64,000 nt of DNA from Phycisphaerae bacterium (GTDB lineage Bacteria > Planctomycetota > Phycisphaerae > UBA1845 > PWPN01). Position 1 is the stretch's first letter. Every line of letters starts with the position of its first letter. The position numbers and the translations under genes were made by a program. The DNA lies in the NCBI GenBank assembly GCA_012729395.1, contig JAAYDF010000284.1, forward strand, positions 66,441 to 130,440, given 5' to 3'. The notes beneath the pieces are model-generated. The model was not told where the DNA came from. It did not search any database and was given only the letters and a program-made list of their open reading frames with translations. This document shows positions 1 to 64,000 of this stretch, piece by piece.

Positions 1-900
1 CCCCGTCACCTCGATCCGATCTCCGTCCGCCAGCTCACGCACCGCCCGGGTCGGCGAACGACCCACGATCGTCCAGCGGGCATCCGGACAACGACGCAAC
101 ACCTCAGGCCACATCGCTTCCGCAAACCAGCATACGCCGTCCGCGTTCGGAGGATAATCCATCGCCCCGAGGAACCCGACACGCGGCTCGGCCGGCAAAG
201 GTAGATTCGACCAACGCTCGTCCAACTCCCGCCGACGCTGCGGGTCAATCTCGAACGCCGCTCCCGTCGCAATCACGTGCACCTTCTCGCGACAGGGCTC
301 GTCGCCCAACAACTCCACCTCGCGACCCGTGCACAGCACGCTCGCGTCAAACGCGTTCATCCATTCCAGCTCACGCTGCCCCAGCCGACGGGCCTCGGTG
401 CCGTAAATCAGACTCATCGGCCAGCGACCCTGCTCGGCCATCTCACGCCACTTGTGACTGTCCAGATCCACCAGATCCAGCACTCGCCGACCGGCCGGAA
501 TCTCCAAAGCGAGAGGAGCCATGCTCGATGAATAAACCAGCACCGCGTCGAAGCGAACCTCCCGAGACCACGCCAGCACCTGCCGCCGCAACGCACGCGA
601 CGCAAAGTAACCTTCCGTCGCAGTGCCACCCGTCAACAGAGCCAGCAGCGAACGAAAACCAGCTACCATCGGCCGGAGCGGTACCGCAATCAGATCACGA
701 CAACGCGACCGCAAGTCCGCAAGCGACTCCTTGATCACCGACGGCGGATCGGCCGGGTCCGGCGGATCAATGAAGCCCGCACACCAAACGTTGTGCCGTT
801 GCGTCAACCAGCGAAGCTCCAGCGAAGAACGCAACTTGGCCCCGCGATCCAAGGGACAAGGTAAGCGATGCACCAACACCAGTAGATTCATACCCGCCAT
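1..900 (-). CDS. Glycosyltransferase, XrtA/PEP-CTERM-locus type (3' end outside window)
   Basis: Read from ATG at 900, the minus strand is open for 300 codons to the window edge, so the C-terminus is missing. The protein begins MNLLVLVHRLPCPLDRGAKLR (from the second Met, 891), like family-4 sugar transferases of EpsH/exosortase polysaccharide loci (TIGR03087 type), and later has RVGFLGAMDYPPNADGV and WTIVGRSPTR, the linker and start of the C-terminal Rossmann domain that binds the nucleotide sugar. It should add a sugar to a lipid-linked repeat unit at the cytoplasmic membrane face. The start lies 17 bases after the FemAB stop with a GAGAGGA-like ribosome site, so it is the fifth gene of the minus-strand operon. 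Family assignment is from motif memory; the sugar specificity cannot be read. Confidence 0.75.
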   Translation of the reverse strand, partial: MAGMNLLVLVHRLPCPLDRGAKLRSSLELRWLTQRHNVWCAGFIDPPDPADPPSVIKESLADLRSRCRDLIAVPLRPMVAGFRSLLALLTGGTATEGYFASRALRRQVLAWSREVRFDAVLVYSSSMAPLALEIPAGRRVLDLVDLDSHKWREMAEQGRWPMSLIYGTEARRLGQRELEWMNAFDASVLCTGREVELLGDEPCREKVHVIATGAAFEIDPQRRRELDERWSNLPLPAEPRVGFLGAMDYPPNADGVCWFAEAMWPEVLRRCPDARWTIVGRSPTRAVRELADGDRIEVTG

Positions 901-917
901 CAGATCCTCTCTGACTA

Positions 918-2135
918 TCACCCCGGAATCGACCGAGCCAGCCACGCTCCCAACGGACGAGTCACCGCCAACGGCAGCCGGGGCCATACCCGACGAGCCA
1001 ACTGAAGCCGCGGATTGTCCGGATGCAAATCCGGCACCCTGCCCCCTTGCGGAACATAGTACTGATAGTGCAACTGCGTGGGCTCGAAACCCTGGAACCG
1101 CTTGAAATTGTACGAGCCCGCGTTGTCCACACGCGTCCGCCCAAAATCAAACTCCCGACAGCCGATCGCGACACCCTGCTCCATCGCCGCCAGATAGAGG
1201 AAGTTATTCGGATGCATTCCTTCGTAGCGCTCGTCGCAGCCGGCAAAGTAGGGCATCAACGTGTCGCGATAAACGAAACTCAACAGACCGGCGATCGGAC
1301 GACCTTCGTGCCGAACAATCTGCACCAAGTGCCCCGGCCGAAGATTCGCTGGACCGCTCGCGGACCGATCCATGCCCGACACCGTGTGATTCACCAGATA
1401 CTCAAAGAAGCGCATGGGGTAGTTCACCGAGGCCACGCGCCGCATGCTCTGACTGTAAAGCGTCCACACAGTGCCAAGCTGGCCGGCGTCAAAATCCGCT
1501 TCCAGGCCATAACGCTCGCGCGCCTGACGTGCCGCCGCTCGGGCCTTCCGCGGCAACTCCCGCAGAACATCGGCCGGGTCGTCCGGCAAACGCTTGCGGA
1601 AAGTGACATAACGTTCCACCACCGGCAATTGCGGCCATTGGGCCTCGGCCGACCGAATGTCAACCCAGCGAGCGTTCACCCGACAAGCCAGGTCCTGCGC
1701 CGCCAACAACAGAGCCGAATGAGTCTCCTCATCATCCGCCAGTGTGCCCCCGTAAATGCCATAAGGCACACTCACCAGAATCGTCCCCGCCAGATGGCTG
1801 CTCACCGCTGCCAACGGAAACACGCCCGCCAACCGATCACCACGCCACGCGGTCAAGTAGTGACTGCGATGCCCAAACGCATCCTCTACCGCCGATCGCC
1901 ATAACAGCGTGTGGAACAGCGTGCCTCGCGCATGCCGGGCCACGTAGTCCTCCCAGCACGAAGCCCCTACGTCATCCAGCTCGCGCACCTCGACCGGCAG
2001 ACGCCTGGCCCGCGAAGACGACACCTCACAGGCCGACGACCCGTCGACAAGCTCAAGCCGCGATTCCGCGACGCCGGCGTCCAACCGGCAGGCTTGCTCA
2101 ACCTCGCAACAGTCCCCCGAAATCAGCCGAAACAT
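918..2135 (-). CDS. FemAB-family protein, XrtA/PEP-CTERM-system associated (GNAT fold)
   Basis: A 405-residue protein with the double GNAT fold of FemAB/FemX-like transferases. The middle has GTLFHTLLWRSAVEDAFGH and VSVPYGIYGG. The C-terminal part has EFDFGRTRVDNAGSYNFKRF followed by GFEPTQLHYQYYV and a PDLHPDNPRLQLARRVWPRL tail, the signature of the FemAB subgroup found in exosortase-type polysaccharide loci (TIGR03019 type). It probably transfers an aminoacyl or acyl group to a glycan or envelope precursor; the substrate is unknown. The first ~60 residues are longer than usual for the family, so translation may begin downstream, although no better ATG is visible. It lies between the BY-kinase and the glycosyltransferase on the same strand. 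Confidence 0.8.
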   Translation of the reverse strand: MFRLISGDCCEVEQACRLDAGVAESRLELVDGSSACEVSSSRARRLPVEVRELDDVGASCWEDYVARHARGTLFHTLLWRSAVEDAFGHRSHYLTAWRGDRLAGVFPLAAVSSHLAGTILVSVPYGIYGGTLADDEETHSALLLAAQDLACRVNARWVDIRSAEAQWPQLPVVERYVTFRKRLPDDPADVLRELPRKARAAARQARERYGLEADFDAGQLGTVWTLYSQSMRRVASVNYPMRFFEYLVNHTVSGMDRSASGPANLRPGHLVQIVRHEGRPIAGLLSFVYRDTLMPYFAGCDERYEGMHPNNFLYLAAMEQGVAIGCREFDFGRTRVDNAGSYNFKRFQGFEPTQLHYQYYVPQGGRVPDLHPDNPRLQLARRVWPRLPLAVTRPLGAWLARSIPG

Positions 2136-2268
2136 ACTGCCCCACCCCGCGAAGCGGGAGATTGTGTGCTTTCAGACTCAAAGGCCGCCCCAGCACCTCT
2201 GACATACAGCGACCCACAGGCCATCGCACCGCTCCCAAATCTCTGACGCAACACCGTGTGTCGCCCGT

Positions 2269-3183
2269 TCACCCCTCCGCCACGTAGTAATCCTGGTTGT
2301 CCCCGTAATACGCGGCTTCATCGCTGCAACCGGCCAGCACACACCCCGTGATCGGGAGCTGGTTCGCCTGGAGCATCTTGACGCTGCGCCTCAGCAACGG
2401 CTCCGGGGTCTGGTTCATCCGAACCACGATCAACACAGAATGGCATAACGGGCCGATCAGCCCAATATCCGCAAAGGCGTTGATCGGCGGCGTGTCCGCA
2501 AGCGTGTAGTGAAACCGCTCGCGGATTTCTTTGAACACCTGCGCAACACGGTCACCCGCCAGAAGGTCACTCGGGCTTTCCTTCTGAGGATCGCCCGCCG
2601 GCACGAAAAACAGGTTCTCACGAACCACCGGCACACAAACCTCCGCCAGCCGTTTCTCGCCCCGCAACACTTCACAAATCCCAGGCAGCTCACGGGCATG
2701 CAACAAAGCCGTCAGCCCCGCCCGCCGCAAGTCCAGATCAACCATCGCCACCCGCAGGTGCCGCAACTCCGCCAGACTAAACCCCAGATTCGCCACCGTC
2801 ACCGTCTTGCCTTCACGCGGCAGCGTCGAAGTCACCGCCAACACACGGGCACTCCCGCCCGGGTTCGCCGTCAACAGCCGAGTCCGTACCGAACGATACT
2901 TCTCAGCGATGGCCGAAGTCGGCTCGTGAAACGCCAGCACCTCACGCCCCACGCCCGTCCCCTCGATTGGTACGGCGTTCACCGTGAAAGGTAACGGCGG
3001 CGGCGGCGGGCGAAAAATCGCGCTCAGCTCATCCGTCGCGCCGGCCATGGCCGGTACGTCCGCAATGAGCGCTTCCGACTTCTCAGGACGCGATGAGGAC
3101 TCCACCGGCAGGGCACTACTCCCACCCAGCCGCTGCGCTCGCTCATGCTGCGCCCTTCGCAATGCTTCCGCGATGCGTCCCAT
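2269..3183 (-). CDS. BY-kinase / capsular exopolysaccharide family ATPase (CpsD-like)
   Basis: A 304-residue P-loop protein of the bacterial tyrosine kinase family. It starts MGRIAEALRRAQHERA, typical of the exopolysaccharide-locus subgroup. Walker A is TLPREGKTV (about residue 120) and Walker A' is VAMVDLDLRR. LADTPPINAFADI is the Walker B-like segment, and the tail YYGDNQDYYV carries a short tyrosine cluster that would be autophosphorylated. It is expected to pair with the Wzz-like membrane protein encoded just upstream (36-base gap), whose cytoplasmic face normally activates such kinases, and so to control polymer length and export. The tyrosine cluster is small compared with Wzc-type kinases. 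Confidence 0.88.
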   Translation of the reverse strand: MGRIAEALRRAQHERAQRLGGSSALPVESSSRPEKSEALIADVPAMAGATDELSAIFRPPPPPLPFTVNAVPIEGTGVGREVLAFHEPTSAIAEKYRSVRTRLLTANPGGSARVLAVTSTLPREGKTVTVANLGFSLAELRHLRVAMVDLDLRRAGLTALLHARELPGICEVLRGEKRLAEVCVPVVRENLFFVPAGDPQKESPSDLLAGDRVAQVFKEIRERFHYTLADTPPINAFADIGLIGPLCHSVLIVVRMNQTPEPLLRRSVKMLQANQLPITGCVLAGCSDEAAYYGDNQDYYVAEG

Positions 3184-3218
3184 ACGTCACACTATCCTGG
3201 CCCCGCGGGCCATAACCC

Positions 3219-5000
3219 TCAAGCACCAAAGAAGCCGGCCGCTACCCTCTCGGGCAGAGCCTGATCGATCACATTCCTGTACATCTCCGGATACCGAAGA
3301 TTCATATACACCAACGCCCCCAGGGCCATCACCACCAACGTCTCCGCACCGGCCACGGCGGGCATCAGCAAACGCCGACTCCACCAAGCCTGCTTCAACC
3401 CCGTCCGAATCTCCCCGATCGTCTCCAGAACCGGAATCCCCAAGGCCATCCGCACCTTCGCCGGATCACGCAATGAACGATCGAACACCTCTCGCAAGAA
3501 AACCGCCATCGCCCCAAGAGCCAAACCCACACCGGCACTCAACAGAAAGACGCCGGCCAACGTCGGCGACGCCGGCCGCGACGGTACACGAGCCTTCTCA
3601 ACCGTCGTGAACCCTACGCCTCGACGACCCTCCTCGGCAGCCAAAACTCGGCTCACCATCTCAACATGGTCGTTCCACACCTTCCAATCCGCCTTGGCGC
3701 TCTGGGCCTCCTGCTGCAAAGCGAGATAATTCTGACGCCGCTCAAACAGCAAGCCCTTGTCCTCCTCCAACTGCTGCTTCTGTACCTGGTACTTGGCCAG
3801 ATTCTGGTCGATCCTGGCGATCACCTCAGACAACGATTTCAGCTCGGCGTTGGCCCGACGGCGATCCTCCGCAATCGGGTCGAACCCCTCGGCCTCGACC
3901 GGCTCCGAAACCGCCACAATGGGCTCCGACAACTGAGCGGGCTCACGCTCCAGCTCCAGACGCAACTGCTCCAGCTTCTCCCGCAAACCCATCACGTGCG
4001 GATGCATGTCGGTCATCTGCTTGAGCGCCTTCGCGTCGGCGATCTGGGCCTTGACCTGATCGATCGCCGCCGATAACCGCTCCCGCTGCGGATTCGACCG
4101 CCACCGCCTGTCCGCCGACGCCTGGCCCGAGGCCGGCTGCGTGGTCGGTAACCGGGCGGCATGCCCCTGATCCAACTCCGCCAAGTACTCCTTCAGACTG
4201 TTGACCTTCGATTCCGCCTCCGCTCGACGAAGCTGAAGATCCTCAATCGCCAGATTGGTCGACATCAGCCGCTGGCTCAGCAAATCCGGATCGGCCGGGT
4301 TGACCCCCGGATGGGCGGCCGCCAACTGCATCAGCTTCGCGTCCAGCGTGGTCGCCCGCTCACGACGCTTGTCCGCCTCCTGAGCGAAGAAATCCTTCGA
4401 CTTGTGCAGAATGTCCGTGATCCAGGCCCTGGTCCGGATGATGTAGTTCTCCGTCAGCCGAGCCACCAACCGCTGACCCAACTCAGGCTCGCTCCCCGAA
4501 TAACGCACCTGGATCAGATCCAAAAAAGTACTCTTCTCCAGAATCCTCACATCCAGTGACGCCGACAGGCTACTGACCAGCTGCTGCTTGCGAAGCTGAC
4601 CTTCCGGCGTCAGATTGCCCTCCGCGTCGCGCGGATAATCGGCGGTCAACTCCAGATCATCCACCGCCTGAGCCAGCGCCTGATAACCCATCAAATCCAA
4701 ACCCAGCGACCGGCGAATCGTCTCAAATGAATAGGGCGAATTGCTGCTGATCAACTTGGTCAGCACCACGTCGTCGCGACGCTCGAAAATGGTGTTCAAC
4801 TCATACCGCCGCGGCAACATCAGGCTCACCGCCAGCGAAAGCCCAATGCCCGTCAACAACGGAATGACAAACAACCAACGGCGATACGCCAAAATGGCGG
4901 TCACCTTGGCGATCACCTGCTGAAGGTCGCTCGTCACCGACTCGGCACCGGGTGCCACACCGCGCGACGCGAGAAAGCTGGATATCGGTTGGACACTCAT
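3219..5000 (-). CDS. Wzz-like polysaccharide chain-length determinant protein
   Basis: A 593-residue inner-membrane protein with the architecture of polysaccharide co-polymerases of exosortase loci. The first membrane segment is about residues 42-62 (RRWLFVIPLLTGIGLSLAVS). A long periplasmic coiled-coil region follows, with the helical stretches LDAKLMQLAAAHPGV and IARIDQNLAKYQVQKQQLEE. Two C-terminal membrane segments follow (around GVFLLSAGVGLALGAMAVFL and VAGAETLVVMALGALVYMNL). The second C-terminal segment is an extra one relative to classical Wzz. No kinase domain is fused; the separate BY-kinase lies immediately downstream. It sits 29 bases after the export lipoprotein gene and is second in the operon. 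It should set glycan chain length in contact with the outer-membrane exporter. Confidence 0.85.
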   Translation of the reverse strand: MSVQPISSFLASRGVAPGAESVTSDLQQVIAKVTAILAYRRWLFVIPLLTGIGLSLAVSLMLPRRYELNTIFERRDDVVLTKLISSNSPYSFETIRRSLGLDLMGYQALAQAVDDLELTADYPRDAEGNLTPEGQLRKQQLVSSLSASLDVRILEKSTFLDLIQVRYSGSEPELGQRLVARLTENYIIRTRAWITDILHKSKDFFAQEADKRRERATTLDAKLMQLAAAHPGVNPADPDLLSQRLMSTNLAIEDLQLRRAEAESKVNSLKEYLAELDQGHAARLPTTQPASGQASADRRWRSNPQRERLSAAIDQVKAQIADAKALKQMTDMHPHVMGLREKLEQLRLELEREPAQLSEPIVAVSEPVEAEGFDPIAEDRRRANAELKSLSEVIARIDQNLAKYQVQKQQLEEDKGLLFERRQNYLALQQEAQSAKADWKVWNDHVEMVSRVLAAEEGRRGVGFTTVEKARVPSRPASPTLAGVFLLSAGVGLALGAMAVFLREVFDRSLRDPAKVRMALGIPVLETIGEIRTGLKQAWWSRRLLMPAVAGAETLVVMALGALVYMNLRYPEMYRNVIDQALPERVAAGFFGA

Positions 5001-5029
5001 TCAACTAACCCCGGCTTGCGTCAGGCCGA

Positions 5030-5845
5030 TTACCGCAACATCAACATCAAAGCCTGACGACGAAGCTCACGATCGTCACTGCTGTCGCCCCGACCCGTGT
5101 TGCCCGCCCACACGTCGTACGCGGTCCGCGCCTGGGCGCCTCCCGTATACGCCGAGTAAACCGGCTCGAACGGCCAGAACAACTCACGCACCTTCAACCC
5201 AAACCACGCCAACGGCGTCGGGGGAACATACACAATGTCCCCTTCCTTCAGCAGGAAGTTCTGCTGCAAATCACCCGTCTGGGTAATCTTCTCCACATCC
5301 ACGGTGATGACGTGTCGCTCACCCTCCGAGGCACTCGGGCGAATCACCTGTACCCGCTCCCGCCAGGCCAGGAACGTCGGTTGGGACCTCGCCACGATAT
5401 CCATCACCGTGTCGCGGCCGGTGTACGCCAGCTTCCCAGGTGTGCCCACCTGACCGAAAACGTAGATGTTCTTGCTGTTGTATGCGGAAACCTGAACGTT
5501 GACCTGCGGCGAAACATAATACCGCGCCAACAGTTCCTCGATCTTGGCGGCCAGCTCGCGCGGCGTGAGCCCCGATACCTTCACTTCGCCCAGCAGCTTC
5601 AGCGAGATCTTGCCGTCGCTGCGCACCATCTGCATCGTGCCGTCCACTTCCGGGGCGTTCGGTGAATTGATGGCCACCACGTCCGGCGGCTCAATCCGGT
5701 AGTTCGTCGCCGAAACATCCTGCTCGTGAGACTGGGAGAAGTGCTTGAGGTCCGTGTATTTCGTGGAACAGCCCGCGACGGCCATCAGACAGGCCACCAC
5801 GATCCACAGTGCCGCGTGCCGCAATCCCTGCTGCTTTTGCCGCAT
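5030..5845 (-). CDS. Polysaccharide export outer-membrane lipoprotein (Wza-like, Poly_export/SLBB)
   Basis: A 271-residue lipoprotein. The signal sequence ends in a lipobox, LMAVAGC, with the acylated cysteine at residue 26. Then come the Poly_export domain (NYRIEPPDVVAINSPN to VSPQVNVQV) and one SLBB domain (NIYVFGQVGTPGKLAYTGRDTVMDIVA to EGDIVYVPPTPLAWF). The extra C-terminal ~60 residues contain FWPFEPVYSAYTGG and a charged end. It would form the outer-membrane channel for the polysaccharide. It is first in the minus-strand operon, so the operon promoter should lie in the 290 bases shared with the divergent AAA+ gene. An AGGGATG sequence precedes the start. Confidence 0.9.
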   Translation of the reverse strand: MRQKQQGLRHAALWIVVACLMAVAGCSTKYTDLKHFSQSHEQDVSATNYRIEPPDVVAINSPNAPEVDGTMQMVRSDGKISLKLLGEVKVSGLTPRELAAKIEELLARYYVSPQVNVQVSAYNSKNIYVFGQVGTPGKLAYTGRDTVMDIVARSQPTFLAWRERVQVIRPSASEGERHVITVDVEKITQTGDLQQNFLLKEGDIVYVPPTPLAWFGLKVRELFWPFEPVYSAYTGGAQARTAYDVWAGNTGRGDSSDDRELRRQALMLMLR

Positions 5846-6135
5846 GGCGTCATCCCTGACAGAGAAACCGATCCGTCATTCCCCGCCGCCGGCTTCCTGC
5901 CGACCACCGTGCCCGAAGACACGGCCACGGCTTTCAACCAGCCGCCGTGGTTGTCTGCTGTCATCGGTTCGATAACCGCGCCGATGCACTTATCTCCAGT
6001 TTTTTCTACGCCGCCTCCCGGCTTCTCAAGACCCAACGTCTAAGGTCCGATAGAACCGCTTGGACGATTGAACGCGCTGGCCGTCCGATAACCTACAAGG
6101 AAGGCGGAGACGGCCGTTAAGGATGGAGCCCGACC

Positions 6136-9100
6136 ATGTACTGTACACACTTCGGCCTGCACCGGCCGCCGTTCAACAACACCCCCGACCCCACCTTCTA
6201 CCTGAGCACTCCAGAGCACGAGGAGGCCCTGGCTACCCTCCAATATGCCGTCACCCAACGCAAAGGGTTCGTCCTCATCACCGGCGAGGTCGGGGCCGGC
6301 AAAACATTGATCGGACGCATGTTCCTCCGCCAGATGGACCGCAACGCCGCCGTCGCCGTCATCACCCATACCAGCCTATCCGGGCGACAGCTTCTGGCGG
6401 CGATCTGCGCTGAGTTCGAACTGCCCGTCCCACCCGAAGCCACCAACCTCCAACTGGCCGAACAACTGCAAACTTTCCTGCTCGATCAGTTCGCCCAGGA
6501 CCGATTCGTCGTCGTCCTCCTCGACGAAGGCCAGAACCTGCCCGATGACAGCTTCGAAGAACTCCGCATGCTCGGTAACCTCGAAGCCGACGACGCCAAA
6601 CTGCTCCAGGTCTGCATCCTCGGACAACCGGAACTGCGCGACCGGTTCCGGCAGCCCAGTCTCCGACAACTCGACCAGCGGCTCTTCCGCCGCTTCCACC
6701 TCTGCTCGCTCGACCGCCAGACGACCGAGACCTATATCCGACACCGTCTCGCCGTAGCGGGCTACGCCGGCACCGACTTGTTCACGCCCGAGGCCCTCGA
6801 CGCCATCTATGCCGCCAGCCAGGGAACCCCGCGCATCATCAACCAGATCTGCGACAACGCCCTGCTGACCGCCTACGGCCAGGAGGCCCACCAGGTCGAC
6901 AAGAACACCATCACCAAAGTGCTCGAACACGACCCCGTACTGCATGCACCGCCACCGGCCCCGAACGACCGGCAGACAATCGAAACAGCCCCGGCTCTGC
7001 CCGCAAACGACACCAGCGGGACGCCATCCGGACCGGATCCAGTCTCCAGGCCGGCTGACTTGCCCGTGGCCAGTCGCGAAGAACTTGACGCGCTCGCCGA
7101 GCACGTGAACCGCCTGAAGCGTCAGGCCGAGAACCAGCTTGAAAGCTTCCGCGAAGACATGCGCGCCGCGCTCGCCCAGGCCCTCGACCAGTACCGGACC
7201 ATCCAGCGGCAATTCGAGGACATGACAGGCAACACGGCCGCCGACGACCTCGACCGTATCCGCAAACAACACCTGAGCGAAACGCGACGCATCATCGCCG
7301 AGATCACCCAGCAAAAAGAGCAGTTCCATCAACTGCTCGCCGACGCAAACCAGCGCTGGACGGAAACCCAAAACCAGATCGCCGCCCACTCCGACCAGCC
7401 GCTGCCCAGCAAACGACTCGCCGAACTCGAAGCCGAGTTCGACGGCCGACTGCACGAAGTCCTCGAACACCTCGACCTGCAACGTCAGCAAGTCGCCAAC
7501 CTCGCCCAGATCCTCCGCGACCACTGCGAACGAACGCGACAGGATCTTGATGAGGCAAGACAGAACCAGATTCAACTCCATGAACGCATGACCGCCGACG
7601 CTCAAACCCGATTCGACGATCTCCGGGCTACCCTCGAAGCACGCCTGCGCGAACAGGATAAGCAACTGCACGCCCTCGACGAGACCCTGGCCGCCCGGAT
7701 GGCCGCCGCCAGCGAGGCCGTCGAGAAACTCAACGCCCGGTCGGCGACCACCGCGGAACTCGATCGCATCCGCAGCGAGCAGACCGCCGCACTGAATCAA
7801 CTCCTCCGCCAAATCGGTCAGCAGGGCGATGAATTGGCCGGCCTCGAACGCCAACTCGCCCAGCAGTCCGACTCCGACAACCAGCAGCGCAAAGCCGCTC
7901 TCGACGAACTCCGAACCGCACTCAATGAGCAGGATCAGCGGGTGCGCCGCCTCCGCCATCGGCTCACCGAACGGCTGCAGGAAGCGGAGAAACGACTCGT
8001 TGCCCTGGATGAGCAGTGCGCCCGCAAAGCGGACCTGGAAAACCTGCGAACCAGCCAGGAAGCACGCTTTCACGAGGTCCGCGACGCCCAGACCTCCTCC
8101 ATCGCCAAAGTCCGCGAAGACCAGCAGGCGATCGCCAAGATACTGCGCACCCGACAAGAAGCGGATGTCCAAACCCTTCGTGCCACCTTCGATGCCCGCC
8201 TGCGCGAACAGGAGCAGCGGCTGCAATCGCTCGACCACGAACTGGCCGAGCGGATCGCAACCACGGACAGGGCGATCACCGAACTCGGCTCCAACTCGGC
8301 CAGCGCCAAGGACCTCGAAACCTTCCGCACTGAGCAGAGTACCGCACTGAGCAATCTACTCCACCGAATCACCGACCAAGCAGACAGCTTGACCGACCTG
8401 CAACGACAGATCGCCGAACAGACGAACGGCTTGACCGGCCTGCAAGACCAAGTCGCTGACCAGACCAGCGGACTGACCGGCCTACACCGACAGCTCACCG
8501 AGCAGTCAGAAGCCAACAACAAGGATCACCAAGCTATCCTTGACGAGTTCCGCACCACCCTCGCAGATCAAAACCAGCGAGTACACCACCTGCGCCAACG
8601 GCTGATCGAGCTGCTCCAGGCCGCGGAGAAACGCTCCGCCGCCCTCAGCGAGCATTTCGCCCGCAAGGACGATGTCGAGGCACTTCGTAGCACACAGGCA
8701 GCCGCCGTCGCCGACCTTCGACACAACACAGAGACCCAGGCGGCCGCCATCCTCGATCGACTCGAAGGTGACCGCCAGACAGTCCGGCGATTGATCGGCG
8801 GCGTCGCCCAGCGGTTCCGCGCCACCCATCAGCAAATCGCGGAACTCGCCTCCACCCGGGCTACGAACGAAGCGGTCAGCACCCTCGATGCCCGCGAACA
8901 GGCGGACACGCAACGCGTCCTCGCCCTGCTCGATGAGTACGGCCAAAGCATGGAGCGACAGTTCGCCGGCGTGGCCGACCAACTCCACAACGCACACGAG
9001 GAAATCGAGACCCTCACCAAAACCGGAGCCCGGGCAGAGGAACTCGAACGCCTCGAACAACAGCAGACCAACGACCGCGAGAAGGTGCTCACCACCCTCG

Positions 9101-10299
9101 CCGCCCAACGACGAGATCTCGAATCACTCGTCGACACCGTCAACCAGCGATGCGAGAACCTCGACCGGCAACTGCAGGCCCTGCCCGCCGACCTCGCGAC
9201 CGTGCCCCAACTCGATGCCATCCGCACCGAGTACACCACCCAGCTGCAGGCGGTCACCAACGACCTCGAGGCTCGCAAGACCTACCTCGAACAGTCGATC
9301 CAAAAGGTGGCCCGACATTGCGACCAGGCACACGCCGCGGTCAAAACCCTCGCCCAGCACGCCGCCTCCAGCCAAGAGGTCAAGCAGCTCCGCCAGGACC
9401 AGACCCAGCGTTGGCAGGAACTCCAGCAACGGCTCAACGAACAGGGCAACCGCCATGACCACAGCGTCCAACTGCTGGCTGGCCACATCCGCCATCACGA
9501 GGAACGCGTCGCCCGCATCGAGACCAGCGAACGACCGCGGCCCGTCCACATCGAGCTGTCGCCGCAGGAGTCCTCTAAACTCGCCGACGCCGTCACCGCC
9601 GCACGAACCGAACACGAACAACTCACCGACGCCGTCGATCGCGCCGGGGCCATCGCCTCGCACCTGTCCAACGCCTCCACCGAAGTCCAGCAGGCGATGA
9701 CCGTCTGGCTCCAAAACGCCAACGAGGTCCGGCAGCAATCCGAGCAACTCCGCACCTCCGCCCAGATGGCCTCCCGCATCCTCGAGGCCATGCGAAAGTG
9801 CCACGCCACACTCGATCAGAAACTGAACTCGAAACGGTGGCAGGCTGAATTGACGCGGGGCGAGCAACTGGCCGGACGCCTCGAACAGGCCACCAGCGAG
9901 GCCAAAGTCGTCGTCGAGCGGCTCCAGGCCGCCCTCGATGACTTCGAAGCCTGCGAGGCCTCCGCCCAGGAATGGACGAAGAACCATCAGGCCGCTCGGC
10001 AAACCACCGACCGACTCGCCAAGCTGCTCGATGCCGCAACCAAGACAAGCAACCAGGTCGATAAGTCGCTCGGCCAACGCAAGCAGGCCCTCGCCGCCGT
10101 CGCGCGCAATACCAGCCGGCTCGTCTCCATCATCGACGACGCGCGGAAAAACGACGAGAAACAACGTCCCGCTACCCAGCCCGCCGATGCGGAAGATACG
10201 CCCCGGCCTACGCGCCCGGCCAGGCAGCGCATCCCCGCGCAGGTCGCGCCCATCAACTGGCCCGCGTTCCGCACCCACACCGCCGCCGAGGTCGGCTGA
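6136..10299 (+). CDS. XrtA-locus AAA+ ATPase fused to a ~1,000-residue coiled coil
   Basis: A 1387-residue protein. Residues 1-270 are an ExeA/GspA-type AAA+ ATPase of the kind found in PEP-CTERM/exosortase polysaccharide loci. It has CTHFGLHRPPFNNTPDP at the start, Walker A GEVGAGKT at 50-57, Walker B VVVLLDEGQNL with D130/E131, and sensor-like GTPRIINQICDNALL near 237. A Pro-rich linker follows (about 270-315). From roughly residue 320 to 1340 the sequence is almost pure heptad-type coiled coil rich in Gln, Arg, Glu and Leu, with no visible membrane segment. Residues 492-641 and 677-853 are diverged copies of one block. Locus ATPases of this family are usually about 270-350 residues, so the tail is exceptional. 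The start has GGAG seven bases upstream. It diverges from the export/Wzz operon and probably energises or scaffolds export; the tail's role is unknown. Confidence 0.88.
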   Translation: MYCTHFGLHRPPFNNTPDPTFYLSTPEHEEALATLQYAVTQRKGFVLITGEVGAGKTLIGRMFLRQMDRNAAVAVITHTSLSGRQLLAAICAEFELPVPPEATNLQLAEQLQTFLLDQFAQDRFVVVLLDEGQNLPDDSFEELRMLGNLEADDAKLLQVCILGQPELRDRFRQPSLRQLDQRLFRRFHLCSLDRQTTETYIRHRLAVAGYAGTDLFTPEALDAIYAASQGTPRIINQICDNALLTAYGQEAHQVDKNTITKVLEHDPVLHAPPPAPNDRQTIETAPALPANDTSGTPSGPDPVSRPADLPVASREELDALAEHVNRLKRQAENQLESFREDMRAALAQALDQYRTIQRQFEDMTGNTAADDLDRIRKQHLSETRRIIAEITQQKEQFHQLLADANQRWTETQNQIAAHSDQPLPSKRLAELEAEFDGRLHEVLEHLDLQRQQVANLAQILRDHCERTRQDLDEARQNQIQLHERMTADAQTRFDDLRATLEARLREQDKQLHALDETLAARMAAASEAVEKLNARSATTAELDRIRSEQTAALNQLLRQIGQQGDELAGLERQLAQQSDSDNQQRKAALDELRTALNEQDQRVRRLRHRLTERLQEAEKRLVALDEQCARKADLENLRTSQEARFHEVRDAQTSSIAKVREDQQAIAKILRTRQEADVQTLRATFDARLREQEQRLQSLDHELAERIATTDRAITELGSNSASAKDLETFRTEQSTALSNLLHRITDQADSLTDLQRQIAEQTNGLTGLQDQVADQTSGLTGLHRQLTEQSEANNKDHQAILDEFRTTLADQNQRVHHLRQRLIELLQAAEKRSAALSEHFARKDDVEALRSTQAAAVADLRHNTETQAAAILDRLEGDRQTVRRLIGGVAQRFRATHQQIAELASTRATNEAVSTLDAREQADTQRVLALLDEYGQSMERQFAGVADQLHNAHEEIETLTKTGARAEELERLEQQQTNDREKVLTTLAAQRRDLESLVDTVNQRCENLDRQLQALPADLATVPQLDAIRTEYTTQLQAVTNDLEARKTYLEQSIQKVARHCDQAHAAVKTLAQHAASSQEVKQLRQDQTQRWQELQQRLNEQGNRHDHSVQLLAGHIRHHEERVARIETSERPRPVHIELSPQESSKLADAVTAARTEHEQLTDAVDRAGAIASHLSNASTEVQQAMTVWLQNANEVRQQSEQLRTSAQMASRILEAMRKCHATLDQKLNSKRWQAELTRGEQLAGRLEQATSEAKVVVERLQAALDDFEACEASAQEWTKNHQAARQTTDRLAKLLDAATKTSNQVDKSLGQRKQALAAVARNTSRLVSIIDDARKNDEKQRPATQPADAEDTPRPTRPARQRIPAQVAPINWPAFRTHTAAEVG

Positions 10300-10697
10300 A
10301 CGCGGACGCCCCAAGAATCACCGCCGTAGCGGCCGCCCCCCGTGGCGGCCGGCGTGCGTAGCCCACAAACTGCGAGGCCGCCCAACACGGTACCGCCTCG
10401 CCCGCAAGAATACCCCGCTTCCGCGCCACCCCCCTGTAACCCAGGGCCTTGCACAACCTTGCCCACGCCAGCATAATCAACAGGGCGCCCCGTGGGCCGC
10501 GTACACAAGGATGGCGAAGTCGGGACAGAATGGGGACTGGCTCCGCCCCGGCAACCCCTGACAAACGAAGCATCCGCCGATGCGAGTCAGGGTGAGAGCT
10601 CCAGATACAACACTCCGGCGACGCCTGTCCCCATGGTGACCCCGCGTTCCGCAGGATAGCACCAGGGCGTCAAATACCCGATTGAGGATCCGAGGCC
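10300..10697. other. Gene-free stretch with dispersed-repeat sequences
   Basis: No supported gene. It holds a hairpin repeat at 10330-10351 (see repeat entry). It also holds a stretch around 10518-10560 (gggacagaatggggactggc and following) that resembles short repeats commonly scattered in environmental bacterial genomes; the second point is from memory and not tested. The last 20 bases carry the ribosome site of the methyltransferase gene. Confidence 0.6.
10330..10351 (-). repeat. Hairpin repeat, copy C (inverted orientation)
   Basis: Arms CGGCCGCC (10330-10337) and GGCGGCCG (10344-10351) enclose the loop CCCCGT. Read on the minus strand the loop is ACGGGG, identical to the loop of the copy at 27386-27407. 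The stem differs from that copy by a matched pair of changes that keeps the hairpin intact. It lies between two plus-strand genes. Confidence 0.65.
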
Positions 10698-11579
10698 ATG
10701 AGGCAACTATCAAGCGAACGCCGAAAATGGCTCGCCTTCGGATTGCGAGTGGCCCGGCTCATGTTGAAGGGGCCTCACCAGACACCCTTCCTTGTTCGCC
10801 GCAGTTACGACCGGCTCGCCCCAGGCTACGACCAGGCCTGGACGAACCACATGCGCTCGCGCTCGCTGCAGATGCTCGACCGCCTGGCGCCTCCCGAAAA
10901 CGCGACGTGCGTCGATCTGACCTGCGGCACCGGATACGTCACCGGTGAACTCGCCCGCCGCACGGGCGGACACGTCACCGGCGTCGATTCATCCGCCGGC
11001 ATGCTCGCCGTCGCGCGCGAGAAACACGGCCACGGCTGCCTTTTCGTCCAGGCCGACGCCGTAGACTACCTCAGATCGCTCCCCGCCCACAGCGTTGACG
11101 TGATCACCTGCGCATGGGGCCTTGGATACACACGGCCGTGGCTGATGGTGCGCGAAATGGCCCGCGTCCTACGCAGCGGCGGCCGGGCCGGCATCATCGA
11201 CAACACCCTCTTCTCGCTATCCGGAGTGCTCTGGGCCTCCGTCCTCGCATTCGCCGAACAGCCCGAGGTTCTGGTCCACGTCATGCAGGTTCGTTTTCTA
11301 CCGGCCGGTTGGTGCCTCGCGTTCCTGATGCGCATGGCCGGCCTGGCCGTGCTCGCCACCTGGGACGGAGCAAAAACCTACCACGTGCCCGACGGTCAGA
11401 CCGCCGTCGCACGATTGACCGACACCGGCGCCGGTGCCGGCTTCGAGTTCGCCGCCGACGATCTCCACCGCGAGCCCGTCTTTCGCCGATTCGCCGAGAT
11501 ACTCGAGTGCCGATATCCCGCCGAGCAAGGCATCCCCATCACCCACCGCTATCTCGCGGCCGTGGGGCGAAAACCATGA
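10698..11579 (+). CDS. Class I SAM-dependent methyltransferase (UbiE/MenG-like)
   Basis: A 293-residue Rossmann-fold methyltransferase. The SAM-binding motif I is CVDLTCGTGYVTGELA (about residues 74-89). VTGVDSSAGML (motif II) and ITCAWGLGYTRPWLMVREMARVLRSGG (motifs IV-V) follow. The N-terminus SYDRLAPGYDQAW resembles quinone-pathway methyltransferases. The gene overlaps the following UbiA-type prenyltransferase by four bases (ATGA), so both are almost certainly co-translated and act on one prenylated or to-be-prenylated product. A quinone or lipid methylation is plausible but the substrate is not readable. A GAGG lies about ten bases before the ATG. Confidence 0.8.
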   Translation: MRQLSSERRKWLAFGLRVARLMLKGPHQTPFLVRRSYDRLAPGYDQAWTNHMRSRSLQMLDRLAPPENATCVDLTCGTGYVTGELARRTGGHVTGVDSSAGMLAVAREKHGHGCLFVQADAVDYLRSLPAHSVDVITCAWGLGYTRPWLMVREMARVLRSGGRAGIIDNTLFSLSGVLWASVLAFAEQPEVLVHVMQVRFLPAGWCLAFLMRMAGLAVLATWDGAKTYHVPDGQTAVARLTDTGAGAGFEFAADDLHREPVFRRFAEILECRYPAEQGIPITHRYLAAVGRKP

Positions 11580-12412
11580 TCCCACTGCTGCGCCTCTGCC
11601 GGCCGTACTACGCCGTCCCCATGGCGGGCATCCTCATGCTGACCATCTGGTACGCCGTCGGGCACGCCATGGCCGACCTGTGGCCCTCCGCACTCCGCGC
11701 CACCCTCGCCCTCGCCATGGTCATCGCCGGCGGATACACACTCAACGACGTGCGCGATCATCGCGCGGACCGCATCAATAGCCCGAGCCGACCGATTCCC
11801 GCCGGCCAAGTGCACCCCATGACCGCCGCCATCTGGGCCTGCGGGCTGTTGCTCGGAGGCCTGGCCCTGGCTGCGACCTGCCGCTGGCAATTCCTGGCGC
11901 GCCTCGCGATCGTCACCGGCACCCTGGTGTTCTACGACCTGACCTCCAAGCATCTGGGCATCGGCAAACAACTGCTCGTCGCCCTGCTCATGACCAGCTT
12001 CTACCCCCTCGCCTTCGCCCAGGCCGGTCCGGACGCCACCGCCGCCCGAACCGCCACCCTCTACATCTTCCCCGTGTGGCTGTTCCTCACCAGCTTCGGA
12101 TACGAGATCCTCAAGGACATGCGCGATCTTCCCGGCGACCACATCGTCGCGGGTGTGCCCTCATGGATTCATCGGTCCCCCGCGCAGGCAATCCGGCTGT
12201 CAAGAATCGCGGCCGTCACAGGCTCGCTCGTGCTCGTCGGACCCGCCCTGACAGGCTGCGGATGGGTCTATCTGATCTTCCTGCCCGTCGCCGTGCTCCT
12301 GGCCGTCTGGTCGTGCTTCCTGCCGCAACGCCAAGCCATCATGGCCATCTACACACAGTGCGTGGTCGTGGGCGTCGCCGCCACCGCGGATATCATCATC
12401 CTGGGTCCATGA
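11576..12412 (+). CDS. UbiA-family prenyltransferase
   Basis: A 278-residue membrane protein starting at the ATG that overlaps the methyltransferase stop. The prenyl-diphosphate/Mg2+ motif is NDVRDHRADRINSPSRPIPA (about residues 57-76). The second aspartate motif is EILKDMRDLPGD (about 177-188). Around eight to nine hydrophobic segments surround these. The first motif, with 'RINxPxRPIPxG', resembles the digeranylgeranylglyceryl-phosphate synthase and chlorophyll synthase branch more than UbiA or MenA; that is a motif comparison from memory. It should transfer a polyprenyl group to an aromatic or glycerol acceptor in the membrane. Its 3' end overlaps the convergent radical SAM gene by 17 bases. 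Confidence 0.85.
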   Translation: MIPLLRLCRPYYAVPMAGILMLTIWYAVGHAMADLWPSALRATLALAMVIAGGYTLNDVRDHRADRINSPSRPIPAGQVHPMTAAIWACGLLLGGLALAATCRWQFLARLAIVTGTLVFYDLTSKHLGIGKQLLVALLMTSFYPLAFAQAGPDATAARTATLYIFPVWLFLTSFGYEILKDMRDLPGDHIVAGVPSWIHRSPAQAIRLSRIAAVTGSLVLVGPALTGCGWVYLIFLPVAVLLAVWSCFLPQRQAIMAIYTQCVVVGVAATADIIILGP

Positions 12413-13607
12413 ACCCCTCGCCCGCCTTGACTAGGCGACGGTATCCCTCCGGCAACGGCCCTCTTGCCGGATGCGCCCCACATAGACGTGCACTGACCTC
12501 CGGCGACAAGGGCAACGGCCCCGCGTGATCCCGCAGATCGGCGGCCAACTCACCCATCAAACAGCCGCGACGAGGCACCGGAAACAAAGCCCCCATCCGC
12601 TTCCAGATGTCACTGAGCCGCTCGGCGGTCACATCACCCAAGCTCAACGGTGTCAGATCGCACGGACACACCTGCCCGCCCGCGTCGATGTACAAGTGAT
12701 GAAAACCCGCACCACAGCCGAACAATGCGTCGGACTCCAGATACGCGAAAGACGCCACGGCCGGCCCGGCATCATGACGATTGTGCCGACTGTGGAAGTC
12801 CGCCAACGCGCGACGTTCTTCAGCAGACAGCATCACCGACCCGCACCCCGTCCACGCCCCGGTCGCCACCGGAGCCAGCACCCGGAACTCACCCGCACCC
12901 CATCGCTCACCCAGCGAGTAAAGCCGATCCAACTCCCCCGACGCCAGCTTCTCACGCGTGCTCACCGTCGAGATAGCCAGATAAACCCCCGCCGCGCGAC
13001 AGGCCTCGGCGGCCGCCTCCGCCTCGGCAAACGATCCGCACCGCCCACGCACGCGATCATGCTCGACCGCGTCCGCGTACTCGAGCCCGATGGTCACGCA
13101 CGTAACCCCGGCCGCACCAAGCCGCTCCGCCCTGCGTGCATCCAGGCCATGACCGGTCGTGAAGACAATACATGCCATCTCCGGAACCGCGGCGGCGATC
13201 AAGGCTTCCAAATCATCCCGCAACAACGGCTCACCGCCCGTCAGCCCCAACGTGGCCGTGCCCAACCCCTTGACCTGGGCAATCGTCGCCAGCATCTCAT
13301 CCGTCGTCATCGTCTTGTCCGACCGGCCCGCATAGCTGCAATGTCCGCACGCAAACGGGCACGCCCCCGTCACCGCCAGATAGGTCGAATGAGGCACCCG
13401 CCGTCGCTCAACCACCGTCCGGCAAAAACGGTCGAATGCAAGCGAGGGATACGGCGGGAAGAAGGTGTTGACGCGAATCTGCCCGGCAAAGCGATGGGGC
13501 TTCTCGTACTTCATCCGCCCGTAGAGGTACAGCAAATGCCAAGCGGGCACCCGCCCGATCATCCGGGCGAACATCCGTGCAACCATCACCGTGCGGGAGA
13601 CCCCCAT
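12396..13607 (-). CDS. Radical SAM protein with SPASM-like C-terminus
   Basis: A 403-residue protein with the radical SAM cluster CPFACGHC (CxxxCxxC, about residues 79-86) in STYLAVTGACPFACGHCSYAG. TLGLTGGEPLLRDDL is the SAM-contacting GGEP motif. Late cysteines in DALFGCGAGFHHLYIDAGGQVCPCD suggest an auxiliary Fe-S (SPASM/twitch) cluster. The fold resembles PqqE/MoaA-type and related maturases. It converges on the UbiA gene with a 17-base overlap, so it is not in the same transcript; a shared pathway with the prenyltransferase and methyltransferase is only a neighbourhood inference. The natural start may be one of several Met codons in the first 30 residues. Confidence 0.8.
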   Translation of the reverse strand: MGVSRTVMVARMFARMIGRVPAWHLLYLYGRMKYEKPHRFAGQIRVNTFFPPYPSLAFDRFCRTVVERRRVPHSTYLAVTGACPFACGHCSYAGRSDKTMTTDEMLATIAQVKGLGTATLGLTGGEPLLRDDLEALIAAAVPEMACIVFTTGHGLDARRAERLGAAGVTCVTIGLEYADAVEHDRVRGRCGSFAEAEAAAEACRAAGVYLAISTVSTREKLASGELDRLYSLGERWGAGEFRVLAPVATGAWTGCGSVMLSAEERRALADFHSRHNRHDAGPAVASFAYLESDALFGCGAGFHHLYIDAGGQVCPCDLTPLSLGDVTAERLSDIWKRMGALFPVPRRGCLMGELAADLRDHAGPLPLSPEVSARLCGAHPARGPLPEGYRRLVKAGEGFMDPG

Positions 13608-13624
13608 CCGCCAGCCTCACCTCA

Positions 13625-13653
13625 ACAGAACCACTCCCGTAAGGAAGCGGTCA
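13625..13653 (-). repeat. Dispersed palindrome family, diverged copy
   Basis: The sequence cagaaccactcccgtaagga followed by agcggtcac is a weaker copy of the palindrome in the two 67-bp repeats at 13691 and 14431. Its stem is degraded. It lies in the gap before the radical SAM start. Confidence 0.5.
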
Positions 13654-13690
13654 CCGTGTGGCACTGCTCTGTGCGTGCAAACCCGCGATC

Positions 13691-13757
13691 CCCAACAGAG
13701 CCGCGCCCGTAAGGAAGCGGTTCTTCTACACCCAGCCCACCACTCCCTCATGCCCGC
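13691..13757. repeat. 67-bp direct repeat, left copy
   Basis: Starts cccaacagagccgcgcccgt and ends cactccctcatgcccgc. It matches 14431-14497 at 64 of 67 positions in the same orientation. Its core, read on the minus strand, is AAGAACCGCTTCCTTACGGG then CGCGGCTCT, an imperfect palindrome also seen at 45569-45596. The pair brackets a single small membrane-protein gene. Confidence 0.8.
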
Positions 13758-13799
13758 GGCTCCGCCTGATGTCGCCACACAAGCCAACTACCAAGCGCC

Positions 13800-14327
13800 T
13801 CATGCCGCATCGCCGTCCATCGACTCAGCCATCGCCTGATCGGCCGTGGATGACTTCACCATCGCCTGACAGATCGCTCCACAAATCGCCCCCAGAATCG
13901 CACCAGCGGGAACGCCAAAGAGCAAGCCGAAGGGCAAACCCATGAGCAGGTCCACCAGCGATTTGTCCACGGACCCAAGCACGAGCCCAACATGAAGCAT
14001 CGTCGTAGCCAGGATCCCCACCGCCACACCGCGACGCCATCCCCAGCTCGCCCACCTATCCACCCGACCTTGTGCCACGCGCCGTGATACCAACCAGCAC
14101 CAAGTCAAAGCCGCCACCAGGCCGCAGGTCGCCCCCCAATACGTGCCCACCCGCGTAATGAACACCCGGGCCACCGCCGCTTCAGCATCCTCAGCGCCAA
14201 ACTGAAAACCACCGTATAGCAGTGAGGCAAATGCACCAAGAAGAGCCGAAAGACCGCCTGAAGCAACACAGACCAGTACAGCCAGCAGAATGAGCTTGCT
14301 TCGACGCAACTCAACGGAACCTGCCAT
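13800..14327 (-). CDS. Small integral membrane protein of unknown function
   Basis: A 175-residue protein beginning MAGSVELRRSKLILL. This start is chosen because AGGAGG sits eight bases upstream; a longer reading frame would run into the 67-bp repeat. About four hydrophobic segments are visible: LILLAVLVCVASGGLSALLG; the segment around TYWGATCGLVAALTWCWLV; GVAVGILATTMLHVGLVLG; and FGLLFGVPAGAILGAICGAI. A charged tail ends DQAMAESMDGDAA. No family is recognised. It stands alone between two near-identical 67-bp direct repeats, which raises the possibility that the segment was inserted or duplicated as a unit. Confidence 0.65.
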   Translation of the reverse strand: MAGSVELRRSKLILLAVLVCVASGGLSALLGAFASLLYGGFQFGAEDAEAAVARVFITRVGTYWGATCGLVAALTWCWLVSRRVAQGRVDRWASWGWRRGVAVGILATTMLHVGLVLGSVDKSLVDLLMGLPFGLLFGVPAGAILGAICGAICQAMVKSSTADQAMAESMDGDAA

Positions 14328-14430
14328 CTCTGAATCCTCCTGCCTGGTGCGTACCGAAACGTGGCAAAATCTCGACCAGGCCCCCGCCGCGGCCAATACG
14401 TACGACCCGCGACGCCCAACAAAGCCACCC

Positions 14431-14497
14431 CCCAGCAGAGCCGCGCCCATAAGGAAGCGGTTCTTCTACACCCAGCCTACCACTCCCTCATGCCCGC
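14431..14497. repeat. 67-bp direct repeat, right copy
   Basis: Second copy of the repeat at 13691-13757, same orientation, three mismatches. It lies upstream of the membrane-protein gene and downstream of the HAD gene end. Confidence 0.8.
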
Positions 14498-14511
14498 ATC
14501 GCCCTCGCCGA

Positions 14512-15186
14512 TCACAACGCCAACAGCGGCAGTAGATCGGTCCAGGTCAGATCCGGCGGCTCCGTGCCAATGTCCTTGATGCGGTCCGCCCGGTTCACCC
14601 ACGCCGCCCGAAGGCCCGCTCGGTGAGCACCCATCACGTCGCTGTGCAACGAGTCGCCCACATGCAGAACCCGATCCCGCGACCAGCCGGTCAACGACAG
14701 AGCATGCTCGAAGATCCGCGGCTCCGGCTTGTAGCTCCGGGCCGACTCCGAAGTCACCACATGCGAGACCGGCAAACGATGATGAGCGATCGCCGCCCGC
14801 AGCTCACGCTCGTCGGCGTTGCTCACAATGCAGACCGGCAGGTGCAGCCGGGCGAAAACCTCGGCCACCTCCTCGAACAGCGCCGGCCTGACCATGTACG
14901 CGTTGAACCGCTCGATGTACGGGTCCGGGTCGATCGCCCCGACGTGCGGCCGCAGGGTCTCCACCAGCGTGTCCCGCTCGATGTCCACCAACAGACGGAA
15001 AGGCCCGCCGTCCACCGCCTCGATGGCCGCGAAGTAATGATCGCCCCAACGAGACGCCAAATCCGCGGCACTGATCGCCAAACCGTGGTCGCGAGCCACC
15101 TGCCCACAGATCGACTCGACCGCTCGGCGGTCCCCCGAGGCTACCGTGCCGTAAAAATCAAGGAAGATACCCTGCAACTCAGCCAT
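14512..15186 (-). CDS. HAD-superfamily hydrolase, haloacid-dehalogenase-like
   Basis: A 224-residue HAD protein that starts at ATG 15186 with AAGGAG just upstream. Motif I is IFLDFYGTV: the nucleophile Asp is present, but the usual second Asp is Tyr, as in L-2-haloacid dehalogenase-type members. Motif II is CIVSNADE, the lysine of motif III is in SYKPEPRIFEHAL, and motif IV is LHVGDSLHSDVMGAH. A helical cap of about 80 residues lies between motifs I and II. The substrate is unknown; the YjjG/phosphatase and dehalogenase branches are both possible. It diverges from accD with 111 bases between starts. Confidence 0.82.
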   Translation of the reverse strand: MAELQGIFLDFYGTVASGDRRAVESICGQVARDHGLAISAADLASRWGDHYFAAIEAVDGGPFRLLVDIERDTLVETLRPHVGAIDPDPYIERFNAYMVRPALFEEVAEVFARLHLPVCIVSNADERELRAAIAHHRLPVSHVVTSESARSYKPEPRIFEHALSLTGWSRDRVLHVGDSLHSDVMGAHRAGLRAAWVNRADRIKDIGTEPPDLTWTDLLPLLAL

Positions 15187-15297
15187 CCGTTCTCCTTTGC
15201 CACCCTGGACGGCACGCATTATAGTGTCACCCCTGCCCGGGAGCGCGTTTCCGGGCCGTACACCCCGGCCAACCAGGCCGGACCGGAGGTTCCTGAG

Positions 15298-16152
15298 TTG
15301 GCGGATGAGACCACAATCAGCACGGAACAGGGCGGAACCGCCCCCACGCCATCGCCGCGTGTCGATGTGCCCAAGGGCGTCTGGCAGCAGTGCCCCGCCT
15401 GCCAGGGGATCCTGCACGCCAAGGCCCTCGAAGAAGCCCTCTTCGTCTGCCCCCAGTGCGGCTACCATCACCGCATCAACGCCCGCACCCGAATCGAACA
15501 GCTCGTCGACCCCGGAACCTTCGAGGAGTTCCTCGCCGACTTGGTCAGCACCGACCCCCTCAGCTTCAAGGACCGCATGGGCTACAAGGACCGCCTCAAA
15601 CAAGCCCAAGACAAAACCCACGAGACCGAGGCCGTCGTGGCCGGCAAAGCATTCATCCGCGGCCGACCCGTCATCCTCGCGGTCATGGACCCCTTCTTCA
15701 TCATGGCCTCCATGGGCGCCGTCGTCGGCGAGAAGATCAGCGCCGCCATCGAACGGGCCACCGACGAAAACGTCCCCTTCGTCGTAGTCACCGCATCCGG
15801 CGGAGCCCGCATGCAGGAGGGCATGGTCTCACTCGTCCAAATGGCCAAAACATCCGCCGCCGTCGCGCGACTCGACGACGCGGGCGGACTCTACATCGTG
15901 ATCATGACCGACCCCACCACCGCCGGCGTCGCCGCCAGCTTCGCTTCGCTGGGCGACATCCACCTCGCCGAGCCCGGATCCATGGTCGGCTTCGCCGGTC
16001 CGCGGGTCATCGAGAACACCATCAAGGCGACCCTGCCCAACGGATTCCAGTCCGCCGAGTTCATGCTCGAACACGGCTTCATCGACCGCATCGTGCCGCG
16101 CCGAATGCTGCGAACCGAAATCGCCCGAATCATCGACTACGCGGGAAAATAA
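15298..16152 (+). CDS. accD: Acetyl-CoA carboxylase carboxyltransferase subunit beta
   Basis: A 284-residue AccD. The start is taken as TTG 15298 because GGAGG lies eight bases upstream, there is no in-frame ATG nearby, and the resulting length is normal. A zinc ribbon uses C32-x2-C35 and C51-x2-C54. The carboxyltransferase core includes GRPVILAVMDPFFIMASMG, VVTASGGARMQEGM and IVIMTDPTTAGVAASFASLG, then AEPGSMVGFAGPRVIENT. It transfers the carboxyl group from biotin to acetyl-CoA in the first step of fatty-acid synthesis, with AccA, which is not in this window. The Pro/Thr-rich first 24 residues are variable. Confidence 0.93.
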   Translation: MADETTISTEQGGTAPTPSPRVDVPKGVWQQCPACQGILHAKALEEALFVCPQCGYHHRINARTRIEQLVDPGTFEEFLADLVSTDPLSFKDRMGYKDRLKQAQDKTHETEAVVAGKAFIRGRPVILAVMDPFFIMASMGAVVGEKISAAIERATDENVPFVVVTASGGARMQEGMVSLVQMAKTSAAVARLDDAGGLYIVIMTDPTTAGVAASFASLGDIHLAEPGSMVGFAGPRVIENTIKATLPNGFQSAEFMLEHGFIDRIVPRRMLRTEIARIIDYAGK

Positions 16153-16324
16153 CCTCACTACGACCCAGCCCCACGCCCCAGTGCTTTTTTGGGGACTCCC
16201 CTCGCCACCGCCCAAACGGTCTTGGTGACTAATCGTAAGGTATTAGCCCCCGTAAACCGATACACTGTATGGGAATCAGGAGCCCGGCTCGTGAACGGGG
16301 TCCAACTTAGAGGAGATCTCGCGA

Positions 16325-16648
16325 ATGTCATCCCCCAGTGAGCCCCCTATCTTCAGCAGCCTGGCCTCCGACCCCGAGATGCTCGAGCTCGTCCAGGAGT
16401 TCGTGCAGGCGCTGCCCGACCGAGTCAATGCCATCGTAGAGGCCCTAAGCTCAAATAACCTGCAGGAAATCCAGCGGCTGGCCCACCAACTCAAAGGGGC
16501 AAGCGGAGGTTATGGTTTCGACATCATCGGCCAGGCCGCCGCCGACCTCAATGCCGCAGCCCGAACCGCAAGCACCGTGGGAGAACTCACCCCCCAGATC
16601 CAGGAACTCATCTCCCTCTGCCAACGCGCCCGCGACACCGCACCATGA
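16325..16648 (+). CDS. Stand-alone histidine phosphotransfer (Hpt) protein
   Basis: A 107-residue, all-helical Hpt domain. The phosphoacceptor is H54 in RLAHQLKGASGGYGF, the canonical HxLKGxSxxxG motif. The start has GAGGAG nine bases upstream. It would shuttle phosphate between a hybrid kinase and a response regulator, neither of which is encoded here. It lies 172 bases after accD. Confidence 0.88.
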   Translation: MSSPSEPPIFSSLASDPEMLELVQEFVQALPDRVNAIVEALSSNNLQEIQRLAHQLKGASGGYGFDIIGQAAADLNAAARTASTVGELTPQIQELISLCQRARDTAP

Positions 16649-16695
16649 GCGCACCAACTGTTCGCGGGAAGAAGGCGAGAACCACACCACATCGC

Positions 16696-18894
16696 TCAAT
16701 CGCCCTGAGCATGAGTGCCGCAGTCGGGATCCAGCCACACATCCGCTGTACCCAGACACCGGCGAAATGAAACCAGATCGGCGTAGTCCACGTCCGGGTC
16801 GCCATCCAAACGAGCGTTGACACAGGCGATGTCCGGCTGCGACACAAACGGACCACTGAGACAACGCTGAAAAATGCCGAAGTCATCCAGGTCCACATCG
16901 CCGTCCAGATCAAGATCCTGCTTCGGCGGACAAACCTGCTCGATCGCGTCCAGGTAAACGATGAAGGGCCCCGCTTCGCCGACCGAGCTGAACGCCAGAT
17001 GTTCGAGGACGCCCCTGTGGTGCGCCGCCGCGAGCACCCCATCGCCGGTGAAGCCTTGTACCGGATCAGCGGTCGGCGTGAAGGTGAACGTCTGCCAAAC
17101 ACCGGGCTGCGCCGTCACCAGCACGCCTTGCGGGGCACCGCTCTGCACGCTGTGTGCGCCTAGCCACTCGATCGGCCCAATCGTGCCGCCGTCGGCGCCG
17201 ATCGGTACATCCACACCCGTCTCGCGAATCCCCGCACACAGACGAAACGAGCCGGCATCCACGCGCAACCGAACACGAATCGGCCGGCGAAGGTTGATGG
17301 CCGGGTTGGGTAGCGAAGCCGCGTCGTTCGTCGTCAGCCGTAACCAGCGATGCGGGCCATCATCCACGAAGGCCCATTGCACCTTCAAGACCCGGTTGCC
17401 GTCGAACGCCTCAACCGCGTCCGTCGTCACCGCCGAGTTCGGCGAGGCCGTTAAGTGCCCGGACGTAGACCCAGAGGTCCGCGGTGCGCGGAACATGACC
17501 TGTGCGTCGGGAGCGTAACCCTCAAAAGGCGCGATCCGCTGGCCGCTGCACAGCTCCGGGGCCAGCACGCTCACGTGCCGCGTCCGCGTAGCCATATCGC
17601 TTCCGCCCGGCCCGGTCACCACAAGGGTCACCGTGTAAGCCCCCGGCTGCGTATAGGTCCAAAGCGGATGCGTGGCCGTCGAGGTCGAGCCGTCACCAAA
17701 GCTCCAAAGCCGACTCCCAATGGGGCCGGTCGAGCCGTCAGTGAATTGCACCGCGAACGGAGCAACCCCGGCAACGGGTTCCGCGGTGAAGGCGGCCACC
17801 GGCGGCTGAATGGGCGGCGTGCCGATCGCCCCGGCCGGATACCGCATCGCCACCGCGTCCCCATACGCGGTGTAAAGATCCCCCGTGGAGCCCGGCGGGT
17901 TCCCCGCACCCTTCCAGTACTCAAGCGAGTACCCATCCCAAGACCCACTCCCATCACCGCCGTCATACACAAACCAAGCCATGCAGATGATGTTCTGGTT
18001 ACCCGGCGTCTCGTTCCAGGCGTGAACATCGGCGAAGGCATCGCGGAGAAACTGAGCAGCGAGGGCCTCCTCGCGAGTGTTACCCGGCGAGGCGTGGCGA
18101 TTCCACTCCGTCATGTAGACCGGCCGATCCTGCAGCCCCTCACCGCCAATCACCGCAAGCTGCTCGATGTAGGCCTGACGGAAATCCGCCAGAGACCCGC
18201 CGTAGGCATGAATCGCGAAGCCGTCGATCTCGTCTGCCGGGATGCTCTGAATCACTTGCCGGAGCCACTCCGCGCCGGCCATCCATCGCTGCGGCAACCA
18301 GACGCCACCGGGACTGGGCGGGGCGATCAGCACACGGTGCGGGCCAGCCGGGCTAGCCTGAGCTTGACTATGAATCGCCGCCCGGACGCTGCGATACGTG
18401 GCCGCGTAGCCGGCCGGGGTGACGCGATTGTCCGGCCAGCCCTGGCCCTCATCGATCAGGTTCGGCTCGTTCCCGATGATCCACAGGTGGGCGTACGGGG
18501 CCAACTGGTTGACCGTCTGCACCACCGCCGCCGGCCAGCCGGCATGATCGGGGCTGGTCGGCGAGGGCACCGTCTGACCCCAAACGTAGTCGATGCGAGT
18601 GAGCAGGGAGACGTTCTTGTGGGTGTAGAGATCCTGGTAGCCCGGCACGAAGTACGCGGCCCGCCACCAGGGATCGCCGTGAGTCAGGACGACTTCGACG
18701 CTCCATCCGCCATAGGTCGGGCACTGGAGCAATTCCGCGGGTCCGCTGTCGACCGGTTCACCCCCGCGAAGCCCCCAGAAATGCACACCGTACAGCCATG
18801 GCGAGTCCGCCCGGACGGCCCCGCCCCAAGCGAACGCCAACCCCAGCCCAACCAACCCCGCCAGTCGCCCTATTCCACCCCTCTCCCTCACCAT
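16696..18894 (-). CDS. Secreted GH-like protein with PKD and dockerin-type domains
   Basis: A 732-residue exported protein with a signal peptide ending near AVRADS (about residue 29). Residues 33-350 look like a (beta/alpha)8 glycosidase of clan A: WIIGNEPNLIDEG gives a candidate acid/base E143 and PVYMTEWNRH a candidate nucleophile E263. Residues 364-442 are a PKD domain (LWSFGDGSTSTATHP). Residues 450-655 form a beta-rich region, probably carbohydrate-binding (LDAIEQV at its end). Two dockerin-like calcium loops close the protein (DLDLDGDVDLDDFGIFQRCL at 659-678 and ARLDGDPDVDYADLVSFRRC at 693-712). Such tails are frequent on planctomycete surface proteins. The substrate is probably a polysaccharide but is not identified. 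Confidence 0.78.
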   Translation of the reverse strand: MVRERGGIGRLAGLVGLGLAFAWGGAVRADSPWLYGVHFWGLRGGEPVDSGPAELLQCPTYGGWSVEVVLTHGDPWWRAAYFVPGYQDLYTHKNVSLLTRIDYVWGQTVPSPTSPDHAGWPAAVVQTVNQLAPYAHLWIIGNEPNLIDEGQGWPDNRVTPAGYAATYRSVRAAIHSQAQASPAGPHRVLIAPPSPGGVWLPQRWMAGAEWLRQVIQSIPADEIDGFAIHAYGGSLADFRQAYIEQLAVIGGEGLQDRPVYMTEWNRHASPGNTREEALAAQFLRDAFADVHAWNETPGNQNIICMAWFVYDGGDGSGSWDGYSLEYWKGAGNPPGSTGDLYTAYGDAVAMRYPAGAIGTPPIQPPVAAFTAEPVAGVAPFAVQFTDGSTGPIGSRLWSFGDGSTSTATHPLWTYTQPGAYTVTLVVTGPGGSDMATRTRHVSVLAPELCSGQRIAPFEGYAPDAQVMFRAPRTSGSTSGHLTASPNSAVTTDAVEAFDGNRVLKVQWAFVDDGPHRWLRLTTNDAASLPNPAINLRRPIRVRLRVDAGSFRLCAGIRETGVDVPIGADGGTIGPIEWLGAHSVQSGAPQGVLVTAQPGVWQTFTFTPTADPVQGFTGDGVLAAAHHRGVLEHLAFSSVGEAGPFIVYLDAIEQVCPPKQDLDLDGDVDLDDFGIFQRCLSGPFVSQPDIACVNARLDGDPDVDYADLVSFRRCLGTADVWLDPDCGTHAQGD

Positions 18895-18905
18895 CCACCC
18901 CGCAG

Positions 18906-19661
18906 AAAATGGTGTCAGGATGATTTTTGCGCGGCCTTCCGGGGGCGGCCACGCGGACGCAACGTCAAATCCAACCGCAACTTAGCCGCAATCCGGGCCT
19001 TCCACCGATCCGTGCCGAGGGGCATACCCCGCACGGTAGCGTGCCGCACCTCCTGGAGCGGTTCATCGGCCAGTGGACGGTTGACATCCGCCAGCCAGCC
19101 ACGCGGGCGATCCACAGGCCATTCCGCCAGCCGGTCCCTCAGCGGCCCCTCACCCGTCCGCCGCAACCACAGACTGCACCACCGCCACTGCTCCGCCCGA
19201 TCCACCAAGCCCGACCGGAGAGCATTCGCCTCAACATAGCGACAGACGGTCAGGAAGTGGGCATCCTCCTCGACCGGAAAACTCTTGAACCGGCCCTGAT
19301 ACAACGGCCCCTCGCCGGTCGTCCGGGAATGCGTCCGCCAGCGGTGGGTATGCGTGACCGTCACCCACTGCATCCAGGTGGACAGGTTGGTACGCTCGCC
19401 CGCAAGCACGACAAGATGCCAGTGATTGGGCATCAGGCAGTACGACAGCAACCCGGGAGCGTCCAAACGCCCCAGCCCCTCCGCCAGCACCTGCTCGAAG
19501 GCCAGGTAGTCCCCGTCCTTCTCGAACATGGGCAAGCGCATCACCCGGCGATTCAGTAGATGATAGGCAACGCCCGGTTCCGTGATTCGCTGTGGCCGTC
19601 CCATTTCACCAAATTACCACCCCCCCTGGCGATGTCAAGAAAATCATCCTGACACCATTTT
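18906..19661 (-). mobile_element. RAYT transposase element bounded by 22-bp inverted repeats
   Basis: The left end 18906-18927 contains AATGGTGTCAGGATGATT and the right end 19640-19661 is its exact reverse complement over 22 bases. Between them is one transposase gene. The stop codon of the transposase (18915-18917) lies inside the left repeat, and the stop codon of uppP (19644-19646) lies inside the right repeat. The element length is 756 bp. No target-site duplication was recognised. Confidence 0.78.
18915..19604 (-). CDS. REP-associated tyrosine transposase (RAYT, Y1/HUH type)
   Basis: A 229-residue Y1 transposase. It begins MGRPQRITEPGVAYHLLNRR. The metal-binding HUH motif is MPNHWHLVV with H61 and H63. 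GPLYQGRFKSFPVEED is the conserved loop, and the nucleophilic tyrosine is Y123 in CRYVEANALRSGLV. WRWCSLWLR and a basic tail (LRPRGRPRKAAQKSS) follow. RAYTs cut single-stranded hairpin repeats and are thought to spread REP sequences. The gene is complete and uninterrupted and its stop codon is contributed by the flanking inverted repeat. It sits between the secreted glycosidase gene and uppP, all on the minus strand. Confidence 0.9.
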   Translation of the reverse strand: MGRPQRITEPGVAYHLLNRRVMRLPMFEKDGDYLAFEQVLAEGLGRLDAPGLLSYCLMPNHWHLVVLAGERTNLSTWMQWVTVTHTHRWRTHSRTTGEGPLYQGRFKSFPVEEDAHFLTVCRYVEANALRSGLVDRAEQWRWCSLWLRRTGEGPLRDRLAEWPVDRPRGWLADVNRPLADEPLQEVRHATVRGMPLGTDRWKARIAAKLRLDLTLRPRGRPRKAAQKSS

Positions 19662-20465
19662 TGGGGCGGCGAGCAGGCAGGTCAGGATGACGACGCCGAT
19701 GACGATGCGGTAGATCGCGAAGGCGGTGAAGCGGTGATGCTGGATGAACCGCATGAAGGCGGCGACCACCACCCAGGCGGTGATGAAGGCAGTCACGAAG
19801 CCGATCGCCAGCAGAGCGGTCTGCTCAGGCTGGACGTCGCCCTTGAGCAAGGAAAGCATGCCTGCCCCAAGCAGCGTGGGGATGGCCAGGAAGAACGAGA
19901 ACTCGGCGGCGGCTACGGGCGACAGGCCCAGCAGCAGGGCCCCCATGATGGTCGCGCCGCTGCGGCTGGTGCCCGGCACCATGGCCAGGCACTGGATCAC
20001 CCCGATCATGAAGGCTACACGCAGGGGGATCATACCCGCGTCCGGATACCGCCCCTGGCGGACAAACTTCTCGATCAACAGGATGGCCACGCCGCCGAGC
20101 ACCAGTGCCGTGGCGACCACCGGCACGGTCATCAGGTGTTCCTTCATGAAATCGTCGAACAAGACGCCCAGCACGCCGGCCGGGATCATGGCGACGAACA
20201 GCTTGAGCAGGATGTGATCCCGCCAGCGGGCCTGCGGCGGATGAAACGTCAGCCTCCACAGCCTTCGCCAGAAGTAAATGACCACCGCCAGGATCGCCCC
20301 GATCTGGATGAAGAAGTTGAAGACGTTGTTCCAGAAAACGTCCGTCTCCGCGTCGAGGCCGATCCACGGCATGACCAGGATCATGTGGCCCGTGCTGGAG
20401 ACGGGCAGGAACTCGGTCAGTCCTTCGACGATGCCCAGGATGACGGCGCGGACTATGTCGGTCAT
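19644..20465 (-). CDS. uppP: Undecaprenyl-diphosphatase (UppP/BacA)
   Basis: A 273-residue polytopic membrane phosphatase. The two signature regions are EGLTEFLPVSSTGHMILV (about residues 14-31) and VPGTSRSGATIMGALLLG (about 163-180), including the catalytic Glu/His and the PGxSRS loop. It dephosphorylates undecaprenyl diphosphate to recycle the carrier lipid for peptidoglycan and surface polysaccharide. The last residues (about APKMVSG) and the stop codon are encoded by the inverted repeat of the RAYT element, so the original C-terminus was probably replaced. It is preceded on the same strand by pgpA with an eight-base gap. Confidence 0.95.
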   Translation of the reverse strand: MTDIVRAVILGIVEGLTEFLPVSSTGHMILVMPWIGLDAETDVFWNNVFNFFIQIGAILAVVIYFWRRLWRLTFHPPQARWRDHILLKLFVAMIPAGVLGVLFDDFMKEHLMTVPVVATALVLGGVAILLIEKFVRQGRYPDAGMIPLRVAFMIGVIQCLAMVPGTSRSGATIMGALLLGLSPVAAAEFSFFLAIPTLLGAGMLSLLKGDVQPEQTALLAIGFVTAFITAWVVVAAFMRFIQHHRFTAFAIYRIVIGVVILTCLLAAPKMVSG

Positions 20466-20473
20466 GGCACAAC

Positions 20474-21124
20474 TCAGCTCAGCAGAAGACGGAAGATGCC
20501 TTGGCCGACGAGGTTGGCGTAAACGCCGGCCACCAGATCGTCGGTCAGGATACCCCAGCCTGCGGGGAACTTCTCACACTGTCGGGCGGGCGGGGGTTTG
20601 AGCACATCAAAAAGTCTGAAGAAGAAGAACTGCACGGCCAAAACGGTCAGGGCCTGCGAGAACGTGGCCATGGGCAGGGCGATCAGGGCGATCCACTGGC
20701 CCGCCCACTCATCGAGGACCACTTGCCCAGGGTCGCCTTCCTTGCGGGCGGAACCGCTGAATCGCTCGACCGCCCACGGTCCCCAGACTACGCAGCCGAC
20801 CGAAGCCAGCAGGGTCAATATCAGCCAGGCCGCATCGAGCCGCCAGGCATCCCCGCCGGCCAAGCTGACCACCCACCAGATCGCCAAGGCAATGCCGACC
20901 GCGACCGCGGATCCGACCGTGCCCGACGCCACCGGGGCGTAGCCCGAGCCCAGCCCGGTCATGAAAGCGTGCCCCAGCGCGTTATGGTGTCCGCCTGTTG
21001 GCGCCGGTGCCACACCGGACTCCCGTGCCACACCGCGTTCCGATGCCGCGCTCGTTCCCGGTGCTGAACCGGTCGGCGGAGCGTCGGCGGGGGATGGGGG
21101 CGGTCTGAACGAACGGCGGCTCAT
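20474..21124 (-). CDS. pgpA: Phosphatidylglycerophosphatase A
   Basis: A 216-residue membrane protein of the PgpA family. GLGSGYAPVASGTVGSAVAV, DPGQVVLDEWAGQWIAL, FFRLFDVLKPPPA and GWGILTDDLVAGVYAN are the family motifs in the expected order. It hydrolyses phosphatidylglycerophosphate to phosphatidylglycerol, the step after PgsA. The first ~45 residues are Pro/Ala/Gly-rich and not part of the domain; a downstream start (for example the Met of HAFMTGLGSG) cannot be excluded. Its ATG overlaps the pgsA stop by four bases, so the two enzymes are translationally coupled. Confidence 0.92.
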   Translation of the reverse strand: MSRRSFRPPPSPADAPPTGSAPGTSAASERGVARESGVAPAPTGGHHNALGHAFMTGLGSGYAPVASGTVGSAVAVGIALAIWWVVSLAGGDAWRLDAAWLILTLLASVGCVVWGPWAVERFSGSARKEGDPGQVVLDEWAGQWIALIALPMATFSQALTVLAVQFFFFRLFDVLKPPPARQCEKFPAGWGILTDDLVAGVYANLVGQGIFRLLLS

Positions 21125-21738
21125 GTGGTAGGTACCGAGGTCTGCGAGAGCACGCCGCGGGCCATTCGCAGGTACGGCACCACAGACAGAAAGGTGACGA
21201 TGACCGTCAGGTAGACGAGGATGGGCCGGGCGGGCACAAAGAAAGCCAGGCTTTGCGGATGGGCGAGCGTGAGCAGGATCCAGACCACGGTGGTCGACTG
21301 GAGCAGCATCTTGGCTTTGCCGTAGACATTAGCCCCGAAGGCCTGCCCGGCGGCTTCGGTGACGCCGCGCAGACTGGTCACCAGGAGTTCTCGGCCGAGG
21401 ATGACCACGACCATCCAGCCGGCCACGTTGCTGATTTTCTCGCCCCCCTGCCCGAGAAAGCCCTCACCCGCGAGGAAGATGTACGCCCCGATGACCAGGA
21501 TTTTGTCGACGAACGGGTCGATCACGCGTCCGAAGCTGGTCACCTGGTTCTGCTTGCGAGCCAGATAGCCGTCGAGCACGTCGGACAGGGCGGCAATCAA
21601 GAACAGGATCGCGCAGGCATCCAGCAATCTTGTGTTGAGTTGTCCCGAGCGGGCGTCGAACTGGGCCAAACACAAGAAAAAAACGACTGCCAAGAACAGC
21701 CGCCCAAGCGTAATCTGGTTGGGTAGATTGATTTTCAT
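21121..21738 (-). CDS. pgsA: CDP-diacylglycerol-glycerol-3-phosphate 3-phosphatidyltransferase
   Basis: A 205-residue CDP-alcohol phosphatidyltransferase. It opens MKINLPNQITLGRLFLAVVF. The catalytic motif D-G-x2-A-R-x8-G-x3-D-x3-D is visible as DVLDGYLARKQNQVTSFGRV followed by IDPFVDKI (about residues 57-85). About five membrane segments follow. It makes phosphatidylglycerophosphate from CDP-diacylglycerol and glycerol-3-phosphate. Four-base overlaps with both rimO (upstream) and pgpA (downstream) indicate one tightly coupled minus-strand transcript. Confidence 0.93.
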   Translation of the reverse strand: MKINLPNQITLGRLFLAVVFFLCLAQFDARSGQLNTRLLDACAILFLIAALSDVLDGYLARKQNQVTSFGRVIDPFVDKILVIGAYIFLAGEGFLGQGGEKISNVAGWMVVVILGRELLVTSLRGVTEAAGQAFGANVYGKAKMLLQSTTVVWILLTLAHPQSLAFFVPARPILVYLTVIVTFLSVVPYLRMARGVLSQTSVPTT

Positions 21739-23114
21739 TGTCGGACAGGCAGGATAGCCTGCATGGGTCGCCCGATCAAATCATACGCTTGTGCCTTCTC
21801 GCAACGAACAGTGACAAACCGCCCGGGCTGAAGTCCGTCAGCCAGGACATGGGTGACGGCGTCGACCTCGGGGGCCTGCCCGGCGTGCCGACCGACGAAG
21901 TGGCCCCGCCCGGCCTGATGCTCGATGAGCACCTCGAACTGCCGACCGATCTGGCGTTGAGCCTCGGCGAAGGCGACCTCCTGCTGGGCCTCCATCAGGG
22001 CATCCGCGCGGGCCTGACGCTCCTTCGCCGGCAACTGGCCCGACATACGGCCGGCGGGGGTGTCCGGCTCCAGGGAGTACGGGAACACGCCCATGGCGGC
22101 GAACCCCGCCTCGCGTACGAAGGTGAGCAGTTCCTCGAACTCGGCCGGGGTCTCGCCGGGGAAGCCGGCAATCAAGGTTGTGCGAATGACAACGCCGGGG
22201 ATGCGTTTGCGGAGTCTATCAAGCAGGTCTTCCGTCCGCCGCCGGGTGACCCGCCGCCCCATGGCTCTGAGCACTCGGTCGTTGATGTGCTGCAAGGGGA
22301 GGTCGACGTACTTCACGATTCGGGGGCAATCAGCCAGGGCGTCGATCATCTCGTCGGTGAAGACAGACGGATAGGCGTACAGCAGGCGAATCCATTGGGC
22401 TCCGTCGAGGCGGTCCACCTCGCGTAACAGGCCCGCGAGTCCCGGCTGGTAGCCGAGGTCCTGGCCGTAGCTGGTCGTGTCCTGTCCGATCAGGTTGATC
22501 TCGACGGCCCCATCGCTGATCAACTCACGTGCCTCGGCCAGGACAACCTCAACGGGTTTGCAGTGCATGGGTCCGCGGATGGCGGGGATGGTGCAGAAGG
22601 TGCATTGTTGGTTGCAGCCTTCACTGATTCGCAGGTAGGCGTAGTGTCGTGGCGTGATGCGTAGCCGGGCGGTGTCGACCGCCACGTAGGGGTAGTAATC
22701 GCCGAGATAGAGATCAACAGCCGGCCGGGGAGTCGTCCGGGACTTGCGCCGCGGAACCGCCTTGAGCGCGGCCGTGACCACGTCATCCCGGCGATGCACG
22801 CCGACCAAGGCATCGATGCCCGGCACGGCGTCAAGGAGTCTCTCACCGTCGCGCTGGACGAGGCAGCCTGCCACCACGACGCGACGGCAGGGACCTTTCC
22901 GCTTGCGTTTGACCGCCTCGGTTATGGCTTCGAGGGCCTCGGCCCGGGCAGCCTCGAGAAACCCGCAGGTGTTGATGACGATGACATCCGCGTCGGATTC
23001 GTCGGCGGTGATGAGTGCGCCGGCCTCGGCGAGTTGCCCGAGCATCTTCTCGGAATCCACCAGGTTCTTGGCGCATCCCAGCGCCACGAAAGCCACTTTG
23101 ACCGGCTTGCCCAC
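21735..23114 (-). CDS. rimO: Ribosomal protein S12 methylthiotransferase
   Basis: A 459-residue methylthiotransferase. The N-terminal UPF0004 domain has VAFVALGCAKNLVDSEKML and VINTCGFLEAARAEALEAI. The radical SAM cluster is CNQQCTFC in SEGCNQQCTFCTIPAIRGP. The C-terminal TRAM domain ends FVTVRCEKAQAYDLIGRPM. The wording ALGCAKNLVDSE and SEGCNxxCxFCxIP fits RimO rather than MiaB. It adds a methylthio group to an aspartate of ribosomal protein S12. It is first in the run with pgsA, pgpA and uppP. Confidence 0.93.
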   Translation of the reverse strand: MGKPVKVAFVALGCAKNLVDSEKMLGQLAEAGALITADESDADVIVINTCGFLEAARAEALEAITEAVKRKRKGPCRRVVVAGCLVQRDGERLLDAVPGIDALVGVHRRDDVVTAALKAVPRRKSRTTPRPAVDLYLGDYYPYVAVDTARLRITPRHYAYLRISEGCNQQCTFCTIPAIRGPMHCKPVEVVLAEARELISDGAVEINLIGQDTTSYGQDLGYQPGLAGLLREVDRLDGAQWIRLLYAYPSVFTDEMIDALADCPRIVKYVDLPLQHINDRVLRAMGRRVTRRRTEDLLDRLRKRIPGVVIRTTLIAGFPGETPAEFEELLTFVREAGFAAMGVFPYSLEPDTPAGRMSGQLPAKERQARADALMEAQQEVAFAEAQRQIGRQFEVLIEHQAGRGHFVGRHAGQAPEVDAVTHVLADGLQPGRFVTVRCEKAQAYDLIGRPMQAILPVRQ

Positions 23115-23336
23115 CGCAGATCGCTCCTTGCCACGCTGTCGCCCGCCGCAGCCTGCCCGCTATGGTTGGGGGGACGGCCGCTACGGCAGAACACCATCCA
23201 GGGCTGTCATACGCAACGCGTACACCACGAAAGGCGGATGCGTCGAAAGACAGCCAATTCGATACCGCCATCGTCTACCATAGCCCGCGTGGCGGGCATA
23301 CGCCAACCCGAGGATACAACCAGAGTAAGGTTTACA

Positions 23337-23365
23337 TTGACACTGCATGAGCCATTTTTTTCAAT
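23337..23365 (+). promoter_or_regulatory. Sigma70-like promoter TTGACA-N17-TTCAAT
   Basis: TTGACA at 23337-23342 is a perfect -35 hexamer. The -10 candidate TTCAAT at 23360-23365 (four of six consensus) follows after 17 bases, part of it within a T-run. It is one of the clearer housekeeping promoters in the window and points at the orphan terminator 56 bases downstream. Confidence 0.55.
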
Positions 23366-23369
23366 TCCT

Positions 23370-23488
23370 GCACGATCTGGGGTTGCGAGCCGGCCGGACG
23401 TGCGGATATCATGGACCTTGCCCGAGGCATCCCCCCCTCAAGCCCGTCTGGTTCACCCCGGCCAGACGGCACCGCCTCGGGTTTTTTT
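23370..23488 (+). ncRNA. Candidate small RNA or transcriptional leader
   Basis: The predicted transcript begins near 23371. It can form GCACG (23370-23374) with CGTGC (23399-23403), then a two-tier hairpin, and ends in seven T's. There is no start codon with a ribosome site and an open frame inside. It may be an independent ~115-nt RNA or an attenuator for the DUF547 lipoprotein gene that starts 61 bases further on. No known RNA family was recognised. Confidence 0.4.
23421..23488 (+). terminator. Two-tier intrinsic terminator with T7 tract
   Basis: Outer stem CCCGAGGC (23421-23428) pairs with GCCTCGGG (23474-23481). Inner stem CCGTCTGG (23444-23451) pairs with CCAGACGG (23462-23469). TTTTTTT follows at 23482-23488. 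No plus-strand gene lies upstream, so it does not terminate a known coding transcript. Confidence 0.7.
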
Positions 23489-23548
23489 CTGCGCAGACGG
23501 TGCTTACAATGCTCGCCGATCGCGTGTTTCCGTTCACGAGTCGAGACC

Positions 23549-24433
23549 ATGCTTGATATGAAGCGACATTTCGCCGACCGATTCGCCTTGGCAATGCCAT
23601 GGGCTGTGGGGTGTGCCGCGATGGTGTTCGCAACGGGCTGTGCAAGCCTGACGATCGAACCACGCGCCCACCTTATCCCAGCGGAGCGAGTCTACAACGA
23701 TCAGGACTGGGCGCGCGTTCTACAGGATGTAGTGCGCGACGGCTTGGTGGACTACCAGACCTTGAGTGTCAACCGCGAGCCGTTGGAGCGATACTACGCC
23801 CTGTTGAGCGTCACGGGCCCGGGTTTGACGCCGGACCAGTTCACCGAGCGAAACGACCGGGTGGCCTATTGGGTCAACAGCCACAATGCTCTCGTGTTGC
23901 TGGCGGTGTTGGGGCGATACCCAATCTCGACCATGTACGATCTGTCATTGCCCTCGCTGGCGTACGATTATCGGTTTACGGTGGATGGTCGGCCGATCAC
24001 GCTCTCGGCCATCGAGGATCGGGTCATGTCGGAGAGCGCCCAGGATGTGCGTGCGCTGTTTGCGATGAGCGGCGCGGCCTTGGCGACACCACGGCTGATG
24101 AGCGAACCGTTGCGAGCGAGCGCGCTGGAGGCCCAGTTGACCCGAGCCGCCGCTCAGGCTCTCGATAGCCCGCATATCTGCCAAGTTGACCACGCGACGA
24201 AGTCGATCTTGGTCTGGCAGCGGATCCTGCAGCGATCGGACGACTTCGTGGCCTATTGGCAAACGCGCCGGCGGGTGCAGACCGCCAACGTTTACAGCGT
24301 GCTATTGGATTTGGCGACACCGCAGAAACGGCGGGCTCTGCAAAGTGCCGTGGGGTATCGCTTCCGCGAGATGCCGTTCGATCGTCAGTTGAATGAATGG
24401 ACAACGCGTATGGGCCGCCCCGCGGTACCGTGA
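23549..24433 (+). CDS. DUF547-domain lipoprotein
   Basis: A 294-residue protein starting MLDMKRHFADRF. The signal sequence ends in the lipobox VFATGC with an acylated cysteine near residue 31. The body matches the DUF547 family: DWARVLQDVVRDGLVDYQTL, NDRVAYWVNSHNALVLLAVL, TMYDLSLPSLAYDY and an internal half with DVRALFAMSGAAL and HICQVDHATKSILVWQRIL. DUF547 proteins are envelope-linked and of unknown activity. It could be controlled by the terminator-like leader just upstream. It is followed by the M20 peptidase gene 55 bases later on the same strand. Confidence 0.78.
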   Translation: MLDMKRHFADRFALAMPWAVGCAAMVFATGCASLTIEPRAHLIPAERVYNDQDWARVLQDVVRDGLVDYQTLSVNREPLERYYALLSVTGPGLTPDQFTERNDRVAYWVNSHNALVLLAVLGRYPISTMYDLSLPSLAYDYRFTVDGRPITLSAIEDRVMSESAQDVRALFAMSGAALATPRLMSEPLRASALEAQLTRAAAQALDSPHICQVDHATKSILVWQRILQRSDDFVAYWQTRRRVQTANVYSVLLDLATPQKRRALQSAVGYRFREMPFDRQLNEWTTRMGRPAVP

Positions 24434-24488
24434 GCGCCGGGCACAACCCGGCGAGATATGAGCATCAATGGCACACAGGGGATGACAG

Positions 24489-26195
24489 ATGGTTGATGGG
24501 ATCGATCCGGCGGTGGTGGAGCATGTACGGCAGGCGGCGATGAGTGACCGCTACGCGGCCTATTTGCGGAACACGCTTCTGGATCTGGTGGGGATCAACA
24601 CGGCCCCGGAGGGTGATCTGGCGGGCATTGCGGCTCGCGAGAAGCAGTTTTGGGATTGGGTATCCCGCGAAGTGGAAGCCGTGACCGGGGGCGTGGCGGT
24701 GGTGGAGCGTGTGCCGATCCGGCCGGGCATTGATGCGGACCCGGCCTATTCGCTGCCGGGCTATGCGGCGAGGTCCGACGGTGCGATTCCTGCCGCGGCG
24801 GAGGTTTATCGCGACCGCGGCAACTTGGCGGTGATCGTGCCCGGCGCGCGTGGGGTCGGCAAGCCGGCCGCGATTTTGCACGCTCATGTGGACGTGGTGG
24901 CTCCGTGGTTTGGGCCGCGGTCGGAGGGCGAGCGGGTTTTCGGGCGCGGGGCGTGTGACAACAAGGCCCAGGTGGCCATTTTGCTCGCCCAGCTCAAGCT
25001 GATGCGTGAGATCGGCGAGCAGCTTGGCCAGCGGCCGGGCAGGGGATGTGTTCTTCAATTCACGATCGACGAGGAGATCGGGGGCAATGGTTCGCTCTCG
25101 ATGGCCTGCGACGAGCGGTTCGCTGGTTTGCCGGTGCTGATTCTCGAATCGAGCGACCTGGTGCCTTACTGTGCCCATCGCGGATGCGTCTACTACCGAT
25201 GTCGGCTGTCGGTGGGCGATCACCCGGCCGTGACCGCGGCGGAGATGTTCCCGCTGGTGGTCCGCGAGCTCGAGGCGGAGGGTCGCCGGATCAAGGACGA
25301 GACGGATTGCCCGCTTTTTGGCGCGGCCCATGTGCAGACCAATCATGGGGTGGTAGGGCCTTACGGCGAGCATCCGGGCAACGTGTGCGACCATGTGGCG
25401 ATCGAGATCGTGGCCCAGTCCAAGGCGAATCCCGAGCGGGTCGGCATGAAGATGATCGAGCTCATGGAGGAGGCCCTGGCGGAGTACTGCAGGCTGTACG
25501 GCGACAAGCGGCGGGAGTTGGACCCGGCGACCGGTCGGCCCAAGGTGGAACGGCACTTCGACGTGAAGGTCATGCCGATGCCGCAGACGCAGAACTTCCG
25601 TCTGGACGTATGGGGCAAGAGCGGGCACATGGCGGCGGTATCGCAGTGCGACAACGCGATCACCAAGGCGGCGTATCTGTTGGGTGCGCTGTTGCGGATT
25701 GCTCCGACGTTTCCCGGCGTGCGGGCGTACGGGCGGTTTGCCGACTCGAAGGGCGACGACCGCGAGGTAGTCCTGGAGGGTGGGCAAGGATTCACCCCGA
25801 CGCACCGCTTGGCGGACGTGCAAGCTCGGCTGCGGGCGGCGGCGAAGCGGGGCGTCGAGCAGTACTGCAAGCTGCGGCGTTTGCCGTTCAGCGAGAGCAT
25901 GGTAGAGATGAGTTTCGATCGGCTGCATAACGACGCGTACGCCGACTCGCCGGACTCGCCGCCGATGCAGGCCCTGCGGACCGCGTTTGAGGCCCTCGGC
26001 GAGCCATGGCCTGAGCCGGTGGCGTGGGTGACCAGTTGTGACGCCCGGCTATACCATCATCGTGGTCACCCGGTGGCGATTTTCGGAGCGGGCAAGCTCG
26101 ACGCGGCCCACAGCGACAACGAATACGTGGACATCCCGGAGATGCAGAAGGCGCTCGCGGCCGCGACGCTGGCGACCTGGGCGCTCACTCGATAG
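24489..26195 (+). CDS. M20-family metallopeptidase (dipeptidase-like)
   Basis: A 568-residue zinc hydrolase. The metal and catalytic motifs are in order: AAILHAHVDVVAP (His and catalytic Asp), GRGACDNKAQVA (bridging Asp), QFTIDEEIGGNGS (catalytic and metal Glu), LILESSDLV, and the late HSDNEYVDIPEMQKA with the final His. The dimerisation domain spans roughly residues 250-430. The protein is longer than the typical 400-470 residues, with additional sequence between the catalytic halves (around GDKRRELDPATGRPKVERHF). No signal peptide is visible, so it is probably a cytoplasmic peptidase or deacylase of unknown substrate. Confidence 0.85.
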   Translation: MVDGIDPAVVEHVRQAAMSDRYAAYLRNTLLDLVGINTAPEGDLAGIAAREKQFWDWVSREVEAVTGGVAVVERVPIRPGIDADPAYSLPGYAARSDGAIPAAAEVYRDRGNLAVIVPGARGVGKPAAILHAHVDVVAPWFGPRSEGERVFGRGACDNKAQVAILLAQLKLMREIGEQLGQRPGRGCVLQFTIDEEIGGNGSLSMACDERFAGLPVLILESSDLVPYCAHRGCVYYRCRLSVGDHPAVTAAEMFPLVVRELEAEGRRIKDETDCPLFGAAHVQTNHGVVGPYGEHPGNVCDHVAIEIVAQSKANPERVGMKMIELMEEALAEYCRLYGDKRRELDPATGRPKVERHFDVKVMPMPQTQNFRLDVWGKSGHMAAVSQCDNAITKAAYLLGALLRIAPTFPGVRAYGRFADSKGDDREVVLEGGQGFTPTHRLADVQARLRAAAKRGVEQYCKLRRLPFSESMVEMSFDRLHNDAYADSPDSPPMQALRTAFEALGEPWPEPVAWVTSCDARLYHHRGHPVAIFGAGKLDAAHSDNEYVDIPEMQKALAAATLATWALTR

Positions 26196-26298
26196 AACGT
26201 CGGTGTCGCCATCCGCGTCGGATCCTTGCCGCTGAACACAGACATGAAGGGATCGCATAGGCACCAGCGACTTTGGGGGCGGAGGCGAGGCTGATCGC

Positions 26299-26979
26299 AT
26301 GACAACTCGAACAAGCACAGACGCAAGCAACGGGTCGCATGAGCGTGCACAGGGTGTTGTGCCGGGTGTGGCACCGCTACTGAGCCGGCGCGTCTGCCCC
26401 TCCCTTTGCCGTCTTTCCAGTGGTTCGATTCGGCTGGTTGGTTTCGCGGTGGCCTGTTGCGCGGGTCTGCTGCCGGCCTGCGACGTTTCGGATATGCCGC
26501 CGTCGGCCGCATCGCATCGGCCGACGACACGCACCAGTTCCATGCCCGCCGCCACGATGGCTTTTTCCGACCCTCGGCCCGAGCAGAGTGCCGGGCCGGA
26601 CACGCCGTTGACCTGGGCGGCCGCGGCGGGTCGGGTGGATTTGATCGAGAAACTCCTTGAGGAGGGTACTCCTGTCGATCAGCGAGAGCAGACCAGCGGG
26701 CGTACGCCCTTGCACTGGGCGGCGTTCCATGGGCAGCAGGAGGCCCTGCGGTTGTTACTCGCGCGCGGGGCGGCCATCGAGGCTCACGACTCCGCGTATC
26801 GGCGCACCGCTCTGCTCTGGGCGGCAGCCGGCGGCCATGGAGAGGCTGTTCAGTTCCTGGCGGATCGTGGTGCTGACGTGAACGCCACCGACCGGGCGGG
26901 CCACAAGCCCGTCGACCTCGCCCGTAACGCCCACAACACAGAGGTGTTCCAGATCCTCATCTCGCGATCCCCCCAGTGA
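26299..26979 (+). CDS. Ankyrin-repeat lipoprotein
   Basis: A 226-residue protein. Hydrophobic SIRLVGFAVACCAGLLPACD gives a lipobox (LLPAC) near residue 60, so the signal is preceded by an unusually long N-terminal stretch; a start nearer the hydrophobic segment is possible. After a Ser/Pro-rich linker come about four ankyrin repeats (PLTWAAAAGRVDLIEKLLEE, PLHWAAFHGQQEALRLLLAR, ALLWAAAGGHGEAVQFLADR and a last partial KPVDLARNAHNTEVFQILIS). It is predicted to be a membrane-anchored interaction protein outside the cytoplasm. Partner unknown. Confidence 0.75.
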   Translation: MTTRTSTDASNGSHERAQGVVPGVAPLLSRRVCPSLCRLSSGSIRLVGFAVACCAGLLPACDVSDMPPSAASHRPTTRTSSMPAATMAFSDPRPEQSAGPDTPLTWAAAAGRVDLIEKLLEEGTPVDQREQTSGRTPLHWAAFHGQQEALRLLLARGAAIEAHDSAYRRTALLWAAAGGHGEAVQFLADRGADVNATDRAGHKPVDLARNAHNTEVFQILISRSPQ

Positions 26980-27075
26980 TCGCGGCAGGAATCCTGAGTG
27001 TCGACTCGGGACACCCGAAATCTCAATGCCCGCCTTGTCAGCTGGCGACGTACAACGCTGGTAGCCGTTCACGCG

Positions 27076-27183
27076 TTCAACCACCAAGGCACCAAGACGC
27101 TAAGGATGCAGCATGGTCAAGCAGTCGTACGCTCGATTCTCGCTGATCATCCCTCTCGATGTCTTCGTGTCTTGGTGGTTCAA
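27076..27183. repeat. 108-bp imperfect inverted repeat
   Basis: The left arm TTCAACCACCAAGGCACCAA (27076-27095, continuing GAC) and the right arm ending CTTGGTGGTTCAA (27161-27183) are reverse complements at 20 of 23 positions. The enclosed 62 bases show no gene. The arms resemble the 'accaccaaggcaccaag' repeat family seen scattered in many bacterial genomes; this likeness is from memory. Confidence 0.6.
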
Positions 27184-27381
27184 ACGATTCACGATTTCAT
27201 CCGTCGGCAGCGCGGTTGAGTCACCACGGCATACAGAGCCCTGTGAACGGTTACCATCGCTGTTTCTGACCTACTCGGAAGTCACGAAAGGTGTGGCGCC
27301 GGCGTGAACAACGAGCCTGGAGCATTTCACGCAACAATGTCACAGGCAGAACCTCTGCTGACCAGTGAGCTCGCCAGGAAT

Positions 27382-27431
27382 ACGCCGGTCGCCACGGGGG
27401 GCGACCGCTACGATGGGTCGTGAAGCGCTCC
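27382..27431 (+). repeat. Hairpin repeat, copy A
   Basis: Stem CGGTCGCC (27386-27393) and GGCGACCG (27400-27407) enclose ACGGGG. The downstream flank gctacgatgggtcgtgaagc with cgctcc closely matches the flank of the copy at 62371. It lies in the gap before the fused dehydrogenase gene. Confidence 0.7.
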
Positions 27432-27455
27432 ATCGCATGGGCCGCGGGAAACCGG

Positions 27456-29522
27456 TTACGCCCTTCCGGTGACCAGTCGCAGAGCGGCCTGCACGATATC
27501 GTCGACAGAGGGCAGAGCCTGCAACTCGGCGGAGCGGGCGGCGGGGATGGGCTGCGGGCGGGCACAGACTCTCTCGCCATGCCAACTTGTCAGCCGCGGC
27601 TCACTGGCCAATTGGGCGAGCACTTCGGCGCCGAGACCGGCAAAGCCCTGCCCCTCCTCGATCACCAGCAACCGGCCGGTCGCCCGGACGGATTCGACGA
27701 TCGGTTCGAGATCCAGCGGATGCAGTTGCGTCGGGATGAGCAGATCGCAGTTGAGATCCTCGGCCTCGCGCAGATGTGCGATGGCCGACTCGGCCGGCTC
27801 GACCATACCGCCGTAGGCGAGGAGTGTGAGCTGGCAAGGCTCGGTCGGCACGAGGCGGACGGTGGGGAACGGGCCCGGCGTCGCGAGGAGGTTGCAGCCT
27901 GCGGGAGGATCTGACTCCGTCCGCCGGCCATAGAGCAGTTTGTTCTCGATGACCAGGGTCGGCGTGTCGATCGTCGCGAGCAGGTCGCGGTAGATCTGGC
28001 CGGGGCACCATCGGCGGTGCGGGGCCAACACGCGAAGGCCCGGTACACCCAGGAGATGCTTCTCCAGACATTGGCTGTGTGTGGGGCCGTAGCCGCGGTA
28101 GCCGCCGACCGGCGTGCGCACGATCAGCGGCACTTGGACTTGGCCGTTGTACATCCAGGCGAACTTGGCCGCGTGATTGACGAGTTGATCGGCGGCGATG
28201 AGGAGGAAGTCTCCGAACATGATCTCGACCACCGGGCGCCAGCCCGCCAAGGCCAGGCCGTTGCCGATTCCCACGATGGCCGCCTCGCTGATCGGCGTGT
28301 TGAGTACGCGATCGGGAAAGCGAGTGCTCAGGCCCGAGGTGATCTTGAACGCCCCGCCGTACGGATCTCGCAGATCCTCACCGAGCAGGATGACGCGTTC
28401 GTCGGCGGCCATGCTCTCCCGCAAGGCATCGCGGATGGCGTCGCAAACGCGCTGGGGGGTGAAGTGGATCGGCCGCCAGTGCACGGGTGTGGCAGCAGTT
28501 GCTGGTGTGCCGCCGGCCGTTGGTGTGGCACCAGCCGCCGCGGCCACCGCGCGATCCAAACGCTCGTCGATGGCGGACAGCAGATCCCGCAGCTCGGGTG
28601 TCTCGTGGGCCAGCAGTTGGTTGACCGGATCCTGTGCGGCGAAGCGGGCCACCTCGACGGAATCGCGATCATCGTCGCCCTTCGAATGGGCTCGCAAGCG
28701 ATAGGTCGTCACGTGCAACAGGGCTGGACGACCGTCGCGGCGAACCGTATCGGCTGCCAGCGATACCTCTTTAAGGAGTATTTCGGGATGCCAGGTGTCG
28801 GCCTGGTAAACGGGGATGCCGAAGGCCTCGGCCCGGCCGGCGATAGTGCCCGCCAGCGTGTCCGCCTGCGGCGTGGATTGGGCGATGCCGTTGTCTTCGA
28901 CGACGATGAGCAATGGCAGGGACCAGCGGCCGGCGATGTTCAGCGTCTCGTAGACCAGCCCCTCACCGAGTGTGCCGTCGCCGATGAAGGCCGCCACGAT
29001 CTGCCCGGAGAGGCTTTTCCTACGAGCCAGAGCGAGGCCTGCCGCCACCGGCATCATTCCGCCCTGAATGCCGTTGGAGAAGAACTCGTCGCGGCACAGG
29101 TGTTGACTGCCGCCGCGCCCGCCGCACACGCCGGTTGGGCGCCCCATGACCTCGGCGATAAGCCCTTCCAGATCGTCGGTCCACGCAAGGTAGTGCCCGT
29201 GCCCGCGATGATTGCTGACCAAGGCGTCGCCAGGCCGCAGGGCATGGGCAACCGCGACGCCGACCCATTCCTGCCCAATACAGGTGTGCACCGTGCCGCA
29301 AAGCTCGCCGGCGGCGAACAGGTCAAGCAGCCGTTCTTCGGTACGGCGAATGGTGAGCACCTGTCGGATCAAGCGGGGGTCTTGAGCGGGCGATGGCCTG
29401 GGCTGAATGGTCGGTTGACCGGTCGTGGGGGCCTCGAGGTCGCGGCAGGCGATGGCTGAGCCGACCCTCGGGCTTCGCCGTCGCTGGCGAGCCTGGTGAC
29501 GTTCGGTAAGAATCCAATCCAT
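27456..29522 (-). CDS. Fused alpha-beta E1 component of a 2-oxoacid dehydrogenase
   Basis: A 688-residue thiamine-diphosphate enzyme with both E1 subunits in one chain. Residues about 50-330 are E1-alpha: NHRGHGHYLAWTDDLEGLIA, GGRGGSQHLCRDEFFSNGIQ, and the ThDP motif GDGTLGEGLVYETLNIAGRW to EDN. An Ala/Thr/Pro-rich linker follows (about 330-350). The rest is E1-beta: RVILLGEDLRDPYGGAFKIT, TPISEAAIVGIGNGLALAGW and the transketolase C-terminal domain with LIPTQLHPLDLEPIVESV. It decarboxylates a 2-oxoacid, probably pyruvate or a branched-chain acid. No E2 or E3 gene is nearby, so the partner complex is unknown. The first ~45 residues are low-complexity. Confidence 0.87.
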   Translation of the reverse strand: MDWILTERHQARQRRRSPRVGSAIACRDLEAPTTGQPTIQPRPSPAQDPRLIRQVLTIRRTEERLLDLFAAGELCGTVHTCIGQEWVGVAVAHALRPGDALVSNHRGHGHYLAWTDDLEGLIAEVMGRPTGVCGGRGGSQHLCRDEFFSNGIQGGMMPVAAGLALARRKSLSGQIVAAFIGDGTLGEGLVYETLNIAGRWSLPLLIVVEDNGIAQSTPQADTLAGTIAGRAEAFGIPVYQADTWHPEILLKEVSLAADTVRRDGRPALLHVTTYRLRAHSKGDDDRDSVEVARFAAQDPVNQLLAHETPELRDLLSAIDERLDRAVAAAAGATPTAGGTPATAATPVHWRPIHFTPQRVCDAIRDALRESMAADERVILLGEDLRDPYGGAFKITSGLSTRFPDRVLNTPISEAAIVGIGNGLALAGWRPVVEIMFGDFLLIAADQLVNHAAKFAWMYNGQVQVPLIVRTPVGGYRGYGPTHSQCLEKHLLGVPGLRVLAPHRRWCPGQIYRDLLATIDTPTLVIENKLLYGRRTESDPPAGCNLLATPGPFPTVRLVPTEPCQLTLLAYGGMVEPAESAIAHLREAEDLNCDLLIPTQLHPLDLEPIVESVRATGRLLVIEEGQGFAGLGAEVLAQLASEPRLTSWHGERVCARPQPIPAARSAELQALPSVDDIVQAALRLVTGRA

Positions 29523-29737
29523 GCGGGGATTATCGGCAACTCGCCCGGCCGGCTGTCAGAACAGGGGCAAGTTTGGGCGTGCCTGCGCCGTGCCGGCACA
29601 GTAGGTCGGCAGATGCCGCTTGGGCTTGGCGATCGGGGGGACGCGTCCGATAACCAAAGGCGACATTGACAGCCCTAGGACCGCCGATACCATCGTCCAA
29701 GCTGCTTGGCAATCAGGTAGGACCGGGAGGTCGGACG

Positions 29738-30094
29738 ATGCCGAAATCAACGTGGATTGTACTGCTGGGGCTGACCACATGGCTGCTAACGGCCGGGTGT
29801 ACCTTCAACTTCGACATCCAGCCGGCCGGTTTCGTCGCCACGGGCAACCCGTTCGTGATGCGTGGGACGGCCACCTTACTGGAGCAGGGAGGTGGTTGCC
29901 CGGCCTGGATCGGCGAGAACGGAGTGATCTACCATCTCTTCCAGAACCGGCGACTCAGTAGCGAGTTGTTTGATCGGGTGGTGACACCTGGCGTGACCTC
30001 GCGGCTGGAGCTGTCGGTGCGCACGGATCTGGAGGTCGTCTGCCAAGTGGGCACGACTGTCGAGGTGCAAAGCGTCCTCGAGATCATCGAGTAA
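29738..30094 (+). CDS. Small lipoprotein of unknown function
   Basis: A 118-residue protein. ATG 29738 is chosen because GGGAGG lies seven bases upstream and a signal peptide follows directly (MPKSTWIVLLGLTTWLLTAGC, lipobox LTAGC). The mature part is short and beta-rich (FVATGNPFVMRGTATLLEQG, CPAWIGENGVIYHLFQNRRL, RTDLEVVCQVGTTVEVQSVL). No family is recognised; two mature-domain cysteines may pair. Confidence 0.65.
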   Translation: MPKSTWIVLLGLTTWLLTAGCTFNFDIQPAGFVATGNPFVMRGTATLLEQGGGCPAWIGENGVIYHLFQNRRLSSELFDRVVTPGVTSRLELSVRTDLEVVCQVGTTVEVQSVLEIIE

Positions 30095-30116
30095 GGGGCG
30101 ACAAGCGCTTCGCCGG

Positions 30117-30527
30117 TCAGCGTCGGCGCGGGTAGCGGGTCTGAGTCTGCCACACCGGGCGTGAACTGCGAATGTCGTACACAATCCAGCCGACGCAGAC
30201 CACCGAGACCCCAAAGCACATCAAGCTGAGCATGAGCAGCAGGCTGGCCATGTTGGCTGCCGCCGCCCGCCGCGTGGCATCAGGATCGGGCTCACCATCC
30301 GGAGTGCCCGGAGGCGTCGCCTCGCTTTCGGGAGCCGTCGAACGGGCCGGTTCAGCCTCGACCGGAGCGGTGCTTGCCGGAGCGCTTGCGGTGGCCCGCG
30401 GCGGAGCGGCCGACGCCACAATGTAACGATTCAAGGCCAGCAACCCGAGACCCACGACCAAAGCCCCCAAGGCCAGGCCGCCCACCTTCAATCGCCGAAC
30501 CAGATGACTGCTGTTGTGTTGCTTCAT
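30117..30527 (-). CDS. Small membrane protein with Pro/Ala-rich periplasmic loop
   Basis: A 136-residue protein starting at ATG 30527, which overlaps the stop codon of the upstream acetyltransferase gene (ATGA). Two membrane segments are visible: GGLALGALVVGLGLLALNRY near the start and SLLLMLSLMCFGVSVVCVGW near the end. They are separated by a disordered Ala/Pro/Thr/Glu linker. Both ends are probably cytoplasmic. No function is recognised; coupling to the GNAT gene is the only context. Confidence 0.6.
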   Translation of the reverse strand: MKQHNSSHLVRRLKVGGLALGALVVGLGLLALNRYIVASAAPPRATASAPASTAPVEAEPARSTAPESEATPPGTPDGEPDPDATRRAAAANMASLLLMLSLMCFGVSVVCVGWIVYDIRSSRPVWQTQTRYPRRR

Positions 30528-31027
30528 GGCTGCAGATCCATGACCACGGCAATCTCGTCGCAATTAGCTCGCAGCGGACAGTGAATGCAGTCGGTCCAAA
30601 CCTTGTGCGGCAGCGTATCCCTGGGCACCGGCCGAAAACCCAACTTCTCGAAGAAACGCTGCTCGCGCGTGAGGGCAAAAACGCGAGCAAGCCCCAACCG
30701 GCCGGCTTCGTCCAGGGCGGCCCCAACCAGCTTCGTGCCACAGCCCTGCCCACGGCGGGCGTCCTCTACGGCCAGACTCTTCACCTCCGCCAAGTCACGC
30801 CAGACCAACTCCAACGCCGTACAACCTACCACCCCGCCGGCTCTGTCGTCCACACACACGAAGAAGTCACGCAGATGCTCGTACAGGTCGGCGTGCGACC
30901 GGAACAGCATGCGATTGTACTCGGCATGATACGTAATCAGCCGGTGAATGTCGGGAACGTCGGTCATGATCGCGTGGCGGACCACAGATGGCTCCAATCT
31001 TGCGGAATGAGTATGAGATTCTGACAC
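30524..31027 (-). CDS. GNAT acetyltransferase, N-acetylglutamate synthase-like
   Basis: A 167-residue GNAT. The acetyl-CoA loop is VEDARRGQGCGTKLVGAAL (R/Q-x2-G-x-G/A). The C-terminal part LTREQRFFEKLGFRPVPRDT then LPHKVWTDCIHCPL and CDEIAVVMDL is characteristic of the short ArgA-type acetyltransferases, including the Cys pattern. It probably acetylates glutamate for arginine synthesis, although no arg genes are nearby, so the role rests on motif likeness. The first 20 residues may not belong to the protein: IMTDVPDIHRL offers a later Met. It is followed by the small membrane protein with a four-base overlap. Confidence 0.75.
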   Translation of the reverse strand: MSESHTHSARLEPSVVRHAIMTDVPDIHRLITYHAEYNRMLFRSHADLYEHLRDFFVCVDDRAGGVVGCTALELVWRDLAEVKSLAVEDARRGQGCGTKLVGAALDEAGRLGLARVFALTREQRFFEKLGFRPVPRDTLPHKVWTDCIHCPLRANCDEIAVVMDLQP

Positions 31028-31395
31028 GCGAGATGCAAGGGGGAAAGGGCGAGGGCAGAAGGCTAAAGGCTGAAGGACTCAATACCTGGGACGCAGGTGG
31101 GCGCACCATGCCCCCCGGCGTGCGTTACTAAGCACCGGGGTGTCTCGTGTGACGCGAATATGCCTTACCAGACAACACTCTCAAACAGCGGCCCCAACCT
31201 GCGACCGGCCTGCCTCTTCGCGAGCAGCGGAGCTATCACGACCCCCGCGATCCCGCGAAGCGGCAAGCCGATCGCACATGGTGGCCGCACATCAACAAGG
31301 CCACGCCCGGCCATCCCCGATATCGAGCCACCCTCAACCTTCACCCTCTCTCTTTCCACCCTCCATCATCCTCCCTCACCCCTTGGCCTCATCCT
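31028..31395. other. Gene-free stretch with purine- and pyrimidine-rich tracts
   Basis: No supported gene. The left part has a purine-rich tract near 31039-31078 (gggggaaagggcgagggcag and continuing). The right part near 31334-31406 is pyrimidine-rich (ccaccctccatcatcctccc and similar). The two tracts are roughly complementary in composition and could pair, but no exact repeat is present. Confidence 0.5.
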
Positions 31396-32121
31396 TCACC
31401 CTTCCAGCGGCCGAACCATCACGTGCCGATACTCGATCCGCCCGTGGTCGCCCTGAAGAAGCAGCGGACCTGGTTTGCCTTCCTCGACGCCCAAGCCATC
31501 GTACACGTAAGTAGGCTTGGGAATGGCGAAGCTGTCGATGGTCTTCTCACCATTCAGGATCACCGTCACCTCTTGACCAACCATGCGCACGGCGGCGCTT
31601 TGCCACTCGCCGGCGGGCTTGCTCACATTGCGGGCCGGTGCTTTGGTACCCCAGATCCCACCATTACCCCAGTCCTTGGGCTGGTCGTCCGGCTGGCCAT
31701 GGTCGTCCAGAATCTGCATCTCGTACAAACCACGCAGGAAAACCCCGCTGTTACTGTTGGCCGGTAGGCGGTACTCAAAGTACAACTCGAAGTCCGCGAA
31801 CCGCTTCTCGGTGTAGATGTTGGTGCCGCCGTGCTCGCCCGGCTCATTGGCCAGAACCCCGTCCACCACCTTCCACGAGTTCTGCCGATCGGCGGGCAGC
31901 GACTTCCAGCCACTCAGATCGTCGCCGAAAAGGGCGATCCACCCGGGTCCCTTCGGCCCATGCTCAGCATCGAGGTACGCGGGGTGAGACACGGCCGCCT
32001 CAGGCTGCGTCTGAGCTGCCCCCGGCTGCTCAGGCTTGGGCTGCGACTTCCCGCAACCGACGACCGAGCCAAGAACAAACGAAAGACAAACCAAACCAAC
32101 AGAACTCCTCGGGGTTTGCAT
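31396..32121 (-). CDS. DUF1080 (3-keto-disaccharide hydrolase-like) lipoprotein
   Basis: A 241-residue lipoprotein starting at ATG 32121 with AAGGAG upstream. The lipobox is SVVGC (Cys near residue 23). The DUF1080 domain (concanavalin-like fold) is recognised by GWIALFGDDLSGWKSL, SWKVVDGVLANEPGEHGGTN, FELYFEYRLPANSNSGVFLR and GEWQSAAVRMVGQEVTVILN. Family members cleave 3-keto-glycosides or bind carbohydrate; they are highly expanded in planctomycetes. The adjacent upstream Gfo/Idh/MocA oxidoreductase is a natural partner, since such enzymes can make or reduce 3-keto sugars. This functional pairing is inference. Confidence 0.85.
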   Translation of the reverse strand: MQTPRSSVGLVCLSFVLGSVVGCGKSQPKPEQPGAAQTQPEAAVSHPAYLDAEHGPKGPGWIALFGDDLSGWKSLPADRQNSWKVVDGVLANEPGEHGGTNIYTEKRFADFELYFEYRLPANSNSGVFLRGLYEMQILDDHGQPDDQPKDWGNGGIWGTKAPARNVSKPAGEWQSAAVRMVGQEVTVILNGEKTIDSFAIPKPTYVYDGLGVEEGKPGPLLLQGDHGRIEYRHVMVRPLEG

Positions 32122-32236
32122 GCGACATACTCCTTCATAGGTTGCCCGAGCCGCGGCCATACGGGAGCTGACGCCAGGCAGTCGTTCCCATACAGCCGCG
32201 GCTCGGATGATACTCAGACACTGATCCGTCACCTCA

Positions 32237-32255
32237 CCCGCGCGCCTCGCGCGGG
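32237..32255. other. Short perfect hairpin between oxidoreductase and DUF1080 genes
   Basis: CCCGCGCG (32237-32244) and CGCGCGGG (32248-32255) enclose a three-base loop. There is no T-run in the direction of transcription (minus), so it is more likely an RNA-stability or partial termination structure than an intrinsic terminator. Confidence 0.4.
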
Positions 32256-32277
32256 CAAGGTGCTCTTACCTTCTTTC

Positions 32278-33657
32278 TCACACCTTGGGCAATTCGTAGC
32301 CCTTGCGATACTCGCGGGTCACATACTGGTTGGCGACCGCGTCAGGGGTCTTCAGCTCGGGATCCTTGTAGCACTTCTCGGTCTTGGTGCACCAGTAGAT
32401 CTTACTGCCCGACCGCAGCGAGACGTTGGCCAGATGGCACGCAGTGACCGTCTGGAAGTGGTCCTCGATCGAAGCGATGGGCTTCTGCCGCGAGCGGACA
32501 CAGGCCAGGAAGTTCTTCACGTGATCCAGGTGCTGATCGACGCCCGGCTTGTTGAAGCCCTCGACGCGACGGCCCTTGTTGGGATCGCCCCAGTCCTTGA
32601 AGTCGCCGACCACTTCCCAACTATCACGCCGCATGAGCAGCTTGCCGTTGGTGCCGTGGAAGACCATGCCGTACCCGCCGTGCGACCATGGGGGGCCACT
32701 GGCCTTGCGCATGGTGTAAAGCTGCACATAACCGCTGGGCGTGTGCGGGCCGGGGCCAAACTCGTAGGTCGCCAACATGGTGTCCGGAGTGTCGCGGTCG
32801 TCGGGCAGGACAAACTTGCCGCCCGAGGTCGAGACCGCCTTGGGGCTCGGCGTCTCCAGCGTCCACATGATGATGTCCTGCAAGTGAACGTTCCAGTCAC
32901 CGACCATGCCCGAGGCGTAATCGAAGTACCATCGGAACGAATGGTGGAACCGGCGGCGGTTGAACGGCCGCTTTGGGGCCGCCCCAAGCCACATGTCGTA
33001 GTCCAAACCTTCGGGGCTGGGCTCGTCGGGCGCGTTGCCCATGCCGTCCGGGGCCTCGTTGCCCCAGGTGTAGGTCTCGGTCATGGTGATGGTGCCGAGC
33101 TTGCCGGCCCGGATGAAATCGCGGGCTTCCTGCATGTGGGCAGCGCTGCGCTGATGCGTGCCGACCTGGACGATGCGGCGATACTTGGCGGCTGCGTCGA
33201 CCATGGCCCGGCCCTCGGCGATGTTGTGGCAGGCGGGCTTCTCACAGTAGACATCCTTGCCTGCCGCGACGGCGGCGATCATCGGGGCCGCATGCCAGTG
33301 GTCGGGCGTGGCCACGATGACCACGTCGACGTCCTTGCGGTCGATGACCTTGCGGTAGTCCTTGACCGCCTCCGGCTTCTTGCCAAGCTTGGCCTCGGCC
33401 TGCTGAACGCGGTTCCCCAGATGGTTCTGGTCGACGTCGCAGACGGCCACGACATTGACCAGCTCGGTGTTCATGAAGCTGTTGAGGTTGGCTCCACCCA
33501 TGCCGCCGCACCCGATGAGGGCGACGTTGAACTTCTCGTTGGCGTCGGCGGCTCGGGCCGGCCGGAGCATGGTGTGAACGGCGGCGCCAGCCGCCAGGGT
33601 GGCTGCGGCCTTGCCGCTCGTGCCAAGAAACTGTCGTCGGGTCACTTGCTCGCTCAT
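32278..33657 (-). CDS. Gfo/Idh/MocA-family oxidoreductase with Tat signal
   Basis: A 459-residue NAD(P)-dependent oxidoreductase. It starts at ATG 33657, preceded by GGAGATCAG. The twin-arginine signal is VTRRQFLGTSGKAAATLAAG. The Rossmann motif is VALIGCGGMGGANLNSF (about residues 45-61). The catalytic-lysine region is DVYCEKPACHNIAEGRAMVD (the E-K-P of the family). The bacterial oxidoreductase C-terminal domain follows. It is exported folded to the periplasm, where it probably oxidises or reduces a sugar together with the DUF1080 lipoprotein encoded 156 bases downstream. Confidence 0.9.
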   Translation of the reverse strand: MSEQVTRRQFLGTSGKAAATLAAGAAVHTMLRPARAADANEKFNVALIGCGGMGGANLNSFMNTELVNVVAVCDVDQNHLGNRVQQAEAKLGKKPEAVKDYRKVIDRKDVDVVIVATPDHWHAAPMIAAVAAGKDVYCEKPACHNIAEGRAMVDAAAKYRRIVQVGTHQRSAAHMQEARDFIRAGKLGTITMTETYTWGNEAPDGMGNAPDEPSPEGLDYDMWLGAAPKRPFNRRRFHHSFRWYFDYASGMVGDWNVHLQDIIMWTLETPSPKAVSTSGGKFVLPDDRDTPDTMLATYEFGPGPHTPSGYVQLYTMRKASGPPWSHGGYGMVFHGTNGKLLMRRDSWEVVGDFKDWGDPNKGRRVEGFNKPGVDQHLDHVKNFLACVRSRQKPIASIEDHFQTVTACHLANVSLRSGSKIYWCTKTEKCYKDPELKTPDAVANQYVTREYRKGYELPKV

Positions 33658-33793
33658 TATCTGATCTCCATGAAGAAGGCTCACCCGCGGGTTTGCGGCG
33701 CCCCGTCAGCGGGGTGTTGGACAGCCACGGGGGCTACACTTTCTAACCGCAACCGCCCCACACGGCAAGCGCCGCACCCGACGCGCACGCCCA

Positions 33794-33882
33794 AAAAGGT
33801 GTCAGGAACCTTTGTCCGGCGCGATCGCCGCAGCCGCGAAGAATGCAGCGTGGGCCCCGGATAAAGGTTCCTGACACCTTTT
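33794..33882. repeat. 89-bp MITE-like hairpin sharing the RAYT terminal core
   Basis: The left arm AAAAGGTGTCAGGAACCTTT (33794-33813) and its exact reverse complement (33863-33882) enclose 49 bases, and GTCCGG/CCGGAT extends the pairing. The core GGTGTCAGGA is identical to the core of the RAYT element ends at 18911-18920. It carries no gene. Confidence 0.7.
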
Positions 33883-33904
33883 CTGGAGAACGCTGGGCGG
33901 GGAC

Positions 33905-33933
33905 TTGAAATCCGCGGGGCGTTACGCTAGTAT
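33905..33933 (+). promoter_or_regulatory. Possible promoter TTGAAA-N17-TAGTAT
   Basis: TTGAAA (33905-33910) and TAGTAT (33928-33933) are 17 bases apart. Transcription would start near 33940, directly before the terminator at 33945. It may drive fusA only by read-through or under a control step. Confidence 0.35.
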
Positions 33934-33944
33934 CTACGACTTGG

Positions 33945-33978
33945 AAGCCCCGCCTCGATCGGCGGGACTTGTTTTTTT
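33945..33978 (+). terminator. Intrinsic terminator upstream of fusA
   Basis: The arms CCCGCC (33949-33953 and following base) and GGCGGG (33961-33966), reinforced by AAG/CTT outside with small bulges, are followed by G and seven T's at 33972-33978. No plus-strand gene precedes it within 10 kb except genes already ended, so it acts as an insulator or attenuator for fusA. Confidence 0.6.
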
Positions 33979-34263
33979 CAGGGGAGCATGGTCCGGCCGG
34001 ACACGTCCGGTAAAGCCCGCCCCCCGGGAGTACGGAACAACACACATTTGCGAGGTGCTGCCATGAGGTCAGCGGCCAGAATACCTGGCGCCCCCGGGCA
34101 GTCTTCCTGATCGCCTGCTGAACGTCCGGCAGCCGATCACCAAGGCTGTCGATGCGGGCAAAACCAGAACCACAAGACGTGTGAAAGTATTGCGGAGCCG
34201 GTGTGTACCGGTTCCGACCGGCGGAAGCGGAGCTTTCGTCCGGGCCTTCAACCAGAGTAAAGG

Positions 34264-36381
34264 ATGGCCCGCAAAGACGGGCGGACGGACATGCGAAACA
34301 TCGGCGACCTTCGGAATATCGGGATCTCCGCACACATCGACTCAGGCAAGACCACCCTGACTGAGCGGATCCTGTTCTACAGCGGCCGCATCCACCGGAT
34401 GGGCGACGTCAAGGATGGCGACGGCGGCGCGACCATGGACCACATGGACCTGGAACGTGAACGCGGCATCACCATCACCTCGGCGGCCACCACGGTGAGC
34501 TGGGGCGACAAGACCATCAACATCATTGACACCCCCGGGCACGTCGATTTCACGATCGAGGTCGAACGCTCGCTGCGCGTGCTTGACGGGGCGGTCCTCG
34601 TCCTCTGTGCGGTGGGCGGTGTCCAGTCGCAGTCGCTGACCGTGGACCGTCAGATGAAGCGCTACGGCGTGCCGCGCATCGCCTTCATCAACAAGTGCGA
34701 CCGCGTGGGGGCGGACCCTGCCAACGCGATCAACGGCATCGAGACCCGGCTCGGGCACGTGGCCGTCCCGCTGCAGATCCCCATCGGCCTGGAAGCCCAG
34801 CACGAAGGCGTGATCGACCTGGTCGGCATGAAGGCCATTTACTTCGACGGCGAGCACGGCGAGAAGGTGCGCACAGCGCCCATCCCCGCGGACATGCAGG
34901 AAGCGGCCGGGCGGGCAAGGCACGGCATGCTGGATACACTCTCGCTCTACAGCGACGAACTCATGGAGCTGATGCTTGAAGACCACGCGATCAGCGAGGA
35001 CCTGCTGCATCGCATCATCCGCGAGCAGACCATCGCCCGCGAGATCACCCCCGTGCTGCTGGGCTCGGCGTTCCGCAACAAGGGCGTGCAACCTCTACTC
35101 GACGCGGTCGCCCGTTACCTGCCCAGCCCGGTGGATCGGCTGACCTTCGCACGCGACAACGAGAATGAAGGGGCGGAGATCGCTCTCAGCACCGACCCCG
35201 AAGCACCAACCACCGCCATGGCGTTCAAGATCGTGGATGAATCCTTCGGGCAGCTCACCTTCACTCGCGTTTACCAGGGCCGAATCGAACGCGGCGGGAC
35301 CTACTTCAACAGCCGGGCCGGCCGGAAGCAGCGCGTCGGGCGCATCCTGCGCATGCACGCCAACGACCGTGAGGACGTCGACGTCGCCGAGGCCGGCGAC
35401 ATCGTCGCCCTGATCGGCGTGGACTGCCACTCCGGCGATACCATCTGCGCCCAGTCGGTCAACTACTCGCTCGAACGCATCCACGTCGCCGACCCGGTCA
35501 TCGCCCTGTCGGTCCGCCCAGTCAAGAGCACCGACCGCGACAAGCTCAGCCGTTCTCTCCAGCGGTTCTGCCGTGAGGATCCGACCTTCCACGTCCGTGG
35601 CGACGAGAAGACCGGCGAGACCATCATCTCGGGCATGGGCGAGCTGCACCTGGACATCTACGTCGAAAGGCTGCGCCGCGAGCAGCGGATCGAGATCGAG
35701 GTGGGTGCGCCGCAGGTCACCTACCGCGAGGCCCCCTCGCAGGAAGTGCCCTTCAACTACAAGCATCGCAAGCAGACCGGTGGGGCAGGCCAGTTCGCCC
35801 ACGTTGTCGGGCGGCTTGTGCCGCTTCCCGACGACGCGGCCAAGGACTACGAGTTCGAGAACCTGGTCCGCGGCGGGCATATCCCCACCGAGTACATCCC
35901 CTCGTGCGACAAGGGATTCCAAAGCGCCCGCGGCAAGGGCCCGGTGGCGGGTTTCGAGATCACGCGGGTCAAGATGGTGCTGGAAGACGGCTCGTATCAC
36001 CCGGTGGATTCGTCGGACCTGGCGTTCCAGATCTGTGCCCGCGACGCGTTCATCGAGGCCTTCCGGCAATCACGGCCCGTACTCATCGAGCCGATCGTCA
36101 AGGTCGAGATCGAAGCCCCGGCGGCGTTCCAGGGCAGCATCGTCGGCGACCTGGTCAGCCGACGCGGGGTGATCTGCGGCACGGAAGTGCGTTCGGCCGG
36201 CGTGATCATCGTGAGCGAGGTGCCGCTGGCCAACATGTTCGGCTACGCGACCGATCTCCGCTCCGCCACGCAGGGCCAGGGCACGTTCACCATGGAGTTC
36301 GCCTGCTACCGCCAGACGCCCCGGCACGTGCAGGAAGAAATCGTCGCTGCCCGACGTCGAGCAACCGCGGGAAAACACTGA
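34264..36381 (+). CDS. fusA: Elongation factor G (spd/mitochondrial-like EF-G1 subtype)
   Basis: A 705-residue translational GTPase. G1 is AHIDSGKTT (about residues 23-31), G2 RGITITSAATT, G3 DTPGHVDF, G4 NKCD and G5 GSAF. The remaining EF-G domains include ETIISGMGELHLDIYVERL, FNYKHRKQTGGAGQFAHVVG and domain V with EVPLANMFGYATDLRSATQG. Serine in place of the common alanine in the G1 loop marks the spd-type EF-G1 group reported for spirochaetes, planctomycetes and delta-proteobacteria and related to mitochondrial EF-G1; this is knowledge of the family. It catalyses ribosomal translocation. It is not within an rpsL-rpsG operon. The start may be Met1 or Met10 (34291), as neither has a well-placed ribosome site. 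Confidence 0.94.
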   Translation: MARKDGRTDMRNIGDLRNIGISAHIDSGKTTLTERILFYSGRIHRMGDVKDGDGGATMDHMDLERERGITITSAATTVSWGDKTINIIDTPGHVDFTIEVERSLRVLDGAVLVLCAVGGVQSQSLTVDRQMKRYGVPRIAFINKCDRVGADPANAINGIETRLGHVAVPLQIPIGLEAQHEGVIDLVGMKAIYFDGEHGEKVRTAPIPADMQEAAGRARHGMLDTLSLYSDELMELMLEDHAISEDLLHRIIREQTIAREITPVLLGSAFRNKGVQPLLDAVARYLPSPVDRLTFARDNENEGAEIALSTDPEAPTTAMAFKIVDESFGQLTFTRVYQGRIERGGTYFNSRAGRKQRVGRILRMHANDREDVDVAEAGDIVALIGVDCHSGDTICAQSVNYSLERIHVADPVIALSVRPVKSTDRDKLSRSLQRFCREDPTFHVRGDEKTGETIISGMGELHLDIYVERLRREQRIEIEVGAPQVTYREAPSQEVPFNYKHRKQTGGAGQFAHVVGRLVPLPDDAAKDYEFENLVRGGHIPTEYIPSCDKGFQSARGKGPVAGFEITRVKMVLEDGSYHPVDSSDLAFQICARDAFIEAFRQSRPVLIEPIVKVEIEAPAAFQGSIVGDLVSRRGVICGTEVRSAGVIIVSEVPLANMFGYATDLRSATQGQGTFTMEFACYRQTPRHVQEEIVAARRRATAGKH

Positions 36382-36493
36382 ATCTGCAGACGAACAACCT
36401 CGCTCACGGATCGCAGCGGCGAACTCCAGTCGCTGAGATTGCGGCCAAAGAATGGCACAGTGAAGACGTGCCGAGACTAGCGCATCGCTGACA

Positions 36494-36537
36494 TACGGCG
36501 TGCGACGGCGAAGGTTCTCACCTTGCCGAGCACGCCG
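36494..36537. terminator. Hairpin between convergent fusA and LysM genes
   Basis: ACGGCGTGC (36494-36502) pairs perfectly with GCACGCCGT (36529-36537), and GGC/GCC and AGG/CCT inside extend it. It lies between the converging ends of fusA and the LysM gene, so a bidirectional termination role is likely although the T tract is weak. Confidence 0.5.
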
Positions 36538-36584
36538 TTCGTTTGCGCAGACCGGCACTCTATCTGGGTTCGATGCCGCGATGC

Positions 36585-37667
36585 TCAGTTGGTTGTGGTC
36601 GTGGGGATCTTGGCGTCGCGGGGCAGCTCGATGACCACGCCAGCGGGAAGAACCTCCCGGTTGCCCGAGAGACGCTCCTTGTTCAACTCGAAGAGGCGGG
36701 GCCATTCGTTGCCGTCACCCAGGAACCGTTGGGCAAGACCATACCATGCATCGCCCGCCTTGACCGTATAAGCTCGATCGGCCGGGACGGGGCGGGGAGC
36801 CGCACGAACCGCCGGGGCGGCGACGATCGGCCCTCGCGCGCCGGTGGCGGGTGACGCCGCGGGCGAAGCACCCGCCGCGACAGCCGGTTGCGAAGCCGCA
36901 GCCGGCAGTGTCGGAATCTTCACCTTCGCGCCCAACCGCAACCGGGTCGGATCCAGGCCCGGGTTGGCCTTGACGATCTCAGTTGTGTACTTGACGTGCC
37001 CGAGATACTTGAGCGCCAAGCCGGAGAACGTATCGCCGGCCGCGATGGTATGGACCTTCGTCTGCGCCGCCGGGGTAGCCGGGGCAATCGCCGCCGAAGT
37101 CACCGTCGCGGGCTCATCCGCGCGTCGAGCCAGCGGATGACGAACCGGACCGGCCGTCTCGCCGGCCGGCCGCGTGGCCGGGGTGATCACCGGATCCGCG
37201 GCAAGCGTACCGATAGTCGCCGACCGAGGAGTCGCCGTATCCGCGACAGCCGGCCCAACAGGAACCATCGAGTCCGTCGGCGCGGGTTGCGGCCGGCGAA
37301 CCGGACTGGGCACCGGGCCTGGCGACGCCGACGGCGACGACACCGTCTCGGTCCGCGGCTCCGATGCCGGACTCGCTGCCAAAGGCGAGGGCGCCGGCAA
37401 CGGACGCGGCCGAGCGGTGACCGGCCGAGTCGTCGGTGCGCCTGTCGGACGAGCGTCCGTCAAACGCTGAGAAGGCTGACGCGGCTGTACGCGGGGCGTG
37501 GTCGGCTTCGCCGGCCCGGCCGGCTTGTCCGCAACCACCTTGGGGGTCGCACCGGAGTCTTGGGATGGCTCCTTCGCACCCTCGCCGCCATCCGAAGCCA
37601 GATACCAGACCCCGGCTCCGATGAACACCACCGCCACCACAACCGCCAGTTTCGTGTCGCGACCCAT
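36585..37667 (-). CDS. Membrane-anchored protein with two LysM domains
   Basis: A 360-residue protein. A single N-terminal membrane segment (LAVVVAVVFIGAGVWYLAS) leads into about 190 residues of Pro/Ala/Thr-rich disordered linker. Then come LysM 1 (VHTIAAGDTFSGLALKYLGH to VKIPTL, about residues 205-255) and LysM 2 (AYTVKAGDAWYGLAQRFLGD to VIELP, about 300-350). LysM binds N-acetylglucosamine-containing glycan such as peptidoglycan. The layout suggests a tether between inner membrane and cell wall. It converges with fusA. Confidence 0.85.
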   Translation of the reverse strand: MGRDTKLAVVVAVVFIGAGVWYLASDGGEGAKEPSQDSGATPKVVADKPAGPAKPTTPRVQPRQPSQRLTDARPTGAPTTRPVTARPRPLPAPSPLAASPASEPRTETVSSPSASPGPVPSPVRRPQPAPTDSMVPVGPAVADTATPRSATIGTLAADPVITPATRPAGETAGPVRHPLARRADEPATVTSAAIAPATPAAQTKVHTIAAGDTFSGLALKYLGHVKYTTEIVKANPGLDPTRLRLGAKVKIPTLPAAASQPAVAAGASPAASPATGARGPIVAAPAVRAAPRPVPADRAYTVKAGDAWYGLAQRFLGDGNEWPRLFELNKERLSGNREVLPAGVVIELPRDAKIPTTTTN

Positions 37668-37917
37668 GATTCATCCCTCGGCGGGCAGGCCTGAAAGGCA
37701 AGCCCATGCGCGACAACTCCGCGCATGTTCACCCTCACCGCATCCGTGCAGCTGCTTGCACCACGGATTCCCAAAGGCCGATCGCGCAATCCCGGCGCTT
37801 GGGAATGAGGCAACTATATCGGAAATCCGTCACAGGTCAAGCTTGAACACGCATAGAGCCAGCCCGACACATTGCTGTGCCGGGCTCGCTCAAGCCAAAT
37901 GGAACTGAGAGGGAGAG

Positions 37918-38253
37918 CTATCGATAGCCGAATCCCGACCGCACCGTCTCGAATCGGCGATACGTCCAATCCGATTCGCCGGCCCCAGGCCGCTGGTAGT
38001 CGACGAATCGCTCGCTGAAGAAAATCACCTGGCCTGGAGAGTAGAAGGCGGTTGTTGAAGGCCAGTCGCTACGAACCGCGAAGTCGGAAGCAGTATAGTA
38101 CCCCGGCTGCGCGTCGAAGAGCAGGGCCGCGGCGAGTTCGGCCCTTGCGCCCGCCACTGGAGATTCGCAGACCCAAGCCCGCTCACACGGACAAGAACGC
38201 CGATCGCTGCAGCCGGCGGCCGCGAGCGCCGCCAACCCCATCCATATCAGCAT
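37918..38253 (-). CDS. Small lipoprotein of unknown function
   Basis: A 111-residue protein from ATG 38253, with GAGGCGGG just upstream. The signal is MLIWMGLAALAAAGC with the lipobox AAAGC. Four more cysteines occur near the mature N-terminus (RRSCPCERAWVCESP). The rest is FDAQPGYYTASDFAVRSDWP and a Tyr/Phe-rich tail. No family is recognised. A hairpin at 37861-37886 lies downstream. A longer reading frame exists upstream but lacks a signal peptide at its start. Confidence 0.55.
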   Translation of the reverse strand: MLIWMGLAALAAAGCSDRRSCPCERAWVCESPVAGARAELAAALLFDAQPGYYTASDFAVRSDWPSTTAFYSPGQVIFFSERFVDYQRPGAGESDWTYRRFETVRSGFGYR

Positions 38254-38527
38254 CCCGCCTCGCAAGCTTGTTCCTCCCTCCAGGGCTCCCACCGCCCTCC
38301 GCACAACCTCAACGGCAACTCCCATGCCACATGGCCAGAGCCCGCGAGAATGCACACCGATCCGGCCCGATCTCCCCCGATGCGCGGCCGTGGACACCCC
38401 AGAGCGACCCTCCTGCCGTCTGTACTGACCGTGCCGTCTGTATCAGCCGGCACCGTAAGCCAACAGGCAAGCCTCGCCGATCAACCCCTGGCTAACTGTA
38501 AGTTCATATCCAGAAGATCATTACAGA

Positions 38528-40489
38528 TCAAGAGATGATTTCCACCTCGCGCAACGGCACCTCGGCCTCCATCGCTCCAACGTTGACCACGGCCAACTGC
38601 TTGTGCAGCAGCACGCGGACAACCCGGCCTTCGCGGTCGAACCGTTTGACCCGCACGCGATCGCCCGGCTTGAGGCCGGCGACGGCCTTGACCCAGCGGT
38701 CGAAGGCCGCCTGGCGTTCCTCGAAGGCTTGGCGTTGCTCCTCGGCGGCCTTGCGCTCCTGGTCCGCGGCGATCTTGGCGGCCTCGGCTTCGGCCCGGGC
38801 GGTCTCGGCCTGGCGGCGGGAGGTCAGTGTCCCGCGGATGGCCCGCGTCAACTGTAAGTGCGATTCGCTTAAATGGTTACGCGCCGCCTCGACCAATCGC
38901 GGCGGCAGACCCAGCCGGGCCGCGATGTTGATTGCGTGGCTGCTGCCAGGTTCGCCAATCAGCAGGCGATAGGTCGGCTGGAGCGTCTCCATGTCGAACT
39001 CGACACAGGCGTTCTCGGCCCGGGCCTCCGAGTAGGCGACGCTCTTGAGGACGCCCAGGTGCGTAGAAATCAGGGCGGCACACTGCCGATCCAGCAACTC
39101 GCGGAGAATCGCCTGTCCGATCGCCGCCCCTTCGTCCGGATCGGTGCCGGCCCCCAGCTCGTCGATGAGCAGGAGCGTGCCCGGCCGAGCCCGCCGTAGC
39201 ATGAGCAGGAGCCGGTTGAGGTGAGCACTGAAGGTGCTCAGTGATTGCTGGAGGCTCTGCTCGTCGCCGATGTCTACGAGGATGTCGTGGTAGATGGGGA
39301 CGCAACTGCCCGGCCCCGCGGGGATGGGCAGGCCCGCCTGGGCCATGAGGCAGGCCAAGCCGGTCGTTTTGAGTGTGACCGTCTTGCCGCCGGTGTTCGG
39401 GCCGGTGATAACCAGCACGTCGAAATCGTCACTGAGGCGGAGGCTGATGGGCACTACTTCCGTTCGCTCGCCGGTCTGGGCAGCCTTTTTCTGCATATCA
39501 ACGAGCAGTAGGTGGCGGGCGTCGTGCAGCCGGAGCCTGCCATCGGTCGAAATAATGGGGCACACCAGCTTGTATACCCAGGCGAACTTGACCTTTGCGG
39601 CGACGAGGTCGAGGACGGCGAGGGCATCCATGGTGCGAAGGATCTCGTCGCGGTTGAGTTGGACTTGGTGGGTGAGGTGCCACAGCAGGCGGTTGATCTC
39701 GACGGTCTCGTCGTTTTTGAGGGCGATGATGAGGTTGTTGAGTTCGACGGCCTCGGCGGGCTCGACGAAGAGGGTCGCGCCGGACTCTGAGCTGCGGTGG
39801 ATGATCCCTGGCACTCTTCCGCGGTGTTCAGCGGCGAGGGGGAGCACGAGGCGATCCTCGTGGAAGGTCGCCTGGGGATACTGCAGCCAGCGGGTTGCCT
39901 GGCGGTCGCGTAGCAGGCGGTCGATGACTTGTTCGATGCGGATGCGGGCGGCGGCGACCTCGGTGCGAACGCGTCTCAACTTGGCACTGGCATCGTCGCG
40001 GATCTGTCCGGTCGGGTCGATCACTCGGCGGATGGTATCGGCGAGCGGCTTGAAGTCGCCGATCCGTTCGCAGAGTGTTCGCAGTTGGGTGATGTCCGGG
40101 TTGAGCCGACCGGCCCAGGCCACGATGGCGTGAGTTGCGTCGAGGGTCTCGGCGAGAACGGCGAAATCTTCGGGTTCGAGCAGATGGGGGGGAACCGCCG
40201 CTCGGACGGCTTCGCGCACATCATGGACTCCACCGAAAGGGGGCAGACCGATTCGGCCGGCGGCTTCCATCAGCTCCTGAACTTGCGCGATGTACTGGTT
40301 GACGAGTTCGGGTTGGGCAACTGGTTTGACCTTGAGGGCCATTCGTCGGCCGAGTGCGCAGTGGGCTTGGTCCGCCAGCAATTGGCGCACGCGGTCGAAT
40401 TCCAGGATTGTCAATGTGTGTGCGTCCACGACGAAGCATTCTACGCGACCCTGGTGCATCTCGCGACGGAGGACACGCGATATCAGCAC
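38528..40489 (-). CDS. mutS2: MutS2-family ATPase lacking the Smr domain
   Basis: A 653-residue MutS2. It has the N-terminal TLTILEFDRVRQLLADQAHC, the connector and clamp (EDRLVLPLAAEHRGRVPGII, SESGATLFVEPAEAVELNN), and the ATPase with Walker A TGPNTGGKTVTLKT, GDEQSLQQSLSTFSAHL and Walker B LLLIDELGAGTDPDEG. A helical Arg/Glu-rich stretch follows, and the protein ends with a KOW-like barrel (LKPGDRVRVKRFDREGRVVR). Typical MutS2 is ~780 residues and ends with an endonuclease Smr domain, which is absent here. The ATPase may act on branched DNA or collided ribosomes; nuclease action would need another protein. The exact start is uncertain (GTG 40489, ATG 40459 or a later GTG). Confidence 0.85.
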   Translation of the reverse strand: MLISRVLRREMHQGRVECFVVDAHTLTILEFDRVRQLLADQAHCALGRRMALKVKPVAQPELVNQYIAQVQELMEAAGRIGLPPFGGVHDVREAVRAAVPPHLLEPEDFAVLAETLDATHAIVAWAGRLNPDITQLRTLCERIGDFKPLADTIRRVIDPTGQIRDDASAKLRRVRTEVAAARIRIEQVIDRLLRDRQATRWLQYPQATFHEDRLVLPLAAEHRGRVPGIIHRSSESGATLFVEPAEAVELNNLIIALKNDETVEINRLLWHLTHQVQLNRDEILRTMDALAVLDLVAAKVKFAWVYKLVCPIISTDGRLRLHDARHLLLVDMQKKAAQTGERTEVVPISLRLSDDFDVLVITGPNTGGKTVTLKTTGLACLMAQAGLPIPAGPGSCVPIYHDILVDIGDEQSLQQSLSTFSAHLNRLLLMLRRARPGTLLLIDELGAGTDPDEGAAIGQAILRELLDRQCAALISTHLGVLKSVAYSEARAENACVEFDMETLQPTYRLLIGEPGSSHAINIAARLGLPPRLVEAARNHLSESHLQLTRAIRGTLTSRRQAETARAEAEAAKIAADQERKAAEEQRQAFEERQAAFDRWVKAVAGLKPGDRVRVKRFDREGRVVRVLLHKQLAVVNVGAMEAEVPLREVEIIS

Positions 40490-40771
40490 TGGCAGTCACG
40501 GTGGGTGGGTAGCGAGCCGTGCGCCGTCGTCGATATCGTGATGCGGTGTGTGACGCGCATATTCCGCGTCGTCGAAGGCGGCTTTTGCGCGGGCACGAAA
40601 AGGCGTGCAGAATGTTGTATTTTCGGTGCTCAAACATCTTCAGTCCCCCCTGTCGGGGAGTCGATATTCAAACTGGTTATCGGACAAATACGTCGCCGGC
40701 GGAGCCTGCGGCTTGCTTATGAAGGAAGACGGCGGAACAGCCGGGTTCTCCGGATTCGGAGATACGGACCG
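40490..40771. other. Divergent intergenic region, mutS2 / TolB-like gene
   Basis: No gene is supported. It must hold both divergent promoters. GTCCCCCCTGTCGGGGAG near 40642 forms a small hairpin. Ribosome site GGAG lies ten bases before the TolB-like ATG. Confidence 0.45.
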
Positions 40772-41968
40772 ATGGTTGTTGGCATAAAGGTAGGCTCGCT
40801 CGGGCGATGTGGTTTGGGGCTGGTGGTCTGTGTCGCGCTGGCCGGGTGCAGTTGGGTCGACCCGGGTCCCCAGGTGGTTGAGGAAGAGGTGCTGTTACCG
40901 CCGCCGCCGCCGGAACCCGTGTTGGCTTCGAGCGGGGACGCTCAGTTGACGCTGTTTGGCGAGTTTCCTGATCGGACGCGTATTCCTTTTCAGGCTCGGG
41001 CGGCGTCTCCGATGGAGCAGCACACTTTTGTGGCTGAGGGAGCGGACTTTGACGTTGATGTGTCGCCGGATGGTGAGTGGATTGTGTTCAGTTCGACGCG
41101 GCACGCGCTGCGGCCGAATCTGTACCTCAAGACGATTCACGGGCGAGCGGTGACGCAGTTGACCTCGGACCCGGCGGCGGACGTTCAGCCGGCGTTCAGT
41201 CCGGACGGCAAGTGGGTGACGTTCGCAAGTGATCGGTCTGGGAACTGGGATCTTTGGATGATCGGGGTAGACGGCGGGCAACCGACGCAGGTCACCCGGT
41301 CTCCGTTGCACGAAGTTCATCCGTCGTTTTCTCCGGATGGTACGCGGCTGGTGTACTGCGTGTTCAACTCGAAGGCGGCGCAATGGGAGTTGTGGACTGT
41401 GGAGCTGGCCCGAAGCGAAGTTCGGAAGATGATTGGGGTTGGTCTGTTTCCGCGGTGGTCTCCGGTGGGCGACAGCATTGTGTATCAGAAGGCCCGGCAG
41501 CGTGGGGGCCGGTGGTTCAGTGTTTGGCGTCTGGATCTGGAGGGGGGCGAGCCGAAGTTTCCGATCGAGTTAGCGGTGAGTGCGGAGATGGCGTTGATCC
41601 AGCCGACCTGGAGTCCGGACGGCGAATGGGTGGCTTACGGCACGGCGCGGTTGGGGGGTGAAGGGGAGGCTGGGGAGCCTCCGGGTCCGCCGGTGTCGAG
41701 TCGCGGCGAGATATGGATTGTACGGGCGGACGGTTCGTCGCCGGTTTGTCTGACGGACGGGGAGGGATCGAGTTTTGGTCCAGTGTGGAGTCATGACGGC
41801 CGGGTGTACTGCACGAGCCTGCAGAACGGTGTTGAGAACATCTGGTCGGTGAAGCCGACGTTGGTTCCGATAAGCGCGGGCTCGACGGCGGAGCACGGCG
41901 AGCCGGCCGGTAGCTCAGGCTTAGGGGCGTCTCGCGGACCGGCCGCGACGGGCAATCAAGGTGGTTAG
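40772..41968 (+). CDS. TolB-like PD40 beta-propeller lipoprotein
   Basis: A 398-residue lipoprotein. ATG 40772 gives a signal ending in the lipobox ALAGC. A Pro-rich spacer (LLPPPPPEPVL) precedes five to six PD40/WD40-like propeller blades marked by DVDVSPDGEWIVFSSTRHAL, VQPAFSPDGKWVTFASDRSG, VHPSFSPDGTRLVYCVFNSK, FPRWSPVGDSIVYQKARQRG, IQPTWSPDGEWVAYGTARLG and GPVWSHDGRVYCTSLQNGVE. It resembles the TolB propeller without its N-terminal domain. It is probably a periplasmic scaffold at the outer membrane. The CsgG/LpoB-like lipoprotein is encoded 170 bases downstream, and TolB-type and LpoB-type folds occurring side by side suggests an envelope assembly role, which is inference. Confidence 0.8.
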   Translation: MVVGIKVGSLGRCGLGLVVCVALAGCSWVDPGPQVVEEEVLLPPPPPEPVLASSGDAQLTLFGEFPDRTRIPFQARAASPMEQHTFVAEGADFDVDVSPDGEWIVFSSTRHALRPNLYLKTIHGRAVTQLTSDPAADVQPAFSPDGKWVTFASDRSGNWDLWMIGVDGGQPTQVTRSPLHEVHPSFSPDGTRLVYCVFNSKAAQWELWTVELARSEVRKMIGVGLFPRWSPVGDSIVYQKARQRGGRWFSVWRLDLEGGEPKFPIELAVSAEMALIQPTWSPDGEWVAYGTARLGGEGEAGEPPGPPVSSRGEIWIVRADGSSPVCLTDGEGSSFGPVWSHDGRVYCTSLQNGVENIWSVKPTLVPISAGSTAEHGEPAGSSGLGASRGPAATGNQGG

Positions 41969-42137
41969 GACCGCGGAATCTGCCGACGTGGCGTTCAAGG
42001 TGGTCCGAAGAATAGACGAAGTTACTGGTGTTCCGAGTCCGCGAATGTCGCGGGCGTGGGACGGGTTGAGGAGTGAGGCGGCGGTCTGCGGACGGCAAGC
42101 CGATCTCTCGATCCTTAGAGAGAGATGTCGATCACGG

Positions 42138-42938
42138 ATGATCGCGACCGGAAACCAGATCGTGGTCCGGAGGGCGGCCCGAGGGATCGGTCCGGCCAGC
42201 GTGTTTGGTCTGCTGGCGTGGGCATTGGTTCTGGGGGGCCTGGTTGGTTGCAGTCAGTCGGAGGAAGGGCTGAGCAACCCGGGGTACACGCAAGTGCCCT
42301 TGCAGACCATGGTGGCCGTCGCCCCGGCATTGAACTTCAGTGGAAGCCCGGCCTTCGATCCCGTGAAGGTGGCTGACCTGATGGCCAGTGAGCTGGCCGG
42401 CATACCGGGTGTTGGTGTGATCGGGGTCAGCCGGGTGTTGGTGGTGATGAGGGACCAAGGCGTCGAGCAGGTGCAATCGCCGAATCATGCGATAGCGATT
42501 TGCGAGCGATTGGGTGCGGACGCGATCTTGGTTTTTGCGGTAACTGAATACGACGCGTACACGCCGGTGGTTGGACTGGCGGCGCAGGTGTACGGGAAGC
42601 GTGAGTCGCTGGATGGTTTTGATCCGGTGGCGACCTCGCGGATGGCTCGGCCGTTCGCGGTGGAGGGTTCCAGCCAGTCGGGTCGGCCGTGGGCCCAGAG
42701 TCAGCGTCGGTTCCACGGGGAGCAGGAGGAGACTCGGCAAGCGGTTCGCGGGTATGCGAAGAGCCGCCAGGAGGGCGGGAGCCCGTTTGGCTGGCGGAAG
42801 TATATAGCCAGCCAGGAATGGTTTTTGCGGTTCTGTTGTCACATGGTGGCGTCGGATCTGCTGAATCAGACGGGGGCGAGCTGGCATTGGGCTCGGATGG
42901 TCAAGGATGAGGTTGGGGATCAGGAGTCCGGCACATGA
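42138..42938 (+). CDS. Lipoprotein with CsgG/LpoB-like N-terminal domain
   Basis: A 266-residue lipoprotein from ATG 42138 (signal ASVFGLLAWALVLGGLVGC, lipobox LVGC). The mature part begins with a pattern typical of CsgG/LpoB/TolB-N-like folds: TMVAVAPALNFSGSPAFDPV, DLMASELAGIPGVGVIGVSR, and ICERLGADAILVFAVTEYDA. The C-terminal ~110 residues (HGEQEETRQAVRGYAKSRQE and EWFLRFCCHMVASDLLNQTG) are not recognised. The next small gene overlaps by four bases (ATGA), so the two are co-translated. Confidence 0.65.
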   Translation: MIATGNQIVVRRAARGIGPASVFGLLAWALVLGGLVGCSQSEEGLSNPGYTQVPLQTMVAVAPALNFSGSPAFDPVKVADLMASELAGIPGVGVIGVSRVLVVMRDQGVEQVQSPNHAIAICERLGADAILVFAVTEYDAYTPVVGLAAQVYGKRESLDGFDPVATSRMARPFAVEGSSQSGRPWAQSQRRFHGEQEETRQAVRGYAKSRQEGGSPFGWRKYIASQEWFLRFCCHMVASDLLNQTGASWHWARMVKDEVGDQESGT

Positions 42939-43153
42939 AGGCGGTGAGGCAATTATCACTGGTGAAGGGGAACCATCGGTACATGTTCCGCTACCAGGCC
43001 GGCCGGGAGGCCGACATCATCAATGCCTTTGCCTCCATGGCCTCGGATACCGAGCAAGAGTTCGACTGGTTTGATGCCGCGGTGTTGAGTTACCAGATGG
43101 GCCGCCGCTTGGAGTTGGATCTCGAGGAAGCCGGTGAACAGGTAAGAGGTTAG
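42935..43153 (+). CDS. Conserved-looking 72-residue cytoplasmic protein
   Basis: A short gene that overlaps the preceding lipoprotein stop by ATGA, which argues that it is translated. The product (MKAVRQLSLVKGNHRYMFRY then EADIINAFASMASDTEQEFD, ending LDLEEAGEQVRG) is helical, acidic and lacks a signal peptide or membrane segment. No family is recognised. Confidence 0.6.
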   Translation: MKAVRQLSLVKGNHRYMFRYQAGREADIINAFASMASDTEQEFDWFDAAVLSYQMGRRLELDLEEAGEQVRG

Positions 43154-43266
43154 CGCTTGTCCGCGAGGGTCGCGGGCGGGTATCAAGGCGACTACCTGCT
43201 GGGTGTGGGTGGTCATAATAAGCCAGGCTGCTTCAGCAAAGGTTCGCCGCCTACGTTGGTAGCACC

Positions 43267-44274
43267 ATGACCGAGAATAGCTTGATTGACGAGTTTTTGA
43301 ACTACCTGCGGTTTGAACGGCACTTTTCGCCCCACACGGCCAAGTGCTACGCGGCGGATCTGCATCAGTTCTGCGAGTTCCTTCGGGGACACGAGAGCGG
43401 TCCGGCCGTTGATCCGCTGTCAAACGGTGGGTACGAATCCAACGGTTCGCTAGGGGGTGTCGCCACGGCCGTGGCCCCGCCGCCGGTGCGACTGCAACTG
43501 GCGGGCAGGGAGCTTCTCCTTGCCGTCGAGACTGAGGATGTCCGCCGCTTCCTTGGTTTCCTTCGCGACCAGGAGTACTCGAAGAGTACGACGGCCCGCA
43601 AGCTGGCCACGTTGCGTAGCTTCTACAAGTTCTGCCTGAAACGTTCATACATTCCGAATCACCCACTGGCCTCGATCCGTACACCCAAGCAAGACAAGCG
43701 GCTGCCGAAGTTCCTGGAGGAGGATCAGGTTCGTCAGCTGCTGGAGACACCGGAGGTGGCGACACTGCTGGGGGCTCGCGACCGGGCGATGCTGGAGACG
43801 ATGTACTCGACCGGCGTGCGGGTCAGCGAGCTGGTGGATCTGAACCTGGCGGACGTGGACTTCACGGGTGAGGCCCTGCACGTCCGCGGGAAGGGCAAGA
43901 AGGCCCGGGTCACGCCGATTTCACCGACCGCGCTGGCGTGGATTCGCCGGTACATGGAAATGCGTCGAGCCGACCCTCGGGCCGCCTCGTTCAACCAGGA
44001 AGCGGTTTTTGTCAACAAGCACGGTCAGCGTCTGAGCACCCGCAGTGTTCGCCGCAAGCTGGACAAGTACCTGGCGATTTGTGGGTTGGACCCGGCCATC
44101 AGTCCGCACACGTTGCGGCACAGTTTCGCGACGCACATGCTCAATCGCGGAGCGGATCTGCGGGCGGTTCAGGAACTGCTCGGCCACCAGTCGCTGTCCA
44201 CGACGCAGATTTACACGCACGTGACCACCGCGCGTATGAAACAGGCATACGACGAAGCCCATCCGCGGGCTTGA
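43267..44274 (+). CDS. XerC/XerD-family tyrosine recombinase
   Basis: A 335-residue site-specific recombinase. The N-terminal SAM-like domain (LIDEFLNYLRFERHFSPHTA) carries an unusual insertion of about 45 residues (about 43-88, Gly/Pro/Val-rich) before FLRDQEYSKSTTARKLATLR. Catalytic residues are in order: Arg in TGVRVSEL, Lys in VRGKGKKARVTPI, H281-x2-R284 in HTLRHSFATHML, H307 in LLGHQSLS and nucleophile Y316 in STTQIYTHVT. The end (HPRA) is XerD-like. It should resolve chromosome dimers at a dif site; whether it is the XerC or XerD partner is not decided. An intrinsic terminator follows. Confidence 0.9.
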   Translation: MTENSLIDEFLNYLRFERHFSPHTAKCYAADLHQFCEFLRGHESGPAVDPLSNGGYESNGSLGGVATAVAPPPVRLQLAGRELLLAVETEDVRRFLGFLRDQEYSKSTTARKLATLRSFYKFCLKRSYIPNHPLASIRTPKQDKRLPKFLEEDQVRQLLETPEVATLLGARDRAMLETMYSTGVRVSELVDLNLADVDFTGEALHVRGKGKKARVTPISPTALAWIRRYMEMRRADPRAASFNQEAVFVNKHGQRLSTRSVRRKLDKYLAICGLDPAISPHTLRHSFATHMLNRGADLRAVQELLGHQSLSTTQIYTHVTTARMKQAYDEAHPRA

Positions 44275-44317
44275 GCGCCGCCACCCGCGGGTGATTTGGA
44301 AAGAACGCACGCCAGCA

Positions 44318-44355
44318 GAGGCATCCGATCGCAAGGTCGGATGCCTCCGGCTTTT
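44318..44355 (+). terminator. Intrinsic terminator of the recombinase gene
   Basis: GAGGCATCCGA (44318-44328) and TCGGATGCCTC (44337-44347) form a perfect 11-bp stem with an eight-base loop, followed by CGGCTTTT. It is 43 bases after the recombinase stop. Confidence 0.75.
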
Positions 44356-44720
44356 GGGGGAGACTGTCGCATCGTTACCGGGCACGGACAAGCAAGATCC
44401 CGATTCCACCCGTGCGGATGAGCGGATTTGAGCAGGAGGTAACGGAAAAGAGTTCAGGGGGCCAGTCATGGTCCCGCACACTGGGGGGACAAGTTGATCC
44501 CGTCGAGATGACCGATGCTTCGCGGTCGGAGTGGGCGAAACCCCGGAGCGTCATCATGCCCCGGGAGGCGTTGATACCCGCTGGCCGTCCGTGGCGACCG
44601 GCGTATCCTTCGGCCGCGACCAATGCACCTGGCCCGTTCTCCTGCCATTTGGCAAGGTCTCCTTATTGGGGGATTGATCCGCGGCTGGATATGAAACCCT
44701 TGCAGGGTTTGAGGGGGCGT

Positions 44721-44793
44721 GGTTGGTCTCGTAACCCAGGGTGCGCTGCGCGACCCTGGGCTCTGTTAGGCAACGCCGTTGGCGTTGGGTCAA
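44721..44793 (+). repeat. Dispersed palindromic repeat, copy 1
   Basis: Reads ggttggtctcgtaacccagg, then gtgcgctgcgcgaccctggg, then a tail with AACGCCGTTGGCGTT. The middle forms a long hairpin (CCCAGGGTgCGC... GCGaCCCTGGG) and the tail another. The same three-part order recurs at 44990-45060. Confidence 0.75.
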
Positions 44794-44856
44794 GTGTGGC
44801 ACTGTTTCGGCATGCTGCCCTGCGGCACTTTTGTGGCGTGGTGCTACTCGCCCTCG

Positions 44857-44908
44857 AACCGCAACGCGGTTCCAGAACACAGCCCGGGGTCGCGCAGCGC
44901 ACCCCGGG
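44857..44908 (-). repeat. Dispersed palindromic repeat, inverted relative
   Basis: The sequence AACCGCAACGCGGTT followed by CCCGGGGTCGCGCAGCGCAC is related in the opposite orientation to the copies on either side, with the CCCAGGG arms replaced by CCCGGGG and both arms changed together. Confidence 0.6.
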
Positions 44909-44989
44909 AACCATGCCCGCAGGTGTGCCGCAACCCTGAAAGGGTTGCATGCGCCTCCCGCCGGAGTACCCGGGATTGGGAGCGGTGTC

Positions 44990-45060
44990 GTTGGTCTCGT
45001 GACCCAGGGTGCGCTGCGCGACCCTGGGCTTTGTGATTCAACGCCGTTGGCGTTGGGTCG
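44990..45060 (+). repeat. Dispersed palindromic repeat, copy 2
   Basis: gttggtctcgtgacccaggg, the same CGC-rich hairpin, and AACGCCGTTGGCGTTGGGTC as in copy 1, with a few substitutions between hairpins. Confidence 0.75.
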
Positions 45061-45568
45061 TAAGGAGTCGAGGGTTATCTTGGGGCGAACCGTCGATCCG
45101 GCTTCGCGTTGCTGCGCCGAGACGAGTGAACGCGGATCAACACTGATCAGAGGCGCCGAGTAAAGGGGGCGGTGTCCTTCGCTCCGTTATGGTCGCGGCT
45201 CTGTTGGCGGGCAAGCGCGGCTCGTTGGCGTGCGAGCCCGACACACCCGGGCCGCTGATATGCCGGCGGGGTATCATGTTGCTGTTGCGGCCGGCTGGCG
45301 TTATGGCTTCCTGGGCCGACCAGAGCGGACTTGCTGGCCGGGGCTGCCGGACTGAGAGGTGCCATCCGGGCGAGTGGAGGAGAATTCCAAGCATACCAGC
45401 AATATGGTACACTGCCGGGCACAGAAGTCGAACTTTGGCGCGACGCGAGGCTACGGGCAGGCCCGCGACCTGTTCGACTGCGTGGAGGTCATGGTATAAG
45501 AGTAGATGTGAGAAGCGGATGGCGTATCGGAGCCACGACTGTGAGGGAGTGGTCGCTGGCTGCGGAGA

Positions 45569-45596
45569 AGAACCGCTCCCTAACGGTCGCGGTTCT
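45569..45596 (+). repeat. AGAACCGC...GCGGTTCT palindrome
   Basis: AGAACCGC (45569-45576) and GCGGTTCT (45589-45596) enclose TCCCTAACGGTC. This is the same palindrome that forms the core of the 67-bp repeats at 13691 and 14431 (there on the minus strand), 31 kb away. Confidence 0.65.
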
Positions 45597-45705
45597 GGCA
45601 CGGCGGCCGGTACGGTGGGAGGACGCGGTGAGTCGGCTCGGCGTCACGAGAATAGACATGACAAACAGTAGACACAATACGGGCTGTGCGGGTCGGCAAG
45701 GGGGT

Positions 45706-46332
45706 ATGAGTCATCGCGGCTGTCGCGGGCTCACGGTCGCGGGCGTGGGTTGGCTGATTCCGCTGGTAGGGCTGTTGGGCGGGGCGATGATCGGTTGTGA
45801 GGCGCCGGCGGCGCCGGCGGCGCCGAGTATCGAGCGCATGGCCGTCTCGACCCCGGAGGAGTACGACTCCCTGTGGGAGAGCACATGCGATACGCTGCGG
45901 GCGTTCTCGTTCAGTATTGATCGGCAGGACCGGGCCAACGGCGTCATTACGACCTATCCGGAGACGACGTCGCAGGGTTTCGAGGTTTGGCGGCCGCAGC
46001 CTGAGCCGGCCTATTACTGGGCCGAGGCGAACCTGGCAACCATTCGACGGCAAGCGACGGTGCTGCTCCGGTCGATGGAGATGCCTGGGGAGTATGAAGT
46101 CGAGGTCACGGTCGAGCGTTCGCGGTACAGTCTGGAGGAGCGGCAAATCGACAACGCGGCTGGGGCGATGCGGTTGTACAGCAGCGACGCGCCGACGGTA
46201 TCCGGGCGTAGTTCTCGTATACGGGACACGGAGTCATGGATTCCGCTCGGGCGTGACGAAACGCTGGAGCGGGCGATCCTGGCGGGTATTCGGCAGCGGG
46301 GCGGTGTTCCTCGCGAGGAGGCAAGCCGATAG
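45706..46332 (+). CDS. Lipoprotein of unknown function
   Basis: A 208-residue protein. ATG 45706 is preferred because AAGGGGG precedes it directly and the signal peptide follows (LTVAGVGWLIPLVGLLGGAM, lipobox AMIGC). The mature domain has YDSLWESTCDTLRAFSFSID, GVITTYPETTSQGFEVWRPQ, AQATVLLRSMEMPGEYEVEV-like beta strands and SWIPLGRDETLERAILAGI. Patterns of this type resemble DUF4136-like outer-membrane lipoproteins, but the match is not strong enough to assign. Upstream DNA contains the palindromic repeats, so a longer N-terminus is not real. Confidence 0.7.
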   Translation: MSHRGCRGLTVAGVGWLIPLVGLLGGAMIGCEAPAAPAAPSIERMAVSTPEEYDSLWESTCDTLRAFSFSIDRQDRANGVITTYPETTSQGFEVWRPQPEPAYYWAEANLATIRRQATVLLRSMEMPGEYEVEVTVERSRYSLEERQIDNAAGAMRLYSSDAPTVSGRSSRIRDTESWIPLGRDETLERAILAGIRQRGGVPREEASR

Positions 46333-46390
46333 TCGGGTTTGGCACGCTCCTTGGGTTTTCACATCGATTGGGCGGGCTGCATGGTTTGAT

Positions 46391-46948
46391 CTACGTCGTG
46401 GCGTCCGCGACACGCAACGGGATTTCGGTGAACAGGCCTTGGGTATCGTTCCATTCCCAGCAACGCACATGCCAGGGGCCGGGTGATGGAGGCGTGGGCG
46501 AATGACGCTGATTGGCAGTCATGTTGTCTGGGGCAGTATGCAGACTGATTGCCGGGGGCGAGCCATTATTCGCGTTGTGTCCCGGTGCGATGACGAGGTA
46601 GGCGTAGCCAGCCCAGGGGCGGCGCATGTCTTCGATGGACGGCTCGGCCGGTCCCTGGGGGTGGGAATGGTAGAAGCCGAGGATTCGCAGGCCTCGTTCG
46701 CGGGCGGTGCGTTGCAGGCGAAGGTGGTCGAGCGGGTCGATCTTGTAGTGATTCGATTGGTCGGCCGATGCGATGTTCCGCACGGGATGCACCTCGCTGA
46801 CTTGCAGCGATTCGTCGGCGGTTGATGTGGGCGGCTGTTCGCCTACGGGGAGTCCGATGAGAATACCGCAACACTCGGCAGGCAAGCAGGCGCGAGCGTG
46901 ATCAACGATGGCCTCGAGGTGGACGGTCTGGATAGACACGCGGTTCAT
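46391..46948 (-). CDS. JAMM/MPN+ metalloprotease (Mec/JAB type)
   Basis: A 185-residue JAB-domain zinc peptidase. The catalytic Glu is E25 in LPAECCGILIG. The metal motif is H94-S-H96-P-x6-S104-x2-D107 in GFYHSHPQGPAEPSIED. Bacterial relatives trim the C-terminus of ubiquitin-like sulfur carriers (ThiS/CysO type) or cleave their conjugates. The ThiF/MoeB-like activating enzyme is encoded just upstream on the same strand with 70 bases between, which fits this pairing. About 45 Pro/Ser-rich residues follow the catalytic domain (HSPTPPSPGPWHVRCWEWND). Confidence 0.85.
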   Translation of the reverse strand: MNRVSIQTVHLEAIVDHARACLPAECCGILIGLPVGEQPPTSTADESLQVSEVHPVRNIASADQSNHYKIDPLDHLRLQRTARERGLRILGFYHSHPQGPAEPSIEDMRRPWAGYAYLVIAPGHNANNGSPPAISLHTAPDNMTANQRHSPTPPSPGPWHVRCWEWNDTQGLFTEIPLRVADATT

Positions 46949-46985
46949 GGGTTATGGACTCTAGAGAGTCTCCCGAGCCACTGTA

Positions 46986-47010
46986 GCGGTCGCCCCCTCC
47001 ACCGTGGCGA
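46986..47010. repeat. Diverged relative of the hairpin repeat
   Basis: GTAGCGGTCGCC... followed by GTGGCGATGG: arms TCGCC/GGCGA remain with a longer loop. It resembles copies at 27386 and 62371 and lies in the gap between the ThiF/MoeB and JAMM genes. Confidence 0.4.
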
Positions 47011-47018
47011 TGGGTGCT

Positions 47019-48119
47019 TCACGCACCGATGTAGCGGGCGTAGACTGCTTTAGCCTCTTCGGCGCGGTTGGTGCCGCGGATCAGGGCCCGGCCGTCGGCG
47101 AAGAGGGTCAACTCGTAGTTCTCGATCAGGGCCTTGAAGACGAACCCGTTGCAGCGAGGCTCTGCCCGGGCGACGGGTCTGAGCCGATCGGCAAGCTGTG
47201 CGAAGTCGATGTGGCCTGTTCTACGGGGGAAGATTTGCACGGCGTTGCGGCCGCAAAGAGTGATTGTACGTGTCGCGTGTCGGCCTTCGAGGTACTCGAA
47301 TCGCCGGCCTACGCAGCAGGGGCAGTCGCCTGGTTGCCGGGCTTTGCCGACATCGACTCGGCTCCAATGGTTTGCCCAGGCGTCGAAGCTCCACAATCGC
47401 CGGTCCACGGCGTCGAGCCGCCCGATGAGGATCTTCATTGCCTCGAGGGCCTGATGGCTGGCGACGAGGCTGGGCGTCGGCCCGAGAATGCCCACGGTAT
47501 CACAGGTGCCGGTGGCCTCGGGTGGTGGGGCCTCCTCGAAGATGCAGCGCAGGCAGGGAGTCTCGCCGGGCAATACGACCAGGGACAATCCGGTCGCTCC
47601 GACGCACGCCCCGTATATCCAGGGTCGCGAGGTAGCCACGGCGAGGTCGTTGAGCAGATAGCGGGTCTCGAAGTTGTCCGTACCGTCGAGCAGGAGGTCA
47701 GCTCCCTCGGCCAGTTCGCGGATGTTTTCGGGGTTGGCGTCGGCGACGACGGCCTCGATGTGCACGTCGGAGTTGATCGCGACGAGTTTACGGCGTGCGG
47801 CCTCGGCCTTGGGGAGGTCGGCGGCGAGATCGGCCTCGTCGAAGAGCACTTGCCGGTGGAGGTTGGTCGCATCGAGCACGTCGCGATCGACGATCCGCAG
47901 ATGTCCGACGCCCGCGCGGGTCAGGAGGTTGGCGATGACGCTGCCGAGGGCCCCGCACCCGACGAGCAGGACGTGAGCGCTGCTGAGCCGACGCTGCCCC
48001 TCCTCGCCGACCGGGGTGAAGAGCATCTGCCTCGTGTAGCGGTCCGGCCACTTGCCGGGTGGGCTGATAGGCTGGGGGCATGAATCGCTCATACGGGGAA
48101 GTCCTGACTCGTGGTTCAT
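47019..48119 (-). CDS. ThiF/MoeB/HesA-family adenylyltransferase (E1-like)
   Basis: A 366-residue E1-like enzyme. The ATP-binding loop is VLLVGCGALGSVIANLL. DRDVLDATNLHRQVLFDEAD and LLLDGTDNFETRYLLNDLAV are adenylation-site motifs. The candidate catalytic cysteine is in TGTCDTVGILGPTPS. The zinc pairs are CLRC and CPCC. The C-terminal ~95 residues (ITLCGRNAVQIFPRR to LTLFADGRALIRGTNRAEEA) are the small extra domain common in stand-alone bacterial MoeB/ThiF proteins, not a rhodanese. It would adenylate the C-terminus of a ubiquitin-like sulfur carrier. No carrier gene is in the window. Start overlaps the upstream stop (ATGA). Confidence 0.88.
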   Translation of the reverse strand: MNHESGLPRMSDSCPQPISPPGKWPDRYTRQMLFTPVGEEGQRRLSSAHVLLVGCGALGSVIANLLTRAGVGHLRIVDRDVLDATNLHRQVLFDEADLAADLPKAEAARRKLVAINSDVHIEAVVADANPENIRELAEGADLLLDGTDNFETRYLLNDLAVATSRPWIYGACVGATGLSLVVLPGETPCLRCIFEEAPPPEATGTCDTVGILGPTPSLVASHQALEAMKILIGRLDAVDRRLWSFDAWANHWSRVDVGKARQPGDCPCCVGRRFEYLEGRHATRTITLCGRNAVQIFPRRTGHIDFAQLADRLRPVARAEPRCNGFVFKALIENYELTLFADGRALIRGTNRAEEAKAVYARYIGA

Positions 48120-48532
48120 GGCTGCGGCGTGTTCTGTTGCTCGGTTGCCCGGAGGGCCGCGTCGATCCGGTAGCTTCGGTAGGCGGAGTGGAGGCAGAGC
48201 ACACCGAAGATGAGCACGGCGTAGCCGTCGAGGTCGCGGAGCGTGGCGGCCAGCCAGATTAGCCCGACGCCGATCATGATCACACCGACAAGCCCGGAGC
48301 AGATGCTATCTAGCCGGAAGGCGGGGCGCCATTGGGCCCAGCAGGCGCCGGCCACGCCGAACATCGCCAAGCCGCCGCCCCAGAGCGTGGCATTGAAGGC
48401 GGTGACGGACGCGTTGTAGAGGGCCGAATCGGAGGTGCCCTGGAGACCCGCCCGGAGCCAGAGGACGACGACGAGCATGATGATACCGGCCAGCAGGGCT
48501 GACGACGCGGTTTGCTTGAAGTGTTCCTGCAT
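48116..48532 (-). CDS. Four-helix membrane protein of unknown function
   Basis: A 138-residue protein from ATG 48532 (GAGG eight bases upstream). Four hydrophobic segments alternate with short loops: ALLAGIIMLVVVLWLRAGL, ATLWGGGLAMFGVAGACWA, GLVGVIMIGVGLIWLAATL and YAVLIFGVLCLHSAYRSY. The last four bases overlap the ThiF-like start. No family is recognised. It diverges from the DnaJ-type gene. Confidence 0.65.
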   Translation of the reverse strand: MQEHFKQTASSALLAGIIMLVVVLWLRAGLQGTSDSALYNASVTAFNATLWGGGLAMFGVAGACWAQWRPAFRLDSICSGLVGVIMIGVGLIWLAATLRDLDGYAVLIFGVLCLHSAYRSYRIDAALRATEQQNTPQP

Positions 48533-48662
48533 GGATCGAGCCTCGACAGGTGGTGGAGTATCCGTGTGAACCCGCAGCGTGTATGGTAGATGGCGAATAT
48601 CGGCTTTGCAACGGTGACGGCCGAACGTATAATTTTCGGAGCAAGGAACACACCAGCAGACC

Positions 48663-49670
48663 ATGCCGCAACGTGACTATTACGAGATTCTGGGCGTCTC
48701 GCGGACGGCGTCAGCCGACGAGATCAAGCGTGCCTATCGCAAGCTGGCGAAGAAGTATCACCCGGACCACAATCCGCATGACAAGACGGCGGAGACCCGA
48801 TTCAAAGAGGTTCAGGCGGCCTACGAGGTGTTGCATGATCCTCAGAAGCGTCGGGAGTACGATCAGTTTGGGCATGCAGGGCGGGGAGCGGGCCAACCGG
48901 GCTGGCGGTCGGCGCCCAGTGGCGAGCATGTGTATACGTGGCGCAGCGGCGGCGGGCCGGATATCCCGGTGGAGAACCTCGAGGACTTGTTCCAGGTCTT
49001 CGCCGGGGGCGGGGGCATGGGTGGAGGTCGCGGCAGTGTGTTCGAGGATTTCTTCCGCGAAAGCTCGCGGGGGAGTCATCGACGGCGGTCTCGCAGCGCT
49101 CCCCGGGAGGCGGAGGAGCCACGCCCGGACATCGAGCATCCGGTGTCGCTGACCTTCGATCAGGCGATTCACGGCACCACTCTGGATCTGCGGGTAACCC
49201 CTGGTGGTGGCGGTGACAGCCAGACGGTCAGCGTAAAGATTCCGGCGGGGGTCGCTCATGGCCAGCGGATCCGGGTCCGCGGGCAGGGCAACCGGGCTGG
49301 GCCACATTCATCGCCGGGTGACTTGTACATCGTCTGCCAAGTGCAACCGCACCGATATTTTCGGCGGATTGGCAACGACATTTACCTTGACCTGCCGGTC
49401 ACGCTGACGGAAGCCGCGTTGGGAGCGAAGATCGAGATTCCCACGCTGGATGGGCGGACGGTGCTCACCGTGCCGCCGGGGACGGCCAGCGGGGCGAAGC
49501 TGCGATTGAAGGAGCGAGGGGTCAAGCCGCCCGGCAAGCAACCTCGCGGCGATTTGTACGCGCTGATTCGCATTGTTCCGCCTCGGAGCCTGACTCCCCG
49601 GCAGCGTGAGTTGCTCGAGGAGTTACGGACGAGCGGGGAAGGGTCGCCCCGAGCCGACCTGGGATGGTAG
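48663..49670 (+). CDS. DnaJ-type co-chaperone without zinc finger (CbpA-like)
   Basis: A 335-residue J protein. The J domain is residues 4-70 with H33-P-D in [10 protein letters not shown] Gly/Phe/Ser-rich linker ([20 protein letters not shown]) and an Arg/Ser-rich patch follow. The two C-terminal beta domains start at [20 protein letters not shown] and include [20 protein letters not shown] and ...[20 protein letters not shown]. There is no CxxCxGxG zinc domain, so it is CbpA/DnaJB-like. It stimulates DnaK; no dnaK or grpE is near. Confidence 0.9.
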
Positions 49671-49902
49671 TGTCCCGTCCTCCACGCAGAGTTTGGTTGC
49701 TCGGGCGGATTCCGGCATGGGCGGGCAGGCAATCGTTGAGGCCGTTCGGCTCGGATGTGGGATCCATCGCCTCCCGTTGGGCCTGCGCAAGACGTTGATT
49801 CCATGGTGGGGCATACACCTGGGCGGGGATAGAATAGGTAGGGGGGCGGGCTCGGGAAGCGAGCCATGGGGAGCTCTTGAGCATGTTGTGAGGGCTGTGG
49901 GT

Positions 49903-50289
49903 ATGGCCGGAGTGGACGAGAAGAGCCGTCGCTGGGTTGCCAGTGTTCTTGCGTTGGTTGGCATTGGGTTGATCCTGGCGGGGATCGCCTTGTTGGTGCA
50001 ACACGAGCGGCAGCTTGAAGGTCCGCTGAATCCGCCCCCGACGGTTTCGATTGAGCATCGGACGGCGGCACAGGCGATACAACGCGTTTTGGTGTTGGTG
50101 TTGGTGCTGTTCGGTATTTTCTCGGTTGTCAGTTATGCGTTTTTGCGTTGGAGCCGACGATTTCGGCAGTGGCTGCTTTACAAGCCTCGGCCGGCCACGC
50201 CGGATTCTGACGTTTGGGCCATGCACCGATTGCCGGCCGAGGACGAGGGGCTTGATCCGACCGAGGACCGTCCCGGCGACGAGTCGTGA
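49903..50289 (+). CDS. Two-helix membrane protein of unknown function
   Basis: A 128-residue protein from ATG 49903 with GAGGG upstream. Membrane segments are WVASVLALVGIGLILAGIAL and VLVLVLVLFGIFSVVSYAF, joined by a short loop containing ERQLEGPLNPPPTVSIEHRT. The cytoplasmic tail is basic then acidic. The next gene begins a few bases later. No family is recognised. Confidence 0.65.
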   Translation: MAGVDEKSRRWVASVLALVGIGLILAGIALLVQHERQLEGPLNPPPTVSIEHRTAAQAIQRVLVLVLVLFGIFSVVSYAFLRWSRRFRQWLLYKPRPATPDSDVWAMHRLPAEDEGLDPTEDRPGDES

Positions 50290-50348
50290 CGGCCAGGTGG
50301 CAAGTTGCACGTTGGGGGCCATCGCGTGGTTTGAGATGGAGATTTGCC

Positions 50349-51497
50349 GTGAGCTCAGAGAGCGAATGGGTTCCGCTGTCGTCGGTTGCTGATGAGCCTT
50401 TGCCTACCGTGCGATCTGACCCGACGGTGGTGTATGCGTTGATCGCCCTGACGGCGTTTTTGGCGGTGGTCGGCTTGGCAGGCCTGATTGCCGGTCTGGT
50501 GCTCATCAGCACTCAGTCTGACGTTTCGTCCGTATGGAAAGTGGTGGCGGTGATTTCCCCGCTGACGGTGAGTTTGGCGGCTTGCGGTTTGCTGCTGGGT
50601 CATATTGCGGTGATTCGCCGATTGGATCGAGTCAGTCGGCATACAGCCGAGGTCGAACAGCGTACCGCGTTGTTGGCTGAGCAGGCTGCCGCTCTGAGTC
50701 GGCCGGCCGCGGCCCCCGCCGTGGCGATCGATCCGCAAGCCCTTTATCGCGTGCTGGCTCAAATCGAGGAGACTCTGTTGCTGCCCGACGAGCAGCGGTC
50801 GCGGCGTTACGCGGCCCGTGTCGCCGCCGAGTCGCAGAAGAGGCTCGCCGACGCGGAGCAATTCATCACCTCCAAGGACTTCCACAGAGCCCGTGAGCAA
50901 CTGGCGACCCTGGCGACTCGCTTTGGGGCCGATGAGCAGATCAAGGCGGCGGAGGCACGATTGGAGCAGGCCGCCCAGAAGGCCCAAGCGCAGGACATCG
51001 AGGATACCCGGAACCGGCTGCGTGAGTTGATGTCCGCGAGCCAGTGGGACAAGTCTGAGCAACTGGCCCGCGAACTGGCGGACAAGTACCCGACCGCCAC
51101 TGAACCGCTGGGTTTCATCGAGATGGTTTGCCGCGAGCGTCAGGTCTTCGAGCAGCGCCACCGCCTGCGGTTGCACGAGGAGATCCAACGTTTTGTGAAT
51201 GAAAGGCGATGGCAGGAGGCGGCTCAGGCGGCTCGAACGTTCATCACCACCTTTCCGATTGGCCAGGACAGCGAGGCGCTGCGCACTCAGTTGGACACGC
51301 TTGAAGCCAACGCGGAGATTCAGACCCGCCAGCAGTTGGAGCACCTGATCAAGGAGCGCATCCGCGAGCATCGTTATTGGGACGCGGTGGATGTGGCTCG
51401 CCGGCTGATTATGGACTACCCCTTCAGCCCGCAGGCAAACGCGCTGCGAAGCCAATTGCCGCGTCTCGAAGAGCTTGCTCGGACACAGCAAGCGTGA
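50349..51497 (+). CDS. Membrane protein with long TPR/coiled-coil C-terminal domain
   Basis: A 382-residue protein. GTG 50349 is chosen because GGAG lies seven bases upstream; a GTG at 50286 overlapping the previous stop is an alternative. Two hydrophobic segments near the N-terminus (VVYALIALTAFLAVVGLAGL and VVAVISPLTVSLAACGLLLG) are followed by a long helical region. That region has TPR-like helices such as LADAEQFITSKDFHRAREQL, LRELMSASQWDKSEQLAREL and EEIQRFVNERRWQEAAQAAR, spaced about 70 residues apart. It resembles tetratricopeptide scaffold proteins. Function unknown. Confidence 0.7.
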   Translation: MSSESEWVPLSSVADEPLPTVRSDPTVVYALIALTAFLAVVGLAGLIAGLVLISTQSDVSSVWKVVAVISPLTVSLAACGLLLGHIAVIRRLDRVSRHTAEVEQRTALLAEQAAALSRPAAAPAVAIDPQALYRVLAQIEETLLLPDEQRSRRYAARVAAESQKRLADAEQFITSKDFHRAREQLATLATRFGADEQIKAAEARLEQAAQKAQAQDIEDTRNRLRELMSASQWDKSEQLARELADKYPTATEPLGFIEMVCRERQVFEQRHRLRLHEEIQRFVNERRWQEAAQAARTFITTFPIGQDSEALRTQLDTLEANAEIQTRQQLEHLIKERIREHRYWDAVDVARRLIMDYPFSPQANALRSQLPRLEELARTQQA

Positions 51498-51542
51498 ATG
51501 GGGGTCGGCTTGTACCAGCAGGAACAAGCCATCGCCGCGATA

Positions 51543-54143
<2,601 letters not shown>

Positions 54144-54152
54144 TCATGGTTG

Positions 54153-54536
54153 TTAGTTGGCTGTTCGCCCCAACGTTCGTGGGCCGCCGAACACGACTCG
54201 CGACACACCGCTCTGGGGCAGTCCCTCCCGCAGGAGGCTCACCAGCCGTTCTTCCCAGGTCATCCGCAGCCGGTAGCGTACGGCCGGCTCGGCGATACTC
54301 AGGCGTAACACCCCGGCCCGCACTTCGACATCCAGCACATGGTCCATGAGTTCGGGGCCGGCCTGCTCCCAGAGGAGTTCCAGCAGCTCGCGTTCGCGCC
54401 GTGGCCGCGGCCGTAACGCCCTCCCCAGCACATCCGCGAGGACGGGCCCCACGGGCTGGGCCGGCCGGGTCCGGCGACGGGTGCGATTTCGCTGCACCCA
54501 CTGCAAGCGCGTTGTCTCATCGGGGCCGGGTTGCAT
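54153..54536 (-). CDS. DciA-like (DUF721) helicase loader
   Basis: A 127-residue protein. After a basic N-terminus (RNRTRRRTRPAQPVGPVLAD) comes the DUF721 domain: LLELLWEQAGPELMDHVLDV, VRAGVLRLSIAEPAVRYRLR and EERLVSLLREG. DUF721/DciA proteins load the replicative helicase in bacteria without DnaC/DnaI. The start is three bases after the dnaN stop, and gyrB follows after 66 bases, a typical position for DciA. No recF lies between dnaN and gyrB. Confidence 0.85.
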   Translation of the reverse strand: MQPGPDETTRLQWVQRNRTRRRTRPAQPVGPVLADVLGRALRPRPRRERELLELLWEQAGPELMDHVLDVEVRAGVLRLSIAEPAVRYRLRMTWEERLVSLLREGLPQSGVSRVVFGGPRTLGRTAN

Positions 54537-54539
54537 ACA

Positions 54540-55634
54540 TCACGCCAAGTTCACAGGCATGACCACGTAGAGGAAGCCGCCGGCCTTGATAACCCCGGGC
54601 CGATCGGCGTCCCGCATCTCCAAACTCACGGTCGGTGTCCCCGCCACCCGCAGCGCATCCTCGACGAACACCGGGCTGAAGCCGATCTCGAGCGCCGGCC
54701 CGTCGAACTCCACGGGCATGGCCACCGTCGCCTCGCCCTGCTCGGGGGCACGGCTGGACAGCACCAACTGGTTATCCGCAAACCGCAGGCGGATCCCCTT
54801 GGACTGCTCGTTGGTCAGCAGGGCCGCCCGCCGCACCGCACTGCGAAACTCCTCAGTGTTGAGCTGCACCTGACGGTCGGCGTCCTTGGGGATGACATCT
54901 TGATACTGCGGGAAGTGCCCCTCGACCAGCGCCGAGCTGACGACATAAGCTCCCGCCCGCGCCAGGATCTGATTCTCGCGCAGCTCGATGACCACGGGGC
55001 CTTCCGCGGCGGCCAGCGCGCGCTGCAGGATGCTCATGGTCTTCACCGGAGCGATGACCCGCTTGTCGTCCCCGGCCATCTTGTCGGGCACGCACGACGC
55101 CCAGGCCAGGCGGCGCCCATCCGTCGCGACCAGATTCAGTTTCTTGCCGTGCTTCTCCCAGAGTATGCCGTTGATCGCGTACCGCGTGTTCTCCTTGGCG
55201 ACGGCGAAGATCGTCTGGTCGATGGCGGTCTGCAGGGCGGCGGCCTCGATCGCGATGTCGCCGTCCCCTTCGAGGTCCGGCACGGCCGGGAACTCGGCGG
55301 GATCCTGGATGTAGATCTCGAAGTGGCTGTCGCGACCGCGGATGTGGCAGCGCTCGTCCTCGACCTTGAGTTCGAGGGTCTCATCCACGCTCTCGCGGGT
55401 GATCTGCATGACCTTATCAAGCGGGACGAGCACCTCGCCCGCCACACGGACCTCGACCTGGTGCACGGTGGCTCGTACGTTGACCTCTTGATCGGTCGCG
55501 CAGATCAGGAGCCCGTCGTTGGCCGCGGCGAAGCGTACGCACTTCAACAGCTCCTTGGTGGTCCGGCTGGCCACCACGCCCGAGCCAATGCCGAGAACCT
55601 CGACCAGGGCACTGCGATTGATGATTACATGCAT
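54540..55634 (-). CDS. dnaN: DNA polymerase III beta sliding clamp
   Basis: A 364-residue clamp with three similar domains. It begins MHVIINRSALVEVLGIGSGV. VEVRVAGEVLVPLDKVMQIT, GILWEKHGKKLNLVATDGRR and the end ADRPGVIKAGGFLYVVMPVN are characteristic, the last forming the C-terminal strand that lines the peptide-binding pocket. It encircles DNA and tethers the polymerase. Upstream is the region with DnaA-box-like sequences, and dciA follows. Confidence 0.95.
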   Translation of the reverse strand: MHVIINRSALVEVLGIGSGVVASRTTKELLKCVRFAAANDGLLICATDQEVNVRATVHQVEVRVAGEVLVPLDKVMQITRESVDETLELKVEDERCHIRGRDSHFEIYIQDPAEFPAVPDLEGDGDIAIEAAALQTAIDQTIFAVAKENTRYAINGILWEKHGKKLNLVATDGRRLAWASCVPDKMAGDDKRVIAPVKTMSILQRALAAAEGPVVIELRENQILARAGAYVVSSALVEGHFPQYQDVIPKDADRQVQLNTEEFRSAVRRAALLTNEQSKGIRLRFADNQLVLSSRAPEQGEATVAMPVEFDGPALEIGFSPVFVEDALRVAGTPTVSLEMRDADRPGVIKAGGFLYVVMPVNLA

Positions 55635-55699
55635 GGACCACCTGCTCCTTTGCGTGGGGGCGACACGTTGCTCCGCCCGTGTGTTGATCCTTTGTTCTT

Positions 55700-55721
55700 C
55701 TGAATTGAGTTAACAATTCAG
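55700..55721. repeat. Perfect 8-bp inverted repeat in AT-rich segment
   Basis: CTGAATTG (55700-55707), six-base centre AGTTAA, CAATTCAG (55714-55721). It lies upstream of dnaN, where an operator or an unwinding element would be expected. Confidence 0.5.
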
Positions 55722-55822
55722 TCGTATTCGTAAGGGCTGTGACTGGTGATCGTTTCGCGACCCTTGCGTTTCTAACCTTCCATTTTACCGTTCCTTGCGC
55801 ATGGCTGGCGGATGCCGGGGCG

Positions 55823-55831
55823 TGTGGATAA
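55823..55831 (-). promoter_or_regulatory. Consensus DnaA box (TTATCCACA)
   Basis: TGTGGATAA on the plus strand is the exact complement of TTATCCACA. It is the only perfect 9-mer seen in the dnaN-dnaA gap. Confidence 0.6.
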
Positions 55832-55933
55832 CCTGTCAGTGAATCAGCATCGTTCGCCAGGTGGCCACAGCCCGCCGAGATTCTTGCCCGCGGCCCGGCG
55901 AAGCCAGCGGTAGGATACCGCAAAAGCGACAAG

Positions 55934-55942
55934 TTATCCACT
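55934..55942 (+). promoter_or_regulatory. Near-consensus DnaA box (TTATCCACT)
   Basis: Matches the box at eight of nine positions and faces the box at 55823-55831, 102 bases away. Confidence 0.5.
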
Positions 55943-56120
55943 GGCTATCGCGACCGCTGTGAGTGGCGATGGTGCCTTCGGGCGGTCGCTTCTGGGCCCT
56001 CGCTGCGGCCTCCGGGAGGGCGGCTTGGCGGGGCCGGCCAGCCGGGGTGACGGGGCCCCAGGGCGCTCGGAATCTGCCTGCGTCTTCGCCCGGGCTGTTC
56101 GGACGTCCCCGTCGTCTGCT

Positions 56121-57446
56121 TTACGCCAAGCGTTGGCGGAGCTTGGCGGTGAGGTCATCGAGGGTTTGTTGGAGCTCGACATTCTGGCTGCATAGCTCGC
56201 CGATGGTGCGGTCCGCGTGCAAGACGGTGGTGTGGTCGCGTCCCCCGAAGTAGCCGCCGATTTCCTCGAAGCTGAGCGAGGTGAGGATGCGGGCCAAGCG
56301 CATGCAGACTTGGCGGGGGAAGGCCACGGAGCGGTTGCGGCGTTTGCCTTGCAGGTCGGCCAGGCGGATCGAGAAGTGCTCGCTGACCACTTCCATGATA
56401 TCAATGATACTGATTTGCCGGCTACGGGCGGGGCCGAGGTCGCCGAGGGCTTGGCGGGCGATGTCCAGGGTCACGGCCCCGCCATACTGCTGGGCGGTGG
56501 CCAGCACGCGGGTGAGGGCTCCTTCCAGCTCTCGGGTGTTGGAATGCACGGTCGCGGCGATGTGGTGCACGACGTCTTCGGGCAGGTCAGCGCAGCGCAG
56601 GCCGGCCTTCTTGCGCACGATCGCCATGCGCGTCTCCAGGCAGGGCAGGTCAATGCGGGCGACGAGCCCCCAGTTGAACCGGCTGACGAGCCTGTCTTCG
56701 AGGCTTGGTATGCCGTTGGGGGGTTCGTCGGCGGAGAGAATAATCTGTCGGTGCGACTGGTACAGGGTGTTGTACGTGTGGAAGAATTCTTCTCGGCTCT
56801 GTTCGCGGGCGGCGAGGAACTGGATGTCGTCGATGATCAGCACGTCCATGTGCCGGTAATGCTGCCGAAACTTGTGGACGGCCCCGCGCTCGATGGCCTC
56901 GACGTAATGGTTGGTGAAGGTTTCGCAGGATAAGTAGGCGACCTTGCCGGAGCCGTGGTTGCGGGCATGGATTTGGTGGCAGACGGCCTGGAGTAGATGG
57001 GTCTTTCCCAGCCCGACGGCTCCATGGATGAAGAGCGGGTTGTAGACTTCTCCGGGCGACTCGGCGACGGCGACGCAGGCGGCGTGGGCGAGCCGGTTTT
57101 CAGGTCCGGTGACGAAGTTCTCGAAGGTGTAGTCTCTGTCGAGCAGGAGATCATCGGCCCCTTCCTCAAAGGAGAGTGGGCGTTCGTCGGGGCGTGGTTG
57201 TGTCGGGGGAGCGAACTCGACGGTGACCAGCCGGCCGGTGACACTCTGGGCGGCCCGGTTGAAGGCGGTTTGGCATTGGTTGGAGAGATACTCATGGTGA
57301 GCGGCGGTGGCGACGCCCACGCGAATGACGCCGTGGTCGAGGTCGAGTGGTTCAAGCGTGGAGAACCACGGACGGGTGAGCTCGGGCGCCTGACTGCGGA
57401 GGGCGACGAGGATATCACTCCAGGTGCGATAGCCAAGGTTGCCCAT
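56121..57446 (-). CDS. dnaA: Chromosomal replication initiator DnaA
   Basis: A 441-residue DnaA. The start is set at ATG 57446, giving MGNLGYRTWSDILVALRSQA, because earlier in-frame sequence is not DnaA-like. Domain I is about residues 1-80 and YTFENFVTGPENRLAHAACV opens domain III. Walker A GAVGLGKT is 142-149, Walker B VLIIDDIQFLAAREQSREEF follows, and the DNA-binding signature is EEIGGYFGGRDHTTVLHADR. It binds DnaA boxes and opens the origin. The upstream gap to hemL has no clear box; the downstream gap to dnaN does. Confidence 0.95.
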   Translation of the reverse strand: MGNLGYRTWSDILVALRSQAPELTRPWFSTLEPLDLDHGVIRVGVATAAHHEYLSNQCQTAFNRAAQSVTGRLVTVEFAPPTQPRPDERPLSFEEGADDLLLDRDYTFENFVTGPENRLAHAACVAVAESPGEVYNPLFIHGAVGLGKTHLLQAVCHQIHARNHGSGKVAYLSCETFTNHYVEAIERGAVHKFRQHYRHMDVLIIDDIQFLAAREQSREEFFHTYNTLYQSHRQIILSADEPPNGIPSLEDRLVSRFNWGLVARIDLPCLETRMAIVRKKAGLRCADLPEDVVHHIAATVHSNTRELEGALTRVLATAQQYGGAVTLDIARQALGDLGPARSRQISIIDIMEVVSEHFSIRLADLQGKRRNRSVAFPRQVCMRLARILTSLSFEEIGGYFGGRDHTTVLHADRTIGELCSQNVELQQTLDDLTAKLRQRLA

Positions 57447-57750
57447 GGGTTGCGATCTCGTTCTGTGCGTCTCGGCGCGGCGTTGCCGTCTACCGTGAAG
57501 CGATCCTTTGGGGCGGTCGGGGAATACTGCCCAATCCCCCGAGCGGGCCGATGCCATGCCGAGCCTGCGGGATGGGCTTCCAACCGATTGGCGCATGGAC
57601 GGTTACAGCATTGGCGGCTGGGCCGGTACACGGCTGTGGGCCAAGCGCAACCGCGGGGGGCATGATACGCGCGGTTTTGGGATATTACCAGCCACAAAAT
57701 GTGGTGGCGGTTGTGTTAGCGTCCCCCGTGACGTGGTGGTATGATTCCTT
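57447..57750. other. Divergent region between dnaA and hemL
   Basis: No gene is supported. A small palindrome CCACAAAATGTGG (57692-57704) may be an operator. A TATGAT at 57740-57745 lies only six bases before the first hemL start codon, which would give a leaderless or near-leaderless transcript if used; this is speculative. Confidence 0.45.
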
Positions 57751-59079
57751 GTGATGGTTCGCAAGAATGCAGTGCAGAAACCTGTCGTCCGGACACGGGC
57801 CCAGTCGTCGTCGGCGTTTGAGACCGCGCAGGCGGTGTTGGCGGGTGGTGTCAGCTCGCCGGTCCGCGCGTTCCAAGCGGTCGGTGGGACGCCGTTGTTC
57901 ATCGCCAAGGCCAAAGGGGCGGTGATCACGGATCTGGATGGCAACGCCTACATTGACTATGTGGGGGCCTGGGGCCCGCTGATTCTGGGTCATGCGGAGG
58001 AGCGTGCTCAGGCGGCGGCCAGCAAGGTGTTGGATAAGGGGTGGTCCTTTGGAGCGCCCACCGAGCAAGAGACGCGCTTGGCCGTTCGCATCGCCGCGGA
58101 TGTGCCGGGTATTGATATGGTGCGTTTCGTCAATTCGGGCACGGAAGCGACCATGAGTGCGGTGCGTTTGGCGCGTGGATTCACAGGCCGCGATCTGATC
58201 GTCAAGTGTGAGGGGTGCTACCACGGCCACTCGGATGGTTTGTTGGTGGAGGCGGGCTCGGGTTTGGCGACGTTTGGCGTGCCCTCTTCGGCGGGAGTGC
58301 CGGCCGGTCTGACCGCTCTGACCTTGGTGGTTCCCTACAATGATCTCGACGCGGCGAGCCAAGTCTTCGCCGAGCAGGGGCAGCGCATTGCTGCGTTTCT
58401 CGTAGAGCCTATTGCGGGTAATATGGGTTGTGTTCCCCCGGCCGGCGGTTATCTCGCGGGTTTGAGCAGGCTATGCAACGAGCACGGCGCTCTGCTGATT
58501 TTCGATGAGGTGATGAGCGGTTATCGGGTTGGCCTGCGGGGGGCCCAGGGTTTGTACGGTATCGAGCCGGACATTACCTGCTTGGGCAAGATCATCGGTG
58601 GCGGGTTGCCGGTTGGGGCGTATGGGGCTCGGGCGGCGGTGATGGAGCAGCTCAGCCCGTTGGGGCCGGTGTATCAGGCGGGCACGTTGTCGGGTAATCC
58701 GCTGGCGATGGCGGTCGGTTTGGCGACGGTCGAGGCGCTGCATGAGCCGGGCGTCTACGAACGGCTGGAGGCGTTGTCGGCGCGGTTGTCGGCGGGCCTG
58801 GCGGAGGCGGCCGGCGCCGCGGGCTTGCCCCTGTTCGAGACGCGAGTCGGCAGCATGCTGGGTGTTTTCTTCCAGCCGGGGCCGGTGATCGATTACGCCT
58901 CAGCGAAGCGCAGCGACACTCATGCGTACGCTCGCTTTTTTCATGCCATGCTTGACCAGGGCATTTACCTGCCACCTTCGCAGTTTGAGACGCTGTTTGT
59001 CTCCCTCGCCCACACTGAAGAGCAGATCGACCAAACGATCGCGGCCGCCGCGAAAGCGTTTGCGGCAATAGCCGCCTAG
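57751..59079 (+). CDS. hemL: Glutamate-1-semialdehyde 2,1-aminomutase
   Basis: A 442-residue PLP enzyme of the C5 haem pathway. VLAGGVSSPVRAFQAVGGTP is the N-terminal signature, SGTEATMSAVRLARGFTGRD the substrate loop, and KCEGCYHGHSDGLLVEAGSG is typical of HemL. The Schiff-base lysine is K280 in TCLGKIIGGGLPVGAYGA, with the aspartate in LIFDEVMSGYR. It forms 5-aminolevulinate from glutamate-1-semialdehyde. Translation starts at GTG 57751 or ATG 57754. It diverges from dnaA. Confidence 0.94.
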   Translation: MMVRKNAVQKPVVRTRAQSSSAFETAQAVLAGGVSSPVRAFQAVGGTPLFIAKAKGAVITDLDGNAYIDYVGAWGPLILGHAEERAQAAASKVLDKGWSFGAPTEQETRLAVRIAADVPGIDMVRFVNSGTEATMSAVRLARGFTGRDLIVKCEGCYHGHSDGLLVEAGSGLATFGVPSSAGVPAGLTALTLVVPYNDLDAASQVFAEQGQRIAAFLVEPIAGNMGCVPPAGGYLAGLSRLCNEHGALLIFDEVMSGYRVGLRGAQGLYGIEPDITCLGKIIGGGLPVGAYGARAAVMEQLSPLGPVYQAGTLSGNPLAMAVGLATVEALHEPGVYERLEALSARLSAGLAEAAGAAGLPLFETRVGSMLGVFFQPGPVIDYASAKRSDTHAYARFFHAMLDQGIYLPPSQFETLFVSLAHTEEQIDQTIAAAAKAFAAIAA

Positions 59080-59353
59080 TGGTTGGGGGCGGGTGAACCA
59101 ACGGGCTGATTCCTCGTATTGATCTGGGTCGGGTATCACTCGCTTGCCGCGAGGCGAAACAGGCAGAGGTACCGCCGGGGTGCTGGATTAGGGGCCTCGA
59201 CTTGGCTTGCATCCTAAGATACTTCCTTTATAACTCTTTTCCAGGGATGAGCCAGTCTACATCTCACCTCGCCGTCGCAGGTCTCGCGTGTTCAGCTTGC
59301 ACAGGGCGGTTGTTTGAATAGGGTCCGGTCGTTGGGGCGGGGCTATACTGGGT

Positions 59354-60766
59354 ATGGTTGATCAGGCAGGTGTGCCGCGGCTGGTCACGGCCCCTGGCGA
59401 GGGGTTTCGCTGGATGCTTAGGGCGACGGGGGTGCGGGTGGTTGGCAGGATTCGGCACGTAGTGTGTTGGGCTTCGGCGGTGGGGATGATCGTCGCGGCC
59501 GGTCTGCAGTTCTCGCGCTGGCTGCTTCGTGTTCCGGTGCCGCATGAGTTGGTATTCCTGGCGGTGGCGCTTGGGGTTGCCTTGCCCACGGGGATGTGGT
59601 GGTCCTGGGCGGATGGCGTGTTGGCTCGCGCGGGGCGGTCCACACTACGTTTCCTGGCCGGCGGATTCTCGGTCTTGATGTTGTCGCCGGTGGTTTGGGT
59701 TTTCACCGGCGCGCGCGAGGTGTGGGACGCCTATCCGCTTGTGCTGATCATGTGGATCATGCTGTGGCACATGGCGGTGGTGATCGTAGGTTACGTGGCG
59801 GTCGCGGCGGGCACGGGTGGGCGCCTGTTGACGGCCTTAGGGGGGATGTTGAAGCGGGGGGCGACTGGTGAGGCGGAGCCGGTGGACGCGGATTGTGGGC
59901 AATCGCCGGGGCTGACACGAAGGTCTGTGTTGGTGATGGCGGGTTCGGCCCTTCCGCTCGTTCTTGCGGGGACGGGTACCGCGGGCGGTCTGAAGCAGGC
60001 CGGCCGATTCCGCGTTCGCCGCATCCAGATGGCCGCTCCCAGGCTGCCGCGTCACCTCAAGGGCCTGACGGTGACGCATATCAGCGATATGCACGTGGGC
60101 AGGCTGTACACCCCGGATCACTTGCCGCGGTTGGTCGAAGCGGTCAACGATTTGGGTAGCGACATGGTGGTCATCACCGGCGACGTAGTCGATCACGCGA
60201 TCCAGTTTCTGCCTTGTGCGCTCGAGGCCATCGGCCAGATGGAACATCGTTATGGGCGGTTCAGCGTCGTCGGCAATCATGATCTGATTGACTCTCCGCA
60301 GCGGTTTCTGGCCGCATATGGCCTGAGTGAGCCCGGCTTGCTCTGTGATGTTTCTCGCCCGGTGCTCATCGATGGCGAGCGAATCCAGGTGGCGGGCCTG
60401 ATGTGGTCGTTCCAGGAGTACGCGACGGGGCGCGACCCCGGGCACGCGAGAAGAGCGGATGTGGCGTTGCTGGGCAGTGATCCCGCATGTTTCACGCTTG
60501 GCCTGGTGCATCATCCGCACGCGTTCGACGCTCTGGCCGCCCGCGGGGTGGACGTCGTGCTGGCCGGCCATACCCACGGCGGGCAACTCATGCTCACGCC
60601 GCCCGGCGCCCAGCGTCCCATTGGCGGAGGCAGCCTGTGGTTCAAGTACCTCTGGGGCGTCTATCAGCGGGAAGCCTCCCTGCTGCATGTGACTTCCGGA
60701 GTCGGCAACTGGTTTCCCGTGCGCATCAACGCCCCGGCCGAGATCGTGCAGATCCAACTGGTGTGA
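59354..60766 (+). CDS. Membrane-anchored metallophosphoesterase
   Basis: A 470-residue protein. The first ~190 residues carry four to five membrane segments (VVCWASAVGMIVAAGLQF, LVFLAVALGVALPTGMWW, LAGGFSVLMLSPVVWVF, IMLWHMAVVIVGYVAVAA). A Tat-like LTRRSVLVMAGSALPLVL precedes the calcineurin-like domain. The five metallophosphoesterase motifs are HISDMHVG, ITGDVVDH, SVVGNHD, LVHHPHAFD and LAGHTHGGQL. The domain resembles YkuE/YaeI-type phospholipid-related phosphodiesterases, acting outside the membrane; substrate inferred only. Confidence 0.87.
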   Translation: MVDQAGVPRLVTAPGEGFRWMLRATGVRVVGRIRHVVCWASAVGMIVAAGLQFSRWLLRVPVPHELVFLAVALGVALPTGMWWSWADGVLARAGRSTLRFLAGGFSVLMLSPVVWVFTGAREVWDAYPLVLIMWIMLWHMAVVIVGYVAVAAGTGGRLLTALGGMLKRGATGEAEPVDADCGQSPGLTRRSVLVMAGSALPLVLAGTGTAGGLKQAGRFRVRRIQMAAPRLPRHLKGLTVTHISDMHVGRLYTPDHLPRLVEAVNDLGSDMVVITGDVVDHAIQFLPCALEAIGQMEHRYGRFSVVGNHDLIDSPQRFLAAYGLSEPGLLCDVSRPVLIDGERIQVAGLMWSFQEYATGRDPGHARRADVALLGSDPACFTLGLVHHPHAFDALAARGVDVVLAGHTHGGQLMLTPPGAQRPIGGGSLWFKYLWGVYQREASLLHVTSGVGNWFPVRINAPAEIVQIQLV

Positions 60767-61161
60767 GGCGGATCGGCCAGAAGCCGGCCACGGATTTGCT
60801 TTGCGGTACCGATGTGTGACATGCGCTCCGCGGGCGCAACAACCCATGGCGAAGCGTCAATACCCCCTGCCGATCGTCCGCCGCCGTGGTTCTGGCTTCG
60901 GGCTTGGTCATGGATGGGGCATTGGGCATTCGCGATTGTGTCCCAGCAGTGTGATCATTGGCGAGCCGGTCTTCGCAGGGGTCGCCCGTGGCTCGGTTTG
61001 CCCTCGGCGTGAAGGCGGTTATGTTATGTGCGTGGTTGACCTGAATTGCGGCCACGGGGCGGTGAGGCCAACCCGGTGGTTCGCGGGAGTTGGGTAATTC
61101 ACGCCGCGCCGAAGGTCGCGTTGAAGCGAGGGCGTGTGCGACGCGCGAAGGGAGTACCGTG
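60767..61161. other. Gene-free stretch, nothing identified
   Basis: These 395 bases show no supported gene, repeat or promoter beyond the AAGGGAG ribosome site of the next gene at 61148-61154. Short open frames here have no family likeness. Confidence 0.5.
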
Positions 61162-62304
61162 ATGAGCGACGAGGCCCAAGGTTGCCGGGGTCGGCAAAGT
61201 GGCGTGACCACTCGTGATCTGCCGTCGATTGATCCGTTGGAGTTGGCCGGCGCCGAGCAAGTCGCCGATCTGATCGACAACGTGTACGCCAAGTCAGGCT
61301 ACAACGCCCGGCGACTGGCGGAGGCGGCCCAGCTATTCAGCAAGATGATCAACGACAACGCGACGATCTGCCTGACACTGGCGGGGGCGATGACCCCGAT
61401 CGGCATGAGCGGCGTGTTGAACGCGCTGATTCGTGCGGGGTTCATCGATTGCATCATCTCGACCGGGGCGAACCTGTACCACGATCTGCACCGTCCCTTC
61501 CGCTGCCCGATGGTGCAGGGTCATCACATTGTGGACGACAACGAGTTGGCCGAGGCGGGCATCGCGCGGATCTACGACGTGTTCATCGAAGAGGACGCGA
61601 CGCTGATGGCGACGGACCGCATCATCATCGAGGCCCTCAGGCAAATGGATCACGCGGGCCCGTTGTCCACGGCGAAGCTGCATCACGAATTGGGTCGAGT
61701 CGTATCGTCGTCGGCGGATCGGCCGGAGTGGTCGCTGCTGGCCACCGCGGCGCAATACGAGCTGCCCATCTACACCTCGTCGCCCGGCGACTCTTCGATC
61801 GCGATGAACTTGACGGTGCCGCACCTGTTCGGCAGGCCCGTACAGCTCGACCCGCTCAGGGATGTGATCGAGACGGCGGCGATCGTTTGGTCGGCCGAGC
61901 GCAATGGCGTGGTCATCGTGGGTGGCGGGTCGCCCAAGAACTTCTACCTGCAAACGCAGCCGACGATCCACCAGATCTTCATGGACTCCTCGCGGGGCGG
62001 ACACGACTACTTCATCCAGCTTGGCGTGGATTCGCCGCAGTGGGGCGGGCTCAGCGGGGCGACGCCCTCGGAAGCCCGCAGTTGGGGCAAGGTCAAGGAC
62101 GCGGTGGTCAACAACGTGGTCGTCTACTCGTGCGCCTCGTTGACGCTGCCCTTGCTGGCTCAATATGTGCTGGTGCGCAACCGCCCGCGACCGGCCCGAC
62201 GGTTGTACTCTCGCTTGGCGGAACTGACGGCGGCGTTCCGCGAAGAAGCCGCGAGCAACCCGGCCTTTCAGGAGACCCTCCAGGCGAGCGTTGGCGGTCA
62301 GTGA
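61162..62304 (+). CDS. Deoxyhypusine-synthase-family protein
   Basis: A 380-residue protein starting at ATG 61162 (GGGAG upstream; GTG 61159 possible). It matches the DHS fold: LFSKMINDNATICLTLAGAM, FIDCIISTGANLYHDLHRPF, AAIVWSAERNGVVIVGGGSP, and K259 in VGGGSPKNFYLQTQP in the position of the enzyme-forming lysine, then GGHDYFIQLGVDSPQWGGLS. DHS uses spermidine to modify eIF5A in eukaryotes and archaea; bacteria lack that substrate, and bacterial relatives are proposed to act in polyamine metabolism (homospermidine-synthase-like). The substrate is therefore open. Confidence 0.88.
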   Translation: MSDEAQGCRGRQSGVTTRDLPSIDPLELAGAEQVADLIDNVYAKSGYNARRLAEAAQLFSKMINDNATICLTLAGAMTPIGMSGVLNALIRAGFIDCIISTGANLYHDLHRPFRCPMVQGHHIVDDNELAEAGIARIYDVFIEEDATLMATDRIIIEALRQMDHAGPLSTAKLHHELGRVVSSSADRPEWSLLATAAQYELPIYTSSPGDSSIAMNLTVPHLFGRPVQLDPLRDVIETAAIVWSAERNGVVIVGGGSPKNFYLQTQPTIHQIFMDSSRGGHDYFIQLGVDSPQWGGLSGATPSEARSWGKVKDAVVNNVVVYSCASLTLPLLAQYVLVRNRPRPARRLYSRLAELTAAFREEAASNPAFQETLQASVGGQ

Positions 62305-62549
62305 CCAAGCCATGACGGAATCGGCGGCGGCCATCGGCCCTGGAGGACGCTGGATTCGCGACAAGCACGCCGGTCGCCACGGCTCGGCTGAGCTCGCCGA
62401 AGTCTGGGGGCGACCGCTACGATGAATCGTGAAACGCTCCGGCCATCAACAGGTTGACTCGGTCCCGCCATCAACAAGTTGATTCGGGCCTCAACGGATC
62501 GGCATCCTGATCGAGGCCTCGCCGACGCGATGACAACGTGCTGCCGGCG
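62305..62549. other. Intergenic region with two repeats
   Basis: No gene. It contains the third complete hairpin repeat (62371-62416) with the conserved flank to 62440 and a pair of 21-base direct repeats at 62442-62462 and 62467-62487 (GCCATCAACAGGTTGACTCG and its near copy, two mismatches). The second copy holds the palindrome ATCAACAAGTTGAT. Confidence 0.65.
62371..62416 (+). repeat. Hairpin repeat, copy B (extended loop)
   Basis: Stem CGGTCGCC (62371-62378) and GGCGACCG (62409-62416), identical to copy A, but with a 30-base loop instead of six. The flank gctacgatgaatcgtgaaac with gctcc follows, as in copy A with a few changes. Confidence 0.65.
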
Positions 62550-63929
62550 CTACAATAACGTGCCGCGAAGCATTAGGGCGGCGATGGTGAAGTAGATGAC
62601 GATGCCGGTGACGTCGACCAGCGTGGCCACGAAGGGGGCGGAAGACACCGCGGGGTCCAGGCCCAGCCGACGCAAGACCATCGGCAGCATCGAGCCGACC
62701 AGCGTGCCGTACATGACCACCCCGATCAGGCTGACGGCCACGGTAATGGCGACCATGAAGTAGTGTTCGCCGTAGACCTCCTCGCGCCAGGGCCACAGGC
62801 CGATACGCAACAGGGCGATCAAACCCAGCAGGCAACCGAGCGTGAACCCGGAGCCCGCCTCGCGGACGAGCACCCGCCACCAATCGCGCATATGCAATTC
62901 CCGGATCGCCATGGCCCGGATGACCAGAGTCGCGGTCTGCGAGCCGCTGTTGCCGCCGCTGCTGATGATCAGGGGAATAAAGAGGGCGAGCACGATCGCC
63001 TGGCTGATTTCGTCCTCGAAGTAGCCCATCGCCGTCGCGGTCAGCATCTGCCCCAGAAAGAGCACCGAGAGCCAGATCACCCGCTTGCGCACCATGGTGA
63101 AGAAGCCGACATCGAGGTACGGGGCATCGAGGGCTTCCACGGCGGCCATCTTCTGCATGTCCTCGGTGACTTCCTCTTCAGCTACGTCCATCACGTCGTC
63201 CACGGTGACCATGCCGACGAGCATGCCGGCCGAGTCGACCACCGGCAATGCGACGCGGTCGAGACGTTGGAATTCGCGCACCGCCTCCTCCTGGTCCTGG
63301 TCGACACGGAGCGCGGAGAACTGGCGGTCCATGATGCTGCTCAGCGGGGCGGCGGGGTCCGCGAGAATGACCTCGCGCAGGCGGATGTCGTCGATCAGGC
63401 GCCCGCGCTCGTCCACGACGTACAGAACATTGAGCGTCTCGCGATCGTGCCCGACCTTGCGGATGTGTTCAAGCACCTGGGCCACGGTCCAGCTGTCGCG
63501 GAGGGCCACGTAGTCCGGGGTCATCCGCCGGCCGATGGATTCCTCCGGATAGCCCAGCAATTGCGTCGCGACGCGGCGCTCCTCCGGCGAGAGCAGCGCC
63601 AGCAGCCGTTGCGTCACCGTGCCAGGCAACTCCTCGAGCAGGGCGGTGCGGTCGTCGGGGTCCATCTCGTTGAGGACCGCGGCCACATGCTCCCGCCCCA
63701 GACTCCGAAGCAGCTCCTCCTGATTCTCCAGCGGCAGATACTCGAAGATGTCGGCAGCCAGCCCGCGCGGCAGGATGCGGAAGACCACACCCACGTCTTG
63801 GGGCGGAAGATCCTCCATCAGCTCAGCCACACTGCTGGGGTCCAGCGAGAGAATCGCCTTGCGCAGCGCGATGAACTCGCGGTTGGCGATCATCTCCTCG
63901 ATGTCGGGTCCAATCAGTTTGCCAAACAT
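62550..63929 (-). CDS. mgtE: Magnesium transporter MgtE
   Basis: A 459-residue MgtE. The N domain has LSLDPSSVAELMEDLPPQDV and ALLEELPGTVTQRLLALLSP. Two CBS domains include MTPDYVALRDSWTVAQVLEH and VALPVVDSAGMLVGMVTVDD (about residues 135-255). Five C-terminal membrane segments begin with KRVIWLSVLFLGQMLTATAM, including ISSGGNSGSQTATLVIRAMA, which lines the pore. GGAGG precedes ATG 63929. It mediates regulated Mg2+ uptake. No Mg-sensing riboswitch is visible in the 71 bases left of upstream sequence. Confidence 0.94.
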   Translation of the reverse strand: MFGKLIGPDIEEMIANREFIALRKAILSLDPSSVAELMEDLPPQDVGVVFRILPRGLAADIFEYLPLENQEELLRSLGREHVAAVLNEMDPDDRTALLEELPGTVTQRLLALLSPEERRVATQLLGYPEESIGRRMTPDYVALRDSWTVAQVLEHIRKVGHDRETLNVLYVVDERGRLIDDIRLREVILADPAAPLSSIMDRQFSALRVDQDQEEAVREFQRLDRVALPVVDSAGMLVGMVTVDDVMDVAEEEVTEDMQKMAAVEALDAPYLDVGFFTMVRKRVIWLSVLFLGQMLTATAMGYFEDEISQAIVLALFIPLIISSGGNSGSQTATLVIRAMAIRELHMRDWWRVLVREAGSGFTLGCLLGLIALLRIGLWPWREEVYGEHYFMVAITVAVSLIGVVMYGTLVGSMLPMVLRRLGLDPAVSSAPFVATLVDVTGIVIYFTIAALMLRGTLL

Positions 63930-64000
63930 CCATCACCTCCGCCCAGGAGGGACGCGGTTGAGTTCGCGAAACGATCGGGGAAGTATACGCTTTTTTTCCT

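Follow-up and report, generated by a model that had tools for sequence, protein, structure and literature searches.

The gene at 6136–10299 (+ strand) of the window (the whole stretch of 64,000 nucleotides that was analysed) is best read as encoding a lineage-specific long-rod variant of an export-associated ATPase. It is one intact open reading frame of 1387 residues, as the original prediction had it in position, strand and frame. From N- to C-terminus the protein consists of an AAA+ ATPase head, a disordered linker, about 1,030 residues that are mostly coiled coil, and a conserved C-terminal tip. This long-rod architecture is real, order-wide within the host's order (Phycisphaerae, Planctomycetota) and selected, and the drift in rod length together with the conserved tip argues for a tether or scaffold over a fixed ruler.

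Domain composition of the protein

The head (residues 1–264; 6136–6927, +) matches the NCBIfam model TIGR03015 over model positions 1–264 of 269, with 250.9 bits and E=1.4e-74. This is a full-length model match that nonetheless scores below the curated cut-off of 324.5 bits, a cut-off reached by no genome of the host's order among the 100 surveyed. Because the score lies below the cut-off and the protein is too long, we describe it as related to TIGR03015 and do not file it as a member; with that reservation, the ATPase of polysaccharide loci that had been predicted in the first ~270 residues is confirmed by the comparison with this model. The head is also matched by Pfam AAA_22. The Walker A motif GEVGAGKT (residues 50–57; 6283–6306, +) and the Walker B acidic box DEGQNL (residues 130–135; 6523–6540, +), both named in the original prediction, are present and align with those of relatives: T49, G50, E51, G53, G55, K56 and T57 are invariant in 13 relatives, as are D130, Q133 and L135, while E131 is nearly so. 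An AlphaFold2 (AF2) model of residues 1–365 has an AAA+ fold (mean pLDDT 80), and the solved structures nearest to it by Foldseek are TnsC, MuB and Cdc6/ORC, with TnsC, ORC2 and MuB as best matches; a sequence search of solved structures found no relative of the ATPase. Judged by its Walker A and Walker B motifs and its predicted fold, the protein is an AAA+ ATPase, and the head would be expected to hydrolyse ATP.

The head is followed by a Pro/Ala-rich linker (residues ~265–312; 6928–7071, +) that is predicted to be disordered (pLDDT <50 at residues 272–311), and a long helix begins at residue 314 of the model. The remainder is a segmented coiled-coil rod (residues 313–1346; 7072–10173, +). 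A COILS-type score exceeds 1.3 in 76% of residues 320–1340, compared to a mean of 32% and a maximum of 45% in 100 shuffles of the same residues, and to 0% in the ATPase domain; the score was calibrated on the shuffles, and only the comparison with them is used here. The coil had been described as near-continuous: it lies far above the shuffles, but it is interrupted, with weaker stretches at ~841–930, at 1111–1140 and beyond 1320. As predicted, the tail has no membrane segment, its highest 19-residue hydropathy mean being 0.64, compared to 2.33 in the neighbouring Wzz protein, and a Pfam search identified no domain in it. Its composition is rich in Ala, Leu, Gln, Arg and Glu, and its coiled-coil character is conserved in relatives. 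AF2 predicts long helices with short breaks for residues 900–1343 and a disordered end (model of residues 900–1387; mean pLDDT 63, pTM 0.27); in this low-confidence monomer model the rod could fold back on itself rather than extend in parallel.

Two segments of the rod gene, 7621–8027 and 8176–8666 (both +), share 68–70% identity in a blastn comparison within the gene, and the second copy is absent from orthologues of the same family. The rod ends in a conserved distal part (residues 1121–1346; 9496–10173, +), identified by a family profile and conserved blocks. The final stretch (10174–10296, +) has low pLDDT values, is predicted to be disordered, and carries the terminal peptide INWPAFRTH (residues 1373–1381), which was delimited by a profile.

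The export locus

The ATPase gene stands back to back with a gene for a Wza-type export lipoprotein (5030–5845, −; Poly_export and SLBB_2 domains by Pfam/NCBIfam), the two sharing a divergent intergenic region (5846–6135). Beyond it follow, on the same strand as the lipoprotein gene, genes for a Wzz-type chain-length protein related to TIGR03007 (3219–5000, −), a BY-kinase-like tyrosine autokinase related to TIGR03018 (2269–3183, −) and a FemAB-family protein (918–2135, −). The Wzz, BY-kinase and export neighbours named in the original prediction are thereby confirmed, and their arrangement is conserved in relatives: the ATPase gene is divergent from the Wza gene in 61 of 62 non-redundant loci (gap of −1 to 676 bases), the sole exception being a short-form locus. 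Beyond Wza, relatives normally encode Wzz and BY-kinase and, in the long-tail families, also FemAB, which was found in the same position in 24 long-tail loci. The methyltransferase and prenyltransferase genes downstream in the window were not found near the ATPase in the relatives' loci compared, and an Rfam search of the whole window gave no structured RNA match.

Two marker proteins of the XrtA system pass their cut-offs, namely the FemAB protein (TIGR03019, 288 bits; cut-off 260) and the next glycosyltransferase, stp1 (TIGR03087, 329 bits; cut-off 317). No exosortase is encoded on the 139-kb contig that contains the window; those of the genome lie only on contigs C37 and C325 (the locus being on C260), and their scores fall short of the XrtA cut-off. 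Where relatives have chromosome-sized contigs, the exosortases are >1 Mb from the locus. Since the markers pass their cut-offs while the exosortases lie elsewhere, the designation as an XrtA locus holds in part: what stands here is a set of export genes of the XrtA type that lacks a local exosortase.

Distribution of long-tailed forms

Members of this family had been expected to be short, at about 270–350 residues. This is true outside the host's order but not within it, where at least one matching frame of at least 1000 residues occurs in 54 of 100 genomes (each at least 80% complete). Most close relatives are long-tailed as well, contrary to the rarity that the expectation implied, although they differ in length; tails in the order reach up to ~1,500 residues. 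Among the frames listed for other orders of the class, most have 270–400 residues and the longest has 556, and among the matches listed from elsewhere in the phylum most have 265–500. Six long frames from elsewhere in the phylum were examined and rejected as equivalents, since coil behind the ATPase is scarce or absent in them (coil fraction 0 to 0.14, where a tail could be measured) and their arrangements differ, the ATPase being at the C-terminal end in two of them. Organism-named matches nearly all bear the label Planctomycetota or Phycisphaerae.

Several long paralogues per genome are found in the host's order. The second long-tailed copies stand in unrelated gene neighbourhoods, so that polysaccharide export is not the only setting in which the tail occurs. 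A tree of the ATPase domain, whose support values come from a quick search alone, unites the long-tailed locus proteins of three families in one group (25 rows, SH-aLRT 93). Proteins with medium tails of mostly 200–430 residues form another (35 rows, SH-aLRT 98), and the short proteins of the class form a separate group. The short canonical forms comprise a Nitratidesulfovibrio protein of 439 residues, encoded inside a canonical XrtA operon, and a Rhodobacter protein of 294 residues, encoded adjoining Wzz and BY-kinase. As these short forms have the same set of gene neighbours, the ancestral unit was probably the short head by itself, with the rod as a later addition.

Evolution of the tail

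The tail is under purifying selection, with dN/dS values of 0.06–0.19 in the five computable pairs, and is less conserved than the head (mean conservation in 20-column blocks of 0.29–0.44 versus 0.75–0.79). Its length drifts. A clean 29-residue indel separates two proteins with identical ATPase domains, two other protein pairs differ by single 22-residue indels, and within one genus (g30) the tails are 734, 800 and 884 residues long. The rod gains length by such single indels and by internal duplication, as in the window gene. Indels that preserve the coil register were also considered: the three clean ones (29, 22 and 22 residues) can each be written as a sum of 7s and 11s, a sample too small for any claim.

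In three families (f7, f8 and f1, the last being the family of the window protein) conservation within the tail is highest at the distal tip. Mean identity in f7 is 85% over the block RVGQLVGIIRQLYGSMDARI, compared to 76% for the ATPase, and 72% over the last helix, SLGELVQRNQKLNEWLKETL; f8 proteins end in a recurring SRLAKQVESLLQL. In f1, four of the five best tail blocks lie within residues 1132–1338, and another conserved block is at 991–1010. The distal-rod profile of f1 matches all seven locus orthologues at their C-termini, and an INWPxxRTH-like terminal peptide was identified by a profile of residues 1350–1387 in six of these seven, also at the C-terminus. Against other families the f1 C-terminal profile gave only weak and misplaced matches, so that homology of the tails between families was rejected and the tips are taken to be clade-specific. 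The rod sequence is likewise not conserved across families. Since the terminal peptides differ between families, the partner surface must have changed too, if they serve in docking.

A proposed tether or scaffold

We propose, at even odds by our own estimate, that the protein works in the cytoplasm as a tether or scaffold, linking the export machine with a distant partner, and that rod length is not critical in this role. The head is predicted to bind and hydrolyse ATP where the export machine faces the cytoplasm. Behind the flexible linker, the long cytoplasmic coiled-coil rod would act as a spacer of uncritical length, which at 0.15 nm per residue would span ~150 nm in full extension, and the conserved tip and the short, putative docking peptide at the C-terminus would bind a second partner. 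The export complex would thereby be tethered or scaffolded to something at a distance. The architecture and its conservation, the selection acting on the tail, the stronger conservation of the tip relative to the rod and the linkage to the export genes are established by the results above, whereas ATPase activity, the oligomeric state, a place in the cytoplasm, the partner and the act of tethering are presumed in this proposal. A rod of variable length that is flanked by a conserved head and tip, with a terminal peptide past a disordered stretch, has the appearance expected of a spacer or tether, and this reading is preferred for that reason. We infer this role, which the original prediction had also suggested, from its fit to the conserved tip and the gene neighbourhood.

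Among the alternatives, the one that survives best, although we consider it rather improbable, is that the rod is a stalk that mainly oligomerises the ATPase head, with its length a product of neutral drift and the tip serving only to nucleate assembly of the coil. Rapid drift in rod length and sequence and growth by internal duplication would be expected for such a stalk, and trigger sequences of coiled coils are often their conserved part. However, long tails have been kept across most of the order under purifying selection, and the conserved terminal peptide is set apart from the coil by a disordered stretch, a position in which self-assembly would not need one; the tether is preferred over a pure oligomerisation stalk for the latter reason.

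It is unlikely that the rods polymerise into a cytoskeleton-like fibre that positions the export machinery. A long coil with short breaks, rich in Ala, Leu, Gln, Arg and Glu, resembles intermediate-filament-like bacterial proteins in general character, and the presence of several long paralogues per genome would suit a filament, but the rod sequence lacks the conservation across families seen in proteins that pack laterally.

An SMC/Rad50-like, DNA-associated protein is very unlikely. The best Foldseek matches of the head (TnsC, ORC2 and MuB) and an NCBIfam SMC match in the coil (E=5.8e-11) point in that direction; yet the SMC match reaches 41 of the 567 bits that the cut-off requires and is confined to the coil, as coiled-coil composition would yield, the AAA+ head lacks the second ATPase half of SMC proteins, and the gene is tied to export genes. 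Homology to SMC proteins was rejected, the similarity being compositional.

We give still less credence to a ruler that fixes the length of the polysaccharide chains or the spacing of synthesis and export. A ruler linking synthesis to export had been put forward in the original prediction, and the rod is indeed joined to an ATPase that adjoins Wzz. The ruler was rejected, and the tether preferred, because a ruler should keep its length: close relatives, even members of one genus, differ freely in tail length, near-identical proteins differ by single indels, and tail length does not track that of Wzz (Spearman 0.05, n=24). An artefact in which a sequencing error has joined the ATPase gene to a separate downstream gene was rejected and has a negligible probability. 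Nothing was found in its favour, head and tail share one frame across numerous independent assemblies and several genera, on chromosome-sized contigs too, and GC content per codon position is broadly uniform along the gene.

If the tether reading is correct, these Planctomycetota use long rods to arrange their envelope secretion from within the cytoplasm. An order-wide, selected and tip-conserved rod on the ATPase of a Wza/Wzz/BY-kinase locus also offers a handle, since the tip should bind the working partner of the ATPase. More tentatively, and less probably than not, such proteins may represent a new class of length-tolerant cytoplasmic tethers, with AAA+ heads on rods of 500–1,500 residues and clade-specific tips. 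Across the order they would hold polysaccharide export machines, and via paralogues other systems as well, to a partner at a distance, for example the synthesis enzymes, the nucleoid or an element of the cytoskeleton. A search of openly licensed papers found none on the long-tailed form, nor on secretion organised by such rods.

Comparison with known systems

SMC and Rad50 proteins share with the window protein an NTPase head on a very long coiled coil. They differ in that the window protein has a single N-terminal head of the AAA+ type (not ABC), and its similarity to them is weak and of the composition type only.

ExeA/GspA, the assembly ATPase of type II secretion that works with ExeB/GspB, has a related AAA+ head and a C-terminal extension, and in Ideonella the gene of a plasmid-borne relative adjoins that of GspB. 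ExeA/GspA has a membrane segment and a periplasmic part, whereas the window protein has neither a membrane segment nor a peptidoglycan-binding domain. ExeA/GspA is described as interacting with peptidoglycan (PMC4098917).

The XrtA/PEP-CTERM system-associated ATPases of TIGR03015 are similar in their AAA+ domain over the full model length and in their neighbours, which are an export protein, Wzz, BY-kinase, FemAB and a PEP-CTERM-type glycosyltransferase, as in Nitratidesulfovibrio vulgaris. Unlike these, the window protein has ~1,100 extra residues (1387, compared to ~270–440 in short forms), its gene is transcribed divergently rather than within an operon, and its locus lacks an exosortase.

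By its published description, PrmE from the promonan cluster of Sphingomonas sp. LM7 is also comparable, as an AAA+ ATPase among Wza, Wzz and BY-kinase genes; its gene is flanked by those of Wza and Wzz, and the BY-kinase is a separate protein encoded beside it (PMC11340318). The part of that description used here mentions no long tail. PrmE is described as essential for the exopolysaccharide (PMC11340318), and by analogy this supports a role for the head of the window protein in export.

Gene neighbourhood and tail length

Among the loci also used for the count of back-to-back ATPase and Wza genes, a FemAB gene of the TIGR03019 family (918-2135, minus strand, in the window) and a tail of at least 500 residues occurred together at 24 loci and were both missing at 27, with two long-tailed ATPases lacking a FemAB neighbour, an association that is confounded by family. 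The ATPases of family f2 (L056-L059) are also long-tailed (791-1473 residues among complete frames), and no match to an exosortase was found anywhere in the genomes of this family. At L057, the ATPase gene lies about 9 kb from a flagellin-like gene. One contig labelled Alphaproteobacteria (L130) bears an ATPase locus of the Phycisphaerae type, close to that of L110; this record is probably mislabelled or mis-binned.

Other reading frames in the window

An antisense frame of 620 residues (6376-8238, minus strand) spans the ATPase and coil region, and most likely owes its lack of stop codons to high GC content. A secreted-looking protein of 732 residues (16696-18894, minus strand) carries a PKD-like repeat and, at its C-terminus, DxDxD patterns similar to those of dockerins; its gene is adjoined by that of a REP-associated transposase (18915-19604).

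Additional long-tailed ATPases

A further group of ATPase paralogues (L062, L064-L071, L138 and L139; about 1250-2180 residues), most of which terminate in a helix resembling RAEEISxLIEDAKRA, is set in unrelated gene neighbourhoods that point to no clear function. The genome of the window itself encodes another long-tailed ATPase, of 1149 residues (L032:8114-11563, contig C356). The last base of this ATPase gene is also the first of the next gene, whose 211-residue product has hydrophobic segments at its N-terminus and matches no family. This gene pair, with an identical one-base junction, is also found at L040 (2267 followed by 216 residues). The 211-residue protein may be a membrane partner.
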